A stretch of DNA of 64,000 bases from assembly GCF_002285285.1 (NCBI RefSeq), contig NZ_NSJF01000001.1, positions 496,001 to 560,000 of the forward strand, given 5' to 3'. Shown here in pieces: positions 1 through 64,000 of this stretch; the stretch's first letter is position 1, and each line of letters starts with the position of its first letter. Source of the stretch: Vandammella animalimorsus. GTDB taxonomy: Bacteria; Pseudomonadota; Gammaproteobacteria; Burkholderiales; Burkholderiaceae_C. Under the pieces are notes generated by a model, which saw nothing but the letters and a program-made list of their open reading frames with translations, ran no database searches and was not told the origin of the DNA. The position numbers and the translations under genes are program-made.

Positions 1-449
1 AGAAATGCGCCCTGGCGCTGGCCAACGGCGCGGCCCACGCCATCAACTACCGGCGCGAGGACTTTGCCGCCCGCGTGCAAGAGATCACGCAGGGCCAGGG
101 CGTGAAGATCGTCTACGACTCGGTCGGCAAGGACACCTGGGAAGGCTCGCTGGCCTGCCTGCGCGCCTTTGGGCTGATGGTCAGCTTCGGCAATGCCTCG
201 GGCCCGGTGCCGCCGTTCGCCCCGGCCGTGCTGGCGGCCAAGTCGCTGTTCGTGACGCGCCAGACGCTGTTCACGCACACCAGCTCGCGCCAGCGCACCC
301 AGGCCATGGCCGACGACTTGTTCGCCGTCGTGCAGCAGGGCGCGGTGAAAATCCACATCGAACAGCGCTTTGCGCTGCAGGACGTGCAGCAAGCGCACCA
401 GGCGCTGGAGGCGCGCAAGACCACGGGCTCGACCATCTTGCTGCCTTGA
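1..449 (+). CDS. qorA: NADPH:quinone oxidoreductase (zinc-less alcohol dehydrogenase type), C-terminal part
   Basis: Only the last ~148 residues are inside the window, read in the frame beginning at base 3; the start codon lies off the left edge. The translation has the late Rossmann-domain features of the quinone reductase branch of the medium-chain dehydrogenase family: an NGAAHAINYRREDF stretch (cofactor-binding half), the VYDSVGKDTW segment, a FGNASGPVPPF loop, and a C-terminal end HQALEARKTTGSTILLP, where 'LEARKTTGS' is characteristic of QorA. Family members reduce quinones with NADPH by one-electron or hydride chemistry in the cytoplasm, and are about 325 residues long. The gene is followed after ~115 bases by the convergent polysaccharide operon and is probably unrelated to it. 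Confidence 0.85.
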   Translation, partial: KCALALANGAAHAINYRREDFAARVQEITQGQGVKIVYDSVGKDTWEGSLACLRAFGLMVSFGNASGPVPPFAPAVLAAKSLFVTRQTLFTHTSSRQRTQAMADDLFAVVQQGAVKIHIEQRFALQDVQQAHQALEARKTTGSTILLP

Positions 450-564
450 GGGCCTGTCCCGAATTTCTGCACGGGAGGGTCAAGAAAAAAAGACGGCCTC
501 TGGTTAGCGCCGTTTACTGAGCCCAGTGAGCGGCATTACCGCAAGAAGCCTGTTGTTGACTCAA

Positions 565-1668
565 CTATGGGAGAAGCTTGGCTGCATCAAAACGCGCCTC
601 CCAAGTGTTTTCCTGTGCAAATGCAAGGTCTACGCCTGTCCCGACTTTGAATTGCAGGGCGGCCTCAGCCATCGCAGGCACGTCAGCCTCGATCTGCGTG
701 ATAAATACGCCACGCTCTCCTGCACGCAGACTCATTTCTCCAAAATCCGTAGAGATCACCGGCAGGTTCAGTGCGCGGTACTCGTAGTATTTGATCGGAT
801 CAACCGAGGCAGTCAGCGCATTTTTTCTGAACGGAATCAGCCCAGCGTGAAACTGCGTCATCGCTTTCAAAGCAGTCGCATGATCACAAGTAGGCAACAA
901 GGTAATGTTGTCGGGCAGCTTACTGGGCGGGCGGTTGAAAACCGGGCCAATCAAGCGAATTTCGTCGTTCGGCCTGGCCCTTGCCAAAGCGCACACCCAG
1001 TCCCAGTCGAACCATGAAGCAATGGTTCCAACATAGCCAAAGACTTTTTTGCTGGATGCAGCAGGCCCCTGCTGCATGCTTGGCATCACCGACAGATCCA
1101 GCCCGTTGTAAACCAGCCGCACATCCTGATGTACGCGCGCCCAGCGTGATTTAAGCTCTGTGCTCGAAACTGTGATGATGTCCACACAATGGGCAATTTC
1201 CAGCTCCCGCCGAGCCAGGGCTGACCGGGAAAAGCCTTCATAAAAGGCCGGAAACTCATCCATGGCGTCGTACAAGGATGGGCAGTCACGCAGGCGCTTC
1301 AAGAGATTGCGCGCAAGAACCGATGGCTTGCCAATCACCAACCAGGTTCTGGACTGATTGGAAAAATCCATCATTTGCTGCCATTGACGTTGCCACAAGC
1401 GCCCATTCACCCAGCCGGAACCCGGCAATGGCTCAATAGGCACAGCACTGGGCTTGAGCACCGTAAGCCATGCGGGCCTGTTGTTGTGCAGATCGTGCGA
1501 CGCAGAGGGGCGTAGCCGCCGCAAATCCCTCCAATTGGGAAAACGGGTGGGATAAGGATCGACCCACAAGACAGAGCCGCCTGTCCGGCTATGGAACCAC
1601 TCTACGAACTTATGCGGTCGCTGGGCAAAGCTATTCCACGGCACTGGCGATAAATAGATGAGCTGCAT
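565..1668 (-). CDS. Glycosyltransferase (GT-B fold, TuaH-like), last gene of the polysaccharide operon
   Basis: A 367-residue protein expected to transfer a sugar from a nucleotide donor in the cytoplasm. It opens with a SPVPWNSFAQRPHKF segment, continues through YDAMDEFPAFYEG, the YNGLD segment and the FGYVGTIASWFDWDW motif that starts the donor-binding half, and has a C-terminal GLIPFRKNALTASVDPIKYY segment followed by EYRALNLPVISTDFGEM, where the acidic residues typical of the GT4-like donor site sit. Its start codon overlaps the wecB stop by one base (TGATG), so it is translationally coupled and the last of five co-transcribed genes. The same QRP...F and IPF...P.K..EY..LP segments recur in the middle domain of the 1453-residue protein upstream, so the two are probably paralogues. 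Donor and acceptor sugars cannot be told from sequence. Confidence 0.8.
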   Translation of the reverse strand: MQLIYLSPVPWNSFAQRPHKFVEWFHSRTGGSVLWVDPYPTRFPNWRDLRRLRPSASHDLHNNRPAWLTVLKPSAVPIEPLPGSGWVNGRLWQRQWQQMMDFSNQSRTWLVIGKPSVLARNLLKRLRDCPSLYDAMDEFPAFYEGFSRSALARRELEIAHCVDIITVSSTELKSRWARVHQDVRLVYNGLDLSVMPSMQQGPAASSKKVFGYVGTIASWFDWDWVCALARARPNDEIRLIGPVFNRPPSKLPDNITLLPTCDHATALKAMTQFHAGLIPFRKNALTASVDPIKYYEYRALNLPVISTDFGEMSLRAGERGVFITQIEADVPAMAEAALQFKVGTGVDLAFAQENTWEARFDAAKLLP

Positions 1669-2765
1669 CAGCTGAAATGCGCACGTAGCGTCTTCACGAT
1701 TCGCGCAGCGGCCTGGCCATCGCCATAAGGCGAAACGCCGCGAGCCATTGCAAGATACGCAGATTCATCATCGAGCAAACGCTGCGCCTGGCTGACGATA
1801 CGCTCAAAGTTGGGCCCAACCAACTTGACCACACCCTGCTCAACCGCCTCTGGCCGCTCCGTTTCGTCTCGCAACACCAGCACAGGCTTGCCAAGAGCCG
1901 GGGCTTCCTCTTGCACACCGCCAGAATCGGTCAGGATGATGTAGGCGCGCTTCATCGCCGCAATGAACGGGGCGTAATCCAGCGGCTCGCACAACATGAA
2001 ATTGGGCAACCCAGCCAGAAACTCATGGGCCACATCCTTGACATTGGGATTGGGATGCACGGGGTAGAGAAACTGCACCGAAGAATTATTCTCAGCCAGC
2101 GTGCGCAGGGCGCGGCAAATGTTGCGCAATGGCTCGCCAAAATTCTCTCGGCGGTGGGATGTCACCAAAACCAGCCGCTTGTCAGCATCCAGTGGCACTG
2201 CAAGCTCCAGTTCCTTGGATGCCGTGATCAGCAATGCGTCGATGACAGTATTACCGGTGACAACAATCTCGGTATCCGGCACACCCTCCTTCAGCAAGTT
2301 CTGCCGAGAACCCTCGGTCGGTGCAAAGTGCCAGCGCGCCAGCTTGCCTGCAATAACCCGGTTGGCCTCTTCCGGAAAAGGATTTTGCATATCCCAGGTG
2401 CGCAGCCCGGCCTCCACATGCCCAATCGGGATGCGGTGATAAAAGCATGCCAAGGCCACAGTCATCACGGTGGTGGTATCCCCTTGCACCAATACAGCAT
2501 CCGGCTTCTCCGTCTGCAAAACATCGTCGAGCTCAAGCAACAACCGGGCTGTCAGGGTCGTCAGCGCTTGATTGGGCCGCATGATATTCAGGTCAATATC
2601 CGGATCAATGCCAAAAAACTCATTGACCTGATCGAGCATATGACGGTGCTGCGCAGTTGCAAGAACCCGCACGTTCGCCCACGGCTCCTTCTGCAACGCC
2701 AGAATGACAGGGGCCATTTTGATGGCTTCCGGGCGGGTGCCGATGACACAAAGTATTTTTTTCAT
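1668..2765 (-). CDS. wecB: UDP-N-acetylglucosamine 2-epimerase (non-hydrolysing)
   Basis: Interconverts UDP-GlcNAc and UDP-ManNAc in the cytoplasm, supplying ManNAc-type precursors for surface glycans. The protein (365 residues from this start) begins MKKILCVIGTRPEAIKMAPV, the family hallmark, and carries VQGDTTTVMTVALACFY, GHVEAGLRTWDMQNPFPEE, VTSHRRENFGEP and the TDSGGVQEEAP segment that binds the UDP moiety. An ATG 30 bases further upstream exists, but the 2765 start fits the family N-terminus and overlaps the upstream glycosyltransferase stop as ATGA, which decides the start. Length matches the family (~370). It sits fourth in the operon, indicating that the glycan may contain ManNAc or a derivative; no wecC-type dehydrogenase is in the window. 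Confidence 0.93.
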   Translation of the reverse strand: MKKILCVIGTRPEAIKMAPVILALQKEPWANVRVLATAQHRHMLDQVNEFFGIDPDIDLNIMRPNQALTTLTARLLLELDDVLQTEKPDAVLVQGDTTTVMTVALACFYHRIPIGHVEAGLRTWDMQNPFPEEANRVIAGKLARWHFAPTEGSRQNLLKEGVPDTEIVVTGNTVIDALLITASKELELAVPLDADKRLVLVTSHRRENFGEPLRNICRALRTLAENNSSVQFLYPVHPNPNVKDVAHEFLAGLPNFMLCEPLDYAPFIAAMKRAYIILTDSGGVQEEAPALGKPVLVLRDETERPEAVEQGVVKLVGPNFERIVSQAQRLLDDESAYLAMARGVSPYGDGQAAARIVKTLRAHFS

Positions 2766-5700
2766 TGCGAAACCTCTGAAATTATTTTTTTCCATCGTGC
2801 GAGCCAGTTGTTTTTTTCAAATGTCTTGGACATCGCGAGACCGTTGTTGGCCATTTCTTTTAGTAGTGGTCGGTTTTTTAGAAAAAACTCTAATGATGTA
2901 ATCAAGTCTTCGTATTTTGGGTTAATCAAATGGCCATTAAAGCCGTCAATGACCAAATTGGGCAACCCCCCTATGTTTGTAGCGATTAGGGCGTTGTTGG
3001 TAGCCATCGCCTCAATGCATGACAACGAGGTGCCCTCTGCATAGAGCGTCGGAACAAGAACAATATGGGATTCTTGATAAACGGAATTCATCTCGCCCAT
3101 GTCGAATTCTTGCCAGGTGACACGATCTCGATAACGCTCTATGTGCTGAGCTACAATTTTTCCGTCTTCTTCATTGGCTTGGCCAACCAAGTGTAATTCA
3201 AGTTCCGGATGTTTTGGTAGCAAATAATCAAATGCCTTTAAGACAATAAATATGCCTCTGGCTTCATATAAGCGCCTTGGATAAAGCACTCTAATTTTGC
3301 CGCTAAAATCCTTCTCGTTGACTTGAAAAATTTTTGAGTCAAAATAGTTGGGAATGTATGATGCCTTCTCGGCGAGAGGGTAATCGTACGTTCTTAGCCA
3401 ATTAATGAAATTGGTGTCAACCGCAACTACGCGTGAAGCCACTCGCAGGGCGTCAAAAATATTGTTGTATTCCGCAATATTGCTGCTTTTTAATCGTTTA
3501 TATTTGTGGTCCCAGTATATTCCGTGATTAATTGCGATTACCTTGAGTCCATAAAGGGCGCACCCAAGATCTGCTGGTGAGGCGATCACTAAATCGCTGT
3601 CCTTGCAAAAATTCCTGAATTTTTTTGACATCAGCTTTATGTCGCCGTCGCTGTTTGTTTGCACGCCAACAACGGGAATTCCAAAAAAATCCTTGGAGAA
3701 ATCGCTATTTGCATTTTGTATGATTCTTGGGGACCATCCAGCATCTCGCAGCATGCACGCCAAGTCAAAAACATATCGTTCTGCACCGCCTTTGTATAGT
3801 ACTTTTCCATCCCAATCGAAAAAATTAATATTTATTATGTCAACTTTTTTGATGGCGACATGGCTTATATTATTTGTTCTCTCAAAGCTGGATTCTAGTA
3901 TGTTAAAAACGGGGCTAATCTGGTTAGCCCAGTTGGATTCTTTCAAAACTTCTTCATAGTCAATGCGAGTTGGCTTCTTATTTGATGCTGCCATTTCTGT
4001 GATTTTTTCAAAAATATCTTCGGAGGATCCAACGAATACTGAGTCACTGTAGTCTATTAAGGAAGAGGTTCTTGTGGCAAAAATTGGTAGCCCAATTGCC
4101 ATGTACTCAAAAAGCTTCAATGGTAAAACTGGATTTGTTTTTTCGTTTACAAGAAATGGTATTAAGCCAACGGAAAATTTTTCAAGATAAATTTTTAGCT
4201 TTTCGTATGGAACTGCTTGAATGTGTAAAACGTTAGGCTTGCTTAATACCTGGTTGCGTACGATCAGGTTTTCCTTGGAATAGCCTTCGAATTCTATTAA
4301 TGGTCCCACCATTACTAGTTTTACGTTTGAAATGCTTGTGATCTTTTTTAGTATTTCCCAGTCAAGAAGTTCGCTGATGGCACCGTGGTAGCCTACTACA
4401 AATGAGTCATCCTTCAGGTCGAGCGAAGCATGATCCTTGTTTTCGCTCTGAAAATCGGAGACCCAAACACCATTCTTAACAAGAAAATAGTTTGCCTTAG
4501 TCTTGCTGGAATTTTTATTCATCAATTCTCTTGATGAAAAAATGACGGCGGTAGCACTTGCAAGCAGCCTCTCATGATCTTCGATCATGGCACTGCAGTG
4601 GAGTGAAAAAACGCTCAAATCATCGAGAACGTCATAAAGGCACTGCGCTCGAGGCATGTGGGGTAGCAAATATCCGAAGAAAGGATATGTTAGGTAGAGG
4701 ACTACATTATTTCTGTCTGCGAGTGAGCTTATTACCCCCCCAAAAACATTGGTTAGGTACCGGTTTGTGGCTATCTCCCTGAGGAATGGAGGGTTGCTAT
4801 CAACCTGTAGCAAGAGACATAGATAGCCTTTTTCTGCAAAAAAACGAATGATGTGATCGGGGCGCTGCGTCAGCTCCAGTGGATAGCTTAAAGGTAAGAC
4901 TAAAATTTTTCTTTCGGATGCAATGGCGTCAAACAATACTTCTGAAAGCACATCGGCGTGACTGTCCTCTAGCCCAATATCAATGTACCTAAGAATATAT
5001 TCATTTTGAGCGGATTTGTTTATCGAATAAATTTCTTGATTTGAAATTTTTATATTTTCCGAACTGTTGTTTTTTTCTTGTTTTTGTTTTGATAGCCAGT
5101 TTTTTGTTTTTGTTAAAGCCATTCGGGGGCCTTGCGATTTCAGAGTGTAGAAAAATGCTCGAGATAATTTTTTCAAGATTTGCGCTTTTCTTCTGGCTGT
5201 GCGCAGAATTCCTGTGATTTTCATTGAGTTCGAGTTCATTACGTTCTGATACTTTTGGTGTTCTTCTGCAAGAGACTGGTTTAGGTTGAAAATTTTCCCG
5301 TCTCGCTCGACTATGGTTAGATTCAAGTCGGCGATCAGTCTGTCACGCTCGATTGCCATTTGGTCTGAGCTGGCGATCTGCTCATCGCGCTCAACGATGG
5401 CCTGATTGAGGTGTGCAAGTTGTCCATCACGCTCGGCTACCGTTTGATTGAGATTGGTGATCTGTTGAATATGCTTGGCTACTGTTTGGTTGAGGCCAGC
5501 GATTTGCTCATTAAGCGCGGTTATTGCTCGGTTGAGGTTGGCAAGCTGCTCATCGCGCTCAATTACCGACTGATTGAGGTAACTAAGCTGCCCATCACGT
5601 TCGGCTAACGTTTGGCTGAGATTGGTTAGCTGCACATCGCGATCAAGCACAGCCTGATTGAGGAGAACAAGCTGGCTGTCACGCTCGACCACGGTTTGAT

Positions 5701-7123
5701 GGAGGTGGGCAAGCCGCTCATCACGTTCGGTTACCGCCTGATTGAGATGAGTAAGCTGGCCGTCGCGCTCAGTTGCCGTTTGGCTGAGACTGGCGATCTG
5801 CTCATCGCGCTCAGCCAGTGCCAGATTCAGGCTCGCAATCTGCCCGTCGAGCAGATTGACTTCGTTGCTCGCCTGCCTTTGCCGGCAGAGCGAAACGGCA
5901 GCCAACAGTCTTGGGTCGTAGAATTTCTTGCTGCATACCACCGTCTCTATCTGATCCAATAGCGCTTTGCTGTAGAGGTATGGTGTTGTTCCAGTGATCG
6001 TGTTTGTGGAAAGATGGTGGTGCAAACCAGTCAACACCGTAGTGGCAGGGGCTGGTATTGAACTGATATTGTCGAGAAAGCGAGTCCATGCATGGTGAGC
6101 GTTGAAATGTGTTTTGGCAAATTCAAAAACGCTGTCAATCTGATCCTTGCTTGTCCTATTATCAAGTTGATCAAGCAATTCATTGCTGTCAATAACGGGA
6201 AGGTTGCGGCCGGAGAAGTTATGTTCAGCTGCTTTTGCTAACAGCTTTTCGTCGACAACTCCTTTTACTCCGTCATAACCCACTAAAATCACGAGTTTGC
6301 GCGACGAAATCCCCTCAAGAACAACACGCCCCATTCCCGCAATACCGGAAAATTTTTGAATAATGGTAGGAATTTCGTTGCTTGAGCCGATCAATTCAAC
6401 GTAATCCGAATCCCCATGTTTTTCAAGCATTTGGCAGAGCTGCTGCTTCGCTGGCCCATCGCCAGCAATCATCACGCCCGGTATTCCGCACAATTTTGCC
6501 TTGCTGCAGAAGTCGAAAATTCCTTGTATTTTGAACTCATCCAGTCTGGATACAACCAACCAGCGTGGATCTATCGGGTTGACAGTCGAATCTGCGCTAT
6601 GAGACTCTTCAAATGTCACTGAATTGGGGATGTAATGAAGGGATTGCTCGGAGGCATGGACGGTCAGTAGATCCTGAACCTCTGGCGATACCGCAACAAT
6701 CAGGGGTGAACTTGCCAGGATGATGTCCTTGACCAACAGGTCATAAATCGGCCCATAGCTGGCCATGGAGGCTGGGCCGTGCAGCGTGATGGCATAAGGT
6801 ATGGATTCCAGCTCGGCTGCCACAACAGCAGGAATGATTGACGTGAAAGGGTGAACATGAACGCATCCGATTGCGTGCTGGCGAATGATCTGTCGGAGAT
6901 GCTGGATCACCGACAATAGCTCTTCGGGGGAACATTCAGGCCCCAGAGGCAATCCGTATGTTATGGAAGCCAGCCCTGAGGGCAAGAGTGCTTCTTCAAA
7001 AGCCTTGCCAGTAGCCAAATGAACATTAACACCAGCCTTGCTGAGATGTTCAATTTCTCCGCGAATATGCGTTTCGAGCCCCCCTAAAGTAAATTGCTCG
7101 GTGACGATTAGTAGCGATTTCAT
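2762..7123 (-). CDS. Giant glycosyltransferase: three GT-B-like domains joined by a 14-residue-repeat coiled coil
   Basis: A 1453-residue predicted cytoplasmic enzyme. Domain 1 (residues ~1-375) is GT4-like: MKSLLIVTEQFTLGGLETHI, an HVHPFTSIIP segment, WLVVSRLDEFKIQG and GDGPAKQQL. Residues 424-619 are 14-residue units of the type ERDGQLAHLNQAIV. A basic linker follows (~630-730). Domain 2 (~735-1085) has LTQRPDHIIRFF, VVGYHGAISELLDWEIL and GLIPFLVNEKTNPVLPLKLF, resembling the separate glycosyltransferase at 565-1668. Domain 3 (~1090-1453) is a GT4 with KGGAERYVFDLACML, VLYPRRLYEARGI and EGTSLSCIEAMATNNALIAT, whose first E and EA fit the EX7E donor motif. Start and stop overlap wzt and wecB as ATGA. 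The part encoding domains 2-3 is markedly AT-rich compared with flanking genes. Likely role: assembly of a repeating glycan exported by Wzm/Wzt; specificities unknown. Confidence 0.85.
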   Translation of the reverse strand: MKSLLIVTEQFTLGGLETHIRGEIEHLSKAGVNVHLATGKAFEEALLPSGLASITYGLPLGPECSPEELLSVIQHLRQIIRQHAIGCVHVHPFTSIIPAVVAAELESIPYAITLHGPASMASYGPIYDLLVKDIILASSPLIVAVSPEVQDLLTVHASEQSLHYIPNSVTFEESHSADSTVNPIDPRWLVVSRLDEFKIQGIFDFCSKAKLCGIPGVMIAGDGPAKQQLCQMLEKHGDSDYVELIGSSNEIPTIIQKFSGIAGMGRVVLEGISSRKLVILVGYDGVKGVVDEKLLAKAAEHNFSGRNLPVIDSNELLDQLDNRTSKDQIDSVFEFAKTHFNAHHAWTRFLDNISSIPAPATTVLTGLHHHLSTNTITGTTPYLYSKALLDQIETVVCSKKFYDPRLLAAVSLCRQRQASNEVNLLDGQIASLNLALAERDEQIASLSQTATERDGQLTHLNQAVTERDERLAHLHQTVVERDSQLVLLNQAVLDRDVQLTNLSQTLAERDGQLSYLNQSVIERDEQLANLNRAITALNEQIAGLNQTVAKHIQQITNLNQTVAERDGQLAHLNQAIVERDEQIASSDQMAIERDRLIADLNLTIVERDGKIFNLNQSLAEEHQKYQNVMNSNSMKITGILRTARRKAQILKKLSRAFFYTLKSQGPRMALTKTKNWLSKQKQEKNNSSENIKISNQEIYSINKSAQNEYILRYIDIGLEDSHADVLSEVLFDAIASERKILVLPLSYPLELTQRPDHIIRFFAEKGYLCLLLQVDSNPPFLREIATNRYLTNVFGGVISSLADRNNVVLYLTYPFFGYLLPHMPRAQCLYDVLDDLSVFSLHCSAMIEDHERLLASATAVIFSSRELMNKNSSKTKANYFLVKNGVWVSDFQSENKDHASLDLKDDSFVVGYHGAISELLDWEILKKITSISNVKLVMVGPLIEFEGYSKENLIVRNQVLSKPNVLHIQAVPYEKLKIYLEKFSVGLIPFLVNEKTNPVLPLKLFEYMAIGLPIFATRTSSLIDYSDSVFVGSSEDIFEKITEMAASNKKPTRIDYEEVLKESNWANQISPVFNILESSFERTNNISHVAIKKVDIININFFDWDGKVLYKGGAERYVFDLACMLRDAGWSPRIIQNANSDFSKDFFGIPVVGVQTNSDGDIKLMSKKFRNFCKDSDLVIASPADLGCALYGLKVIAINHGIYWDHKYKRLKSSNIAEYNNIFDALRVASRVVAVDTNFINWLRTYDYPLAEKASYIPNYFDSKIFQVNEKDFSGKIRVLYPRRLYEARGIFIVLKAFDYLLPKHPELELHLVGQANEEDGKIVAQHIERYRDRVTWQEFDMGEMNSVYQESHIVLVPTLYAEGTSLSCIEAMATNNALIATNIGGLPNLVIDGFNGHLINPKYEDLITSLEFFLKNRPLLKEMANNGLAMSKTFEKNNWLARWKKIISEVSQ
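5267..5854 (-). repeat. 42-bp tandem repeat encoding 14-residue coiled-coil units
   Basis: Fourteen units of 42 bases inside the giant glycosyltransferase gene, in exact register: CGCTC-type ERD codons recur every 42 bases from 5303 to 5812. Units 1-13 span 5267-5812 (residues 438-619); a degenerate unit 0 lies at 5813-5854. The consensus ERDxQLxxLNQxxx is two heptads long with hydrophobic residues at a/d spacing, so it should form an uninterrupted coiled coil of about 196 residues. Units 8 and 9 (ALNEQIAGLNQTVA, KHIQQITNLNQTVA) have lost the ERD. The repeats diverge at the base level, so the array is not very recent. Confidence 0.9.
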
Positions 7124-8454
7124 GCTTTCGCTCCTAATTCAGTCACCATCACCTTTGTATCAAGCATGGCTATGCCGCTGCCGAGAATACGTGGCTGATG
7201 TACCGTAAAAACAATGATATCGGTCTTGCGGTCAAGGTATGTCATATCCCCGTGTGATATCGCCTCCGCTATTGCTAGAGTGGCAAAGTATGTGCCTGCA
7301 CACAGATCGGCGCGCAGCTCGAAATCAAAGACAAGGCGTGTGCCGGGTAGGGCATTGGTGAAGTTTTGTTGGTGATAAAGCGTACTCGTCCCGAATGCGC
7401 TGACGCCCTCCACGGTACGGATCAAGAGGCCCGCCTGGATTTCATCAATAGGACGCAGAACATCGACAAAAAAACGAACCGTCAGGATCTCGCCGGTCAT
7501 GAACTGATCGCATAGGTCGCCTGAAGCATCCAGAATCTGCCAATGGGTGATCACGGCGCGCATGCCGTTCCCGCTGGGCTCGTCGTCACCGATGCAGCCC
7601 TCAGTATCCTGAATTGCTGTAGTTTCATCAACGCATGCCAGAGGTGTGTCCGTTGCCTGGCTTTGTTGCAGATAGCGGATATAAGTTTTCTCGTCCGAAT
7701 AGAGCAGGGCGTGATACTGGTCGACGATTTCCTTGGCGGGGCCAATGCCGTGGACGTAGCCCTTGTGCAAAAGCACGCCACGCTGGCAAAATTTTTCCAC
7801 CGTCGCGGTCGAGTGCGTCACCAGCAAAATGGAGCATCCGCCCTCGCGCAACCGCTCGATGTAATCGAAACATTTCCTCTGGAACTTTTCGTCACCCACG
7901 GCTAGTGCTTCATCCACAATGAGCACCTGGGGGGACACGCAGGCCTGCACGGCGAAGGCCAAGCGAACAACCATACCGCTGGAGTAGGTTTTGATCGGCT
8001 GCTCAAGGTGGTCCCCGATATCGGCGAAAGCGGTAATCTCATCAAACCGCTCATCCATTTCCTGTTTGGAAAAACCCAGAATTGAGCCATTGAGGTAGAC
8101 ATTCTCCCGCCCGGTGAAATCAGGGTTGAATCCTGAGCCCAATTCCAACAGTGCGGCAATGCGGCCGTGGGTTTCAACCGTGCCGGAGGTGGGCGCTAGC
8201 GTCCCAGTGATGATCTGTAGCAGCGTGCTTTTACCGCTTCCGTTACGCCCAAGGATGCCGACCGTTTCACCCTTCTTGACGTCCAGAGTGACATCCTTCA
8301 ACGCCCAGAACTCGCGGTAATACTGCCGGGGTTGTTGCCGGAGCATCTGTTGCAGGCGTGGCAGTATGAACTGTTTGAGTCGATCTCGAGGCTGATCGTA
8401 GATTTGGTAACATTTTTTCAGATTTTCAACCTTGATGGTAATTTCAGAGGACAT
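7120..8454 (-). CDS. wzt: ABC transporter ATP-binding protein for polysaccharide export, with C-terminal extension
   Basis: ATPase subunit of an O-antigen/capsule-type exporter acting at the inner membrane with the Wzm permease. From the ATG at 8454 the protein is 444 residues: N-terminal MSSEITIKVENLKKCYQIYD, Walker A GRNGSGKSTLLQ (~73-84), signature YSSGMVVRLAFA (a family variant of LSGGQ), Walker B VLIVDEALAVGDE and the H-loop LLVTHS. Residues ~245-444 form an extra domain (AVITHWQILDASGDLCDQFM ... RTDIIVFTV-like strand pattern) corresponding to the Wzt C-terminal domain that in characterised systems binds the finished glycan end. The longer reading frame to 8592 lies within the permease gene; AGGAAAGG eight bases before 8454 supports the chosen start. 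Overlaps wzm by 11 bases. Confidence 0.92.
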   Translation of the reverse strand: MSSEITIKVENLKKCYQIYDQPRDRLKQFILPRLQQMLRQQPRQYYREFWALKDVTLDVKKGETVGILGRNGSGKSTLLQIITGTLAPTSGTVETHGRIAALLELGSGFNPDFTGRENVYLNGSILGFSKQEMDERFDEITAFADIGDHLEQPIKTYSSGMVVRLAFAVQACVSPQVLIVDEALAVGDEKFQRKCFDYIERLREGGCSILLVTHSTATVEKFCQRGVLLHKGYVHGIGPAKEIVDQYHALLYSDEKTYIRYLQQSQATDTPLACVDETTAIQDTEGCIGDDEPSGNGMRAVITHWQILDASGDLCDQFMTGEILTVRFFVDVLRPIDEIQAGLLIRTVEGVSAFGTSTLYHQQNFTNALPGTRLVFDFELRADLCAGTYFATLAIAEAISHGDMTYLDRKTDIIVFTVHQPRILGSGIAMLDTKVMVTELGAKA

Positions 8455-9274
8455 CGGCAAAGCCTTTCCTGGTTTTCTGAAACCATGCAAATCCAAGCCA
8501 TGCAATGAAGGCTGAAACCAGCGCGTAGATACCCAATAGCTCAAAATCAGGCGGGTTCCCCCAATAGAGCACGTCCCGCGTTTGTTCAACAATCGATGTA
8601 AGTGGATTGAGATACAACCATTGCCTAAATTCTTCTGGCAAAGCCGTAACAGGGTACATAATTGGTGCCATGAACATCAAAACCAGCACCAGTGTTCCAA
8701 TGAATTGGGAAACATCGCGCAGGTAAACGCCCAGCGAGGCCAGTAACCAGCTCAAGCCTAGGATAATTAGTAGGAAAGGCAAAATGACCAAGGGCAGATA
8801 GAGCACGGTTGGCTTTGGTATACCGAAGAACAGCAAATAGCTGATCAGCCAGACGCAGAGACTGACAAAGCCATGAAACAAGGCGGAGAGCAGTGAGACA
8901 ACAGGCAAAATTTCCAGCGGGAAGATCGCCTTCTTGACATAGTTGACGTTGGCAACCACCAACGAGGGTGCCCGGTTGATGGTTTCACTGAGCAGGAAAA
9001 AGACGATCAGGCCAGCAAACAATACAAGTGCAAATTCGGTCTTGGACTCGGTTTCCACATTCCAGCGCGCCTTGAAGACGACGCTGAACACAAATGTGTA
9101 GACCGTAAGCATCAAGAGCGGGTTGAAAAATGACCATAGCAAGCCCATTACGGAGCCACGATAACGCCCCAGCACTTCGCGTTTGGTGGATGCCATGATC
9201 AGTTCACGGTTGCGCCAGAAGCTACTGAATATTTCCAACGGTGAAATTGAAAAGTTCCGCATCAGTGTACCCAT
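8444..9274 (-). CDS. wzm: ABC-2 type polysaccharide export permease
   Basis: Inner-membrane channel subunit (276 residues) that, with Wzt, moves undecaprenyl-linked glycan to the periplasm. It begins with an amphipathic region ending in REVLGRYRGSVMGLLWSFFN, the conserved entry of ABC-2 O-antigen permeases, then has about six hydrophobic segments (for example LMLTVYTFVFSVVF, FALVLFAGLIVFFLLS, FIGTLVLVLMFMAPIMYPVT) and a polar LYLNPLTSIVEQTRDVLYWG loop characteristic of the family. First gene of the operon; an alternative ATG four codons in (9262) is possible because no strong ribosome-binding site is evident before either. Upstream lies AT-rich DNA with no gene, so the operon promoter is expected there. 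Confidence 0.92.
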   Translation of the reverse strand: MGTLMRNFSISPLEIFSSFWRNRELIMASTKREVLGRYRGSVMGLLWSFFNPLLMLTVYTFVFSVVFKARWNVETESKTEFALVLFAGLIVFFLLSETINRAPSLVVANVNYVKKAIFPLEILPVVSLLSALFHGFVSLCVWLISYLLFFGIPKPTVLYLPLVILPFLLIILGLSWLLASLGVYLRDVSQFIGTLVLVLMFMAPIMYPVTALPEEFRQWLYLNPLTSIVEQTRDVLYWGNPPDFELLGIYALVSAFIAWLGFAWFQKTRKGFADVL

Positions 9275-10080
9275 GCCACTAAATAAAAATCTTCTAAAGT
9301 TATGCGTATTTTTGCGAATTTATTGTGCTTGTGGTATATGTTTGTTAATCCTTATTGGGTTATTCGTCTGGAGTTGAAGGCGGTAAATTTCGGATTCGCA
9401 TGAAAGGCAGAAACACCATCGAAGCAGTAATAGGATATTTTTGATATGATATGAAACGCCATGGATGAGTGCTTCCAAAAAGAGGTCAATAAACGAAAGC
9501 CGTCAAATGGGTGTGCGCGTGCAAAGGTGGTTGGAGGCAAGGTAATGCTGTATCCATAATGAGAGGCGAGATTTTTAATATAAATTTTTGCTGCCAAAAA
9601 TAGGCTCTTTAAAGAATTCCATTAATGTTGAAGTATTCTGGCGGCACCCCAGATTGCATCAAGATCTTAAAGTATACCTGCCTTAATTAAATTGATTGTC
9701 AATACTTTTTTAATAAATCCTTGATTTTATGTTAATGGTAATGAAGGCAATGTAACCATAGCAAGAGTGGTGCGGCATGCCACGCCACTTAGTAGTCCTG
9801 AAAACCCCTTCCGCCCCGTACCCTGCCTTGCGCTTCGATCCCAATTCGGTATGCCGAAAATGTCGTTTTTCGATAATTTCCCTTTCTTTTTCTTGCAGTC
9901 TCGAGTCATTGCATACGCCAGCGCCCCGTTGCCGCCGGCACAGCTAATGCCTGCGGTGAAGTGCTGCTTCCATCTCGGCTATAGAGCCTGATCGACCTGT
10001 GCGATCCCCTCTAGCCTGGCTGTCACCGACTTTGCAGCCCAAGCCACACCCAGGCGGTGGCCGCCGCCCGCACACTGTGC
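9275..10080. other. AT-rich intergenic region upstream of the polysaccharide operon
   Basis: About 800 bases with no supportable gene. 9275-9770 is strongly AT-rich relative to the rest of the window, then GC rises. Small open frames here (such as the 81-codon one at 9352-9597 minus) show no recognisable domain and atypical codon use. It probably contains the operon promoter and may be a relic of a gene that was part of the polysaccharide locus. No JUMPstart or ops-like element was found. Confidence 0.5.
9671..9703 (-). promoter_or_regulatory. Candidate sigma-70-like promoter for the polysaccharide operon
   Basis: Read on the minus strand there is a perfect TTGACA (9703-9698) and a TATACT (9676-9671), 4 of 6 to 5 of 6 matches to the two hexamers. 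The spacer of 20 bases is longer than the preferred 17, and the wzm start is ~400 bases further on, so the call is tentative. It is the best candidate seen in the AT-rich region. Confidence 0.3.
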
Positions 10081-10087
10081 CCTGCCG

Positions 10088-10503
10088 GTGTGGCTGACGG
10101 CCGAGTTGCTGAATCTCAAGCACGCGCATCGCTTCCGCGAAAAGCAGGTGCGAACGCGCTGGTTGGGAAATCTCTATTGGCAGCTCTTCATCGGTGAAGT
10201 GCTGTTTCAGGCCACACGCTGCCGTGCAAGCCCCAGCTCACTAACCCGCTGGCCTCAGCGCCTGAGCAAAGCCTGCATGGAAGAGCCTTTGGAGAAGACC
10301 ATTGCCGCTGCGCGTGCGATCAAGGCCGTCGATGCCAGCGAACTCTCGCGTCTGATCGTGGGCAGTACCGTATGGAAAAGGCCATCGCCCACACGTCGAC
10401 AGCCGCCTGCCAGGTGCTGCGCCCAGCGCACCGTGCGCAGTAGTCGGGTGATCCGCGGCATTGGGTGGGAACTGCACAGGCTTAACAGGCTGCTGAAATA
10501 CTG
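10088..10503 (+). pseudogene. IS5-family-like transposase remnant
   Basis: A broken transposase. The stretch around 10190-10370 reads IGEVLFQATRCRASPSSLTR followed by LEKTIAAARAIKAVDASELS and IVGSTV, matching the PSSLTRWR..G..G.E.LL..TI and VDTTV.EKAIAHPTDS blocks of IS5-group (DDE) transposases. Immediately after GSTV the frame shifts: the continuing MEKAIAH segment is in another frame (from base ~10371), so at least one indel is present. The N-terminal portion and most of the catalytic domain are missing. It ends in one arm of a 21-base inverted repeat. Non-functional; evidence of past insertion next to the polysaccharide locus. Confidence 0.65.
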
Positions 10504-10641
10504 AATCGACAGGCGGAAAAGCCTCAGACTTGCCGCCTCAAGCCATCGTAAGTCGTTGATTTATGGTCGGCGAAGGGGAACTGAGGGCATCTGTTGGATG
10601 TTTTTCGCCCATCTTCGGCAGTATTTCAGCAGCCTGTTAAG
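10481..10641. repeat. 21-bp perfect inverted repeat at IS remnant
   Basis: Bases 10481-10501 (core AACAGGCTGCTGAAATAC) are the exact reverse complement of 10621-10641 (core GTATTTCAGCAGCCTGTT), separated by 119 bases. The arms look like the terminal inverted repeats of an IS5-type element, one lying at the end of the transposase remnant and the other at the edge of the IS481-like remnant. They may be the two ends of an internally deleted copy or ends of two neighbouring copies. Confidence 0.7.
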
Positions 10642-10689
10642 GCACTGATAGGCAACGGCATGTAGCTGCTCAACACACGTTGTTTCCAC

Positions 10690-11456
10690 AAACTTCCTGC
10701 TGGGTCACTAATGGTGAATGGCTCTTGGCCAGGCGAGAGCGATGGAAGTTGTAATGGTGCAGCCAAGGCGCGAGCTCGTCAGCACGAGGTGCTGAGCTGG
10801 GATAACGGTCTGCATAACCCCATTCGCGCAAAGCAGTTTGGGTAAGGCGCTTGGCCTTGGCATTGGTGCTGGGTGTAGATGGTCAAGAGCGAAAACGCTT
10901 GATCTTCAATCACCCCAGCAAATTAGCAAAGCACCGTGATGTGTGGGTTACACCATCGTCGGTCATTACCCGCTGGTTCATCACCTCAGACGGTGGTAGT
11001 CACATGGTGCGGTGAGCAGTGGTACAGGCGCTCTCGGCAATTTCATCGGGCTGCGCCCTGCAGAAGTTGGCGCTAAAGCGCCAGTGATCTATCGATGGTC
11101 ACACTCAATGCCAACCAGGCCTCGACCGGGGCATGACTGGCTCTTGCTAGCGTGCTACTTGACAACAAGCCCACGCGCTCGGCAATTCGGATATAGGTCA
11201 ATTGCTGGTGTGCTCAGGGCCACGGTGCGCTCAAATCTTGCTTGCATCAGTGTGCCGAGGAGTGTGCTGGGGGCGTGAGCCGCAATTCAATAGGTCCGCC
11301 TCAGCTTCGGGTGGCAAAGCTGCGCTGCCACTTGCGCGCAGTGCGGCAACTGATACCAGCGGCCTGAGTTGCTGTGACTAAGCCCAATAAGGCAAACTGA
11401 GAGACCAGGTGGGCTCGTCCTTTGGGCATCAGTGAAGCATTCTTATGGGTGTTCAT
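10690..11456 (-). pseudogene. IS481-family transposase remnant
   Basis: A degenerate minus-strand transposase. From an ATG at 11456 the reading begins MNTHKNASLMPKGRAHLVSQ, the classic N-terminus of IS481-family proteins (MNTHKNARLTPKGRE...), followed by a helix-turn-helix-like GLVTATQAAGISCRTARKWQ. The frame is then lost. Near the far end (10700-10990, minus) the fragments VMTDDG and LTQTALREWGYADRY followed by LAPWLHHYNFHRSRLAKSHS match the conserved catalytic-core end (MTDNG ... IQTALREWAYA ... RWLHHYNWHRPH). In between are stop codons and frameshifts. Clearly inactive. Confidence 0.75.
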
Positions 11457-11572
11457 CCAGGGACTCCTGAAGCAGGTGGTTGGGCTTGAGAACCTCCATC
11501 TTGCTTCACTCGGGTGAGCAATTTGTTGGGAAACGACACTGCTCATATTGCTGTGTTATGACCCGAGTAGAA

Positions 11573-11601
11573 ATGCCGTTCACTGGGTTGGTGAACGGCA
11601 T
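11573..11601. terminator. Hairpin downstream of ilvD, possible terminator
   Basis: A perfect 11-base stem, ATGCCGTTCAC (11573-11583) and GTGAACGGCAT (11591-11601), with a 7-base loop. On the minus strand it follows the ilvD stop by ~64 bases and is followed by only a short TTTC, so it may be a weak terminator or part of the end of the adjacent IS remnant. Confidence 0.35.
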
Positions 11602-11664
11602 GACCCAAAGGCTGGATGTTTTGTCATCTTGCTTGGGCAAACTGCAGTGGCAGCGCCGACTGCA

Positions 11665-13410
11665 TCAGCCCTGGCCGCCCTGGCAGGCAGGGGTGGCCGC
11701 ATCCCAGGCGTCGAGTACGGCGCCGCGGCTGGCGCTGGCGGCGTTGTGGGCGAATTTGGCCAGCACGCCACGGGTGTAGCGCGGCGCGGGTTGCTGCCAG
11801 TGCTTGCGGCGCTCGGCCAGCTCTTCGTCGCTGACGTGTACTTGCAGCAGCAGTTGCTTGGCATCGATGGTGATGGTGTCGCCCTCGCGCACCAGGCCGA
11901 TGGTGCCGCCCACGTAGGCTTCGGGGGCGACGTGGCCGACCACCATGCCCCAGGTGCCGCCGGAGAAGCGCCCGTCGGTGATCAGGCCTACGCTCTCGCC
12001 CAGGCCTGCGCCGATGAGCGCGCCGGTGGGGGCGAGCATTTCGGGCATGCCGGGGCCGCCTTTGGGGCCGAGGTAGCGCAGCACCATCACGTCACCGGCC
12101 TTGATCTTGCCCTCCAGAATGGCTTGCAGGGCCGATTGCTCGTCGTCGAACACGCGCGCGGGGCCGGTGATGGCGGGGTTTTTCAGGCCGGTGATCTTGG
12201 CCACCGCGCCTTCGGGGCTGAGGTTGCCGCGCAGGATGGCCAGGTGGCCCTGGGCGTACAGAGGCTTGTCGATGGGGCGGATGACGTCCTGATCGGCGCG
12301 CGGCGCATCGGGCACCTCGGCCAGGGTTTCGGCGATGGTCTTGCCGGTGATGGTCATGCAGTCGCCGTGCAACAGGCCTGCGTTGAGCAGGATTTTCATG
12401 ACCTGCGGAATGCCGCCTGCGCGGTGCAGATCGACGGCCATGTATTTGCCCGAGGGCTTGAGGTCGCAGATTACGGGCACTTTCTTGCGGATGCGCTCGA
12501 AGTCGTCGATGTTCCAATCCTCGATGCCGGCTGCGTGGGCGATGGCCAGAAAGTGCAGCACGGCGTTGGTGGAGCCGCCGGTGGCCATGATGACGGCCAC
12601 GGCGTTTTCCAGTGCCTTGCGGGTGACGATGTCGCGCGGGCGCAGGTTGTTGCGGATGGCTTGCAGCAGCACTTTGGCCGATTCCTTGGCGGAGTTTTGC
12701 TTCTCGTCGTGCGGGTTGGCCATGGTGCTGGAGTAGGGCAGGCTCATGCCCAGGGCCTCGAAGGCGCTGGACATGGTGTTAGCCGTGTACATGCCGCCGC
12801 ACGAGCCGTTGCCGGGGATGGCGCGCTGCTCGATTTCTTTCAATTCCTCATCGCTCATGTTGCCGGCGGCGTTCTGGCCCACGGCCTCGAACACGCTGAC
12901 GATGTTCAGGTCCTGATCCTTGTAGCGCCCGGGCAGGATGGTGCCGCCGTAGACATAAATAGCCGGCACGTTGGCGCGCAGCATGCCCATCATGCCGCCG
13001 GGCATGTTCTTGTCGCAGCCGCCGACGACGAGCACGCCGTCCATCCATTGCCCGCCCACGCAGGTCTCGATGCAATCGGCGATGACTTCGCGGCTGACCA
13101 GCGAGTACTTCATGCCCTCGGTGCCCATGGACATGCCGTCGGAGATCGTGGGCGTGCCGAAGATTTGCGGGTTGCCGCCCGCTTGCCGGATGCCCTCCAC
13201 GGCCGCATCGGCCAGGCGTTGCAGGCCTGCGTTGCAGGGCGTGATGGTGGAGTGGCCGTTGGCGATGCCGACCATGGGCTTGTCGAAATCGCTCTCGGTA
13301 TAGCCCAGCGCGTAGTACATGGAGCGGTTGGGCGCGCGCGATTTGCCCTGGGTGATGTGGGCGCTGCGCTCGTTGGCGGGGCGGATGGGGATGGTTTTTT
13401 GCTCGCTCAT
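11665..13410 (-). CDS. ilvD: Dihydroxy-acid dehydratase
   Basis: Dehydrates 2,3-dihydroxy acids to 2-oxo acids in valine, isoleucine and pantothenate synthesis; cytoplasmic Fe-S enzyme. 581 residues from the ATG at 13410 (an 18-codon in-frame extension upstream is not family-like). Cluster-binding cysteines are seen in [23 protein letters not shown] and [14 protein letters not shown], and further signatures are [33 protein letters not shown] and [20 protein letters not shown]. The length fits the ~560-620 family range. Divergent from the Bug protein gene across ~290 bases that hold no gene and presumably both promoters. The antisense open frames of this gene are shadows. Confidence 0.96.
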
Positions 13411-13700
13411 GGTCTTTCTCGGGGTGGGGCAGGGGCGATGCGCGGGCGGGCGGGGCCCGCTCACGAAAAGTGTCTATTGTGCCGCCTGCTGTGGCCTGGG
13501 GCGAGCTTGCGCGGGCCTGTCTGACTTTGCCGCGGTCTTCTTCCAGCTTGCGAACGGCCTCAGGGCTTGGGGCTGGCGGCAGTTGCTCACTGCCCGACAT
13601 CAGCGCCTGAGATATAAGCTCATGCCATGCCGTTGTGTAGCCTTGATCACAATGCGCTGCATGGGCGCCCCGGTTGGGCGGGCACCGATGGAGAGTCACT

Positions 13701-14759
13701 ATGAACATTCGCAACATCAAGCGCCGCGCGGCGCTGGGCGCATTGGCTTTGCTGGGGGGCGCGGCCACGCTGGCCGTTTCTGCCTGGGCCAGCGGCGGGC
13801 AAAAGCTGCCTGAGCAAACCACCGCGCAAGCAGCACAGTCAGCCGCCAGCTGGCCTGCGCAGCCCATCACACTCATCATGGCTTTTCCCGCCGGCTCGGG
13901 CGTGGATGTGATTGCGCGGCTGATTCAAGAGCCGCTGGCCAAGGCCCTGGGCCAGCCCATCATCATCGATTACAAGCCGGGTGCGGCCGGCAACATCGCC
14001 AGCGAGTTTGTCGCGCGCGCCAAACCCGATGGCTATACGCTGGCTTTTGGCACGGCGGCCACGCATGGCAGCAATGCTGCGCTGTACAAGAACCTGCCCT
14101 TCGATGTGGAGGCCGACTTCGTGCCCGTGGCGCCGATCAACGATGTCTCCAACGTGTTGACCATCAACCCCGAGGTCATCGACGTGAAGAATCTGGCCGA
14201 GTTCGTGGCCGAGATCAAGGCCCATCCGGGCAAGTACAACTTTGCCTCCACCGGCAACGGCACGGGCACGCACATGGCCTTTGCCGAGTTCAACTCGCGC
14301 CTGGGGCTGGACATGGTGCACGTGCCCTACAAGGGCGGGCCGGACGCCATTGGCGCCGTGTTGCGCGGCGAGACCTGCTGCATCATGAACCAGGTGCAGA
14401 CCGTGCTGCCGCACGCCAAGGCGGGCAAGGTGCGTCTGCTGGGCGTGACCACGGCCCAGCGCGTGCCGGCCGTGGCCGACGTGCCGCCCATTGCCGACAG
14501 CGGCCTGCCCGGCACGCAGGGCTTTGACAGCGCCATCTGGTTTGGCGTGTTTGCCCCCAAGGGCACGCCCGCGCCCATCGTGCAGCGCCTCAATGCCGCC
14601 ATCACGGGGGTGCTAAAGCAGCCTGCGATGCGCGAGCGCATCGAATCCATGGGCAATGCCGTGCGCATCGAAACGCCCGAGCAGTTCGCCATCACGGTGC
14701 GGGACAATCGCCGCAAGTGGGCGGAGGTGGTCGAGGCTGCCAAGGTGCAGATCAACTGA
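13701..14759 (+). CDS. Bug-family (TctC-like) periplasmic substrate-binding protein
   Basis: A 352-residue secreted solute-binding protein. Residues 1-30 (MNIRNIKRRAALGALALLGG ... WASG) form a signal peptide; the mature protein shows WPAQPITLIMAFPAGSGVDV, where the 'PITLI..F.AG...D..AR' pattern is the ligand-binding start of the Bug fold, then DYKPGAAGNIASEFVARA, KPDGYTL, VHVPYKGGPDAI and a C-terminal IVQRLNAAIT..L. Members bind carboxylates, amides or aromatic acids, often feeding TctAB transporters; no TctA or TctB gene is in this window. The ATG at 13701 follows GAGAG; earlier in-frame starts would disrupt the signal peptide. It is 13 bases from the FAD oxidoreductase gene, so the two are likely one operon. 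A Cys pair (GETCCIMN) is unusual. Confidence 0.88.
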   Translation: MNIRNIKRRAALGALALLGGAATLAVSAWASGGQKLPEQTTAQAAQSAASWPAQPITLIMAFPAGSGVDVIARLIQEPLAKALGQPIIIDYKPGAAGNIASEFVARAKPDGYTLAFGTAATHGSNAALYKNLPFDVEADFVPVAPINDVSNVLTINPEVIDVKNLAEFVAEIKAHPGKYNFASTGNGTGTHMAFAEFNSRLGLDMVHVPYKGGPDAIGAVLRGETCCIMNQVQTVLPHAKAGKVRLLGVTTAQRVPAVADVPPIADSGLPGTQGFDSAIWFGVFAPKGTPAPIVQRLNAAITGVLKQPAMRERIESMGNAVRIETPEQFAITVRDNRRKWAEVVEAAKVQIN

Positions 14760-14772
14760 GGCCCGCATTGCC

Positions 14773-16341
14773 ATGCCAGCAAGCGATCTTTCAACCATTC
14801 CTCCCTCCAGCCCCAGCGCCCCAGAGGCTGCCTGGGCCGAGCGCATCCTGCCGCCTGTGCCGCCACAGGCCCTGGCCAGCGCGCGCGATACGGCAGCGCT
14901 GGCGCGCCTGGCCCAGCAGGCGCGCGCCGATCTGGCTCGGCTGAACTGGCCCGTGCCAGACTGGTCGCTGCCTGCGGCGCAGCCCGGCGGCGGCCATGCG
15001 CTGGACGTGCTCATCGCCGGCGCCGGCATGTGCGGCCAGACCGCTGCCTTTGCCCTGATGCGCGAGGGCATCGGGCGCATCCGCCTCATCGACCGCGCCG
15101 CGCGCGGGCAGGAAGGCCCCTGGGGCACCTACGCGCGCATGCTCACGCTGCGCAGTCCCAAGCACCTGACCGGGCCCGATCTGGGGGTGCCCAGCCTGAG
15201 CTTTCGCGCCTGGTACGAGGCGCAGCACGGCGCTGATGGCTGGGCCGCGCTGCACAAGGTGGGCCGGTTGGACTGGCGCGATTACCTGCTGTGGGTGCGC
15301 GAGACCGTGGGCCTGCCGGTGGAAAACGGCGTGCAGCTGCTGGACGTGGCGCACGAAGGCCCGCTGCTGCGCGTGCGCCTGCACGGCCCGCAGGGCGAAG
15401 AGACCGTCTACACCCGCAAGCTGGTGCTGGCGCTGGGCCGCGATGGCAGCGGCGCGCCGCGCTGGCCGCATTACCCCAGTCTGCGCCGTGATGACCCCCT
15501 GGCCGCTGGACGGGTGTTTCACAGCGCCGATGCCATCGACTTCGCCGCGCTGGCTGGTCGCCACGTGGGCGTGTTGGGCGTGGGCGCCTCGGCCTTCGAC
15601 AACGCCGCTTGCGCGCTGGAGGCCGGCGCGCGCGTGACGCAATTTGCCCGCCGCGCCCAACTGCCGCAGGTCAACAAGAGCAAATGGACTTCGTTCCCTG
15701 GTTTCTTCCACGGCTTCGAGCGGCTTGATGACGCGCAGCGCTGGCGTTTCTACACCTACATCTTCAGCGAGCAAGTGCCACCGCCTTGGGAGACCGTGCG
15801 CCGCTGCGATGCCCATGCCGGTTTCAACCTGCAGCTGGGCCAGAACTGGCTGGACGTGGCGCCCGATGCGCACGGCGTGCGCGTGAGCACGCCGCAGGGC
15901 CAGCAGCGCTTTGATGCCGTGATTTTCGGCACCGGCTTTGACGTCAACCTGCTCGACCGCCCCGAGCTGGCCCCCTACGTCAGTGCCATCGACACCTGGG
16001 CGCAGCACGTGCCCTCAGACGAAGCCGCCAGCCACGCCGAAGCCGCGCGCTTTCCCTACCTGGGGCCGGGCTTCGAGCTGCGCGCCAAGGCCGGCCAGCC
16101 GCAGGAGGTGGCCCAGGCGCTGGCGCGCATGCACCTGTTCAACTGGGGCAGCACCCTCAGCCACGGCGCGCTGGCCGGCGACATCCCCGGCCTGGGCATT
16201 GGCGCGCGCCGCCTGGCCGCGGCCATCGCCAGCGATCTGTTCACGCTCGATGCCCAGGCCCACTGGCAGCGCCTGCTGGCGCACGACGAGCCTGAGCTCA
16301 AGGACACGCGCTGGTACGTGCCGCCCCTGTCCCAGCCCTGA
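14773..16341 (+). CDS. FAD-dependent NAD(P)-binding oxidoreductase (flavin monooxygenase-like)
   Basis: 522 residues. After an ~80-residue helical N-terminal extension comes the FAD dinucleotide-binding motif DVLIAGAGMCGQTAAFALMR (GxGxxG), a GTYARMLTLRSPKHLTGPDL segment, a second nucleotide-binding motif HVGVLGVGASAFDNAACALE and an ATG-like IFGTGFDVNLLDRPEL near the C-terminus. This two-Rossmann arrangement is that of group B flavin monooxygenases and related NAD(P)/FAD oxidoreductases; the substrate is unknown. The ATG at 14773 is used because it sits 13 bases after the Bug gene stop; the frame is open further upstream only as overlap. With the Bug protein before it and an aromatic-acid isomerase-like gene after it, a role in oxidation of an imported organic acid is a reasonable inference. 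Confidence 0.8.
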   Translation: MPASDLSTIPPSSPSAPEAAWAERILPPVPPQALASARDTAALARLAQQARADLARLNWPVPDWSLPAAQPGGGHALDVLIAGAGMCGQTAAFALMREGIGRIRLIDRAARGQEGPWGTYARMLTLRSPKHLTGPDLGVPSLSFRAWYEAQHGADGWAALHKVGRLDWRDYLLWVRETVGLPVENGVQLLDVAHEGPLLRVRLHGPQGEETVYTRKLVLALGRDGSGAPRWPHYPSLRRDDPLAAGRVFHSADAIDFAALAGRHVGVLGVGASAFDNAACALEAGARVTQFARRAQLPQVNKSKWTSFPGFFHGFERLDDAQRWRFYTYIFSEQVPPPWETVRRCDAHAGFNLQLGQNWLDVAPDAHGVRVSTPQGQQRFDAVIFGTGFDVNLLDRPELAPYVSAIDTWAQHVPSDEAASHAEAARFPYLGPGFELRAKAGQPQEVAQALARMHLFNWGSTLSHGALAGDIPGLGIGARRLAAAIASDLFTLDAQAHWQRLLAHDEPELKDTRWYVPPLSQP

Positions 16342-16405
16342 GCTGAAACAGGCCCATAGTTTTCCCCTTGATGGCTGCCTGCCGCAGCCCCATCACCGCC
16401 TTGCC

Positions 16406-17059
16406 ATGACCATCAACGCCTCCGAGGGCAGCGCCACGCTGGCCTGCTACTACAGCCTCTCTTCCCCCTGGGCTTACTTCGCCGGCCCGCAGCTGCAAGA
16501 CATCGTGCGCCGCCACCGCGTGCGCCTGGTCTTCAAGCCGTTTGACTTCCAGGCCGTGGTGCCGCAGACCGGCGGCATCCCACTGCGCACCCGGCCTGCG
16601 GCACGGCGCAGCTACCACCAGGAAGAGCTGGCCCGCTGGAGCGATTACCTGGGCCTGCCCATCGTGCTGCAGCCGCGCCATTACCCGCAAGGCGTGCACC
16701 CCGACCCCCACTGGAACAAACACGCCGGCTGGATGCTGATTGCCGCCCAGGCCCAGGGGCTGGATGTGCAGGCCCTTTCGCACGCGCTGCTGCGCGCGCT
16801 GTGGCTGGAAGAGCGCGATACCGCTCTGGCCGAGGTGCGCATTGCCGTGGCCAATGAAAACGGCTACGACGGCGCAGCCCTGCAGGCGCTGGAGCAAGCC
16901 CCTGCCACCCAGGCCCTGTACCGTCAGTACACGCAGGAGGCTTTGGAGCAGGGCATCTTCGGCGCGCCCACCTACGTGCTGGACGGCGTGCGCTACTGGG
17001 GGCAGGACCGGCTGGGCTTCGTGGATCGAGCGCTGGCGCAGCGCACTGCCCGCCGCTGA
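16406..17059 (+). CDS. 2-hydroxychromene-2-carboxylate isomerase-like (DsbA/kappa-GST fold) protein
   Basis: 217 residues. The N-terminal CYYSLSSPWAYFAGPQLQDI contains the SP(W/F)AY motif in which Ser binds glutathione in 2-hydroxychromene-2-carboxylate isomerase, and the C-terminal ALEQGIFGAPTYVLDGVRYW plus GQDRLGFVDRAL is the signature of the same family (GVFGVPTF...WGQDRL). The family isomerises ring-cleavage products in naphthalene-type degradation, but many members have other glutathione-dependent roles. It starts 64 bases after the FAD oxidoreductase gene on the same strand. A much longer open frame upstream in this phase overlaps the oxidoreductase gene and is not coding. Confidence 0.85.
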   Translation: MTINASEGSATLACYYSLSSPWAYFAGPQLQDIVRRHRVRLVFKPFDFQAVVPQTGGIPLRTRPAARRSYHQEELARWSDYLGLPIVLQPRHYPQGVHPDPHWNKHAGWMLIAAQAQGLDVQALSHALLRALWLEERDTALAEVRIAVANENGYDGAALQALEQAPATQALYRQYTQEALEQGIFGAPTYVLDGVRYWGQDRLGFVDRALAQRTARR

Positions 17060-17193
17060 CGCGTGTGGCGCCCTGCAGGGTAGGCCATCCTGCAGATCAG
17101 GGCGGCTTGCGGTTTTGCGCCATTGCGCCTTGCAGCCCGGCCCGAGCCGCTGCCCACTCGCGCCTCGATCTTGAACAGGCGCTTAACAGACGT

Positions 17194-18225
17194 TCAAAAA
17201 GCCTGGCGATTGCCGCGCACCAGCGACATGAGCCGCGTGGCATTCAGGCCCTGCGCCTGCTGGCGCATGTCCGGCAGGTATTGCGTGTGCAGTTGGCGGC
17301 CATCCTGCAGCATGTGGGCGTAGCTGTCCTTGAGCATTTGCGCCGAGATGCTGCGCCCAGCAGCGTAGTACTGGTTGGCGACGTGGCCCAGCGCGTAGGT
17401 GGAGGCAAAGCTCATGCCGGAGCTGACGGCCTGCTTGCCCAGGCCGCCCAGCAGCCCCTTGCCCGCCTTGCCCAGCAGGCCGCCCAGCAACTTGCGCCCG
17501 GCCTGCTCCAGGTATTGCGAGGTCATGCCCACGCCGATGGTGGCCAGGAAGTCGCGGATGTGGCCCTTGTCCAGCTCGTAGCCGTAGCTTTGGCCGATCT
17601 GATAGACCAGGCGCATTTGCAGCGGGATGATGGCCATGGTGGAGAGCGACTCGGGCAGCAGCTCGATGGCGCCATTGAGCGTGGCGGCGCGCAGGATTTT
17701 TTGTCTCATGGCCTGCTCGTCGAGCGTGCTGGGGCGCCCAGCGGGCTGGGCCGGGGCCGCTGCCGGGGGCGCTGTCTGGGGCGTCATCGAGGCAGCCATG
17801 GCGCTGGTAGCGGCCAAGGGCGCGTCAGCGGCCGCTTGCAGCGGCGCCTGGGCCATGGCCTCGCCATCGTGCAGGGTTTGCTGGGCAAATTGTTGCTCCA
17901 ATCCCAGCGCCTGGTGCAGCTCGCCCAGGAAGGCGCGCTCGCGCTCGCTGGTGCTGCCATCGGCATCGCAGACGCATACGGCCATCTCGTAGGCCAGTTG
18001 GCGGCTTTCCATGCTGGGCAGCCCGGCAATGGCCTGCGCCAGGTTGGTGCGCTTGAGCAGCACGTCCTGGTACAGCGTGGGCAAATTGACTTCATCGGCC
18101 TGGCTCAACCCCTCGGCGATGCGACGGATTTCCTCGCGCTCGCGCGCGTGCTTGTCGCTGTCGGCATAGGCGGCCAGCAGGCTGATGGTGAGGACGGAGC
18201 GGATTTCCTGGGTGGTCATGGTCAT
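17194..18225 (-). CDS. TerB-like / DUF697-type protein
   Basis: 343 residues from the ATG at 18225 (a second ATG two codons in is equally possible). The first ~140 residues resemble a TerB-like helical domain: MTMTTQEIRSVLTISLLAAY followed by ADSDKHAREREEIRRIAEGL and a second ADGSTSERERAFLGELHQAL with acidic residues in the positions used for metal binding. An Ala/Pro-rich linker (~150-190) follows, then a domain with MRLVYQIGQSYGYELDKGHI and glycine-rich hydrophobic KLLGGLLGKAGKGLLGGLGK, as in the DUF697 family found with YcjF and GTPases, suggesting membrane association. Function unknown. A copy of a short dispersed element lies just after its stop codon. Confidence 0.7.
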   Translation of the reverse strand: MTMTTQEIRSVLTISLLAAYADSDKHAREREEIRRIAEGLSQADEVNLPTLYQDVLLKRTNLAQAIAGLPSMESRQLAYEMAVCVCDADGSTSERERAFLGELHQALGLEQQFAQQTLHDGEAMAQAPLQAAADAPLAATSAMAASMTPQTAPPAAAPAQPAGRPSTLDEQAMRQKILRAATLNGAIELLPESLSTMAIIPLQMRLVYQIGQSYGYELDKGHIRDFLATIGVGMTSQYLEQAGRKLLGGLLGKAGKGLLGGLGKQAVSSGMSFASTYALGHVANQYYAAGRSISAQMLKDSYAHMLQDGRQLHTQYLPDMRQQAQGLNATRLMSLVRGNRQAF

Positions 18226-18472
18226 GGCGTGGCCTTGGCTGTGAAGGTGGTGAAATGCCGGTGCGCGCCCGGCGCGGGTGGGTGGGGGCAAGCCGATTGT
18301 CGGCGCAGATCAATGGCCGTGCCCGGGCGCGGCCAATGGGCAGGCAGGGGGCCTATACTCGACGCTTTTTCGCGCGGGCCCGCGCCGTGCATGCCAATGC
18401 AGGGCATGCTTGGCACAGCGGCCTGCAGTTCTTGGCGGATTGGCGGCTTTTCAAGCCCCATGATGGTGAAAA

Positions 18473-19093
18473 TTGAAAACGACGCTCAAAGACGTGCGCG
18501 ACCGCTACGACCAGTACGCGCAGATATACGACAAATTGTTTGGCCTGGTGCTGGAGCCAGGCCGCCGCGCGCTGGCGCAGGAGCTGCAGCGCAGGCCGCC
18601 GCAAAGCATTCTGGAAATCGGCGTGGGCACGGGCCTGCTGCTGCCGCTGTACCCGGCGCATGTGCCGGTCACCGGCGTGGATTTGTCGCCCGGCATGCTG
18701 CAAAAGGCGCGTGGCCGGATGGATCCGGCGCGCGCCGCGCCGGTGACGCTGCTGGTGGCCAACGGCGAATCGCTGCCGTTTGCCGATGGGCAGTTCGATT
18801 GCGTGACCTTGCCCTACACCTATTCGGTCACGCCCGATCCGCAGGCCTTCATCCGTGAAGTGCGGCGCGTGTGCCGCCTGGGCGGGCGCATTGTGGTGCT
18901 GAACCACTTCTCCAATGCCGGGCCGGTGTGGCGCGTGCTCGAGCGCATGGCCAAGCCTTTCACCAAGCGCATTGGCTTCGATTCGGACTTTGCCTACGAC
19001 CAGCACATTGAGCATTACGACTGGCATATCCAGTCGGTGCGCCCGGTCAATGCGCTCAATCTCTCGCGCCTGGTGGTGATCGAAAACCGCTGA
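18473..19093 (+). CDS. Class I SAM-dependent methyltransferase (phosphatidylethanolamine methyltransferase-like)
   Basis: 206 residues starting with TTG at 18473; the nearby ATG at 18465 is out of frame, and no ATG gives a full-length protein. The protein reads DRYDQYAQIYDKLFGLVLEP, then SAM-binding motif I ILEIGVGTGLLLPLY, motif II acidic end VTGVDLSPGMLQKA, VANGESLPFADGQFDCV (post-II) and FIREVRRVCRLGGRIVVLNH (motif III). The combination of an N-terminal Y....YD..F and LNHFSN is typical of bacterial PmtA-type phospholipid N-methyltransferases, but other small-molecule methyltransferases are similar. Convergent with the SURF1 gene; cytoplasmic or membrane-peripheral. Confidence 0.78.
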   Translation: MKTTLKDVRDRYDQYAQIYDKLFGLVLEPGRRALAQELQRRPPQSILEIGVGTGLLLPLYPAHVPVTGVDLSPGMLQKARGRMDPARAAPVTLLVANGESLPFADGQFDCVTLPYTYSVTPDPQAFIREVRRVCRLGGRIVVLNHFSNAGPVWRVLERMAKPFTKRIGFDSDFAYDQHIEHYDWHIQSVRPVNALNLSRLVVIENR

Positions 19094-19131
19094 TGCGCCA
19101 ATGCGCCCGATGCATCAATGGCGCAGCGCAT

Positions 19132-20043
19132 TCAGTCGGCAGGGTCGCGTCGTGAGTTTGGGCCTGGGCGCGCGCGGCGCGACTCGAAGAACAGCAGGTA
19201 AATCAGCGCGGCGATGTTGAGCAAGGCCAGCGTGAACCAGGTCAGGGCGTAGCTCAGGTGGTTGTTGCGAAATTGCAGCTGCGTCAACCCCGGGCGCGGC
19301 CAAATCTGGGCGGCGCTGCCCCAAGCGGCGGGCAGTGTGTGGCTGGGTTCGATCTGCTGCGCATCAACGAAATAAGGCGCTGTCACTTGAGTGGGCAGGG
19401 CCTGCGCGGCCGATAGCTCGGCCGGGTTGCGCTGGTACCAGCGTTGCTCGGCCGGGCGGTTGTCGCGCGAGAACCAATGCGGGCGCGGCGGCAGGCGCAG
19501 CAGGCCGGTGACCTGCACGCTGCGCTCGGCTTCGGCAGCTGGTGCGCTCAGGCGGGCGTAGTCCGGGCTGTGGCGCATGGCCGTGGGGATAAAGCCGCGG
19601 TTGATCCAGACCACGGCGGGCGTTGCGGCACTCACGCCAGTGCTGGCATTTGCACTGGTGTTTGTGTTTGTGCTGGCATCGGCAGGTTGCGACGCCAGTT
19701 GCAGCGGCGCCATGAGCCAGTAGCCCGGCCCCAGGTCGGTGTTGGCATAGACGGGGATGCTGCGCTCGGTCAGCAACTGGCCGGCCAGTTGCAGGCGTCG
19801 GTATTCGTCGCCAGCGCCCAGCTGCGGCCATTGCGCGGCGGCGGGCGGGGTCTCGGGGCTGGCCTGCACGCGCGCCTGCACGCGCGCGATCAGGTCTTTT
19901 TTCCAGCCCAGGCGTTGCACCTGCCAACTGCCCAGGCTGCAAAACAACAGCGTGTTCAGGCTCAAAAAGGCCAACAAGGCCCAACGTTTGGTTTTGGAAG
20001 GCGCGGCGGTGGCGGCGCCTGCTGCAGAGCGGGTGTCAGGCAT
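19132..20043 (-). CDS. SURF1 family protein (cytochrome oxidase biogenesis)
   Basis: 303 residues with the expected two-helix SURF1 layout: an N-terminal membrane segment (WALLAFLSLNTLLFCSLGSW, ending in the conserved GxWQVQRLxWK) and a C-terminal one (LTWFTLALLNIAALIYLLFF), the bulk facing the periplasm. Conserved blocks include the WINRGFIPTAM segment and NNHLSYALTWF. SURF1 proteins help insert heme A during aa3-type oxidase assembly. An unusual Ser/Thr/Asn-rich insert (ASTNTNTSANASTG, ~residues 121-135) interrupts the periplasmic domain. No other cox gene is in the window, so this copy stands apart from the usual coxBAC-ctaG cluster position. Confidence 0.88.
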   Translation of the reverse strand: MPDTRSAAGAATAAPSKTKRWALLAFLSLNTLLFCSLGSWQVQRLGWKKDLIARVQARVQASPETPPAAAQWPQLGAGDEYRRLQLAGQLLTERSIPVYANTDLGPGYWLMAPLQLASQPADASTNTNTSANASTGVSAATPAVVWINRGFIPTAMRHSPDYARLSAPAAEAERSVQVTGLLRLPPRPHWFSRDNRPAEQRWYQRNPAELSAAQALPTQVTAPYFVDAQQIEPSHTLPAAWGSAAQIWPRPGLTQLQFRNNHLSYALTWFTLALLNIAALIYLLFFESRRARPGPNSRRDPAD

Positions 20044-20138
20044 GTGGGGGGAGTCTCAAATCTGCCATCTGCCGCGCGCCAGGGCGATGGCCGCGATGGC
20101 GGCGGGGCAGGGCGGGGGGCTGAATTCGCGCCCGGCGC

Positions 20139-20951
20139 TCATTCACGCCAGTGCGCGGCAATCCAGCGGGCCGGGCGGATGTAGCGAAAGCGGCGGTTGC
20201 GACGGCCGGCCAGGGCATCGGGCGGATTGCATTCGCCGTGGAAGATGACGATTCTGGCCTGCTCGGGGATGAAGGGCTCGCGCCAATAGTTGCTCGGCCA
20301 GGTGGGGATGCCGTGGTACTTGAAGCTGGGGCACCAGGGCTCTGGCCAATAGGCCAGCTGGCCCTGGCGGTACAGGTAGTCCGACAGATAGGCCTGCTCA
20401 TTGCGAAACTGCTGCTGCACCTGGGCCACGTTGCGCTGGAAGTATTCCAGCACGTCCGGGTGGGCGCCGATCTCGAAGCGGTAGACGGAGGAATTGCCGG
20501 TGATGCGGCGGCGCTTCCAGGGCCGTGGGTAGTCGTGGATGATGCGAAAAGGCCCGGGCAGGGTGAAGAAGTCATCAAGCGGGCCGACGACGACCACATC
20601 CAGATCGAGAAACAGCGCCACGCCTTGCAGGCCATAGCGCTCGCGCAGATCGGGCGAGAACGTGGCCAGCTTTTTCCAGGCGCGGTCGGGCTGGCGCGGG
20701 TAGCGTTGCCAGTCCAGCTCGGGGATGGGGAAGCACTCGACCTCGGGGCGAATGCCCTGCACGTCGTCGGTCAGGCAGACGAAGCGAAACGCCCCCTGCA
20801 GGTGGCGCTGCGCCATGGCGTAGAGGCGGTTGACGTACTCAGGGCCGTATTTGCTGCCCCATTTCATGCACAGCACATGCCGCGTGGCGGCAGGGGCTGG
20901 GGTATCGTGCAAGCGCATGTCTGCGGCGTTGGGGTGGGTGGCGGCCTGCAT
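20139..20951 (-). CDS. Putative glycosyltransferase with DLD motif
   Basis: 270 residues. After MQAATHPNAADMRLHD comes HVLCMKWGSKYGPEYVNRLY, an RFVCLTDDVQGI segment, and FLDLDVVVVGPLDDFFTLPG, in which DLD sits where GT-A enzymes place their metal-binding DXD; later blocks are GNSSVYRFEIGAHPDVLEYF and a basic C-terminus. The ATG at 20951 shares one base with the yhbY stop (TGATG), so the genes are coupled; an internal ATG at 20918 is the alternative. The family is found in betaproteobacteria as an uncharacterised glycosyltransferase; donor and acceptor are unknown, and it is not linked to the polysaccharide operon 12 kb away. Confidence 0.65.
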   Translation of the reverse strand: MQAATHPNAADMRLHDTPAPAATRHVLCMKWGSKYGPEYVNRLYAMAQRHLQGAFRFVCLTDDVQGIRPEVECFPIPELDWQRYPRQPDRAWKKLATFSPDLRERYGLQGVALFLDLDVVVVGPLDDFFTLPGPFRIIHDYPRPWKRRRITGNSSVYRFEIGAHPDVLEYFQRNVAQVQQQFRNEQAYLSDYLYRQGQLAYWPEPWCPSFKYHGIPTWPSNYWREPFIPEQARIVIFHGECNPPDALAGRRNRRFRYIRPARWIAAHWRE

Positions 20952-21439
20952 CAATCCAGCGACTTCTTCTTGGCCGAGCTTTGGCGCGGCTTGGCCTTCT
21001 TGACATTGCCGCCGGCGGTCAGGCGCTGGTTGCCCAGCACGCGCACGTGCTTGATCTCTGGGCGCTGGCCGGCGCGCTTGCTGGGCTTGACGACCTTGAC
21101 ATCGGTGGGGGCCTTGCCGCCCGTGCCCGCTGCGCGGGCCTTGGGCGCCTGCGGGCGCCAGAGCACCAGCAGCTTGCCGATGTGCTGTACGGCGGCGGCG
21201 CCGAGTTGTTCGCACAGCTGCTGCAGATATTGCTCGCGCAGCTGGCGGTCGTCGTTGAAGACGCGGATCTTGATCAGGCCATGCGCTTGCAGGGCGGCCT
21301 GGACTTCCTTTTCGACGGCGGGGCTCAGGCCCTCCGCGCCGATGAGAACGACCGGGTCGAGGTGGTGGGCATCGGCGCGCAGGCTGCGGCGCTGGGCCGG
21401 GGTCAGGGTCAAGACAGTCATGGCATGATTATCGGCCAT
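20951..21439 (-). CDS. yhbY: YhbY-type CRM-domain RNA-binding protein
   Basis: 162 residues. The N-terminal ~95 residues are a CRS1/YhbY domain: LTPAQRRSLRADAHHLDPVV, IGAEGLSPAVEKEVQAALQA, HGLIKIRVFNDDR and VQHIGKLLVLWRP, which in E. coli binds pre-50S ribosomal subunits. The remaining ~65 residues are a basic, low-complexity tail (KAPTDVKVVKPSKRAGQRPE, ending KKAKPRQSSAKKKSLD) common in betaproteobacterial YhbY. An ATG at 21421 (MTVLTLTP) could be the real start. Divergent from rlmE by ~72 bases, the arrangement usual for these two ribosome-biogenesis genes. Confidence 0.9.
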   Translation of the reverse strand: MADNHAMTVLTLTPAQRRSLRADAHHLDPVVLIGAEGLSPAVEKEVQAALQAHGLIKIRVFNDDRQLREQYLQQLCEQLGAAAVQHIGKLLVLWRPQAPKARAAGTGGKAPTDVKVVKPSKRAGQRPEIKHVRVLGNQRLTAGGNVKKAKPRQSSAKKKSLD

Positions 21440-21511
21440 GCGGCCAGGCTCTCAGAGCCTGGCCGCCCTCTTTGACCATATCGCAAGGCGCAATCTGGAG
21501 AGCATCGATTC

Positions 21512-22222
21512 ATGACGGGCAAGCACAGTCGTGCGGGCAACGCCGGCAAGACCGGCAAGGTCAACAAGGCCTGGCTGCACGACCATCTCAATGACCCTTA
21601 CGTCAAGCTGGCGCAGAAGGAGGGCTACCGCGCCCGCGCGGTGTACAAGCTGCAGGAGCTCGATCAGGAGTTCCAGCTGCTCAAGGGCGCGCGCGTGGTG
21701 GTCGATCTGGGCTGCGCCCCTGGGGCCTGGTGCCAGTACCTCAGCCGCAAGCTGGAGCTGGGCCGCGCGGCGGCCGAGGGCGAGGCGGCAGGCCAGGGCG
21801 CAGCTGCTGCGCCGCTGGTGGTCGGGGTGGACTTGCTGCCCATGGAGCCGGTGGCCGGCGTGCATTTCATCCAGGGCGATTTTCAGCAGGACGAGGTGCT
21901 GCAGCGCCTGCAGCAGGCCGTGCAGGGCAGGGCTGTGGACCTGGTGGTCTCTGACATGGCGCCCAACCTCAGCGGCCATGCCGCTACCGATGGCGCGCGC
22001 GTGCAGACACTGGTGGAAATGGCCGTTGACTTTGCGCAGGCGCATCTGCACAGCGATGGCGCCATGGTGGCCAAGGTGTTTCACGGTCCTGGCTACGATG
22101 AGCTGGTGGCGCTGTTCCGCCAGACTTTTCGCAAAAGTCGGCCTTATAAGCCCAAGGCCTCGCGCAGCCGCTCGGCCGAGGTTTTTTTGATCGGCCAGGG
22201 TCTGCGTGGCGGGCAGGGCTGA
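21512..22222 (+). CDS. rlmE: 23S rRNA 2'-O-ribose U2552 methyltransferase
   Basis: Methylates U2552 of 23S rRNA late in 50S assembly. 236 residues with the K-D-K-E catalytic set visible: YRARAVYKLQELDQ (Lys), DLVVSDMAPNLSG (Asp), AMVAKVFHGPG (Lys) and SRSAEVFLIGQ (Glu). The SAM-binding motif is VVDLGCAPGAWCQYLS. An Ala/Gly-rich insert (AAAEGEAAGQGAAAAP) follows motif I. Divergent from yhbY as usual, but the ftsH and folP genes that normally follow rlmE are replaced here by mutL. Confidence 0.95.
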   Translation: MTGKHSRAGNAGKTGKVNKAWLHDHLNDPYVKLAQKEGYRARAVYKLQELDQEFQLLKGARVVVDLGCAPGAWCQYLSRKLELGRAAAEGEAAGQGAAAAPLVVGVDLLPMEPVAGVHFIQGDFQQDEVLQRLQQAVQGRAVDLVVSDMAPNLSGHAATDGARVQTLVEMAVDFAQAHLHSDGAMVAKVFHGPGYDELVALFRQTFRKSRPYKPKASRSRSAEVFLIGQGLRGGQG

Positions 22223-22293
22223 GCGCCCATCGCCAGTTGCCATTCGCCCCTTGCACGACGCCAAGCACCGACCATTGACCAGCGACACGCACC

Positions 22294-24396
22294 ATGCGCA
22301 TTCCCTCCTCCTCATACCGCCCCATCGCCGACTTGCCCGACACCCTCATCAGCCAGATCGCGGCCGGAGAGGTGGTTGAGCGCCCGGCCTCGGTGGTGCG
22401 CGAGTTGCTGGACAACGCCCTGGACGCTGGCGCCAGCGAAATCCAGCTGCGGCTGTTGGCCGGCGGCATCCGCCACATCGTGCTGGAGGACAACGGTCGC
22501 GGCATGCCGGCCTCGGACCTGCCGCTGGCCATTCGCCGCCATGCGACCAGCAAGATCCGCAGCCTGGACGATCTGGAGTCGGTCACCACCATGGGCTTTC
22601 GCGGCGAGGCGCTGGCCGCCATCGGCTCGGTGGCGCAGCTGCGCATTGTTTCTCGCACAGCCAGCCAGCCCCAGGCCATGATGATCGATGCCGCCAGCGG
22701 CGTGCTCGAACCGGCCGCGCGGGCCGTGGGCACGACGGTGGACGTGCAGGAACTGTTCTTCGCCACGCCGGCGCGGCGCAAATTCCTCAAGGCCGAAAAC
22801 ACCGAGCTGGCACACTGCGTGGAGACCGTGCGCCGCCATGCGCTGGCCCGACCTGACGTGGGCTTTGCCATCTGGCACGGCGGTAAGCTGCAGCACCAGT
22901 GGCGCGCCGTGCCGTCGCAGGAGTCGCAGGATTCGGCGCAGCCGGCGCTCGCCGGCTTCAAGCTGCTGGAGCAGGCGCAGTGGGAGCGCCGCATTGCCGA
23001 CATCATGGGCGCGGAGTTCATGGCCCATTCCGTGCCCGTCGCCCATGAGGAAGGGGGCGTGGCCGTCTATGGCCGCGCCGGCATGCCGACCCACTCGCGC
23101 GCGCGCGCCGATCAGCAGTACAGCTTCGTCAACGGGCGCTTCGTGCGCGAGAAAACCCTGGCGCACGCCGCGCGTGCTGCCTACGAGGACGTGCTGCATG
23201 GCCAACGCCAGCCGGTGTACGTGCTCTACGTCGAGATCGACCCGCAGCAGGTGGACGTGAATGTGCACCCGACCAAGATCGAAGTGCGCTTTCGCGATGG
23301 GCGTGTGGTACACGCCGCCGTGCGCCACGCGCTGGAGCGCGCCCTGGCGCCTTCACGGGCGCTGGCAGGCGCGCCACCCGCTGGCGCCGCTGGAATCGAT
23401 GCCGCCATGGCCCTTGATGCGCCGGGCGGCATGGCCCAACCCATGGCGGCGCGATCGCCCTTGCCGCTGGCGCAGCAGCGCCGCCTGGGCTTTGCGGCCG
23501 ACATCGAAAAAACCCGCCAGACCTTGGCCGCACTGTGGGGCGATGGCGGCAATGCGCGCATTGCCAGCCCCGTGGGCGAGACCGCTGCCATGGCGGGGCA
23601 CCTGGCCCAGCAGCCCAAAGCGCCAGGCGCAGCGGCTTACTCCATGCCCACCGCAGGCGCAGCACCTCTGACGCTGCGCGAGTCGCCCCAGCCCTGGTCA
23701 ACCCAGACTGAAGCCGGGGCCGAGGCGCAGCCCGAGTGGCCGCTGGGGCGGGCGCTGGCGCAGCTGCACGGCGTGTACATCCTGGCGCAGAACCAGCACG
23801 GCCTGGTGATCGTGGACATGCATGCCGCGCACGAGCGCATCGTGTACGAACGCCTCAAGCAGGCATTGCACGACGCCCACATCCCCAGCCAGCCGCTGTT
23901 GCTGCCCGCAGCCTTTGCCGCCACCGCGCTGGAGATGGCCACGGCGGAAAAGCACGCCCAGTTGCTGGTGCAGCTGGGTCTGGAAGTCACGCCGCTGGCC
24001 GCGCAGCAGCTGGCGGTGCGCTCCATCCCCTCTGAGCTGCGCCAGGCCGACCCCGTCGAGCTGGCGCGCAGCGTGCTGGGTGAATTGGCCCAGCACGAAG
24101 ACCTGGGCATGCAGGCAGCGCCAGCCAGCGGCCCAGCGGACGGGCAGGGCGCGCTAGCCGCAGCGCCGCCCACCCAGCGCAGCGCCGTGCTGCAGCGCGC
24201 GCGCGACGAGGTGCTGGCCACCATGGCCTGCCACGGCTCGGTGCGCGCCAACCGCCAGCTGAGCATTGAGGAAATGAATGCCCTGCTGCGCCAGATGGAG
24301 GCCACGCCCCGCTCTGACCAGTGCAACCATGGCCGCCCCACCTGGCGCCAGCTGCGCATGGCCGAGCTCGACCAACTGTTCCTGCGCGGGCGCTGA
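22294..24396 (+). CDS. mutL: DNA mismatch repair protein MutL (endonuclease-type)
   Basis: 700 residues. The GHKL ATPase domain is clear: AAGEVVERPASVVRELLDNA (motif I), LEDNGRGM (II) and TMGFRGEALAAIGSV (III), followed by VDVNVHPTKIEVRF at the end of the transducer domain. A Pro/Ala-rich linker spans ~360-480. The C-terminal domain has DMHAAHERIVYERL, which fits the DQHA(X)2E(X)4E metal-binding endonuclease motif with Met in place of Gln, plus ACHGSVRANRQLS and CNHGRPTW, matching the ACR and C(P/N)HGRP motifs. So this MutL probably nicks DNA itself, as in organisms without MutH. It follows rlmE by 71 bases. Confidence 0.95.
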   Translation: MRIPSSSYRPIADLPDTLISQIAAGEVVERPASVVRELLDNALDAGASEIQLRLLAGGIRHIVLEDNGRGMPASDLPLAIRRHATSKIRSLDDLESVTTMGFRGEALAAIGSVAQLRIVSRTASQPQAMMIDAASGVLEPAARAVGTTVDVQELFFATPARRKFLKAENTELAHCVETVRRHALARPDVGFAIWHGGKLQHQWRAVPSQESQDSAQPALAGFKLLEQAQWERRIADIMGAEFMAHSVPVAHEEGGVAVYGRAGMPTHSRARADQQYSFVNGRFVREKTLAHAARAAYEDVLHGQRQPVYVLYVEIDPQQVDVNVHPTKIEVRFRDGRVVHAAVRHALERALAPSRALAGAPPAGAAGIDAAMALDAPGGMAQPMAARSPLPLAQQRRLGFAADIEKTRQTLAALWGDGGNARIASPVGETAAMAGHLAQQPKAPGAAAYSMPTAGAAPLTLRESPQPWSTQTEAGAEAQPEWPLGRALAQLHGVYILAQNQHGLVIVDMHAAHERIVYERLKQALHDAHIPSQPLLLPAAFAATALEMATAEKHAQLLVQLGLEVTPLAAQQLAVRSIPSELRQADPVELARSVLGELAQHEDLGMQAAPASGPADGQGALAAAPPTQRSAVLQRARDEVLATMACHGSVRANRQLSIEEMNALLRQMEATPRSDQCNHGRPTWRQLRMAELDQLFLRGR

Positions 24397-24448
24397 CCTG
24401 GGGGCTGACAGGGCGCTGCGTGGCCGCCGCAATGCGCTGATCCGTATG

Positions 24449-24524
24449 TATAATGCGCGGTTTCCTTGCCACAGCCGCTGTTTGACGCTGCGGGTGGCAG
24501 TTCATTCCACAAGGGAGTTCAACG
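24449..24524 (+). promoter_or_regulatory. rpsF promoter -10 and structured leader
   Basis: A perfect TATAAT lies at 24449-24454, 70 bases before rpsF; no good -35 is seen. The leader folds into a hairpin: TGCCAC (24467-24472) pairs with GTGGCA (24494-24499), and CCGC (24475-24478) with GCGG (24490-24493), leaving a two-base AG bulge on one side, then AAGGGAG as ribosome-binding site. In many bacteria an rpsF leader is bound by the S6:S18 complex for autoregulation; this hairpin is a candidate but does not clearly show the described CCG bulge. Confidence 0.4.
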
Positions 24525-24899
24525 ATGCGTCACTATGAAATCATTTTGCTGATCCACCCGGACCAGAGCGAGCAGGTGCCAGCCATGCTGGAGCGCTACA
24601 AGAGCATGGTCACCGAAGGCGGCGGCAAGATCCACCGCGAGGAAGACTGGGGCCGCCGCCAGCTGGCCTACCCGATCAACAAGCTCTCCAAGGCGCACTA
24701 CCTGTGTCTGAACATCGAGGCCGGCCAGGCCGTGATGGACGAGCTCTATCACGCCTTCCGCTTCAACGATGCCGTGCTGCGCCAGCTGACGGTGCAGAAG
24801 AAAAAGGCCGAGACCGCGCCTTCCTCGATGATGAAAACCGTCGAGCGCGAGGAAGCTCGCAAGAGCGCACAGGCCGCTGAGGCAGAGCAAAAGGCTTGA
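24525..24899 (+). CDS. rpsF: 30S ribosomal protein S6
   Basis: 124 residues; starts [20 protein letters not shown] and contains [20 protein letters not shown] and [11 protein letters not shown], the S6 signatures (RRLAYPI..). It binds S18 in the platform of the 30S subunit. Preceded by AAGGGAG and a leader hairpin. The C-terminal tail is rich in Ala, Glu and Lys as in betaproteobacterial S6. First gene of rpsF-rpsR-rplI. Confidence 0.98.
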
Positions 24900-24970
24900 G
24901 GGCGAGACCGCTTTCTTGAGCTTGCATCCCCAGACAGCTTTATTTATCAAGATTTCATCAGGAGCCCATC

Positions 24971-25252
24971 ATGGCTGGACCTAAGCGTTTCAATAAAGAT
25001 CGCCGCCCCAAGCGCAACAACCAGAACCTGCTCTTCCGTCGCAAGCGTTTCTGCCGCTTCACCGTCGCCGGTGTGGAAGAAATTGACTACAAAGACGTCG
25101 ATACCCTGCGCGACTTCATCGCCGAGAACGGCAAGATCATCCCCGCCCGCCTGACCGGCACGCGCGCCATCTACCAGCGCCAGCTCAACACCGCCATCAA
25201 GCGCGCCCGCTTCCTGGCCCTGCTGCCCTACACCGACCAGCACAAAATCTGA
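24971..25252 (+). CDS. rpsR: 30S ribosomal protein S18
   Basis: 93 residues, with [39 protein letters not shown] and [20 protein letters not shown], the full S18 signature. Partner of S6 in the 30S platform. CAGGAG precedes the start. In most betaproteobacteria priB lies between rpsF and rpsR; here the 71-base gap has no room for it. Confidence 0.98.
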
Positions 25253-25269
25253 GATAGGCGGAGCACACC

Positions 25270-25722
25270 ATGCAAATCATTCTTCTGGAAAAAGTCGTCA
25301 ACCTGGGCAACCTGGGTGAGATCGTGACCGTCAAGGACGGCTACGCCCGCAACTTCCTGATCCCCACTGGCCGCGCCCGCCGCGCCACCGCTGCTGCCAA
25401 GGCCGAGTTCGAAGCCCGCCGCGCCGAGCTGGAAAAGGCCGCTGCTGAAAAGCTCGCCGTCGCCCAGGCTCTGGGCGAGAAGCTGGCTGGCCAGACCGTG
25501 CGCTTGTCGCAAAAGGCCGGTGTGGACGGTCGCCTGTTCGGCTCCGTGACCAACCAGGACATCGCTGCCGAGCTGGTCAAGCAAGGCTATGAAGTGCACA
25601 AGTCGCAGGTGCGCCTGCCGGCCGGCCCAATCAAGACCGTGGGCGATTCCACCGTGGTTGTGGCCCTGCACACCGACGTGGACGTGGAAATCACCGTGGC
25701 CGTTTACGGCGAAAGTGCCTGA
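25270..25722 (+). CDS. rplI: 50S ribosomal protein L9
   Basis: 150 residues, beginning [20 protein letters not shown] followed by [20 protein letters not shown], the L9 N-terminal domain that binds 23S rRNA; the long central helix (residues ~40-75, [20 protein letters not shown]) and the C-terminal domain with [20 protein letters not shown] are complete. It starts 17 bases after rpsR and is followed by a strong intrinsic terminator. Confidence 0.98.
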
Positions 25723-25765
25723 CATTGCGTGCAGCGGGCAGGCGCTCCGAGCCCCGCTGCCATTG

Positions 25766-25793
25766 AAAGCCGCCTCGCAAGAGGCGGTTTTTT
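25766..25793 (+). terminator. Rho-independent terminator after rplI
   Basis: CCGCCTC (25770-25776), loop GCAA, GAGGCGG (25781-25787), then six T. It closes the rpsF-rpsR-rplI transcript before dnaB. Confidence 0.9.
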
Positions 25794-25982
25794 CTTTGTC
25801 GCCTGCCGTTGGCGTGGTGCTGCCGGCGGGCTTTTGGGCACAGCTTATCCACAGCTTGTGCACGGTTTGCCCCATGCCCATCCACAGGCTTGTGCGGTGA
25901 CAGCCCCGCCTGGCCTGCGTAAGATGCGGCGCGCAGCCGGTGCGCCGGTCGTGGCGGGACAACATGGAAATGGTGAGAGTCA

Positions 25983-27455
25983 ATGGATGAGAAGGGCCGT
26001 GGCGCCATGGGCGTCGAAGTGATGGATTTTTCCGAACAGCCGGTGCGCGGCGGCATGCCTCTGGGGCCGCTGGGGCAGGGCGCTGACCCGCAGGTGGCCG
26101 ATCTGCGGCTGCCACCGCAGTCGGTGGAGGCTGAGCAAAGCGTGCTTGGCGGCCTGCTGTTGGACAACCAGGTCTGGGAGCGCGTCTCCGATCTGCTCAA
26201 GCAGTCGGACTTCTACCGCAGCGAGCACCAGCAAATCTTCCAGGCCATCGCTGCGCTGCTGGAGAACGACCGCCCAGCGGACGTGGTGACGGTGTTCGAG
26301 CACCTGCGCGGCATCGGCAAGGCCGAGGAAGTGGGCGGCATCGCCTACCTGAACTCGCTGGCGCAGTACGTGCCCAGCGCGGCCAACATCCGCCGCTACG
26401 CGGAAATCATTCGAGAGCGCGCCATCCTGCGCAAGCTGATTGCCGCCAGCGACGAGATCGCCTCCAACGCCTTCAGCCCCAAGGGGCGCGAGGTCGGACG
26501 CATCCTGGACGAGGCCGAGGCCAAGATCTTCAGCATCGCCGAGGAAAGCTCGCGCATGAAGCAGGGCTTTCAATCGCTCGATGGCCTGGTGGTCAACCTG
26601 CTGGATCAGGTCGAGGAAATGGCGCAAAGCCCGCACGACATCACCGGCGTGCCCACGGGCTTCAGTCATCTGGATCGCATGACCAGCGGCCTGCAGCCGG
26701 GCGATCTGATCGTGCTGGCGGCTCGCCCTTCGATGGGCAAAACCGCGTTTGCCATCAACATCGCCGAGCACGTGGCGCTGCGCGAGAGCATGCCGGTGGC
26801 GATCTTCTCGATGGAAATGGGCGCATCGCAGCTGGCGGTGCGCATCGTTGGCTCCATTGGCCGCATCAACCAGCAGCGCCTGCGCACCGGCAAGCTGCTC
26901 GACGAAGAGTGGCCGCGCCTGACCGAGGCGGTCGAGCGGCTGCGCAACGTCTCGCTGCACATCGACGAAACCCCGGGGCTGACGCCCACCGAACTGCGCG
27001 CCAACGCGCGCCGCCTGGCGCGCCAGTGCGGCAAGCTGGGCCTGATCGTGGTGGACTACCTGCAGCTCATGAGCGGCTCGGGCAACTCCTCGGACGAAAA
27101 CCGCGCCACCGAGCTGGGCGAGATCTCGCGCGGGCTGAAGATGCTGGCCAAGGAGCTGCAATGCCCGGTGATTGCGCTCTCGCAGCTCAACCGCAGCGTC
27201 GAGCAGCGCACCGACAAGCGCCCCATGATGAGCGACCTGCGCGAATCGGGCGCCATCGAGCAGGACGCCGACGTCATCATGTTCATCTACCGCGACGACT
27301 ACTACAACAAAGAAAAAAGCACCGCCCCCAACCAGGCCGAAATCATCATCGGCAAGCAGCGCAATGGCCCCACCGGCACCGTGAACCTGTACTTCCAGAA
27401 AGACCAGACCCGCTTCGAGAACCTCAGCCTGCACGAAGACACGGGGCCGATGTAA
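25983..27455 (+). CDS. dnaB: Replicative DNA helicase
   Basis: 490 residues. N-terminal primase-interacting domain: LPPQSVEAEQSVLGGLLLDN through RIEVGGIAYLN-type sequence (VGGIAYLNSLAQYVPSAANI). RecA-like C-terminal motor: Walker A LAARPSMGKTAFAINIA (~240), FSMEMGASQLAVRI, IVVDYLQLMSGSG (Walker B), LKMLAKELQCPVIALSQLNR and DLRESGAIEQDADVIMFIYR. It unwinds DNA ahead of the replisome as a hexamer. The first ATG is used; one eight codons later (MGVEVMDFS) is also plausible. It lies in its common place downstream of rplI but with its own upstream region of ~190 bases after a terminator. Confidence 0.96.
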   Translation: MDEKGRGAMGVEVMDFSEQPVRGGMPLGPLGQGADPQVADLRLPPQSVEAEQSVLGGLLLDNQVWERVSDLLKQSDFYRSEHQQIFQAIAALLENDRPADVVTVFEHLRGIGKAEEVGGIAYLNSLAQYVPSAANIRRYAEIIRERAILRKLIAASDEIASNAFSPKGREVGRILDEAEAKIFSIAEESSRMKQGFQSLDGLVVNLLDQVEEMAQSPHDITGVPTGFSHLDRMTSGLQPGDLIVLAARPSMGKTAFAINIAEHVALRESMPVAIFSMEMGASQLAVRIVGSIGRINQQRLRTGKLLDEEWPRLTEAVERLRNVSLHIDETPGLTPTELRANARRLARQCGKLGLIVVDYLQLMSGSGNSSDENRATELGEISRGLKMLAKELQCPVIALSQLNRSVEQRTDKRPMMSDLRESGAIEQDADVIMFIYRDDYYNKEKSTAPNQAEIIIGKQRNGPTGTVNLYFQKDQTRFENLSLHEDTGPM

Positions 27456-27548
27456 GCACCTGTTCAAAATCTCTGCTCGGCGCTCAAGAGAGCGGATGGG
27501 GGCACTCTGCGGCGTGTCGCCCCGCGGCGCGCCGCCAAAAACCGCCGC

Positions 27549-27591
27549 AAAAAACGCGGCCCATAGCGCGCGATGCGCTATGGGCCGCGTT
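27549..27591 (-). terminator. Terminator of the repeat-protein gene
   Basis: A 17-base perfect stem (27553-27569 with 27575-27591; arm end CATAGCGC / GCGCTATG) with a 5-base loop; on the minus strand it is followed by six T. It lies 56 bases after the stop of the minus-strand surface protein gene and would also separate it from convergent dnaB. Confidence 0.8.
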
Positions 27592-27646
27592 GCCTTGTGC
27601 GCGGCGCATGTGTGAGGGCCCCATCGGGCCCTCAAGCGCCAGGCCC

Positions 27647-30600
27647 TTATGCCCTGCGCTGGCGCATGGCGCGCCCGCCCAGCCCGGCGGCGGCCAGGGC
27701 CAGCAACAGCAGGGCCCAGAGCCTGAGCGTTGGCACCGGCACGGCCCCGCTGGGCGTTGGCGCGGCAATGAACTGCGCGCTCACCGTCAGCGGCGCGCTC
27801 ACAGGGCCGAGCGTACACACCGGCCCCGTGGCCGCCGCGCACGCGCCGCCAAAGCCATTGAAGACAAAGCCTGCATTGGCCGTGGCCGTGCAAGTGGCAT
27901 TGCCGCCATCGGGCACGGGGTTGGGCGAGCAGACGACTGTGCCGCCTGCCGCCGGGTTGGCCGTAGCGGTGATGGCGTGCGCGGGCGCTGCTGCGGGCTT
28001 GAAGTTCGCCACCACATTCTTGGGCGCGATGACATTGCTCAGCGTGCAACTGTCACCCGTGGCGCTGGCGCAATCGCCGCCAAAGCCATCAAACGCATAG
28101 CCCGTGGCTGGTGTGGCCGTGCAGGTGGCATCGTCGCCATCGGGCACCGGGTTTGGCGTGCAGCTCACCGTGCCGCCTGCCGCCGGGTTGGCCGTAGCGG
28201 TGATGGCGTGCGCGGGCGCTGCTGCGGGCTTGAAGTTCGCCACCACATTCTTGGGCGCGGTGACATTGCTCAGCGTGCAACTGTCACCCGTGGCGCTGGC
28301 GCAATCGCCGCCAAAGCCATCAAACGCATAGCCCGTGGCCGGCGTGGCCGTGCAGGTGGCATCGTCGCCATCGGGCACCGGGTTGGGCGTGCAGCTCACC
28401 GTGCCGCCAGCGGCGGGGTTGGCCGTGGCGGTGATGGCGTGGGTCGTGGCCGTGGCGGTGAAGCTGGCCGTCACGCTCTTGGCGCTGGTCACGTTCGTCA
28501 GCGCGCAGCTTGCGCCTGCGCAATCGCCGCTGAAGGCGCTGAAGGTGTAGCCTGCGTTGGCCGTGGCCGTGCAGCTGGCATTGCCGCCATTGGGCACCGG
28601 GTTGGGCGTGCAGATGACTGTGCCGCCCGCCGCCGGGCTGGCCGTGGCCGTAATGGCATGGCCCATCACAAACGTGGCCGAAACGGTCTTGGGCGCAGTC
28701 ACGTTGCTCAGCACACAGCTTGTGCCGCTGCAATCGCCGCCAAACGCGCCCAGCGCATAGCCCGCCGCAGGCGTGGCCGTGCACACGGCATCGCTGTCGT
28801 GGGGCACTGGGTTGGGCGTACACGTCACGCTGCCATTGGCGCTGGGCGTGATGGTGATCGCATGCGTGGCGCTGGTCAGGGGCTTGAACGTCGCTACCAC
28901 CGCCTGCGCGGCCAGCACATTCGTCAAGTTGCAGGTTGCGCCCGTGCAATCGCCGCTGAAGCCGTCAAACGCATAACCGGCATTGGCCGTGGCCGTGCAA
29001 GTGGCGCTATCGCCATTGGGCACCGGGTTGGGCGCGCACGTCACCGCGCCGCCCGCTGCCGGGTTGGCCGTGGCCACGATGGCATGCGGGCCAGCGCCGC
29101 CGCCCACGCGGGTGAAATTGGCCGTCACCGTCTTGGGGCCCGTCACGCCGGCCACATCGCAGCTCTCGCCCGCCACGCTGGTGCAATCGCCGCCAAAGCT
29201 GTCAAACACATAGCCGCCTTTGGCCTGCACACGGCAAACCGCCGTGCCGCCATCGGGCACCGGGTTGGGCGTACACACCACATAGCCGCCCGCCGCCGGG
29301 CTGGCCGTGGCCGTAATCACATGCTCGCTGGCGCTGCCCACCAGCGGCGCAAACTGCGCCGTCACCGTGCGGTCGGTCGTCACATTCGTCAGCGAACACA
29401 GCAGCCCGGCCACCGTGTCACAGCCGTTCAGAGAGGCCAGGCCAAAGCCCGGCGCGGGCAAGGCCCCGCAAAAACTCGTGCCGCCCGTAGGCACGGCGGC
29501 AGGCGTGCAAACCACCTCCCCGCCGCCTGCCGGGTTGGCCTGCACCGTGATCGCATGATCGGCCTGCACAAAATCGGCCCGGAAACTCGCGTTCAAGCCC
29601 ACGCCTGTGAGCGTACACACCGCCCCGCCGCTGGCATCGGGCGAGCACGCACTGCTGGCGTTGCTGCTCAAGGCCGAGCCAAAAGCAAACCCCGCCGCAG
29701 GCGTTGCCACGCACACACTGGCACCACCCGTGGCCACCGGGTTGGGCGTGCACTGCACCGTGCCTGCGCCCGCAGGCTGCACGCCCGTGGCAATCGGGTG
29801 CGAGCCTGGCGTGGCGAAATGCGCCGTCACCGTCACCGGGGCCGTCACATTCGTCAAATGGCACTGCCCGCCAAAACACGGCCCGCTAAAGCCCGAAAAC
29901 GTATAACCCGCATTGGCCGAGGCCGTGCACGACACATTGCCGCCTCGGGCCACCGGGTTGGGCGTGCAAGTCACGTTGCCGCCGCCTGCCGGGCTGGCCA
30001 CCGTAAACACCTCCACCGGCGGGGCAAACGTGGCCGTCACGCTCTTGGGGCTGGTCACGTTCGTCAGCGTGCAGCTGGCGCCCGCGACGCTGGCGCAATC
30101 GCCGCCAAAGCCCGTGAAAACCCAATTGCCCGGCGGCGACACCGTGCAGGTGGTCTCGCCGCCGTGCTCCACCATCGTGTGGGTGCATTTGAGCCCGGGC
30201 GCCAAGTATGCCGGCGTCGTCGCCAGGGTAATGGCGTGAAAGCTCGACGGCAAACCGGCCGGAGTCAGCCGCGCCAAGATGTCGCGGCTTTGGCCGCCTT
30301 CGGTGAGGCGGATGCTGTCGCCGCCCACCAGCAGCTTGCCATCGGGCTGGGGGGTGAAGTGGTAGATGCCGCGAGTATGGATGTTGCGCTCCCACTCAAG
30401 TGCCGGCAGGCTGACGCTGGTATTGCGCGCGCCATCGGGGTTCAGCAGGGCCAACGTGGTGCCGCCCAGCAGAATCTGGCCGTTGGGCAGCACATGCATG
30501 GCCCAGACCTGCTCACTGCCCAGATCCGTGGGCTGGAAAGAGAAATCCACCTTGCCATCGGGCTTGAGCCGGTAGACGTCGAAGGGCGCTGCAGACGGGT

Positions 30601-31546
30601 AAATCTGCAGCGACCGGCCGCCCACCAGAATGTCCCCGCTGGGCAGCACGGCCAGGGCGCGCACCTGACCACCGGTTTTCCTGAACCACTGCACCGTGCC
30701 ATCGGGGCGCAGCCGGTACAGGCCCGTTTGTGCAGGGTCAGGGGGGTTGCTCACCCCCGCCAGGGCCCCGCCATCGGGCAGGGCGTGCAGCGCCGTCACT
30801 TCCGAGCCATAGGGCAGGGCGTTGGCAAAGCCCGTGTCGCGGCTGCCATCGGCATTCAGGCGCGCCAGGCCGTGGGCGGGCGCGGTGCCCACGGCCGTCA
30901 AGGCGCCGCCCACCAGTACCCTGTCGCCCGGCGCCCAGGCCAGATGCCTGAGGCGGAAATTGGCATCGCCGTGAATCGATGGCGCGGTAAAGCTGGTATC
31001 GACGCTGCCATTCGGCGCCAGCCGCGCCACGCCACCGGTGCTGTGCCCCCCGACCTCCGAGAGGCCGCCGCCCACCAGCATCCGCCCGTCGGGCTGCTGC
31101 ACGAGTACGAAGAAGTTGTGACTGCCCACCTCAGACAGCCGCCGATCCAGCGAGCCATTGGGCTTGAGTAGCGACAAACTCGCGAAATCGGTCGTCCACA
31201 GGCGGCCATCGGGCAACAGGCCCACGCCATAGCTTGGGTAGATGGTGTGCGGGTATGGGTATGTGTAATCAAACCCCGTATCCAGGCTCAGGCTCTGGGC
31301 CTGGGCGGCGCTGGCCGCGCCCAACGCCAGCGCGGCGCCAGCCAACCAATGGCCCCAGCGCCGCGCTGCGCGCCTCAGGCGCCCCAATCTCGGGGGGGGG
31401 GGGGGGGGGGGGAGGTTAAGGAGGAATGCCTTTGGGGGCAAAAGGGGGGGAACCCCCAAAAGTGTGCTGGGCAGGGAAATGCAAAAAAGCAAAAACCACC
31501 GCAGCCAAACGCCCGCACAACAGCCCGGCCACGGGAAAACAATCAT
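27647..31546 (-). CDS. Large repeat-rich secreted protein with IPTL-CTERM sorting signal
   Basis: About 1299 residues from the ATG at 31546; the frame is open to a GTG at 31624. A hydrophobic N-terminus is followed by a proline run encoded by a 21-G tract, then a typical signal peptide RRWGHWLAGAALALGAASAA-QAQS. The next ~300 residues have repeated LLPDGR / LNADGSRDTGF / QPDGKLLVGG units of the delta-60 (beta-propeller-like) type. Then about 11 Cys-containing repeats of ~70-77 residues, e.g. ITATANPAAGGTVSCTPNPV ... NVTAPKNVVANF, of the InlB-B/Flg_new-like kind. It ends VPVPTLRLWALLLLALAAAG plus MRQRRA: PTL..W, a membrane helix and a basic tail, i.e. an IPTL-CTERM signal handled by exosortase H in bacteria that have it. 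Surface adhesin-like; function unknown. True start uncertain because of the G tract. Confidence 0.8.
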   Translation of the reverse strand: MIVFPWPGCCAGVWLRWFLLFCISLPSTLLGVPPLLPPKAFLLNLPPPPPPPRLGRLRRAARRWGHWLAGAALALGAASAAQAQSLSLDTGFDYTYPYPHTIYPSYGVGLLPDGRLWTTDFASLSLLKPNGSLDRRLSEVGSHNFFVLVQQPDGRMLVGGGLSEVGGHSTGGVARLAPNGSVDTSFTAPSIHGDANFRLRHLAWAPGDRVLVGGALTAVGTAPAHGLARLNADGSRDTGFANALPYGSEVTALHALPDGGALAGVSNPPDPAQTGLYRLRPDGTVQWFRKTGGQVRALAVLPSGDILVGGRSLQIYPSAAPFDVYRLKPDGKVDFSFQPTDLGSEQVWAMHVLPNGQILLGGTTLALLNPDGARNTSVSLPALEWERNIHTRGIYHFTPQPDGKLLVGGDSIRLTEGGQSRDILARLTPAGLPSSFHAITLATTPAYLAPGLKCTHTMVEHGGETTCTVSPPGNWVFTGFGGDCASVAGASCTLTNVTSPKSVTATFAPPVEVFTVASPAGGGNVTCTPNPVARGGNVSCTASANAGYTFSGFSGPCFGGQCHLTNVTAPVTVTAHFATPGSHPIATGVQPAGAGTVQCTPNPVATGGASVCVATPAAGFAFGSALSSNASSACSPDASGGAVCTLTGVGLNASFRADFVQADHAITVQANPAGGGEVVCTPAAVPTGGTSFCGALPAPGFGLASLNGCDTVAGLLCSLTNVTTDRTVTAQFAPLVGSASEHVITATASPAAGGYVVCTPNPVPDGGTAVCRVQAKGGYVFDSFGGDCTSVAGESCDVAGVTGPKTVTANFTRVGGGAGPHAIVATANPAAGGAVTCAPNPVPNGDSATCTATANAGYAFDGFSGDCTGATCNLTNVLAAQAVVATFKPLTSATHAITITPSANGSVTCTPNPVPHDSDAVCTATPAAGYALGAFGGDCSGTSCVLSNVTAPKTVSATFVMGHAITATASPAAGGTVICTPNPVPNGGNASCTATANAGYTFSAFSGDCAGASCALTNVTSAKSVTASFTATATTHAITATANPAAGGTVSCTPNPVPDGDDATCTATPATGYAFDGFGGDCASATGDSCTLSNVTAPKNVVANFKPAAAPAHAITATANPAAGGTVSCTPNPVPDGDDATCTATPATGYAFDGFGGDCASATGDSCTLSNVIAPKNVVANFKPAAAPAHAITATANPAAGGTVVCSPNPVPDGGNATCTATANAGFVFNGFGGACAAATGPVCTLGPVSAPLTVSAQFIAAPTPSGAVPVPTLRLWALLLLALAAAGLGGRAMRQRRA
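27860..30180 (-). repeat. Tandem Cys-rich repeats in the surface protein gene
   Basis: Consecutive repeat units of about 210-231 bases coding for CTPNPVPxG-type domains. The two units around 27985-28445 are nearly identical at the DNA level over 231 bases (for example CATAGCCCGTGGC recurs 231 bases apart at 28096 and 28327), the protein copies differing at about one residue (NVTAPK versus NVIAPK). Other units are diverged to varying extents. The near-identity indicates recent duplication or gene conversion and makes the copy number prone to change. Confidence 0.85.
31392..31412 (+). repeat. Homopolymer G(21) tract in the 5' part of the surface-protein gene
   Basis: Twenty-one consecutive G on the plus strand (C on the coding strand), giving a seven-proline run just before the signal peptide. 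Long G/C homopolymers are prone to slipped-strand length change. The only ATG that reads in frame into the protein is upstream of it (31546), so a change by one base would shift the frame before the signal peptide. A sequencing or assembly error in tract length is also possible. Confidence 0.9.
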
Positions 31547-31826
31547 TAAACACGATTTGCCACAGGTTTTTGCATTTCTGATAAGTGCGCTGGGGCTTGA
31601 TCGCAGGGCCAAGGGCTTGTTCACGCCGCGCCAGAAGCGCGCGCCGGGGTTGCGAGGGGAATTTACGGAGGCTTACAGGAACTTACAGGGGGCTGCGAGG
31701 ATGTGATAAAGGCCCGCCAAGCCCTGGGCACGCGGGCGCATCCGGGACGCGCATAATGCCCGGTTTGCCCACCGCCGCCGCAACTGTAGGCATAGGCGCG
31801 GCGGGCCGACTTTTTTTGCCTTTGCC

Positions 31827-32522
31827 ATGAACGCTGCATTGCACACCGGGCCCCGGCCCGTGGACCTGATCGCCTTTGACTGGGATGGGACCTTGTTCGA
31901 CTCCACCGCGCTGATTGCGCGCTGCATCCAGCAGGCCGTGCGCGACGTGGGCGGCACGCCGCCCGATGAGCAGCAGGCGAGCTGGGTCATCGGCATGGAG
32001 CTGGGCAGCGCGCTGGCGCGGGCCGCGCCCGATGTGCCGCCCAGCGCCTATGCCGAGCTGGCGCGCCGCTACCGCTACCACTATGTGCAGCAGCAGGACG
32101 AGATCGTGCTGTTCGACGGCGCGCTGGAGCTGTTGCACGACCTCAAGGCGCGCGGCTTCTTGCTGGCCGTGGCCACGGGCAAGAGCCGCCGCGGCCTGGA
32201 CCACGTGCTGGCCAGCCACGATCTGCACGGCCTGTTCGACGACTCGCGCACCGCCGATGAAACCGCCGGCAAGCCCAATCCGCTGATGCTGCAGGAGCTG
32301 ATGCAGGTGCACGACGTGGCGCCTGCGCGCCTGCTGATGATTGGCGATACCAGCCACGATCTGGAAATGGCGCGCAACGCCGGTTGCCCCAGCGTGGGCG
32401 TGGCCTATGGGGCCCATGCTGGTGATGGCCTGCAGCAGTTCGCGCCACTGGCCGTGGCCGATTCCGTGGCCATGCTGCGCCAGTGGCTGGAGCAACACGC
32501 CGAGCCGGGGCGCCGCCCATGA
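31827..32522 (+). CDS. HAD-family hydrolase, phosphoglycolate phosphatase-like
   Basis: 231 residues of the beta-phosphoglucomutase/phosphoglycolate phosphatase-like HAD subgroup. Motif I is FDWDGTLFDSTA (nucleophile Asp), motif II VATGKSRRGLD, the conserved Lys in ETAGKPNPLMLQE and motif III LLMIGDTSHDLEMARNAGC. An alpha-helical cap lies at ~25-95. The substrate is probably a small phosphorylated metabolite. In Burkholderiales this gene commonly follows rluC; here the divergent repeat-protein gene is upstream instead. Its stop overlaps the Rieske gene start (ATGA). Confidence 0.9.
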   Translation: MNAALHTGPRPVDLIAFDWDGTLFDSTALIARCIQQAVRDVGGTPPDEQQASWVIGMELGSALARAAPDVPPSAYAELARRYRYHYVQQQDEIVLFDGALELLHDLKARGFLLAVATGKSRRGLDHVLASHDLHGLFDDSRTADETAGKPNPLMLQELMQVHDVAPARLLMIGDTSHDLEMARNAGCPSVGVAYGAHAGDGLQQFAPLAVADSVAMLRQWLEQHAEPGRRP

Positions 32523-32896
32523 GCGCTGGCGCACTGCCCCCGCAGCCGCTGTGCAGCAGCCAGGCCCTAGCCGAAGGCGGCCCGGCCGTGGTGTTCGAGG
32601 TGCGCTACCAGGGCCAGCAGCAGCAGGCCTTTGCCGTGCGCGTGGCCGGCCAGCCGCGCGCTTACCTGAACCGCTGCACCCACGTGGCCATGGAGATGGA
32701 CTACCCGCGCGGCCAATTCCTCGACGACAGCGGCCAGTGGCTGATCTGCGCCCACCACGGCGCGGCCTATGATGCGGCCACCGGCGCTTGCGCCGGCGGG
32801 CCTTGCCAGGGGCCTTTGACCTCGATTGAACTGAGCGAGCAGGGCGGGCAGGTGTACTGGCACCCGCAAGGCGCGCTCCAACCCGTGGAGTTCTGA
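32519..32896 (+). CDS. Rieske [2Fe-2S] domain protein
   Basis: 125 residues consisting of one Rieske domain: CTHVAMEMDY (Cys-x-His) and CAHHGAAYD (Cys-x2-His) are the four cluster ligands, spaced as in ferredoxin components of ring-hydroxylating oxygenases and related cytosolic Rieske proteins. The start at 32519 overlaps the HAD stop by four bases, and its own stop touches the S49 peptidase start, so HAD-Rieske-peptidase form one unit. That trio is conserved in Burkholderiales, but the electron-transfer partner of the Rieske protein is not known. Confidence 0.9.
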   Translation: MSAGALPPQPLCSSQALAEGGPAVVFEVRYQGQQQQAFAVRVAGQPRAYLNRCTHVAMEMDYPRGQFLDDSGQWLICAHHGAAYDAATGACAGGPCQGPLTSIELSEQGGQVYWHPQGALQPVEF

Positions 32897-33988
32897 ATGC
32901 AACCGTACGACCCATCCTCTTCCCCCACCGCTGCAGGCAGCGGCAGCGACGTCTGGGCCGAGCGCCCGGGCATCGACCCCGCCGCCGCGCAGGCGCATGG
33001 CGCGAGGAAAAAAACCGCCAAGGGCGGCCCCGGCGATGGTCACTGGGAGCGCAGCGTGCTGGAAAAGCTGGCCATGGCCAGCATCAAAGAGCAGCGCGCC
33101 GCGCGGCGCTGGCGCATTTTCTTCACGCTGATCTTCCTGGGCTATCTGGGCTTCATCACCTGGAGCGTGCTGCAGAAAACCGTGCTGCAGGCTCCGTTGG
33201 CCGAGACCCACACGGCCGTGGTGCGCATCAAAGGGCTGATCGCCGACGAGGAGGAAGCCAGCGCCGGCAACCTCTACCGCTCGCTGCAAAAAGCCTTCGA
33301 GGCGCCCAACGCCAAGGCCGTGCTGCTGCAGATCAACTCCCCCGGCGGCAGCCCGGTGCAGGCCGGCATTTTGCGCGACGAAATCCTGCGCCTGAAGGCC
33401 AAGCACAGCAAGCCGGTGTACGCCGTGATCGGCGAGCTGGGCGCCTCGGCGGCCTATTACGTGGCCGTGGCCGCTGACCGTATCTATGTGGACAAGGCCA
33501 GCATGGTCGGCAGCATCGGCGTGCTGATGAACGGCTTTGGCTTCACCGGCACCATGGACAAGCTCGGCGTCGAGCGCCGCCTGCTCTCGGCCGGCGAACA
33601 CAAGGGCTTTCTCGACCCCTTCAGCCCGCAGGACCCGGCCGACGTGGCCCACGCCAAGACCATGCTGCGCCAGATCCATGCGCAGTTCATCGCCGTGGTG
33701 CGCGAAGGGCGCGGCGCGCGCCTGAAGGAATCGCCCGAGCTGTTCAGCGGCCTGGTGTGGACGGGCGAACAGGCCATCGAGCTGGGCCTGGCCGATGGCA
33801 CGGGCTCGGTGTACTCCGTGGCCCGAGACGTGGTCAAGCAAGACAAGATTGTTGATTACACGCAGCGCAAGAGCCTGGCCGACAAGCTGGTGCGCCAGCT
33901 GGGCAGCACGGCAGGCCACGCCCTGGGCAGCAGCCTGGGGCAAGAGGCAGCCCAGGCCTTGCGCGCCCAGGGCCCACAATTGCGGTGA
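32897..33988 (+). CDS. S49 family signal-peptide peptidase (SppA-like)
   Basis: 363 residues. A cytoplasmic N-terminus (~1-70, low complexity then basic) is followed by one membrane helix (RIFFTLIFLGYLGFITWSVL) and a periplasmic protease domain: VVRIKGLIADEEEASAGNLY, LLQINSPGGSPVQAGILRDE, VIGELGASAAYYVAVAADRI (catalytic Ser in GASAAYY) and ASMVGSIGVLMNGFGF. Single-domain SppA homologues of this size clear membrane-bound signal peptides or cleave membrane proteins as oligomers. Starts immediately after the Rieske gene stop. Confidence 0.92.
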   Translation: MQPYDPSSSPTAAGSGSDVWAERPGIDPAAAQAHGARKKTAKGGPGDGHWERSVLEKLAMASIKEQRAARRWRIFFTLIFLGYLGFITWSVLQKTVLQAPLAETHTAVVRIKGLIADEEEASAGNLYRSLQKAFEAPNAKAVLLQINSPGGSPVQAGILRDEILRLKAKHSKPVYAVIGELGASAAYYVAVAADRIYVDKASMVGSIGVLMNGFGFTGTMDKLGVERRLLSAGEHKGFLDPFSPQDPADVAHAKTMLRQIHAQFIAVVREGRGARLKESPELFSGLVWTGEQAIELGLADGTGSVYSVARDVVKQDKIVDYTQRKSLADKLVRQLGSTAGHALGSSLGQEAAQALRAQGPQLR

Positions 33989-34164
33989 GCCGGTTTGCGC
34001 GCCCAGGCCATGGCATGCCGGGCGCGCCAGAGCCGGTCAGGGCGCGTCGCACGCCGCTGTGCGTCTTTGCATGTCCTCGTGCTCCCATGCGCTCATGCGC
34101 GCCATGCTGAACAATGCCCGGGGCGAGAAGCGCCGCCCCATGCCGCCCGCAAAGGGTTTGTCCG

Positions 34165-36789
34165 ATGGAAACCTCCCAATCGCCTGATATACGCCACATC
34201 GCGCCAGGCACGACTTCAAGCCCAAGCCCAAGCCCAAGCCCGGCCATGCGCTCAGTGGCCCTGGGCCTGAAAAGCCTGCAGCGCGATTGGCGCGCCGGTG
34301 AGCTGACGGTGCTGCTGCTGGCCGTGCTGCTGGCTGTGGCGGCGCTGTGCGCCGTGGCTTTTTTTGCCGACCGGCTGCAGGCCGGCCTGCAGCGCGATGC
34401 GCGCCAACTGCTGGCTGCCGATGCCGTGCTGGCCAGCGACCACGGCATCGAGCCAGCCTGGCGCCAGCAGGCCCAGGCGCTGGGCCTGCAAACGGCCGTG
34501 ACGGTGGTTTTTCCCACCATGGCGCGCGCCGACGATGCCCAGGGTGGCGCCAGCCGGCTGGTTTCGCTCAAGGCCGTGGAACCTGCCTATCCGCTGCGCG
34601 GCGCGCTGCGCATTGCCCGGCAATGGGATGCGCAGACCACGCCCGCGGCGCTGGCCGCCGCTGGGCAGGCGGTCGCCGGCGGCCCGCCGCCCGGTCAGGC
34701 CTGGGCCGATGCGGCGCTGCTGGCCAATCTGGAAATCGGCCTGGGCGATACCTTGCACCTGGGCGATGCGGCTTTTGTCGTCAGCGGCGTGATCGCGCAG
34801 GAGCCCGACCGTGGCGCTGGCTTTCTGAACTTTGCCCCGCGCGTCATGATTGGCATGGCGCAGCTCGAAGCCACGGCTCTGGTGCAGCCGGCCAGCCGCC
34901 TGAACTGGCGCCTGCTGGTGGCCGGTGAGGCCGACAGCGCGGTGCAGCGCTTCGAGCGCCAAATGCAGGCGCTGCTCGATGCCGGCACGCAGCGCGGCTT
35001 GCGCCTGCTGACGCTGGAGGGCAGCAGCCCACAGATGCAGCGCACGCTCGAGCGCGCCGAATCCTTTCTGCGCCTGGTGGCCTTGCTCTCGGCGCTGCTC
35101 TCGGCCGTGGGCGTGGCGCTGGCGGCGCGCTCCTTCGCGCAGCGCCACCTCGACGCCGCCGCGCTGTGGCGCGTGCTGGGCCTGAGCCAGCGCGCCATCA
35201 TGGCCGCCTATTTGGTGGAGTTCGCCGTGGCCGCTGTGCTGGCCAGCCTGCTGGGCGTGGCGCTGGGCTATGGCGTGCATGCCCTGTTCGTGCACATGCT
35301 GGCCGATCTGCTGCAGGTGCAGCTGCCAGCGGCCAGCGCCTGGCCGGTGCTGTTGGGCCTGGGCATGGGCTTGAGCCTGCTGATGGCCTTTGGCCTGGCG
35401 CCGGTGCTGCAATTGGCGCAGGTGCCGCCGCTGCGCGTGCTGCGCCGCGATCTGGGCGGGCTCAAGGGGGCATCGCGCAGCGTGGTGCTCGCCGGCCTGG
35501 CCGGCTTTGCCGTGCTGCTGTTTCTGGTCAGCGGCAATTGGCGTCTGGGCGCCATCGCTGTGGGTGGCTTTGCCCTGGCATTGCTGCTGTTTGCTGCGCT
35601 GGCAGCGCTGGCCCTGAAGCTGCTGCGCTGGGTGGTGCGCGAGGGCAGGGCGCCGCGCTGGCTGATGCTGGCCACGCGCCAGCTGGCGTCGCGGCCGTTG
35701 TTTGCCGTGCTGCAGGTCGGCAGCCTGGCGGTAGGCCTGCTGGCGCTGGTGCTGCTGGTGCTGTTGCGCACCGATTTGATTCAGAGCTGGCGCCAGGCCA
35801 CGCCGGCCGAGGCCAACGACCGCTTCGTCATCAACATCCAGCCCGAGCAGGCGCAGGCCTTCCGTCAGGCCTTGCAGCAGGCCGGGGTGCGCGACTACCA
35901 GTGGTACCCCATGGTGCGCGGCCGGCTGATGGCCATCAATGGCCGCGCCGTGCGCGCCAGCGACTATGCCGATGAACAGGCGCGCCGCCAGGTCGAGCGC
36001 GAGTTCAACCTCAGCCACAGCACCGGGCTGCCGCGCGACAACCAAATCGTGGCCGGGCGCTGGCTGCCCGGCCAGGCCCAGGGCCTGAGCATCGAACAGG
36101 GCATTGCCCAGCGCCTGGGCATTGCGCTGGGCGACCGGCTGCGCTTTGACATCGGCGGCCTGCCGCACGAGGCCGAGGTGACCTCGGTGCGCAAGGTCGA
36201 TTGGGCGAGCATGAACGCCAACTTCTTTGTGCTGTTCCCGTTGGCGGAAATGCCGGGCCTGCCCGTGAGTTACCTCAGCGCCTACCGGGCGCCGGCCACG
36301 CCGGGTTTTGACAACGCGCTGGTGCGGCAGTTTCCCAACATCACCAACATCGACCTCTCGGCCACGCTGCAGCAGGTGCAGCAGGTGCTGGGCCAGGTCA
36401 GCCGCGCTGTGGAACTGCTGTTTGGCTTTGCGCTGGCCGCCGGCATGGTGGTGCTGTTTGCGGCTGTGACCGCCACGCGCGAGGAGCGCGCGCGCGAATA
36501 CACCATCATGCGCGCCATGGGCGCCAGCGCCGCGCTGCTGCGGCGCGTGCAGCGCGCCGAGCTGGCCGGCGTGGGCGCGCTGGCTGGGCTGCTGGCCAGC
36601 GTGGCGGCCATCGCCATCGCCTGGGCGCTGGCGCATTACGTATTTGACTTCACTTGGCGCTGGCCGTTGTGGGCTCCCTTGCTCAGCGCCGTGGCTGGCG
36701 CGCTGCTGGCCTTGTTGGCCGGTTGGTGGGGGCTGCGCGGCATCTTGCGTCGCTCGGTCAGCAGCAGTCTTCGGGCCTTGGTGCAATGA
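34165..36789 (+). CDS. FtsX-like ABC transporter permease (YbbP type)
   Basis: 874 residues. After a short Ser/Pro stretch (SSPSPSPSPA) and an RSVALGLKSLQRDWRAGELT amphipathic entry comes a membrane helix LTVLLLAVLLAVAALCAVAF, a ~220-residue periplasmic domain, a block of FtsX-type helices (~300-560), a second periplasmic domain and a C-terminal FtsX block (AVTATREERAREYTIMRAMG, then ALAGLLASVAAIAIAWALAH). This two-block layout is that of YbbP/macrolide-type permeases, which normally work with a YbbA-like ATPase, often in lipoprotein or envelope transport. No such ATPase is adjacent here. The ATG at 34165 is preceded by AAAGGG; an internal ATG at 34246 is the alternative. Coupled to tadA (ATGA). 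Confidence 0.85.
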   Translation: METSQSPDIRHIAPGTTSSPSPSPSPAMRSVALGLKSLQRDWRAGELTVLLLAVLLAVAALCAVAFFADRLQAGLQRDARQLLAADAVLASDHGIEPAWRQQAQALGLQTAVTVVFPTMARADDAQGGASRLVSLKAVEPAYPLRGALRIARQWDAQTTPAALAAAGQAVAGGPPPGQAWADAALLANLEIGLGDTLHLGDAAFVVSGVIAQEPDRGAGFLNFAPRVMIGMAQLEATALVQPASRLNWRLLVAGEADSAVQRFERQMQALLDAGTQRGLRLLTLEGSSPQMQRTLERAESFLRLVALLSALLSAVGVALAARSFAQRHLDAAALWRVLGLSQRAIMAAYLVEFAVAAVLASLLGVALGYGVHALFVHMLADLLQVQLPAASAWPVLLGLGMGLSLLMAFGLAPVLQLAQVPPLRVLRRDLGGLKGASRSVVLAGLAGFAVLLFLVSGNWRLGAIAVGGFALALLLFAALAALALKLLRWVVREGRAPRWLMLATRQLASRPLFAVLQVGSLAVGLLALVLLVLLRTDLIQSWRQATPAEANDRFVINIQPEQAQAFRQALQQAGVRDYQWYPMVRGRLMAINGRAVRASDYADEQARRQVEREFNLSHSTGLPRDNQIVAGRWLPGQAQGLSIEQGIAQRLGIALGDRLRFDIGGLPHEAEVTSVRKVDWASMNANFFVLFPLAEMPGLPVSYLSAYRAPATPGFDNALVRQFPNITNIDLSATLQQVQQVLGQVSRAVELLFGFALAAGMVVLFAAVTATREERAREYTIMRAMGASAALLRRVQRAELAGVGALAGLLASVAAIAIAWALAHYVFDFTWRWPLWAPLLSAVAGALLALLAGWWGLRGILRRSVSSSLRALVQ

Positions 36790-38189
36790 ATTCGCCCACC
36801 CCCGCGCCCATGCCTTCGCCCAGCGCCGCCGCCATGCCCGATGCCGGGCACGCGCACTGGATGCGCCTGGCCCTGGCCGAGGCAGAGCAGGCCGCCGCCG
36901 AAGGCGAGGTGCCCGTAGGCGCGGTGCTGGTGCGCGATGGCCAGCTGCTGGCGCGCAACCACAACCGCACGCGCCAGCTGGCCGACCCCAGCGCCCATGC
37001 CGAAATGCTGGCGCTGCGCGAAGGCGCGGCCCGGCTGGGCAACCACCGGATGGGCGATTGCACGCTGTACGTGACGCTGGAGCCCTGCGCCATGTGCAGC
37101 GGCGCGGTGTTCCAGGCCCGCCTGGCCTGCGTGGTCTTTGGCGCCAGCGAGCCCAAGACGGGCGCGGCAGGCTCGGTGCTGGATCTGTTCGCCCACCCAG
37201 GCTTGAACCACCACACCCAGCTGGTGCGCGGCGTGCTGGCCGATGAGTGCGCGGCGCTGTTGGAGCAATTCTTCCAGCAGCGCCGCCGCCAGCAAGCCCA
37301 GGCCAGCCAGCCGCTGCGCGACGATGCCTTGCGCACGCCAGAGGCCTGCTTTGCACCATGCCCCGCGCCCGGCCACTACACCAGCGCCTTGCCCGAGCTG
37401 CAGGGCCTGCGCCTGCACTACCAATATTGGCCCGAAAGCCTGCCCCAAGGCCAGCCCAATCACCCACCGGCCCAGCCGCGCACGGCGCTGCTGCTGCTGC
37501 ACCCGCCCTGGCACTGGAGCGCCTGGTGGGCGCCGCTGCTGCAGGCCTTGCCGCGCGGCGCTTATCCGGTGCTGGCCCCCGATCTGGTGGGCTGGGGGCG
37601 CAGCGACAAGCCCAAGAAAAGCCCCTGGCACGATGCGGCCCGCCATGCGCGCATCCTGCTGCAGCTGCTGGATGCGCTGGGCCTGCGGCAGTTCACGCTC
37701 GTGAGCCTGGAAGGGGCGGGCCCCAGCCTGGCCCCGGTCTTGCTCCAGGCCCTGGCGCAGGCCGAGCCCGAGCGCCTGGCCGGTTGGTTGCGCCTGCTGC
37801 CCGCGCAGAAGATGTCCGCGCAAAGTGCGCCCGCCGCGCAGCAGCCGCTCTGGCCCGTCGCGCCTGGGCGCATGGACAAACGCTGGTCCGTGGCGGCGCA
37901 CCTGGGCCGCTGCCTGCCCGCAGGCGCCGACCAGGAGTGGCTGCTGCAGGCGGCAGCGCCTTACCCCAGCGCAGCCCATGCGCGCCATTGGTTGGCAGGG
38001 CAGCTGCAAATGCCTGCCAACTTGCCTTCGCACCCCATCGCCTTGCCGCCAGAGCGCCAATGGCAGCTGGCGCTGCAGCCGGCTGGCCCGGCTGCCTGGC
38101 CAGGTCTGCCGCCGCCACAGGCCATCGACGCCATGCACCGCCGCTGGCTGGCGCACAATGGCCCTGGCCCTGGCGCTGACAGCCAGTGA
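36786..38189 (+). CDS. tadA: tRNA adenosine(34) deaminase fused to an alpha/beta-hydrolase-like domain
   Basis: 467 residues. Residues ~20-170 are TadA: SAHAE-type zinc site in ADPSAHAEMLALREGA (His, and Glu as proton shuttle) and LEPCAMCSGAVF (two Cys), which deaminates A34 to inosine in tRNA-Arg(ACG). Residues ~215-460 resemble an alpha/beta hydrolase of the haloalkane-dehalogenase-like branch: LLLLHPPWHWSAWWAPLLQA, VLAPDLVGWGRSDKP and the elbow region LRQFTLVSLEGAGPSLAPVL. At the elbow the expected Gx(S/D)xG nucleophile is replaced by Glu (SLEGAG), so this part may be catalytically dead. The ATG overlaps the permease stop by four bases. Stand-alone TadA is ~170 residues, so the fusion more than doubles it. 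Confidence 0.88.
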   Translation: MNSPTPAPMPSPSAAAMPDAGHAHWMRLALAEAEQAAAEGEVPVGAVLVRDGQLLARNHNRTRQLADPSAHAEMLALREGAARLGNHRMGDCTLYVTLEPCAMCSGAVFQARLACVVFGASEPKTGAAGSVLDLFAHPGLNHHTQLVRGVLADECAALLEQFFQQRRRQQAQASQPLRDDALRTPEACFAPCPAPGHYTSALPELQGLRLHYQYWPESLPQGQPNHPPAQPRTALLLLHPPWHWSAWWAPLLQALPRGAYPVLAPDLVGWGRSDKPKKSPWHDAARHARILLQLLDALGLRQFTLVSLEGAGPSLAPVLLQALAQAEPERLAGWLRLLPAQKMSAQSAPAAQQPLWPVAPGRMDKRWSVAAHLGRCLPAGADQEWLLQAAAPYPSAAHARHWLAGQLQMPANLPSHPIALPPERQWQLALQPAGPAAWPGLPPPQAIDAMHRRWLAHNGPGPGADSQ

Positions 38190-38227
38190 CAATGATGGCG
38201 CGACGACGGTTCTGAGGAGAAGATGCG

Positions 38228-39670
38228 ATGCAGTTCGATTGGACAGGCTCGTTGATTGCCGCCCTGGCGGCGGCCTGGGGTTTGTATGTGCTGGTGCTGG
38301 TGGTCTGGGTGGTGTTGCAAAAGCGCCCGCCGGAGGCCACCATCGGTTGGATTCTGGCCCTGGCCCTGCTGCCCTATGTGGGCTTCTTCATCTTCTATTT
38401 GTTCGGGCCGCAGCGCCTGCGCAAGCAGCAAATGCGCCGCCTGCGCCACCAAATGGCCAGTTACGTCAGCGGCGATCTGGAGGCGCTCAAGCAGCGCACG
38501 CACAGCTCGCCGGGCACCCTGCGTCAGCTGGCGCGCCTGGGCATTGCCAGCACAGGCATTTACCCCTGCAGCGCGCAATCGGTCAAGCTGCTCACCAGCG
38601 GCGCGCAGACGTTCGACGCCATCTTCGAGGCCGTGGCCCAGGCGCGCCAGCATGTGCACCTGGAGTACTACATCTTCGAGCCCGACCAGACCGGCACGCG
38701 GCTGCGCGATCTGCTGATTGCCAAGGCCCGCGAAGGCGTGCAGGTGCGGCTGCTGGTTGATGCGCTGGGCTCCAAGCGGCTGCGCAAGAGCTTTGTGCAA
38801 CCCATGCTGGATGCTGGCGTGCAGTTTGCGCGCTTTCACGATACGCGCTTTGGCCGACGCTGGCGCCCGGTCATCAACTACCGCACGCACCGCAAGATCG
38901 TGGTCTGCGATGGCACGCTGGCGTTCACCGGCGGCGTGAACATCACCGATGAGGAGGACAAGCGCATCCGCGCCGATGCCTACCACGATGTGCACGTACA
39001 GCTGCAGGGCAACCCGGCCTTCTGGCTGCAGGTGGTGTTCTTGGAGGACTGGGTCTATGCCACCGGCCGCCCGCTGGAGCAGGAGGTGCCCGACTGGCGC
39101 AGCTTGTTGCCCGTCAGCGACGTCGGGCCCTACAACGTGCAGGTGCTGACCTCGGGGCCCAACAACCCGCTCGAGCCCATCCACCGCTGCTATATCGAGG
39201 CCATCCACGATGCGAGCGAGCGCGTGCTGCTGACTACGCCGTACTTCGTGCCCAGCGCGGCGGCCAAGACTGCGCTGACCAGCGCTGCCCTCAGTGGTGT
39301 GGACGTGCAGGTGTTGGTGCCGCGCCAGTCCGATTCGCACCTGGTGACGCTGGCCGCGCGCTCTTACTACGACGAGCTGGTGGCCGCTGGCGTGAAGGTG
39401 TGGGAGTACGACGACGGCATGCTGCATTCCAAGACGCTGGTGATTGATGACCAGTTTGGCTTCATCGGCACGGCCAATTTCGACATCCGCAGCTTTCGCC
39501 TGAACTACGAAGTGGGCGTGGCCGTGTTCTGCGAGCACTTCAACCAGGCCCTGGCCGAGCAGTTCCGCCAGGACGTGGCCCGCTCGCGCGCCGTGCCCGC
39601 GCAGCGGGACATCGGCTTTGCCAGCGAGCTGGCCGAAGCCACGATGCGGGTGTTCTCGCCAATGTTGTGA
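38228..39670 (+). CDS. cls: Cardiolipin synthase (phospholipase D family)
   Basis: 480 residues. Two N-terminal membrane helices (LIAALAAAWGLYVLVLVVWV and ILALALLPYVGFFIFYLFGP) are followed by two PLD domains: the first has HLEYYIFEPDQTGT and the HKD motif HRKIVVCDGTLAFTGGVNIT; the second has LLTTPYFVPS and HSKTLVIDDQFGFIGTANFD. It condenses phosphatidylglycerol (or PG with PE) into cardiolipin at the inner membrane. GAGGAG precedes the start. Convergent with the GNAT gene. Confidence 0.94.
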   Translation: MQFDWTGSLIAALAAAWGLYVLVLVVWVVLQKRPPEATIGWILALALLPYVGFFIFYLFGPQRLRKQQMRRLRHQMASYVSGDLEALKQRTHSSPGTLRQLARLGIASTGIYPCSAQSVKLLTSGAQTFDAIFEAVAQARQHVHLEYYIFEPDQTGTRLRDLLIAKAREGVQVRLLVDALGSKRLRKSFVQPMLDAGVQFARFHDTRFGRRWRPVINYRTHRKIVVCDGTLAFTGGVNITDEEDKRIRADAYHDVHVQLQGNPAFWLQVVFLEDWVYATGRPLEQEVPDWRSLLPVSDVGPYNVQVLTSGPNNPLEPIHRCYIEAIHDASERVLLTTPYFVPSAAAKTALTSAALSGVDVQVLVPRQSDSHLVTLAARSYYDELVAAGVKVWEYDDGMLHSKTLVIDDQFGFIGTANFDIRSFRLNYEVGVAVFCEHFNQALAEQFRQDVARSRAVPAQRDIGFASELAEATMRVFSPML

Positions 39671-39693
39671 TTGGGCCAGCGCCGGGCGCTGGC

Positions 39694-40212
39694 TCAAGCG
39701 CGCTCGTCAGCCAGGGCCTGCAGCGCCGCGCCGCTGAGGCGGTAGCGCAGCCATTCGCGTTGCGGCTGGGCATCCAGGCGCTCGTAGAACTCGATCGCCG
39801 GGGTGTTCCAGTCCAGCACGCTCCACTCGAAGCGGCCGCAGTCGCGCTCGACGGCGATGCGCGCCAGATGCTGCAGCAGCGCCTTGCCGCCGCCCAGGCC
39901 GCGCCCCTCGGGCGTGACGTACAGGTCTTCAAGGTACAGGCCGTGGCGGCCCTGCCAAGTCGAGTAGTTGAAGAAATAGATGGCAAAGCCGATAGGCTCA
40001 TCGCCGGCCTGCAAGATCAGCGCGAACACCGCAGGCTGCGCGCAAAACAGCGTGCGCTGCAACTGCTCTTCGCTGGCCTGCACGGCCTGTTCGGCCTTTT
40101 CGTAGCGCGCCAGCTCACGGATGAAGCGCAGGATCAAGGCGCAATCCTGCGGCGTGGCTTCGCGAATGTGCAGCTGGGCCGGGGCGTTTGCGTTGGTGGG
40201 GCGGTTGGGCAT
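39694..40212 (-). CDS. GNAT family N-acetyltransferase
   Basis: 172 residues. LHIREATPQDCALILRFIRE (motif C start), IGFAIYFFNYSTWQGRHGLY, LEDLYVTPEGRGLGGGKALL (motif A, acetyl-CoA-binding R/Q-x2-G-x-G/A) and DWNTPAIEFYERLDAQP (motif B) match diamine/thialysine acetyltransferase-type GNATs (SAT family), known for polyamine or thialysine acetylation; the exact substrate cannot be told. It stands alone, 60 bases from pdxH. Confidence 0.9.
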   Translation of the reverse strand: MPNRPTNANAPAQLHIREATPQDCALILRFIRELARYEKAEQAVQASEEQLQRTLFCAQPAVFALILQAGDEPIGFAIYFFNYSTWQGRHGLYLEDLYVTPEGRGLGGGKALLQHLARIAVERDCGRFEWSVLDWNTPAIEFYERLDAQPQREWLRYRLSGAALQALADERA

Positions 40213-40272
40213 ATGGATTTTTGCTGCGAGGCATTCAATTTCAATGTGAACTTTGAACAGAGGCGCAACGCA

Positions 40273-40983
40273 TCAGGGCGCCAGCCGCTGGCGCTGCCAG
40301 GCGACTGCGCCAGCGCCCTGCGCCGGGCGCAGGTAGGCAATGCGGTCGTGCAGGCGGCCGCTGCGGCCTTGCCAGAACTCCCAGTAGCTGGGCCGCAGCC
40401 GGTAACCGCCCCAGAAGGGCGGGCGCTGCGGCGCCTGGCCGCTGGCGGCAAGCTCGGCTTCGATGCGGGCGAAGGCCTCATCCAGCGCCTGGCGGCTGGC
40501 CACGGGCTGGCTTTGCGGGCTGGCCAGGGCGCCAATGCGCGAGGCCAGCGGGCGGCTGTCGAAATAGCTGGCGCTGTCTTCGCCAGCGATTTGTTCCACC
40601 ACGCCTTCGATGCGCACGCTGCGCTGCAGCGGGCCCCAGTAAAACAGCAGCGCGGCCTGCGGGTTGCCGGCCAGCTCCTGCCCCTTGCGGCTGTGGTAGT
40701 TGGTGAACCAGACCAGGCCGCGCGCGTCATGCCCCTTGAGCAGCACGATGCGCGCGCTGGGGCGCAGGTCGCTGCCCACGGTGGCCAGCGTCATGGCATT
40801 GGGCTCGTGCAGCTGGGCCTGCACGGCCTGCTGCAGCCAGGCATCGAACAGCGCTGCCGGCTCGGCCGGGGCCTGCTGCTCGCACAGCTCGGCCAGGGTG
40901 TAGTTCTGGCGCATGGCGGCCAGGTCCAGGCCGGCAGTCTGCGGGGCCTGGGGCGGCGGCTGATGGCTGGGCGTGGCGCTCAT
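40273..40983 (-). CDS. pdxH: Pyridoxine/pyridoxamine 5'-phosphate oxidase
   Basis: Makes pyridoxal 5'-phosphate using FMN and O2. 236 residues with [60 protein letters not shown] and [19 protein letters not shown] (FMN-binding region), and a C-terminal [19 protein letters not shown] that corresponds to the family's W..RL...DR segment ending in RLAP. A slightly longer N-terminus than the E. coli enzyme is present. Start overlaps the gloA stop by four bases (ATGA), so the two are co-translated. Confidence 0.94.
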
Positions 40984-41396
40984 CGCAGCCCCCCGCCAGC
41001 GGCCTGGGCATTTTTTCTTTCTATCAATTCTATTTTGTAGCCGTCCGGGTCTTCCACGAAGGCGATGACGGTGGTGCCGCCTTTGACCGGGCCGGGCTCG
41101 CGCGTGATCTTGCCGCCGGCCTGGCGGATGCGCTCGCAGGCGGCGTAGGCATCGGGCACGCCCAGGGCAATGTGGCCGTAGGCCGTGCCCATCTCGTAGC
41201 GCTCGGTGCCCCAGTTGTAGGTCAGCTCCAGCTCGGCCTGGGCCGGGTTGCCGCCCCCGAAGCCGAGAAAAGCCAGGGTGTAGCGGTATTCGGGGTTTTC
41301 GGAAGTGCGCAGCAGCTGCATGCCCATGACCTGGGTGTAGAAGTCGATGGAGCGTTGCAGATCGCCCACGCGCAGCATGGTGTGGAGAAATTGCAT
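40980..41396 (-). CDS. gloA: Lactoylglutathione lyase (glyoxalase I)
   Basis: Isomerises the methylglyoxal-glutathione hemithioacetal to S-D-lactoylglutathione. 138 residues starting [20 protein letters not shown]; metal ligands are visible as His5 (LHTMLRV), Glu in [10 protein letters not shown], His in [11 protein letters not shown] and Glu in YKIELIER. The open frame extends upstream but the ATG at 41396 gives the family N-terminus. Leads the gloA-pdxH pair. Confidence 0.94.
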
Positions 41397-41452
41397 GGCA
41401 GTTTTGATGGATCGTGGGGAGGAAAGTGAGGAAAGCGCTGGCAGGGCGCTTG

Positions 41453-42073
41453 TCATCCGAACGGGACGACAGAGCCCAGCAAGGGCTGGCCGAACACGGC
41501 CTGGGCGATGGCCGAGAGCTCCAGCCACTTCAGCACCAGCAGGCCGATGGACAGCAGCAGGCCCAGGACCATGGGCGAGAAATCAATGCCGCCGGCCGTG
41601 GGCAGCAGGCGGCGCAGCGGGGCCAGCCAGGGGGCGCACAGGCGCTCGCTCAGGCTGTGCAGCCAGTGGCCTGGCAGAAGCCAGGACAGCGCTACGTACA
41701 GCAGCAAGATGCCCAGCGCCAGGTACAGGCCCAGGCGCAGCAGCGAGAACAAGGCCTGCAGCGGCGCCAGCGCGATCAGGTTCAAAGGTAGGTTACCGGC
41801 CCACAGCAGTTGCTGCAGCAACCACATCAGCAACCAGTGCGCCAGCAGCACGGTGTAGGCCAGCAGCAGCGTCAGCCAATCCCAACGGGCCTGCGGGCGC
41901 AGCACGCGGCGCGCCGGGCGCACCAGCCAGTCCGTCAGCGCCAGCAGCAGCTGGCCCAGCGGATTGCTGAAGCTGATGCGCTGTGCCTGCAGCAGCACTC
42001 GCAGCAGGCAAGCGCCGGCGATGGTGCAGGCGATCGAATACAGTACGAACGAAAAAATAGTGAGCAGCAGCAT
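41453..42073 (-). CDS. YggT family membrane protein
   Basis: 206 residues, almost entirely hydrophobic with about four membrane segments arranged as two YGGT repeats: [20 protein letters not shown] followed by [20 protein letters not shown], and [20 protein letters not shown] followed by [20 protein letters not shown]. The (N/S)P...L..(T/C)(D/A)P.L.P.RR pattern is the family signature. Roles proposed for the family concern membrane integrity or osmotic tolerance; not established. The ATG at 42073 is favoured over the longer frame, which would overlap the divergent nnr gene promoter. Confidence 0.85.
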
Positions 42074-42131
42074 GGCGCGCGATCTTAGAGCCTTCTGTGC
42101 GCCAACGCCCGCCAGGGCAAAGGAAATTTGC

Positions 42132-43688
42132 ATGAGCCATATACCACCGCGCAGCCTGGCCGCGCAGCCCAGCCCCTTGGACGATGCCGCGCCGCAACCC
42201 AACACGCGGCAGCGCCATCACCGGCAGTTGCTGCTGACGCCGGCGCAAATGGGCCAGGCCGATGCCGCCACCATCGCCAGTGGCGTGCCCGGCATCGAGC
42301 TGATGCGCCGCGCCGGGCATGCCGTGGCGCTGGCCGTGGCCAGGCGCTGGCAGCCCTGCCGCGTGGCCGTGCTGTGCGGGCCGGGCAATAACGGCGGCGA
42401 TGGTTTTGTGGCGGCGCAGTGGTTGCGCGCGCGGGGCTGGCCGGTGCGCGTATTCCTGCTCGGCCAGATGGAGCGACTGCGCGGCGATGCGGCCTGGGCT
42501 GCCAGCCAGTGGCAGGGCGTGACCGAGGAGGCCGCGGCTTTCGACCCCGCGCAGTGCGACATCGTCATTGATGCGCTGTTCGGCGCCGGCCTGTGCCGGC
42601 CGCTCGATGGCCTGGCTGCTGATCTGGTGCAGCAACTGGCGGCCAGCGGCCTGCCGGTGTGTGCGGTGGACGTGCCCAGCGGCCTGGATGGCGCCAGCGG
42701 CCAGCCGCAGGGGCCGGTGGCTGCTGCGGCGCTGACGGTGAGCTTCTTTCGCGCCAAGCCTGGGCACTGGCTGTACCCGGGCCGCGCGCTGTGCGGCGAG
42801 CTGGTGCTGGCCGACATCGGCATTGCGGACGATGTGCCGATCCAGCCCGCGCCCAAGCTGTGGCGCAATGTGCCCAGCCTGTGGCAGGGGCTGCTGCCGC
42901 AGCCGGCGGCGCAGGGCCACAAATACCAGCGCGGCCATGTGCTGGTGCTGGGTGGGGCGCGGTTGACTGGCGCAGCGCGGCTGTGCGCCCAGGCAGCGCA
43001 GCGCAGCGGCGCCGGACTGGTGACGGTGTTGGCGCCGCAGCCGGTCTGGCCCGTCTATGCCCAGGCGCTGCAGGCCAGCATGGTGCAGCCCTTTGCCGAT
43101 GCGCAACAGCTGGGCGCGCTGCTGGACGATGTGCGCGCCCAGGTCTGTGTCATCGGCCCGGGCGCCGGGGTGCAGGCGCTGACGCGTCAGGCCGTGCTGG
43201 CTGCAGCGCAGCGCGGCAAGGCTTTGGTGCTGGATGCCGATGCGCTGACGGCTTTCGCGCAGGAGCCGCAGGCTTTGTTCCAGGCCCTGGCGGCCAACCG
43301 GGCCGCTACGGCGGTGCTGACGCCGCACGAGGGCGAGTTTGCCCGGCTGTTTCCTGAGCTGACTGGCAGCAAGCCCGAGCGGGCCGCGCAGGCCGCGCGC
43401 CTGGCCCAGGCTGTGCTAGTGCTCAAAGGAGCCGATACCGTGATTGCAGCGCCCGATGGCCGCGTGCTCATCAACAGCAATGCGCCGCCTGAGCTGGCCA
43501 CGGGCGGCACGGGCGATGTGCTGGCCGGCATGGTGGCGGCCTGGCTGGCCCAAGGCGCGCCAGCATTGGCGGCAGCCTGCGCGGCAGTCTGGCTGCACGG
43601 CCAGGCGGCGCAGCGAGCCTTGGAGCGTGGAGGGGCTGTCGGCTGGGGAAGGCGCTTGACGGCCGAAGATTTGCTGCATGCGCTGTGA
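42132..43688 (+). CDS. nnr: Bifunctional NAD(P)H-hydrate epimerase / ADP-dependent dehydratase
   Basis: Repairs hydrated NAD(P)H. 518 residues, two domains. The N-terminal YjeF_N domain (~30-235) has QADAATIASGVPGIELMRRA, VLCGPGNNGGDGFVAAQWLR, DIVIDALFGAGLCRPLDG and AVDVPSGLDGASGQPQG: the epimerase. The C-terminal YjeF_C/ribokinase-like domain (~250-515) has KYQRGHVLVLGG, VLDADALTAFAQ, LTPHEGEFARLFPELTG and ATGGTGDVLAGMVAAWLAQG, where GTGD carries the catalytic Asp. AAAGGAAATTTGC before the ATG decides the start; the frame continues upstream without a site. Confidence 0.95.
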   Translation: MSHIPPRSLAAQPSPLDDAAPQPNTRQRHHRQLLLTPAQMGQADAATIASGVPGIELMRRAGHAVALAVARRWQPCRVAVLCGPGNNGGDGFVAAQWLRARGWPVRVFLLGQMERLRGDAAWAASQWQGVTEEAAAFDPAQCDIVIDALFGAGLCRPLDGLAADLVQQLAASGLPVCAVDVPSGLDGASGQPQGPVAAAALTVSFFRAKPGHWLYPGRALCGELVLADIGIADDVPIQPAPKLWRNVPSLWQGLLPQPAAQGHKYQRGHVLVLGGARLTGAARLCAQAAQRSGAGLVTVLAPQPVWPVYAQALQASMVQPFADAQQLGALLDDVRAQVCVIGPGAGVQALTRQAVLAAAQRGKALVLDADALTAFAQEPQALFQALAANRAATAVLTPHEGEFARLFPELTGSKPERAAQAARLAQAVLVLKGADTVIAAPDGRVLINSNAPPELATGGTGDVLAGMVAAWLAQGAPALAAACAAVWLHGQAAQRALERGGAVGWGRRLTAEDLLHAL

Positions 43689-43824
43689 TGCGCAGCCGCT
43701 ACGGCCTGTGCGCGCACATGCGCGCTTCGGTATAAGCATCTATGGCAAAGTCGGTAAGGGGCAGGCACACTGTATTCCCAGCCTGCCAAGAAGCAGGGAA
43801 CATTCAGCGACAAGGAGAGTTGCC

Positions 43825-44625
43825 ATGTGCCATGCGTGCGTCATCGAAACCGTCAAGAAACAAATGTTGGCGCAGGGGCGCCACAGCCAGGCAGAGGTCG
43901 ATGCCCAGGTGGCTCAGGCCCCGGCGGCGCTGCGCAGCGGCCATGAAATGGTGGTGGACATGACCCATGTGCTGAATGAGGACTTCCCGACTTTTTTCGG
44001 CCAGCAAGAGCTGTTTCGTCAGGCGCGCTACCACTTTGACGAGCATGGCTTCAACCTGAACGAATTGCGTTTGCACGAGCACATTGGCACGCATCTGGAT
44101 GCGCCGCTGCATTTCAGCGCCGACGGCCAGTCGATTGCGGAAATCCCCGTGGGCAATCTGGTCGTGCCCTTGTGCGTGGTGGACATCCGCGAACGGGCAG
44201 CGGCCAATGCCGACGCGCAGCTCACGCCCGAGGACATCCAGGCCTGGGAAGCTGCGCACGGCCCGCTGCCGCCCCAAGCCTGCGTGGCCATGATGTCAGG
44301 CTGGGACAAGCTGGCTGCGACCGAGCGCTTTCGCAACGCCGATGAGGCAGGGGTGATGCACTTTCCGGGGTTTCATCCCGATGCTGTGCAGTACCTGATG
44401 GAGAACACTCAGGCAGTTGGGTTGGCTGTGGATACCTTGTCGCTGGACTATGGCGCCTCGGCAGACTTCGCCGCCCATCGCATGTGGCTGCCATCCGGGC
44501 GCTGGGGGCTGGAGGCCATTACCAATCTGGAGCAAGTTCCGGCTTCAGGGGCTACGCTGGTGGTGGCTGTCTCCAAGATTGAGGGGTGCTCTGGTGGTTT
44601 GGCGCGTGTCATGACTTTGGCTTGA
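43825..44625 (+). CDS. Cyclase family protein (kynurenine formamidase-like metal hydrolase)
   Basis: 266 residues. The cyclase core holds MVVDMTHVLNEDFPTFFGQQ, LRLHEHIGTHLDAPLHFSAD (HxGTHxDAPxH, the metal site of KynB-type hydrolases), PLCVVDIRERAA, MMSGWDKL and PGFHPDAVQYL, with LSLDYGASADFAAHRMWLPS near the end. The first ~40 residues are unusual, beginning MCHACVIETVKKQMLAQGRH with a CxxC. Members hydrolyse N-formylkynurenine, isatin or related cyclic amides; the substrate here is unknown. The start is preceded by AAGGAGAG; the open frame upstream is not needed. Ends in a bidirectional terminator shared with ppa. Confidence 0.85.
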   Translation: MCHACVIETVKKQMLAQGRHSQAEVDAQVAQAPAALRSGHEMVVDMTHVLNEDFPTFFGQQELFRQARYHFDEHGFNLNELRLHEHIGTHLDAPLHFSADGQSIAEIPVGNLVVPLCVVDIRERAAANADAQLTPEDIQAWEAAHGPLPPQACVAMMSGWDKLAATERFRNADEAGVMHFPGFHPDAVQYLMENTQAVGLAVDTLSLDYGASADFAAHRMWLPSGRWGLEAITNLEQVPASGATLVVAVSKIEGCSGGLARVMTLA

Positions 44626-44642
44626 CAAGCTCTTCGGGCACG

Positions 44643-44682
44643 AAAAAAGCCGGTGAGCGTGCAGCGTCACCGGCCTGTTTTT
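44643..44682. terminator. Bidirectional intrinsic terminator
   Basis: Stem GCCGGTGA (44649-44656) and TCACCGGC (44667-44674) with a 10-base loop; six A precede it and five T follow it, so it can end both the cyclase transcript (plus) and the ppa transcript (minus). Confidence 0.85.
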
Positions 44683-44725
44683 GGCGGGCCGCGCTGTTGC
44701 AGGCCCTGGCCATCTGAGGATGCAA

Positions 44726-45250
44726 TCACTTCACGTTGGCGATGCCGTCGCTGATTTCCTTGTGGGCTTCATCAATGCCGGCCCAGCCCAAGACCTTGAC
44801 CCATTTGCCTTTTTCCAGATCCTTGTAGTGCTCGAAGAAATGGCTGATGGCATTGAGCGTGCCCTCGTTGACGTCGGCAATGCTCTTCATATGGGCGTAG
44901 GCCGGCAGGATTTTTTCCGTTGGCACGGCCAGCACCTTGGCATCGACGCCGGACTCATCTTCCATGCGCAACATGCCCAGCGCGCGGCAGGGCACGACCA
45001 CGCCAGACTGCAGCGGATAGGGGGTGAGCACCAGCACGTCCACTGGATCGCCGTCACCAGAGAGCGTTTGCGGCACGTAGCCGTAATTGGCCGGATAGAA
45101 CATGGCCGTATTGATGAAGCGGTCGACAAAAATTGCGCCCGTTTCCTTATCGACCTCGTACTTGATCGGGTCGGCATTCTGCGGAATTTCAATGATGACG
45201 TTGAACACTTCCGGGGCCTTGCTGCCGGCGGGGACTTTGCTCAGGGACAT
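44726..45250 (-). CDS. ppa: Inorganic pyrophosphatase
   Basis: Hydrolyses pyrophosphate to phosphate in the cytoplasm. 174 residues with the family I soluble enzyme signatures: [20 protein letters not shown] (Glu and Lys of the active site), [20 protein letters not shown] followed by VLVLTPYPL (the D-x-D-P-x-D metal site), and [11 protein letters not shown]. Length is normal. 60 bases downstream of bcp on the same strand, transcription probably shared. Confidence 0.96.
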
Positions 45251-45310
45251 GATGGTCTTGCTTATGGTTGAAGGGGGAGGGAGAGGGGGCTCTGAAGCCT
45301 GATGGAGGGT

Positions 45311-45802
45311 TTATGCGGCTTGTTTTTCAGAGGCTTTCTTCAGGGCCTTGACGGCCTTGAGCACTTCGTCTACGTGGCCGGGCACCTTCAGGCCGCGCCA
45401 CTCCTGCGCCAGCGTGCCGTCCGGGGCCACCAAAAAGGTGCTGCGCTCGATGCCCTTGACCTTCTTGCCATACATGATTTTGTTTTTGACCACGCCGAAC
45501 ATATGGCACATCTTCTCTTCGGTGTCGGCAATCAGCTCGAAGGGCAACTCCAGCTTTTCCTTAAAGCCATCGTGCGACTTCATGTTGTCGCGCGAGACGC
45601 CAAACACCACAGCGCCGAGCTTGGTGAACTTGTCGTACTTGTCGCGGAACTGCATGGCCTCGGTCGTGCAGCCGGGCGTATTGTCCTTGGGGTAGAAGTA
45701 AAGAATCATGATCTGGCCATTGTGTGAGGTGTTGCTCACCGTCACACCACCAGTTGCGCTGGCTTCAAACTCAGGAAGAGGCTTATTGACAACGATCGCC
45801 AT
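45311..45802 (-). CDS. bcp: Thioredoxin-dependent peroxiredoxin (Bcp/PrxQ)
   Basis: Reduces hydroperoxides. 163 residues; LYFYPKDNTPGCTTEAMQFR holds the peroxidatic Cys. The usual resolving Cys five residues later (CTxxAC) is Met here, and the only other Cys is in KMCHMFG further on, so it is either a variant that resolves with that Cys or one-Cys like. Other blocks: AVVFGVSRDNMKSHDGFKEK and GIERSTFLVAPDG. The promoter is expected in the ~790-base gene-free region upstream. Confidence 0.93.
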   Translation of the reverse strand: MAIVVNKPLPEFEASATGGVTVSNTSHNGQIMILYFYPKDNTPGCTTEAMQFRDKYDKFTKLGAVVFGVSRDNMKSHDGFKEKLELPFELIADTEEKMCHMFGVVKNKIMYGKKVKGIERSTFLVAPDGTLAQEWRGLKVPGHVDEVLKAVKALKKASEKQAA

Positions 45803-46430
45803 ATGTATAAGTGTCTCTCAGTCTAGGGCTGGGAATTGCAGCGGAGCGGCTGCGCTGCCTTACAACGGTAAAACAGGGCAGGCCACACCAAGGCAAACCC
45901 AAGGTGTCGTTGAAACATGTCGAACCGTGCGCGAAATTGCAAAAAAAGCTTGACAACCCAAAAGCAGCCCGCAAAGATGCGCGTTCTGCAAAAAAATGCA
46001 ACGGCGCATCTCGGCGTTTTTGACGATTTCGCTGCAGCAAGTCGCTGCCATGCAAGGTCAGGCGCATGCAGGCGGACAACAACCAGTGCAGGTGCAGCCA
46101 ATGTGAGCAAGGCTGCGCAGTGTGTGTGCAAGGAGATTTGCCGCGCCGCAAGCCACGGGAGCTGAGGCTGTAGCGGGCCAAGGGGGCAAGGGATAAAAGG
46201 CGCCCGGTGGGGCAGGCCACGCGCCAAGGGATTTGAACCAAGCAAACCATTCAGAGGGTGGTTGTTGCCCAATCCCGTGACACCCTTGCAGTCAAATCTT
46301 CTTGTTGCTCTTTCTCTGGTTGCTGGTTTCGCTTGCATTTGCCGCACCCCGCATTTGCAGGCCCGGCGCAACCTGCAATTGTAGCGCATTCGCGATTGGC
46401 ATCGCCGCGACATTGCGCCTGAGAAAGCCT
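45803..46430. other. Gene-free region upstream of bcp
   Basis: About 630 bases with no supportable CDS or RNA gene. Open frames on both strands lack recognisable domains. It includes stretches of lower GC and A-runs (for example around 45938-45960, with a TTGACA on the plus strand at 45951), so it may hold a promoter or an undetected small RNA. A tRNA-like TTCAAAT motif near 46213 was tested and does not fold. Confidence 0.4.
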
Positions 46431-46593
46431 AAGGCAACGCTGAACAAGTCTCTCGCACACGGCGCATCCCTGTCTGGGGCGGTCTGCTGCGTTGCAAAGC
46501 CTCGCAATAGCGGGGGCTATTGCTGCGGTTTGCGCCTTGCATCCCATCCCCACACAGGGGGCGCCGCACTGCGGGAACTTATTCAGCGTTGCC
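46431..46593. repeat. MITE-like element with 16-bp terminal inverted repeats
   Basis: GGCAACGCTGAACAAG (46433-46448) and CTTATTCAGCGTTGCC (46578-46593) are inverted repeats matching at 15 of 16 positions, 129 bases apart. Inside is a second hairpin GCAATAGC / GCTATTGC (46504-46511, 46516-46523). No coding capacity. The right arm ends directly at the stop codon of the Mth938-like gene. The layout suggests a non-autonomous IS derivative. Confidence 0.6.
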
Positions 46594-46992
46594 CTAAATC
46601 GACTCAGCGCCGCGTTCGAGAATCAATCCGGCGAGCACTCGGCGGCCTTCACCGACCAGGATATTGAAGGTGCGGCAGGCGGCCGCTGTGTCCATGACCT
46701 CCAGTCCCAACTGTTGCGTGATGAATGGGCGCAGCCATGCCGTGGCGGGAAAGCGGGTGCAGGCGCCGCTGCCCAGCAATACGACCTGGGCCTGGTGCTG
46801 ACGGGCAGCATCGGCCAAGGCCTGCAGATGCGCTTGCTGTAAAGCGTCGAAGCGGGGGCAGTCCCAGGGCTGATGCCAGCCTTCGCCGCTGAGCAGCAGG
46901 CTGTGCTCTAGCCGCTCTTGGGGCAGCTGCAGCCAGCCGTCGCCGTAGGCGATGATGGAGCTGGCAAGGGGCAGATCGGCGTGGAGTTTCAT
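46594..46992 (-). CDS. Mth938-like domain protein
   Basis: 132 residues. KLHADLPLASSIIAYGDGWL, HSLLLSGEGWHQPWDC, VVLLGSGACTRFPATAWLRP and VMDTAAACRTFNILVGEGRR, the last being the signature of the Mth938/Xcc1710 family (also related to NDUFAF3), whose molecular function is unknown. The start at 46992 gives the usual N-terminus; the ORF continues nine codons upstream. In Burkholderiales it typically sits beside the divergent aminotransferase and homoserine dehydrogenase genes, as here. Confidence 0.85.
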   Translation of the reverse strand: MKLHADLPLASSIIAYGDGWLQLPQERLEHSLLLSGEGWHQPWDCPRFDALQQAHLQALADAARQHQAQVVLLGSGACTRFPATAWLRPFITQQLGLEVMDTAAACRTFNILVGEGRRVLAGLILERGAESI

Positions 46993-47184
46993 GGCGGTGT
47001 TGGCTGCAGCGGCTGCCACAGGCCCATGGCAAGAGTGCGCAAAATCGGCCCGGGGGCCGGGCCATCTGTGTTCAAATTATAGGTTTTACGATTTTGCGCC
47101 GGCCTGCTTGGGGCTGCGCCAGGGCAGGGCGCCGTTGGTTGCGCGGCCTGCCGATGCCGGGTGCGGCGCCTGAATCACACTGTC

Positions 47185-48465
47185 ATGAAACCCATTCACA
47201 AATCCGCCAAGCTGGCCAATGTGCTGTACGACATCCGGGGGCCGATCGTCGATGAGGCGCGGCGCATGGAGGACGAGGGCCAGAAGATCATCAAACTGAA
47301 CATCGGCAATCTGGCGCCGTTTGGCTTCGATGCTCCGGAGGAGGTGCAGCAGGACATGATCCGCAACCTGCCGGCGTCGGCAGGCTATTCGGACAGCAAG
47401 GGCATTTTTGCCGCGCGCAAGGCCGTCATGCATGAGACCCAGCGCCAAGGCATTGCCGGCGTGACGCTTGACGATATTTACCTGGGCAATGGCGCCAGCG
47501 AGTTGATCGCCATGGCCACCAATGCCTTGCTCGACGATGGCGATGAGCTGTTGCTGCCCGCGCCGGATTACCCGCTGTGGACGGCGGTGACCAACCTCTC
47601 CGGTGGCACGCCGGTGCACTATCTGTGCGACGAGGCCAACAACTGGGAGCCCGATCTGGACGACATCCGCAGCAAGATCACGCCGCGCACCAAGGGCATC
47701 GTCGTCATCAACCCGAACAACCCCACGGGCGTCATCTATTCACTGCAGACCCTGCTGGGCATCGTGGAGATCGCGCGCGAGCACGGCCTGGTCATCCTCT
47801 CCGATGAGGTCTACGACAAGGTGCTCTACGACGGGCACACGCACACCGCGCTGGCCAGCCTCAGCAGCGACGTGCTGACGCTGACCTTCAACTCACTGTC
47901 CAAGAGCTATCGCTCCTGCGGCTATCGCGCAGGCTGGATGGTGGTTTCGGGCGACAAGGGTTGCGCGCGCGACTACATCGAGGGCCTGGACATGCTGGCC
48001 AACATGAAGCTGTGCTCCAACGTGCCTGGGCAATGGGCCATCCAGACGGCGCTGGGCGGCTACCAGAGCATCAATGAACTCACTGGCGAGGGCGGGCGCC
48101 TGAGGCGCCAGCGCGACCTGGCCTACGAGCTCATCAGCGCCATTCCGGGCGTCAGCTGCGTCAAGCCCCAGGCCACGCTGTACATGTTTCCCAAGCTGGA
48201 TCTGCAGGTCTATCCGATCACAGACGACCGCCTGTTCTTTCTTGAGCTGCTCAAGGAAACGCGTGTCATGCTGGTGCAGGGCACGGGCTTCAACTGGCCG
48301 CACCCGGACCATTTCCGCATCGTCTTTCTGCCGCACGAGCCCGACTTGCGCGAGGCCATCGAACGCATCGCCCGCTTTCTGAAAACCGTGCGCGAGCGCA
48401 AGAACAGTAGGCTGCATGCGGGCCACCCTACAGCGGGCAAGGCATCTGCAACGTCATCCGCCTGA
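47185..48465 (+). CDS. PLP-dependent aminotransferase (AlaA-like, class I/II)
   Basis: 426 residues. KLNIGNLAPFGFDAPEEVQQ, YSDSKGIFAARKAVMHE, LPAPDYPLWTAVTNLSGGTP, VVINPNNPTGVIYS (cofactor-binding NPNNPTG) and FNSLSKSYRSCGYRAGWMVV with the PLP Lys in SLSKSYR are those of the glutamate-pyruvate transaminase AlaA group. It would convert pyruvate and glutamate to alanine and 2-oxoglutarate. The last ~20 residues (RKNSRLHAGHPTAGKASATS) look like a non-conserved tail. 57 bases before hom; the pair is typical of the lineage. Confidence 0.92.
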   Translation: MKPIHKSAKLANVLYDIRGPIVDEARRMEDEGQKIIKLNIGNLAPFGFDAPEEVQQDMIRNLPASAGYSDSKGIFAARKAVMHETQRQGIAGVTLDDIYLGNGASELIAMATNALLDDGDELLLPAPDYPLWTAVTNLSGGTPVHYLCDEANNWEPDLDDIRSKITPRTKGIVVINPNNPTGVIYSLQTLLGIVEIAREHGLVILSDEVYDKVLYDGHTHTALASLSSDVLTLTFNSLSKSYRSCGYRAGWMVVSGDKGCARDYIEGLDMLANMKLCSNVPGQWAIQTALGGYQSINELTGEGGRLRRQRDLAYELISAIPGVSCVKPQATLYMFPKLDLQVYPITDDRLFFLELLKETRVMLVQGTGFNWPHPDHFRIVFLPHEPDLREAIERIARFLKTVRERKNSRLHAGHPTAGKASATSSA

Positions 48466-48521
48466 TGGGCCACAGCGCCCACTGCCCGATTTCCTCTCTT
48501 TTCTCTCCATCTTTTTCACAC

Positions 48522-49856
48522 ATGACTCGCATCCGAGTAGGCCTGCTGGGCATCGGCACCGTTGGCGCCGGCACATTCACGGTTCTCAAACGCAATCAGG
48601 AAGAAATCAGCCGCCGCGCTGGTCGGGAGATCGCCATTACCGTGGTGGCCGATTTGGACACCCAACGCGCGCGCAGCATCGTCGGTGATGACGTGGAAGT
48701 CGTCAGCGATGCCGCCCAAGTCGTGGCGCGCGACGATGTGGATGTGGTGATCGAGCTCATCGGCGGCTACGGCATTGCCAAAACCCTGGTGCTGGCCGCC
48801 ATCGAGGCGGGCAAGCACGTCGTTACCGCCAACAAGGCATTGCTGGCCGTGCATGGCGCGGAAATCTTCGCCGCTGCGGCTCGCAAGGGCGTGATCGTCG
48901 CCTACGAAGCCGCCGTGGCCGGTGGCATCCCCATCATCAAGGCGCTGCGCGAAGGCTTGGTGGCCAACCGCATCAACTGGGTGGCGGGCATCGTCAACGG
49001 CACGACCAACTTCATCCTCTCGGAAATGCGCGACAAGGGGCTGGACTTTGCCACCGTGCTCAAGGAGGCCCAGCGCCTGGGCTACGCCGAGGCCGATCCG
49101 ACCTTCGACATCCAAGGCATCGATGCGGCCCACAAAACCACGCTGATGTGCGCCATCGCCTTCGGCGTGCCGGTGCAGTTCGACAAGGCCCACGTCGAAG
49201 GCATCACCAAGCTGGAGAAAACCGACATCCAGTACGCCGAGCAACTGGGCTACCGCATCAAGCTGCTGGGCGTGACCCGCCGCACGGACAAAGGCATCGA
49301 GCTGCGCGTACACCCGGCGTTGGTGCCCACGCGCCGCCTGCTGGCCAGCGTGGAAGGGGCGATGAACGCCGTCGTCGTCAATGGCGATGCCCTGGGCACC
49401 ACGCTGTACTACGGCCAGGGCGCAGGCTCCGAGCCCACGGCCAGCGCGGTGATCGCCGATCTGGTGGACATTGCCCGCTTGTATGGAGCCGATCCCAGCC
49501 ATTACACGCCAGTGCTGGGCTTTCAGTCCGCCAGCCTGGAGGCTGCGCAGGGCAGCCTGCCGGTGCTGCCGATCGAGGAAGTCATCACCAGCTACTACCT
49601 GCGCGCGCGCGTGCTCGACGAGCCGGGCGTGCTGGCGCGCATCACCACCATCCTCGCCGAGCATGGCATCAGCATCGACGCCATGCTGCAGCGTGAATCG
49701 GACGACTTGCTGGGTGAGGGCGCAGATCAGACGGACCTCATCATCCTCACGCATCGCACGCGCGAGGGCACGATGAATGAGGCACTGGAAAAAATCCAGG
49801 GCCTGCCCACGGTGTTGGGTTCGGTCGTGCGACTGCGCAAGGAAGAGTTGAACTAG
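48522..49856 (+). CDS. hom: Homoserine dehydrogenase
   Basis: Reduces aspartate semialdehyde to homoserine in threonine/methionine synthesis. 444 residues: NAD(P) motif VGLLGIGTVGAGTFTVLKRN, VTANKALLAVHGAEIF, EAAVAGGIPIIKALREGLVA, GIVNGTTNFILSEM and GYAEADPTFDIQGIDAAHK; a C-terminal ACT domain (RVLDEPGVLARITTILAEHG) allows allosteric control by threonine or a related amino acid. The ATG at 48522 follows no strong site, but gives the family N-terminus. The usual next gene thrC is absent; a terminator and an antiporter gene follow. Confidence 0.96.
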   Translation: MTRIRVGLLGIGTVGAGTFTVLKRNQEEISRRAGREIAITVVADLDTQRARSIVGDDVEVVSDAAQVVARDDVDVVIELIGGYGIAKTLVLAAIEAGKHVVTANKALLAVHGAEIFAAAARKGVIVAYEAAVAGGIPIIKALREGLVANRINWVAGIVNGTTNFILSEMRDKGLDFATVLKEAQRLGYAEADPTFDIQGIDAAHKTTLMCAIAFGVPVQFDKAHVEGITKLEKTDIQYAEQLGYRIKLLGVTRRTDKGIELRVHPALVPTRRLLASVEGAMNAVVVNGDALGTTLYYGQGAGSEPTASAVIADLVDIARLYGADPSHYTPVLGFQSASLEAAQGSLPVLPIEEVITSYYLRARVLDEPGVLARITTILAEHGISIDAMLQRESDDLLGEGADQTDLIILTHRTREGTMNEALEKIQGLPTVLGSVVRLRKEELN

Positions 49857-49889
49857 TTCGAGATTCTTACCCGCCATTTCCTACATCAC

Positions 49890-49912
49890 GCCCGGCTTGC
49901 CGGGCTTTTTTT
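49890..49912 (+). terminator. Rho-independent terminator after hom
   Basis: GCCCGG (49890-49895), loop CTTG, CCGGGC (49900-49905), then seven T. Separates hom from the antiporter gene. Confidence 0.88.
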
Positions 49913-49966
49913 GCAAGGCGGCCGCCTTGCCTGCGAGCCCTGCGGGGCCAGAGAAAAAACATACAC

Positions 49967-51460
49967 ATGCCAGCCTCACTGCCCCTGACGCCTTTGCCAT
50001 TTGCCCGCCGCTCCCAGTGCGCCCCCAGGCCCGATACCGCTCGGGCGCTGGGTGCGCGCCTGCTTTGCTGGCTGCTGGCCTGCGGGGCTTTGCTGCCCGG
50101 TACCGTGCAAGCGGCCAGCCTGGATGGCGCAGCACTGGGTTTGTGGTGGGGTGTGCCGTTTGCCGGCGTATTGCTGTCCATCGCCATCCTGCCGCTGCTG
50201 GCGCCCAGGCTTTGGCACGGTCATTACGGCAAAATCACAGCGGCCTGGGCCTTGGCCTTTTTGCTGCCCTTTGCCGTGGTCCATGGCTGGCATGCTGCGC
50301 TGGCCAATGTGGTGCACGCGCTGCTGGCCGAGTACATCCCTTTCGTGCTGTTGCTGACGGCTTTGTTCACCGTCTCGGGCGGTATCTATCTGCGCGGTAA
50401 CTTGCGCGGCACCCCGGCGCTCAATACCGCCATCCTGGCGCTGGGCACGCTACTGGCCAGCCTCATGGGCACCACGGGCGCTTCCATGCTGCTGATCCGC
50501 CCGCTGCTGCGCGCCAACGATGACCGCAAGCATCGGGTGCATGTGGTGGTGTTCTTCATCTTCCTGGTCTCCAACATCGGCGGCTCGCTCACGCCGCTGG
50601 GCGATCCCCCTTTGTTCCTGGGCTTTCTCAAGGGGGTGCCGTTCTTCTGGACCATGCAGCACATCTGGTCAGAGACGTTGTTCCTGGTGGTGGCGCTGTT
50701 GGTGATCTTTTATCTGCTCGACAGCTGGTTCTACCGCACCGAGGGCCGCTCGCGCTTTGACCCCACGCCCACCGACAGCGAGAGCCTGCGCATTGAAGGT
50801 GGCGCAAACTTCATCTGGCTGGCCGGCATTGTCGCGCTGGTGCTGATGAGCGGCATCTGGAAGCCGGGCATCACCTTCGACATCATGGGCACGGAGGTCG
50901 GCCTGCAAAGCCTGCTGCGCGATCTGGGCTTTGTCTGTATCACGCTGGCCTCGCTCAAGCTCACGGCGCGCCACATCCATGAGTCCAATCAATTCAATTG
51001 GGAACCGATGCTGGAGGTTGCCAAGCTCTTTGCCGGCATCTTCCTGACCATCATCCCGGTCATCGCCATGCTGCAGGCGGGCGTGCATGGCCCGTTTGCG
51101 CCCGTGGTCCGGGCCGTCACCGGCGCCGATGGCCAACCCATCCCGGCCATGTACTTCTGGGCCACCGGCGTGCTCAGCGGCTTTCTGGACAATGCGCCGA
51201 CCTACCTGGTGTTCTTCAACTCCGCCGGAGGCGATGCCCAGACGCTCACGACCACGCTGGCGGCTACGCTGACGGGCATTTCGGCCGGGGCAGTGTTCAT
51301 GGGCGCGCTGAGCTACATCGGCAACGCCCCGAACCTGATGGTCAAGGCCATTGCCGAGCACCGCGGCGTGCCCATGCCCAGCTTCTTCGGGTATGTGGCC
51401 TGGGCCGTGTGCATCCTCACGCCGCTGTTCATGCTGCAGACCTTGCTCTGGTATCTGTAA
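49967..51460 (+). CDS. Sodium:proton antiporter, NhaD-like (ion transporter superfamily)
   Basis: 497 residues with a signal-like N-terminus (ARLLCWLLACGALLPGTVQA) and about 11-12 membrane segments. Family blocks: WWGVPFAGVLLSIAILPLLA, FTVSGGIYLRGNLRGTPALN, LMGTTGASMLLIRPLLRAND (GTTGAS, a membrane re-entrant motif), SNIGGSLTPLGDPPLFLGFL (the repeat's GSLTPLGDPP) and TGVLSGFLDNAPTYLVFFNS (LDNAPT). The two TP.GDPP / DNAPT motifs are those of the UPF-type/NhaD-like sodium:proton antiporters in the ArsB/CitM superfamily. Probably exports sodium; exact ions unproven. The start could be slightly downstream. A copy of a short dispersed element begins at its stop codon. Confidence 0.85.
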   Translation: MPASLPLTPLPFARRSQCAPRPDTARALGARLLCWLLACGALLPGTVQAASLDGAALGLWWGVPFAGVLLSIAILPLLAPRLWHGHYGKITAAWALAFLLPFAVVHGWHAALANVVHALLAEYIPFVLLLTALFTVSGGIYLRGNLRGTPALNTAILALGTLLASLMGTTGASMLLIRPLLRANDDRKHRVHVVVFFIFLVSNIGGSLTPLGDPPLFLGFLKGVPFFWTMQHIWSETLFLVVALLVIFYLLDSWFYRTEGRSRFDPTPTDSESLRIEGGANFIWLAGIVALVLMSGIWKPGITFDIMGTEVGLQSLLRDLGFVCITLASLKLTARHIHESNQFNWEPMLEVAKLFAGIFLTIIPVIAMLQAGVHGPFAPVVRAVTGADGQPIPAMYFWATGVLSGFLDNAPTYLVFFNSAGGDAQTLTTTLAATLTGISAGAVFMGALSYIGNAPNLMVKAIAEHRGVPMPSFFGYVAWAVCILTPLFMLQTLLWYL

Positions 51461-51488
51461 GAGCCTGTTCAAAGTCTTGGGCGCACAC

Positions 51489-51664
51489 ATGGCCCCTGCA
51501 AGCAAACCACGGGTGCTGGTGGCCACAGCCCACCTTCAACGAAGTGCTGCAGCAACTGCGCGCGCATTTCGAGGCGCACGCGCCTGGCCATGGCCCAGCT
51601 GGCTGCCGACAGCCTGATTGCCTTCTTCGAAACCGGCCGCGCCTTGACGCCGGTGACGCGCTGA
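51489..51664 (+). pseudogene. 2-hydroxyacid dehydrogenase remnant (internally deleted)
   Basis: A gene scar. From ATG 51489 the reading SKPRVLVAT continues, after a one-base shift, as TFNEVLQQLRAHFEAHA, which is the N-terminus of GhrB-type 2-hydroxyacid dehydrogenases (KPRVLVxRAxFPEVxxRLxxHF). It is joined directly to MAQLAADSLIAFFETGRALT followed by PVTR and a stop, their C-terminus (MAxLAxxNLxAxxxG..LTPV). Roughly 270 internal codons including the NAD-binding domain are missing. Lies between the antiporter gene and the IPTL-CTERM gene. Confidence 0.55.
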
Positions 51665-51697
51665 GTGCCGGCCCTTGGCCTTGGCGCGTGGGCCAGC

Positions 51698-51734
51698 AAA
51701 AAGCCCGCGCCGCCATGGCTGGCGTGCGCGGGCT
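51698..51734 (-). terminator. Terminator after the IPTL-CTERM protein gene
   Basis: AGCCCGCGC (51702-51710) pairs with GCGCGGGCT (51726-51734) across a 15-base loop; on the minus strand it is followed by TTTTT. It lies ~67 bases past the stop of the minus-strand gene. Confidence 0.7.
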
Positions 51735-51800
51735 GCTCATCATGGCCCGAGTCTGTGGCCAAAGAGTGGCCACAGGCTTGGGCTCAGACCCTCAAGTCTT

Positions 51801-53969
51801 TCAGAAGCGGCGCAGGCGGCCCAGCCCCAGGGCGGCCGTGGCCAGGCTCAACAGCCACAGCATCCAATGGCCCAGGGTGGGCACGGGCGTGGCATTGCCG
51901 GGCACTGGCGCTGGGCCGGCGCTCACCGTGAAGCGGATCGCAGCCTGCACGCACTGGGCAGGCGTACTGCGATCGCACAATTGGTATTGAAGCGTGTAGC
52001 TGCCTGCAGGCACCGATGCGGCCATGCGCACTTCGCCCGTGTTCGCATCCAGCGTGATGCCCGCAGGCCAAGTGCCCACCATGGAGACCGTGGCATTGCC
52101 GCCAGTGCCCAGCGTGGCGGGCTGGCCATTGATGGTGTCGTTTTGGACGATGTTGTTGACCACGATGGCGTCCGTGCCAGCGGGCAGGGCCTGCGGGCGG
52201 ATGTCGTCCGCAGCGGCCACAGGCGTTGCCGAGACCGTCAGCGTGATCGTGCTGTCGGTGCAATTGGGCGTGGGCATTGCGCGGTCGCACAGCTTGTAGT
52301 TCAGCGTGTGCACGCCAGCCGACGTGGCCACCGTGGTGCTGACGACGCCCGTGTTCGGGTCAAGCGTGACGCCAGCGGGCCAGGCGCCGACCGTGGCCAC
52401 GGTGGCATTGCCGCCGGCGCCCAGCGTGGCCGGCTGGCCGTTGACGAAGTCATTGGCGGCGATGTTGGGCACGGCATCGGGCTTGGCGGTGCCGGCGGTG
52501 GCGCTGCCGCTGTCGGGCGTTGGCGCGATGCTGGTATTGACCGTCAGCGTGATCGTGCTGTCCTGGCAATTGGGTGTGGGTGTGGCGCGGTCGCACAGCT
52601 TGTAGTCCAGCGTGTGCACGCCCGCTGGCGTGGCCGCCGTGGTGCTGACGACGCCGGTGTCCGGATCGAGCGTGACGCCAGCGGGCCAGGCGCCGACCGT
52701 GGCCACGGTGGCATTGCCGCTGGCGCCCAGCGTGGCGGGCTGGCCGTTGACGAGGTCATTGGTGGCGATGTTGGGCACGGCATCGGGCTTGGCGGTGCCA
52801 GCGGTGGCGCTGCCGCTGTCGGGTTGCGGCGCGATGTCCGGGTCGATGCGCACCTTGATGGTGGCGGTGTCGCACAACGGGTCAGGTTTTGTGCCAGCGT
52901 TGCAGATCTTGTAGGTCAGTGTGTGGGTGCCAACGGCGGTAGTGCCGGCCACGGCGAGTGTGCCATCGGCGTTCAGGCTGATGCCGGGCACGGTGGCGGT
53001 CAGCTCCGCGCTGGCCACGTTGGCCTGCGTGGCCTGGGAGCGGTTGACGCTGTCGTTGGTGAATACCGGCCCGATGGTGGCGGTCGCGCCTGCCGGAATG
53101 GGGGTGCTGGTGTAGTCGTCATCGACGGCGTCGATGTAGGTGGCCGGATCGCTGGGGTCGAACAGGGCGCTGGGCGGAATGTCTTCGATTGCGCCGCCCG
53201 GGGTGACCCATTGCACGTTCAGGTTTGCGTCCGAGCCCCAGTTGTTCCAGACCACGCGCAGGTTGTACAGCCCTTCTTGCAGTGCGGCGGAATTGGGCGC
53301 GTCGTAGCCGCCCTGGGGCGTGCCGATAGTGGCGCCGATGGCCAGTTTCTGGCTGTAATCCAGCACGCGGTAGTGCACGCCGCCGTCGCGGTTGGCGTCG
53401 ATCAGCGCGCCGTCGTTGCCCTGCTGCACGCGCAGCTTGTAGCCCGCTGCGGGCAAGTGCACGGCCACGTACATCACCGCGCCTTCGATGCCGTTCTTGC
53501 AGGCGGCCTCGCCGGCCTGGGGCCAGGTGCCGCCGGCGCGGTTGTATTCGCACAGCACATTGGCCCCACTGGGGATGTTCAGCGAGGGCAGGGTCTTGGT
53601 CAGCGCGGTGCCGGCCACGGGCGCCGGGGCGCCGGTAACGCCGGAATCGACCGCATTGCCGCCCGGTGGCGTGGCATGGGCCAGCAGCCGCTGCAGGGCG
53701 GCCAGACGCGCTTCGGGCGTGCCTGCGGATGGGTTGGCCGAATTCAGGCGCGGGATGTTGTCGTAATAGGGCTCCAGCGCCTTGCCGGGCAGCCAGCGCG
53801 GGAAGTTGACGTTGTTGCTGGCCGGCGGCTGCATGGGGCCTTCATGGCCCCAGCCGCGGTAGGAATCGACCTGCACGGGGGCGGCCAGCGCCCAGGGGCT
53901 GGTTGCCAGCAAGCTCAGCAGCAGCGCCGCAGGGCGGGCTGGCCGGTGGATGGGACGTGGGTGGCGCAT
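51801..53969 (-). CDS. Secreted multi-repeat protein with IPTL-CTERM sorting signal
   Basis: 722 residues from ATG 53969, preceded by AGGAG. A signal peptide (RPAALLLSLLATSPWALA-AP) leads to an N-terminal domain (~30-280) with SYRGWGHEGPMQPPASNNVN and NGIEGAVMYVAVHLPAAGYK. Then come four Ig-like/cadherin-like units of ~105 residues with IAPQPDSGSATAGTAKPDAV, NDLVNGQPATLGASGNATVA, WPAGVTLDPDTGVVSTTAAT and YKLCDRATPTPNC; two of them are almost identical. The C-terminus NATPVPTLGHWMLWLLSLAT followed by AALGLGRLRRF is PTL..W plus a membrane helix and basic end: an IPTL-CTERM signal. Probably anchored at the cell surface. Function unknown. Confidence 0.82.
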   Translation of the reverse strand: MRHPRPIHRPARPAALLLSLLATSPWALAAPVQVDSYRGWGHEGPMQPPASNNVNFPRWLPGKALEPYYDNIPRLNSANPSAGTPEARLAALQRLLAHATPPGGNAVDSGVTGAPAPVAGTALTKTLPSLNIPSGANVLCEYNRAGGTWPQAGEAACKNGIEGAVMYVAVHLPAAGYKLRVQQGNDGALIDANRDGGVHYRVLDYSQKLAIGATIGTPQGGYDAPNSAALQEGLYNLRVVWNNWGSDANLNVQWVTPGGAIEDIPPSALFDPSDPATYIDAVDDDYTSTPIPAGATATIGPVFTNDSVNRSQATQANVASAELTATVPGISLNADGTLAVAGTTAVGTHTLTYKICNAGTKPDPLCDTATIKVRIDPDIAPQPDSGSATAGTAKPDAVPNIATNDLVNGQPATLGASGNATVATVGAWPAGVTLDPDTGVVSTTAATPAGVHTLDYKLCDRATPTPNCQDSTITLTVNTSIAPTPDSGSATAGTAKPDAVPNIAANDFVNGQPATLGAGGNATVATVGAWPAGVTLDPNTGVVSTTVATSAGVHTLNYKLCDRAMPTPNCTDSTITLTVSATPVAAADDIRPQALPAGTDAIVVNNIVQNDTINGQPATLGTGGNATVSMVGTWPAGITLDANTGEVRMAASVPAGSYTLQYQLCDRSTPAQCVQAAIRFTVSAGPAPVPGNATPVPTLGHWMLWLLSLATAALGLGRLRRF
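52300..52935 (-). repeat. Near-identical ~306-bp repeats in the IPTL-CTERM gene
   Basis: Two adjacent Ig-like units are near-identical over about 300 bases (for example the ACGCCAGCGGGCCAGGCGCC segment recurs at 52371 and 52676). The third unit, nearer the C-terminus, has diverged (NATVSMVGTWPAGITLDANT). Recent duplication of one unit explains this; such repeats may vary in number between strains. Confidence 0.75.
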
Positions 53970-54116
53970 GGGAGTCTCCTGTTGGTGCGAAAAAGTCATG
54001 GGCTGGTCTGTCCGCGCACGATTGTCGAGCCTGCGCGGGGCTGTGTGGCACACATTTTGAGCGAACTGTTGCTGTGTGGCATGGATGGCAGCGTTTTCTG
54101 GCTTGGGGCGGGCATG

Positions 54117-55646
54117 TCAGCGCACCAGCAGATTGCCCATCATGCCGAGGTCTTCGTGTTCGAGGATGTGGCAGTGGAACATGCGCAGGCCCGGCTCGGT
54201 GATGCGCATGCGGATGCGGGCGCTTTCGCCGGCGCGCAGGTTGAGCATGTCGCGCCAGGCCAGGAAGGGCTCGGGCGTGACCTGGCCCTGGTATTCGCGC
54301 TCGATGACCTGGAAGTGCCCGCCGTGGATGTGGAAGGGATGGTCCATGCCCATGGCCGAGGCGTTGACCAGGGTCCATTCCTCGACGGCGCCGAGCTGGC
54401 CTTCGATGTCCACGCGCTGCAGGTCGTAGGCCTGGCCGTTGACGAGAAACAGCATGTCCTTGGGGCGCTCGTAGGGGTTGGATGGCGGCGCAGCCTGCAA
54501 ATCCACATAGTCAGAGAAGGCCACCATGTGCTGTGCCGTGGGGTTTTGCAGCGCGGTGATGGGGCGCAACACGTCGGGAATATCCAGCGCAGGGTGCTGG
54601 GGTGAGAGCAGCATGTCGATGTCGGCCAGCAGGCGCCGTTGCGACGGCCCGGACAGGCGACCCATGGCGCCACGGTCATAAGGCTCGGCAATCAGCTGCG
54701 CGCGCTGCTGGCCTGGCTGGGCGCTGACGATGATCTCGGCGCGCTCGGCCGGCGCCAGCAGCAGCTCCTGCAGGTTGTGCCTTGGCGCGCCCAGCAGCCC
54801 GCCGTCGGTGCCCACCTGGGTGAAGGGCACGCCATCCAGACTCAGGCGCAGGTAGCGCGCGCTGCAGGCGTTCCAGATGCGCCAGCGCTGAGTGCCGGCC
54901 AGGGTGATGAGCGGCAATTGCCGGCCATTGATGAGGATGAACTGGCCCTCGCGGCCGTTCATCCAGTCCTCGCGGTCGTTGGGCAGGATCTGGCCGTCTT
55001 GGCCAAGCTTGAGGTCCGAGATGAACAGCTCCTGCTCGGGGATGTGGCGCAATGGGTCGTTGCGGTCGCGCACGATCAGCGCGCCAGCCAGGCCGCGGTA
55101 AACCTGCTCGGCCGTGAGCATGTGCGGGTGTGGGTGGTACCAGTGCGTGCCGGCGCTGCCCGGTGGCAGCGTGAACTGGTAGCGGCGGTGCCCGCCAGCG
55201 GGGATGAAGTCCTGTGGCGCGCCGTCCTGGTCGGCGGGGATGGCCAGCCCATGCCAGTGGATGGTTGAGGGCTGAGGCAGGCGGTTGAAGAAGTCGATCT
55301 CGACGCGGTCGCCTTCATAGACCTCCACCAGTGGTCCGGGCGTGCTCAGGTTGTAGCAGTAAGCGGCTGTGCGCCCGCGCTTGGCCAGCTGCAACTGCGC
55401 TGGCATGGCCACGATGCGGCCGCGAAACAGCCCCGGGCGGCGCGAGCGGTTGGGCAGGCGTGGCAGGCTCTGGTGCGCGCGGTGCCGGTGCAGGGCCGAG
55501 AGGGGTGCCAGCTCGCTGGAGCCCGTATAGACCAGCTCGGCGTGCGAATCCATGGCTGCGCGCAGGCCCAGTGGGGCCAGTGCGGCGCTGGCGCCCAGGC
55601 CGAGCACGAGGCGGCGGCGCTGCTGCTGCAAATGTGACAAGGGCAT
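54117..55646 (-). CDS. Multicopper oxidase, TAT-exported
   Basis: 509 residues. A twin-arginine-like signal, RRRLVLGLGASAALAPLGLR, precedes three cupredoxin domains. Copper ligands are complete: STIHWHGLAIP and GTHWYHPHPHMLTAE in domain 1, DHPFHIHGGHFQVIE and MFHCHILEHEDLGMMGNLLV in domain 3 (Cys, His and Met of type 1 copper). It resembles the CueO/CopA-type and SufI-related oxidases; a Met-rich loop as in CueO is not obvious, so cuprous oxidase versus another oxidase activity is open. Divergent from ppsA; it lies upstream of the IPTL-CTERM gene on the same strand, 148 bases away. Confidence 0.9.
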   Translation of the reverse strand: MPLSHLQQQRRRLVLGLGASAALAPLGLRAAMDSHAELVYTGSSELAPLSALHRHRAHQSLPRLPNRSRRPGLFRGRIVAMPAQLQLAKRGRTAAYCYNLSTPGPLVEVYEGDRVEIDFFNRLPQPSTIHWHGLAIPADQDGAPQDFIPAGGHRRYQFTLPPGSAGTHWYHPHPHMLTAEQVYRGLAGALIVRDRNDPLRHIPEQELFISDLKLGQDGQILPNDREDWMNGREGQFILINGRQLPLITLAGTQRWRIWNACSARYLRLSLDGVPFTQVGTDGGLLGAPRHNLQELLLAPAERAEIIVSAQPGQQRAQLIAEPYDRGAMGRLSGPSQRRLLADIDMLLSPQHPALDIPDVLRPITALQNPTAQHMVAFSDYVDLQAAPPSNPYERPKDMLFLVNGQAYDLQRVDIEGQLGAVEEWTLVNASAMGMDHPFHIHGGHFQVIEREYQGQVTPEPFLAWRDMLNLRAGESARIRMRITEPGLRMFHCHILEHEDLGMMGNLLVR

Positions 55647-56030
55647 GTGAGGAATCGGTGGAAAAGGGCGGATGTCCTGTGCGGCTCAGTGTCGAGAGCT
55701 GCCAGCTCGCGAATCGCATCGGATTGTGCGCCATCTTGGCGACGGCCCCGCTGGCAGTTGCCGGCGCGCAGGCCAGAAGCCCCCACTACAATAGGCCGCT
55801 TTGGCCGCAGGGCCACCGATTTGCCGATATTTGCCTGCCCTGTCTGCCTTCTCTCACGGCCTTGACCACCATGCGTGTCGCACCCAAAACAGAACAAGCA
55901 AAGCGTGCGCCGATGGGCTTGCGCCCGCCGTGGGCATGGCAGCCGCTGAGGCCCGAGCGGGGCTGCAGCGCCTGGGCCTGGCGCAGTGCGCCGGGCCTGC
56001 TCACCGTTTTCTTACTTCTGGAGTCTTCCC
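55647..56030. promoter_or_regulatory. Divergent promoter region, multicopper oxidase and ppsA
   Basis: 384 bases without a gene. A TACAAT at 55787-55792 (plus) is a candidate ppsA -10, but no well-spaced -35 was found. Before the ppsA ATG there is TGGAG (56019-56023). The ppsR regulator gene that often lies divergent from ppsA is not here; the multicopper oxidase occupies that position. Confidence 0.4.
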
Positions 56031-58430
56031 ATGTCTGAACGCTTTGCAGCGACCGCCCTGGTCGTACCGTTTGAAAACCTGAGGATGAGCGACGTCGAGG
56101 TCGTCGGCGGCAAGAATGCCTCGCTGGGCGAGATGATCTCGCAGCTGCCGCAAGGGGTGCGTGTGCCCACCGGCTTTGCCACCACGGCCCATGCCTTCCG
56201 CGAATTTCTCAAGCACGATGGTCTGTCGGACAAGATCAGCCAGCGTCTGGCGGCGCTGGATGTGGATGATGTGCGCGCCCTGGCCGAGGCCGGCGCGCAA
56301 ATCCGCGCCATGGTCCAGGCCCAGCCCTTCCCGCCCGAGCTGGAAAAAGCCATCCGCGAGGCCTTTGCCACGCTCAGCGAAGGCAATGCGCAAGCGTCGT
56401 TTGCCGTGCGCTCCTCGGCCACGGCCGAGGACTTGCCCGATGCCTCCTTCGCCGGTCAGCAGGAAACTTTCCTGAACGTGGTGGGCATCGAGGCCGTGCT
56501 GGAAAAGACCAAGGAGGTCTTCGCCAGCCTCTACAACGACCGCGCCATCAGCTACCGTGTGCACAAGGGCTTTGCCCATGACGTGGTGGCCCTCTCGGCT
56601 GGCGTGCAGCGCATGGTGCGCTCGGACACTGGCGCCGCTGGCGTGATGTTCACCATCGACACTGAATCGGGCTTCGAGGACGTGGTCTTCATCACCGCCA
56701 GCTACGGCCTGGGCGAGACCGTGGTGCAAGGCGCCGTGAATCCGGACGAGTTCTACGTGCACAAGCCTGCACTGCGCGCAGGCAAGCAGGCCGTGATCCG
56801 CCGCAACCTGGGCTCCAAGCTGATCCAGATGGTGTTTGCCACGCCCGAGGAAAAAGCTGCCAGCGGCAAGTTGGTGCAAACCGTGGACGTGCCGCCCGAG
56901 CAGCGCAACCGCTACGCCCTCAGCGACGAGGAGGTGATGGAGCTGGCGCGCTACGCCCTGGTGATCGAGCAGCACTATGGCCGCCCGATGGACATCGAAT
57001 GGGGCAAGGACGGCGGCGACGGCCGGCTCTACATCCTGCAGGCCCGCCCGGAGACCGTCAAAAGCCAGCAAAAGGGCAAGACCGAGCAGCGCTACAAGCT
57101 GGTGGGCACCGGCCAGGTGCTCAGCGAAGGCCGGGCCATTGGCCAGAAGATCGGCACCGGCCCGGTGCGCCTGGTCAGTGACGTGGCCGAGATGGAGAAA
57201 GTCCAGCCCGGCGATGTGCTCGTCACCGACATGACCGACCCCAACTGGGAACCTGTGATGAAGCGCGCCAGCGCCATCGTCACCAACCGCGGCGGGCGCA
57301 CCTGCCATGCCGCCATCATTGCGCGTGAGCTGGGCATCCCGGCGGTGGTCGGCTGCGGCGATGCCACGGCCAGGCTCAAGGACGGCGCGCTGGTTACCGT
57401 CAGCTGCGCCGAGGGTGACACCGGCAAGATCTACGACGGCCTGCTGGAGACGGAAGTCACCGAGGTGCAGCGCGGCGAAATGCCCGCCATCGGCACCAAG
57501 ATCATGATGAACGTGGGCAACCCGCAATTGGCCTTTGACTTTGCTCAGCTGCCCAATGATGGCGTGGGCCTGGCGCGGTTGGAGTTCATCATCAACAACA
57601 ACATTGGCGTACACCCCAAGGCCATTCTGGACTATCCCAACGTCGATGCCGACCTGAAAAAAGCCGTGGAAAGCGTGGCGCGCGGTCACGCCAGCCCGCG
57701 CGCCTTCTATGTGGACAAGGTCGCCGAAGGCGTGGCCACCATCGCTGCGGCCTTCTGGCCCAAGCCCGTCATCGTGCGCCTGTCGGACTTCAAGAGCAAC
57801 GAATACCGCAAGCTCATCGGCGGCAGCCGCTACGAGCCCGAAGAGGAAAACCCCATGCTGGGCTTCCGTGGCGCGACGCGCTACATCAGCGAGGACTTTG
57901 GCGCCGCCTTCGAGATGGAATGCCTGGCCCTCAAGCGCGTGCGCGAGGACATGGGCCTGACCAATGTGGAAATCATGGTGCCCTTCGTGCGCACGCTGGG
58001 CCAGGCCGCCGCTGTCGAGCAACTGCTGGCCAAGAACGGCCTCAAGCGCGGCGAGCATGGCCTGCGCCTGATCATGATGTGCGAGGTGCCCAGCAACGCC
58101 ATCCTGGCCGAGCAGTTCCTGCAGCACTTCGATGGCTTCTCCATCGGCTCCAACGATTTGACCCAGCTGACGCTGGGCCTGGACCGCGACTCCGGCCTGG
58201 AGCTGCTGGCCGCCGACTTCGACGAGCGCGACCCGGCGCTGCAATTCATGCTGGCCCGCGCCATCAAGGCTTGCCGCGATCAGGGCAAGTACGTGGGCAT
58301 TTGCGGCCAGGGCCCCAGCGACCACCCGGACTTTGCGCAATGGCTGGCCGACCAGGGCATCTCCTCGATCTCGCTGAACCCCGACAGCGTGGTCAGCACC
58401 TGGAACCAACTGGCCAAGAAAGCCGGCTGA
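56031..58430 (+). CDS. ppsA: Phosphoenolpyruvate synthase
   Basis: Makes PEP from pyruvate and ATP in gluconeogenesis. 799 residues: N-terminal pyruvate/ATP-grasp domain ([60 protein letters not shown]), the swivelling His domain ([20 protein letters not shown], with the phosphorylated His in TCHAAI) and the PEP-binding TIM barrel ([56 protein letters not shown] and [17 protein letters not shown]). The ATG at 56031 matches the family start. Ends 71 bases before a strong terminator. Confidence 0.97.
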
Positions 58431-58436
58431 CGCACA

Positions 58437-58482
58437 GCGCCTGTTCAACGATCTCGGTGCGACAAAGATTCTGAACAGGCGC
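58437..58482. repeat. Palindromic copy of the dispersed GCGCCTGTTCA element
   Basis: GCGCCTGTTCA (58437-58447) and TGAACAGGCGC (58472-58482) form an 11-base perfect inverted repeat just after ppsA. Single copies of the same arm lie right after the stop codons of the TerB-like gene (17167-17185, minus), dnaB (27453-27471) and the antiporter gene (51458-51476). Confidence 0.7.
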
Positions 58483-58501
58483 TCAAAGAGCAGCCATGAA
58501 A

Positions 58502-58531
58502 AAGCGGCCCATACGGGCCGCTTGCTTTTTT
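58502..58531 (+). terminator. Rho-independent terminator after ppsA
   Basis: AAGCGGCCC (58502-58510), loop ATAC, GGGCCGCTT (58515-58523), then a T-rich run. It lies between ppsA and the convergent ttrA end. Confidence 0.85.
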
Positions 58532-58592
58532 GTCTGCCGCCCTTGCTGGCGGCTTGCCGTGGCCCGCAGGATGCGCGGCCACGGCAAGGCTT

Positions 58593-61500
58593 TTACACCT
58601 TTTCCACCCGCACTGGCAGGCCCTGGCGTACGACGGCGCCGGAGACCCAATCGATCCAGACGTTGTCGTGCGCCGGGCGGGTCGGGTCGGTAAAGCCCAG
58701 GCGGTTGAGGTTCACGCCCCGGCCATGCTGCGGGTTGTGCGCCGTGGGCTTGCCATCCACCAGGTGCGCCACTGTGCCCAGTTGGGTGTGGCCGTAGCCG
58801 TACTCGATGGCGATGGCGCCTTTGGCGATGCCGCCGCGCACCAGCGCCACGCCTTGCAGCGAGCCGCCGGGGGTGGTGACGCGGATGTGGTCGCCATTGG
58901 CAATGCCCAGGGCCTGCGCATCCTCGCGGTTGATGGAGATGGGGTTGTGCGGGTGCACCTGGCGCAGGCGCGAGGCGGCGATCGACATGGAGCTCATCAG
59001 ATTGGATTTGTAGGAGCTCATGGTCAGCGGCCAGTCCTTTTCCGGGTAATGCTCGCGCATGGCGCTGCCGTCGGCAAAGCGGGTGGGGTACCAGGTGGGG
59101 CAGCCGCTGTAGCGCTCGCCGGTCATGGAGTGGCGCATCTTGGCCAGCGGCTCGTGCCAGATTTGCACGGGCTTGAGGTAGGCGGCCTTGATGTTGTCGC
59201 CCTTCCAGGCTGCGTCGATGCTGTCAAAGCGCCCGCCACGGCTCATGACCATGGCCACGCGGCGCACTTCCTCGGGCGCCAGGCTTTGCTCCAGAGTGGG
59301 CATCCAGCGCGTCAGGCCGGTGATGGCGATGTCGTCGTCGCTGGCCTCGGGCACGGGCTTGCCGGCCTGGTAGGCGATGTTGCCCATGCCGCGCAGGAAG
59401 AACTGCTCGGGCGTGTCCAGATCCAGCGGCTGACCGTCCTTGGTGGACATGCCGTTTTTGCCAAAACCGGGCAGGCCAAGCTTTTTCGCCACGGCGAAGA
59501 GGAAGGTTTCGCAGTTGATGGGGCGGCCTTCAGCGGTTTTGGCGGTGGCCGGCTCGACCACGGGCCAGCGCACGGTGGAGGTTTTGGCGATCACGTCGGC
59601 CCAGGGCGCGCCGATGCCCCAGCTTTCGTAGGTGACGGTGTCGGGCACGATGTAGTCGGCCAGCGCAGTGGTTTCGTTGATGAAGGGGTCGATGGAGATG
59701 AACAGCGGCAGTTTTTTGGTGTCTTTGACGCCTTCGACCAGGGCCTGCTCGAAGCCGCAGATCGAGTACACCGGGTTGCTCATGTGGTTGATCCAGGCCT
59801 TGATGCCGTAGGGGTAGCCCATCAGGCCGGCGGCCAGCATTTCGCTGCTCATGGGGCCGGGCGCGGGATACCAGGGGGCCTTGGCCGGATAGGGGTTTTC
59901 GCCCGCTTCTTTCTTGCGCTTGAATTCGCTGGTTTTCTCGTACGGAAAGCGCGTGCGCGAGAGGGTTACGCCCTTGGCGGCGACCATGCCGTCGAACTTG
60001 GCGAAGTTGTAGCGCGGGCCGGGGCCGAAGGGGCCAAACGGGCCTGCATCGAGCACCCAGCCGCCTTTGACGTTGAGGTTGCCGATCAGGTTGTTGAGCA
60101 TGGCAATGGCGTAGGCGGTGTAAAAGCCCGCGCCGCTCATGGTGCCGCCGTGGGAGTTGGCGACAGCGCGCTTGCCGTGGCTGGTGAATTCGCGTGCCAG
60201 GTCTTCGATCTCCTTGACGGGCACGCCGCACAGGTCGGAATACTCCTGCAAGGTTTTGAGCCGGGCCTGCTCGCGCAGTTTGAACAGCGAGCTGCACACG
60301 GCCACTGGCACGGGCGGCAGGGGCGCGGCGGCGGCTTGTGGTGTTGCGGCAGGTGCGGCAACCTGCCCCTCGGCGGCAGGGGCTGGCGCAGGAGTAGGCG
60401 GCAGGATTTCCACCATGCGCTCGACGAACAGCTCGGCAGCTTGGGCCACGGTGTGCGGCACCAGCGTGCCATCGGCCAGTTGCACGACGTACACGTCCTC
60501 AGCCGGGGTTTTCTCATCCTTGGGCGCGGGCATGGGCCAGCCCATGTCGGCGCCGCGCAGGAACTGGCCGTAGCGCGGGTGCTTGGGGTCGTTGATGAGC
60601 AAGTGCGTGGCATTGCTCCACGAGGCCTCGCCCGCCGCAGTCATGGCCGCAGGGCCGGGCTGGGCGAGGAATTTCGCGTCGTAGCGCTCGTTGTCGATGA
60701 TCCAGCGGATCAGGCCCATGGCAAAGGCCAGATCGGTGGCGGGCTTGATGGGCAGCCAGCGGTTGTTGTCGCCTGCGGCGTGGCTGGAGGAGGTTGGCAG
60801 CAATGGCGAGACGACCACGTACTGGTAGGTCTTCTCATCGCGTGAGCGCGCCTCGGCCAGCTCGCGGCCCATGCGCTGGAAGGGGTTGCCTGCCTGCGCG
60901 GGCGCGGTGCCCAGAAACAGGCCAAAGCGTGAGTTCTTCCAATCGGGCTTGCCGTGCTTCATGGCCGGGATGTCGCCCAGCGCCGCGGCCGTGCCCACGC
61001 GGTAGGACTGGCCGCAGTAAGCGCCGTGGTTGGCCAGGTTGTTGGTGCCAAAGGATTGTTTGGCAAAGCGGTTGATGAGCGGGCGGCGGCCTTCATTGGA
61101 GGCGTCGGTGAACAACAACTGGTTGGCCTTGGGGCCGTATTCGGGGTTGTCGGGGTCGATGGGCGTTTGCACATCGCGGATGGCGCGCAGGCCTTCCACG
61201 TGGCCTTCGCCGAACAGGTCGCCGCCTTCGCAGACTTCTTCAATCAGTTGCTCAAAGGAGATGGTCTGCCACTGGCCCGAGCCGCGCGGCCCCACGCGCT
61301 TGAGCGGCGCGAGCACGCGGTGCGGGGCGGTTTGGTGCTCGAACATGGCCGAGCCGCGCGCGCAGGAGGTGGCGCGCCCCTCCAGGCCGTTGTCGCCGCC
61401 CAGCATGGCGTACACCTCGCGCACGGGCGTTTCCATCGGCGCGTGGTGGGTGGTGGCCAGCGGGTGGTAGGGGTTGCCGGCCACGCGCAGGATTTTGTTG

Positions 61501-61817
61501 TTCTGCGTATCCACGCGCACGCGAATGCCGCACTGCGTCCAGCAGCCCAGACAGCTCGAAGGGCTGACGACCTGGCCGGGCTGGGTGTCCAGCAGGCCGG
61601 TGGCGGGGTTGATGCGGAACTCTGGTTGCAGCGAGTTGCCGCGCGTGGCATTGGCCGTGGGCACGCCCGAGGTGCCGGTCAAAAGGCCCTTGGCGCCCTT
61701 CATCAGGGTTTCGCCATAGCCTGCGGCAAAGGCTGCCGCGCCGCCTGCGACCAGGCCGCCGCGCAGCAGATTGCGGCGGCTGGCATCGGGGGAAGAGGTT
61801 TTTTTCTTGTCAGTCAT
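58593..61817 (-). CDS. ttrA: Tetrathionate reductase catalytic subunit A
   Basis: Molybdopterin enzyme (1074 residues) that reduces tetrathionate to thiosulfate on the periplasmic side as a respiratory terminal reductase. The TAT signal is at ~14-40 (ASRRNLLRGGLVAGGAAAFA). The Fe-S site is PSSCLGCWTQCGIRVRV with a fourth Cys in TSCARGSAMFE; the molybdenum Cys is in NHGAYCGQSYRVG. Other TtrA segments: QTISFEQLIEEVCEGGDLFG, GLRAIRDVQTPIDPDNPEYG, FFISIDPFINETTALADYIV-like ISIDPFINETTALADYIVPD, SGCPTWYPTRFADG, and the end WIDWVSGAVVRQGLPVRVEK. An Ala/Pro-rich insert (~470-505, APAPAAEGQVAAPAATPQAA) is unusual. Third gene of ttrBCA; start 104 bases after ttrC. Confidence 0.95.
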   Translation of the reverse strand: MTDKKKTSSPDASRRNLLRGGLVAGGAAAFAAGYGETLMKGAKGLLTGTSGVPTANATRGNSLQPEFRINPATGLLDTQPGQVVSPSSCLGCWTQCGIRVRVDTQNNKILRVAGNPYHPLATTHHAPMETPVREVYAMLGGDNGLEGRATSCARGSAMFEHQTAPHRVLAPLKRVGPRGSGQWQTISFEQLIEEVCEGGDLFGEGHVEGLRAIRDVQTPIDPDNPEYGPKANQLLFTDASNEGRRPLINRFAKQSFGTNNLANHGAYCGQSYRVGTAAALGDIPAMKHGKPDWKNSRFGLFLGTAPAQAGNPFQRMGRELAEARSRDEKTYQYVVVSPLLPTSSSHAAGDNNRWLPIKPATDLAFAMGLIRWIIDNERYDAKFLAQPGPAAMTAAGEASWSNATHLLINDPKHPRYGQFLRGADMGWPMPAPKDEKTPAEDVYVVQLADGTLVPHTVAQAAELFVERMVEILPPTPAPAPAAEGQVAAPAATPQAAAAPLPPVPVAVCSSLFKLREQARLKTLQEYSDLCGVPVKEIEDLAREFTSHGKRAVANSHGGTMSGAGFYTAYAIAMLNNLIGNLNVKGGWVLDAGPFGPFGPGPRYNFAKFDGMVAAKGVTLSRTRFPYEKTSEFKRKKEAGENPYPAKAPWYPAPGPMSSEMLAAGLMGYPYGIKAWINHMSNPVYSICGFEQALVEGVKDTKKLPLFISIDPFINETTALADYIVPDTVTYESWGIGAPWADVIAKTSTVRWPVVEPATAKTAEGRPINCETFLFAVAKKLGLPGFGKNGMSTKDGQPLDLDTPEQFFLRGMGNIAYQAGKPVPEASDDDIAITGLTRWMPTLEQSLAPEEVRRVAMVMSRGGRFDSIDAAWKGDNIKAAYLKPVQIWHEPLAKMRHSMTGERYSGCPTWYPTRFADGSAMREHYPEKDWPLTMSSYKSNLMSSMSIAASRLRQVHPHNPISINREDAQALGIANGDHIRVTTPGGSLQGVALVRGGIAKGAIAIEYGYGHTQLGTVAHLVDGKPTAHNPQHGRGVNLNRLGFTDPTRPAHDNVWIDWVSGAVVRQGLPVRVEKV

Positions 61818-61920
61818 GGGGAAATCCTTTGGCGATGCAGCCAGATCAGGCTGCTTGGCTCACGATTTTTTGAGGGCGGCTGCTGCGGCATTGCCGCCCG
61901 AATGGGTCCGGCAATAAGGC

Positions 61921-62964
61921 TCAGGCTGCTTGCAAGCCGGTGGCGGGCGGGCGTTGCGGCCAAAGATCCAGCGCCCACAGCACCAGCGTGAGCACCGCGA
62001 CACACAGGCCGAACACTCCGATGATGCCCATCAGCCCTTCGCCACCCAGCGGCATGTGGTAGACGTACAGCCCGGCGCCGTACTTGGGCACACCCTGCAC
62101 GCCCATGAACAAGGCCCAGCGAAAGCCCCAGGCAGCGGCGCACACGGCCGTGCCCAGCACCGCGATCATGGCCGGCGAGTGCAGCCAAAGGGCAGGGCGC
62201 AGCCAGAACACCATCACCAATGCACCGAAGATCACCGACAGCCACAGGCTGATGCGCCAGATCGGGAAGTTGGCATACAGCTCCTTGGCGGCCAGGAACG
62301 ACGGGGTTTGCAGCCAGTGCCCGCCAATGGCCCAGGCGCAGGCCACGGCCAGCAGCGCCAGGCTCAGGCCAAGCCCCAGCTTGCCCAGCCAGGCCCGCAC
62401 GGCCACGTCGCGCCCGGCCTGCATCCACAGCGTCAGTCCCAGCGCGCAGCCCACGGCTGCCAGCCAGGCTGTCAGCGTCAGGTTCAGCGGCACCCAGGGG
62501 TTGCTCCACAGCGGGCGGGCGCGGACGATGGCAATCTCGGCGCCGGTATAGACCGCAATCGTGATGGACGAGAACACCAGCGCCAGCGCCAGCCAGCGCA
62601 TCCAGCGGTGCCATCCCAGCCACCAGGTCAGGCATACGCCCAGCGAGAGCGTCACGAACACCGGCAGCAGCAGAGCGCCCAGCGACATCCAAGACCAAGG
62701 GGTGAAGTGGGCATAGAAATGCCAGAAGCGCGCCGGCTGGTGCAAGTCCGCCAGCAAGGCCACTGGCGCGCTGATGGCGGTGACGGCCAGCAGCACGATG
62801 GCCAGTGGCAGGGCCTTGGCCGCCGGATGCTGGGCCGGGGCCCAGGCGCCCCAGGCGGCCAGCATGGCCGCGCCTGTGGCCATGCCGATGAGGAAGAAGT
62901 ACTGCACGGCCCAGGGCAGCCATGCGGCTTCGTAATACGGTGTCAAAAGCTCAATGATCTCCAT
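61921..62964 (-). CDS. ttrC: Tetrathionate reductase membrane subunit C
   Basis: 347 residues, NrfD/PsrC-type quinol oxidase anchored in the inner membrane that feeds electrons to TtrB and TtrA. From ATG 62964 it starts MEIIELLTPYYEAAWLPWAV followed by QYFFLIGMATGAAML, and has about nine membrane helices (WSWMSLGALLLPVFVTLSLG; LAAVGCALGLTLWMQAG; LSVIFGALVMVFWLRPALWL) plus LADLHQPARFWHF, the conserved DLxxPxRF loop of the family. The open frame extends 22 codons upstream but overlaps ttrB; AAGGA lies before 62964. Confidence 0.92.
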   Translation of the reverse strand: MEIIELLTPYYEAAWLPWAVQYFFLIGMATGAAMLAAWGAWAPAQHPAAKALPLAIVLLAVTAISAPVALLADLHQPARFWHFYAHFTPWSWMSLGALLLPVFVTLSLGVCLTWWLGWHRWMRWLALALVFSSITIAVYTGAEIAIVRARPLWSNPWVPLNLTLTAWLAAVGCALGLTLWMQAGRDVAVRAWLGKLGLGLSLALLAVACAWAIGGHWLQTPSFLAAKELYANFPIWRISLWLSVIFGALVMVFWLRPALWLHSPAMIAVLGTAVCAAAWGFRWALFMGVQGVPKYGAGLYVYHMPLGGEGLMGIIGVFGLCVAVLTLVLWALDLWPQRPPATGLQAA

Positions 62965-63016
62965 GATGGAAGTCCTTCGGGATGGATCGAATCTGCGTTG
63001 GATTGCGGCGCGGCGC

Positions 63017-63796
63017 TCAATGCTCGGCAATCAGGCGCACGCTGGCTTGCCCATCGACGCCATTGACGAACTCATCGGGCAGGCCGATGTAGAACACGCG
63101 GGGGGCGGTATTCATGCCGGGCTTGAGGACTTTGATCTCCTCCTTGGACTCGGCCATGCGGCGGTTGATCTCGCTGTTCGGATCCATCAAATCGCCAATC
63201 ACGCGCGCGCCGCCCACACAGCTCTCCACACAGGCGGGCAGCAGGCCCACCTCCAGCCGGTGCTCGCAGAACGTGCACTTGTCGGCCGTTTGCGTCTCGT
63301 GGTTGATGAAACGCGCGTCGTAGGGGCAGGCCTGCACGCAATAGCCGCAGCCCACGCAGCGGGTGTTGTCCACCAGCACCACGCCGTCCTCGCGTTGGAA
63401 GGTCGCCTGCACGGGGCAGACCGGCACGCAGGGCGGGTTGTCGCAGTGGTTGCACAGGCGCGGCAGGCTCACCATCGCGGGGGCCGTGCCATCGTTGCGG
63501 TCGATCTCGTACTGCAACACCGTGGTGCGGAACTGCCCAATGGGCGGCTGGTTCTCCGCCGAGCAGCTGACCGTGCAGGCCTGACAGCCGATGCACTTGC
63601 GCATGTCGATCAGCATGCCAAAGCGCTTGCCTTCCATGCCGGGGCGGCGCGGCGGCTGGTCGTTGATGCCAGCGCGCGCGGGCAGGATGGGGATCACCGT
63701 GGCCGTGGCGCTCAGGCCCAGCAGGCCCTTGAGAAAGCCGCGCTTGCCACGGCTGGGCTTGGCGCCCGAAGCGCAGGGAGAGGAGGGCTGGTTCAT
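63017..63796 (-). CDS. ttrB: Tetrathionate reductase Fe-S subunit B
   Basis: 259 residues carrying four [4Fe-4S] clusters between TtrC and TtrA. Cys sets: KCIGCQACTVSCSAEN, LCNHCDNPPCVPVCPVQ, RCVGCGYCVQACPYDA and KCTFCEHRLEVGLLPACVES. A TAT-like N-terminus (GKRGFLKGLLGLSATATVIP) indicates periplasmic location, as in known TtrB; the KR replaces RR. GGAGGTG lies nine bases before the ATG. First gene of ttrBCA. The two-component regulator ttrSR, if present, must lie beyond the right edge. Confidence 0.94.
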   Translation of the reverse strand: MNQPSSPCASGAKPSRGKRGFLKGLLGLSATATVIPILPARAGINDQPPRRPGMEGKRFGMLIDMRKCIGCQACTVSCSAENQPPIGQFRTTVLQYEIDRNDGTAPAMVSLPRLCNHCDNPPCVPVCPVQATFQREDGVVLVDNTRCVGCGYCVQACPYDARFINHETQTADKCTFCEHRLEVGLLPACVESCVGGARVIGDLMDPNSEINRRMAESKEEIKVLKPGMNTAPRVFYIGLPDEFVNGVDGQASVRLIAEH

Positions 63797-64000
63797 GGCC
63801 GCACCTCCAGAGAACGGGCAAGGGCTGGGTAGGAAATTGAAATTTTGGTCATCGTGGCACCTACTGCAAATCTCATGACTTGCCAGAGTAAGTGGCTATT
63901 GACCATTTTTCAATTGGGGGCTTTGGCCAGTGCCCTAGATGAAATTACCTATTGCCTTGTCTGTGGCAAGTGTTTGTAGGCGCGGCGCACGCTGCCAGGG
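63797..64000 (-). promoter_or_regulatory. Upstream region of ttrBCA
   Basis: 204 bases without a recognisable gene. On the minus strand there is TTGAAAAATGGTCAA (63912-63898 region), whose arms TTGA and TCAA resemble an FNR/ANR half-site pair, but with seven rather than six bases between. A CTTG/CAAG dyad lies near 63957-63972. The operon promoter is likely here; anaerobic control is expected from known ttr systems but not demonstrated. Confidence 0.35.

Follow-up and report, generated by a model that had tools for sequence, protein, structure and literature searches.

A run of 21 C residues near the start of a gene for a large exported repeat protein makes this gene a plausible, although unproven, candidate for phase variation in Vandammella animalimorsus. 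The whole stretch of DNA analysed, 64,000 nucleotides, is referred to here as the window. The tract had been noticed in a first-pass annotation as a G21 tract of the + strand at 31392-31412, and the letters of the window bear this out; on the coding (-) strand it is read as C21. The runner-up homopolymer of the 64-kb window, counting runs of any base, has 7 residues. The 3.08-Mb genome holds ten C/G runs of at least 9 residues, and C21 is the only one of at least 12, the second being 11. C21 is therefore the longest C/G run of the genome and stands far above the chance expectation, which a second-order composition model puts at ~2e-7 runs of at least 21 per genome. The tract is isolated and lies inside a contig of 793 kb. 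Read on the opposite (+) strand, G21 gives way at 31413-31428 to AGGTTAAGGAGGAATG, which contains a Shine-Dalgarno-like stretch and an ATG; this ATG opens by eye a short frame of ~50 codons, probably by chance.

The gene is read from the - strand, with its stop at 27647 and candidate starts at 31387, 31441 and 31546; with the favoured start it covers 27647-31441 and codes for 1264 amino acids. Its product contains DUF5122/delta-60 propeller repeats and ten stretches of Flg_new_2, the divergent InlB B-repeat, and carries an IPTL-CTERM tail (27656-27739, -); there are no internal stops over 1246 codons. The N-terminal signal peptide is clear by eye in the translation. A repeat protein with a sorting tail had been proposed before, and Pfam agrees, even if the IPTL-CTERM score of 20.9 bits is a bare pass over the cut-off of 20.8 bits; in the genome-wide search the score was 27.9 bits. 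XrtH pairs with IPTL-CTERM proteins, and the genome codes for one XrtH (TIGR04177, 237.8 bits) alongside eight IPTL-CTERM matches. The two occur together in 7 of 10 genomes of the genus, and the remaining 3 have neither.

The positions of runs and matches were compared over the genome. Among the eight IPTL-CTERM genes, the window gene alone has a C/G run of at least 9, and no such run was found at the places of the other seven; the genome-wide run list likewise has none at the IPTL gene of locus L107. Since only one of these eight genes has such a run, and similar tracts are found at ordinary genes in the family (see below), the tract does not characterise IPTL-CTERM genes in general. A home-made pattern for IPTL-like tails, applied to short loci, matched only the window gene near the surveyed tracts; of its three controls, L107 and L281 were missed though their tails lie inside the loci, and the L040 tail lies outside its locus, so that this comparison was uninformative. 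A second IPTL-CTERM gene of the window (51807-51890, -) has an ordinary Shine-Dalgarno sequence and ATG; the stretch inspected is free of C/G runs of at least 7. Inside the window gene, a tandem repeat at 27881-28441 (period 231, 2.4 copies, 94% matches) consists of InlB-B-type repeats that could also recombine.

The phase-variation reading depends on the start codon, for which the sequence offers more than one candidate. In the C21 allele, no stop interrupts the frame between 31672 and the signal peptide. This frame offers as possible starts ATG 31546, GTG 31624 and several TTG codons, including 31441, and, past the tract, TTG 31387. The first-pass annotation had named ATG 31546 (31544-31546, -) as the only in-frame ATG, and it is indeed the sole one upstream of the tract. 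As a start it is poor, and the least convincing of the candidates: inspection of the leader revealed no Shine-Dalgarno sequence, the resulting leader is unlike that of the paralogue described below, and a second hydrophobic stretch, WLRWFLLFCISLPSTLLGV by eye, is added. TTG 31441, TTG 31387 and the other alternatives had not been listed, and either of these two TTG codons is a likelier start than ATG 31546. The favoured one, TTG 31441 (31439-31441, -), has a Shine-Dalgarno-like run of five G residues upstream (GGGGG, 31453-31457, -), which gives the best anti-Shine-Dalgarno pairing in the leader (-7.9 kcal/mol) and lies inside a predicted local hairpin. The leader read from this codon, MPPKAFLLNLPPPPPPPRLGRLRRAARRW...AQAQ, resembles that of the paralogue, MHPSQAARPLPQLFPPPPRKFECLRRLARW...AQAQ, in layout and is of similar length, in an alignment where the aligner may favour pairing of the two first residues. 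With this start the signal-peptide leader would extend over 31298-31441 (-) and end ...ASAAQA, the cleavage site being placed by eye. No site of the AGGAGG type was found ahead of the tract, the GGGGG run being the best, and a promoter scan of 31200-31900 found no promoter. The leader RNA folds no better than its shuffles (z 0.27), and a special structure as a whole was therefore given no weight.

The rival codon, TTG 31387 (31385-31387, -), is located 4 nt past the tract, which it would place in the 5' UTR. Its product has a complete short signal peptide, MGRLRRAARRWGHWLAGAALALGAASAAQAQ, textbook-like by eye, with the tract left out. Frame arithmetic separates these starts. From ATG 31546 or TTG 31441, the full protein is read at tract lengths of 18, 21 and 24, and the products have 21-92 residues at lengths of 19, 20, 22 and 23. 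A TAA directly before the tract (31416-31418, -) shuts the upstream frame at lengths 20 or 23; with 19 or 22 residues, GTG 31518 and TTG 31542 are still present in the upstream frame, both without a Shine-Dalgarno sequence. From TTG 31387 the full protein is made at every length from 18 to 24. Hence, the tract length bears on the frame if translation starts at ATG 31546 or TTG 31441, and not if it starts at TTG 31387; the earlier statement that slippage by one or two bases would turn the protein off holds for the former two starts and fails for the latter.

A pointer to a translated tract comes from a paralogue in the same genome (G000:C6), which is 44% identical over the N-terminal part and has counterparts in genomes G006 and G009. 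The paralogue and these counterparts have a Shine-Dalgarno sequence (AGGAGG in the paralogue), an ATG and a leader of the form MHPSQAARPLPQLFPPPPRKFE.L.RLARW. At the site homologous to C21 they carry C6TC7, which is hence translated there. Translation of the tract is favoured because this Pro-rich leader, which follows a proper Shine-Dalgarno sequence and start codon, holds an interrupted C run where the window gene has C21. On the other side, the DNA similarity between the window gene and the paralogue is clear only from the tract onward.

No orthologue of the window gene was found in 60 relatives or in 398 family genomes. Its N-terminal part was matched in 6 of the 60 relatives, none closer than ~45% except the gene itself. 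A family-wide profile search gave matches in 8 of 398 genomes at E<=1e-20, with near full-length matches in G000, G006 and G009 alone. A protein search of genome contigs found no orthologue, and a profile search of genome contigs found the paralogue alone, in Allofranklinella schreckenbergeri; nine plasmid records had weak delta-60-type matches, and none reached 80% query coverage. In G006, G008 and G004 the genes read by eye as dnaB-like and HAD-like enclose no copy of the window gene with its short flanks (27469-31731). Five genomes entered this comparison; for G003 the alignment covered the HAD side alone and the G009 piece gave no alignment, so that neither was informative. From its absence in these three genomes, the segment may be regarded as a lineage-specific accessory insertion beside dnaB, or else as lost in G006, G008 and G004. 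Elsewhere in the window, an intact frame at 22294-24396 (+) reads by eye like mutL; the stability of tracts is affected by mismatch repair, in which MutL acts.

Next in length among the C/G runs of this genome is G11 at G000:C6:275152-275162 (L281, gene from 4088). It too is in frame, within a signal peptide, MKHKKHKVTFVRSAVLLACLTAGGGAWAQ, that belongs to a 954-amino acid exported protein (DUF6923). The tail of this protein looks like a sorting tail by eye; Pfam makes no IPTL-CTERM call, and PEP-CTERM scores 10.4 bits, below the cut-off. The G11 run is not present in related sequences of G005, G006 and G009. C21 and G11, the longest C/G runs here, thus both lie in signal-peptide regions, which is suggestive only, with n = 2 and noticed afterwards. 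Within the genus, a gene read by eye as proA starts with ATGAATACGGCAG followed by C19 in G009 (L113, G009:C2:124462-124480), and in G005 (L233) it has an interrupted C5-ACT-C6-T-C4 leader of the same length. To judge from these sequences, the two proA leaders would represent the same kind of change as C21 versus C6TC7. A C9 run at L028 (G000:C7:293567-293575) lies in the N-terminal leader MTDTAVPPPAYSRILLKLSGEAL of a pyrH-like gene; pyrH is usually essential. When 9 tracts of G000 were compared with 30 genus loci (of 81 places), the only shared sites were two self-matches.

Runs of at least 14 C were found in 84 of 399 family genomes. Many of the C/G tracts in the family lie at contig ends or are clustered, and these are probably artefacts. 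The proximity of tracts to starts was assessed on 91 loci (30 + 1 loci among the matches listed and 60 hand-chosen regions), of which 31 were excluded for contig ends, several tracts or N runs, leaving 60 isolated interior tracts. The criterion was an ATG 3-30 nt upstream of the tract that opens a frame of at least 120 codons. In this sample of listed matches and hand-chosen regions, such an ATG preceded 12 of 60 tracts read in the C sense, against 5.4 expected (P 0.007), and 8 of 60 read in the G sense (P 0.17). Eighteen hand-picked loci were inspected, and in 10 of them an ATG lies within 28 nt of the tract. This ATG is in frame with the downstream gene in six (L083, L113, L142, L157, L161 and L181) and out of frame in three (L156, plus L148 and L165 by hand count); in the tenth, L174, a stop lies between the ATG and the tract. 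L104, L127, L168, L171 and L179 count in the 60-locus survey and are outside the 18 inspected. The genes with start-proximal tracts were read by eye as proA, fumC, prfC, dgkA and a chemotaxis receptor. At L156 (G255:C136), a C20 run is found at the start of a fumC-like gene whose nearest upstream ATG is out of frame, which could reflect an off-phase allele, another start or an assembly error. As read from these loci, tracts at ordinary genes weaken the idea of a special surface-protein device and would fit tolerance of proline-coding tracts at gene starts. Since comparable tracts occur at the starts of housekeeping-like genes, a tract alone is no proof of selected phase variation.

Long G/C tracts that drive phase variation of surface proteins in other genera had been invoked for this gene, and in Bordetella the process is documented: as described in the portions of PMC1891110 consulted, poly-C phase variation is established there, in the Burkholderiales, and surface proteins have variable C/G tracts in their coding regions. 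The autotransporter genes tcfA and bapC would resemble the window gene, if its tract is translated, in that a long C/G run falls inside a surface-protein reading frame and that out-of-frame lengths are predicted to truncate the product. Pure and interrupted alleles occur there as well (bapC, 35 versus C6TC5; PMC1891110, Table 1); the protein families are different. The fimbrial genes fim2, fim3 and fimX are preceded by poly-C tracts about as long as C21 (C20, C22), and have interrupted alleles C9TC8 and C6TC3 (for fim2, C20 versus C9TC8; PMC1891110, Table 1). However, the fim tracts overlap a mapped promoter, whereas at the window tract the scan found no promoter and a place in the leader is more likely. 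Length variation in Bordetella was shown within single cultures (PMC1891110), whereas for the window tract the comparison, with a single genome for each species, showed no length variant. The proA pair of the genus, C19 and interrupted, may by analogy resemble the pure and interrupted Bordetella alleles of that report. From the part of Orsi et al. (2010, PMC2831843) consulted, homopolymeric tracts at the 5' end were proposed as general off-switches; a start-proximal homopolymer that permits efficient inactivation is common to both cases, but those tracts are poly(A)/poly(T) and the window tract is a poly(C) of 21. Among the titles and abstract openings of the open-licence literature, no paper was found on phase variation of IPTL-CTERM or exosortase-sorted proteins, and a search of the open-licence literature found none on homopolymeric-tract phase variation in Comamonadaceae/Acidovorax.

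We propose that C21 could be a slippage-prone poly-C (polyproline) segment within the translated signal-peptide leader of a large surface protein. Replication slippage would alter its length: at 21 (or 18 or 24) residues the full protein would be made, exported and handed over to the XrtH sorting system, and at other lengths short frameshifted peptides without a signal peptide would result. Cells would thereby flip an accessory surface protein on and off by translational phase variation, with whatever benefit this might bring. Translation of the tract as part of the leader, with a switchable gene, is the most likely of the readings considered, and we rate it somewhat short of an even chance. 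The candidacy put forward in the first-pass annotation is reasonable in view of the frame arithmetic, the translated interrupted C-tract of the paralogue and the process known from Bordetella; its start at ATG 31546 is less likely than either TTG codon, and the tract is not typical of IPTL-CTERM genes.

If translation starts at TTG 31387 instead, the tract would belong to the 5' UTR, and slippage would leave the frame untouched and at most tune initiation or mRNA structure. The textbook signal peptide MGRLRRAARRWGHWLAGAALALGAASAAQAQ, the full protein at all lengths from 18 to 24 and the lack of a good Shine-Dalgarno sequence at the upstream starts speak for this, as do tracts just before the ATG of aceA-like (L185) and RND adaptor-like (L102) genes in two family genomes. 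However, TTG 31387 has no Shine-Dalgarno sequence either, only C21 and GAGA being ahead of it, and the homologous C-rich site of the paralogue is translated after a proper ATG; we regard this reading as less likely than a translated tract, but as a serious rival. A further serious rival, somewhat less likely still, is that slippage lengthened the tract at a site where this is tolerated, the dispensable N-terminal leader of an accessory and possibly poorly expressed gene, with no regulatory role. The scatter of long C tracts over 84 of 399 genomes, their presence at genes read as proA, fumC, prfC and dgkA, and their restriction to one of eight IPTL-CTERM genes are all compatible with such neutral growth, and so is the location in a lineage-specific insertion with no recognisable promoter. 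Against it, C21 is in frame, as is the G11 of the other exported protein, and the 1246 codons are free of internal stops. Homopolymers of ~21 bases are prone to sequencing error, and many family tracts are artefactual in appearance, so that the C-rich site might be genuine and its count wrong through assembly or sequencing. This is improbable for C21, which is isolated, deep in its contig and in frame, and has a C-rich counterpart at the homologous site of the paralogue.

A translated and switchable C21 would extend Bordetella-type poly-C phase variation to repeat proteins sorted by an exosortase, and to a further family of the Burkholderiales. It is doubtful, though conceivable, that start-proximal polyproline-coding poly-C tracts form a general contingency system in the Comamonadaceae, serving XrtH-sorted surface proteins and metabolic genes (proA, fumC, prfC) alike, with interrupted alleles as the stable and pure alleles as the hypermutable state. 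A handful of tracts close to gene starts lend themselves to testing: C21 and G11 of this genome, and the C19 run of proA in another genome of the genus.
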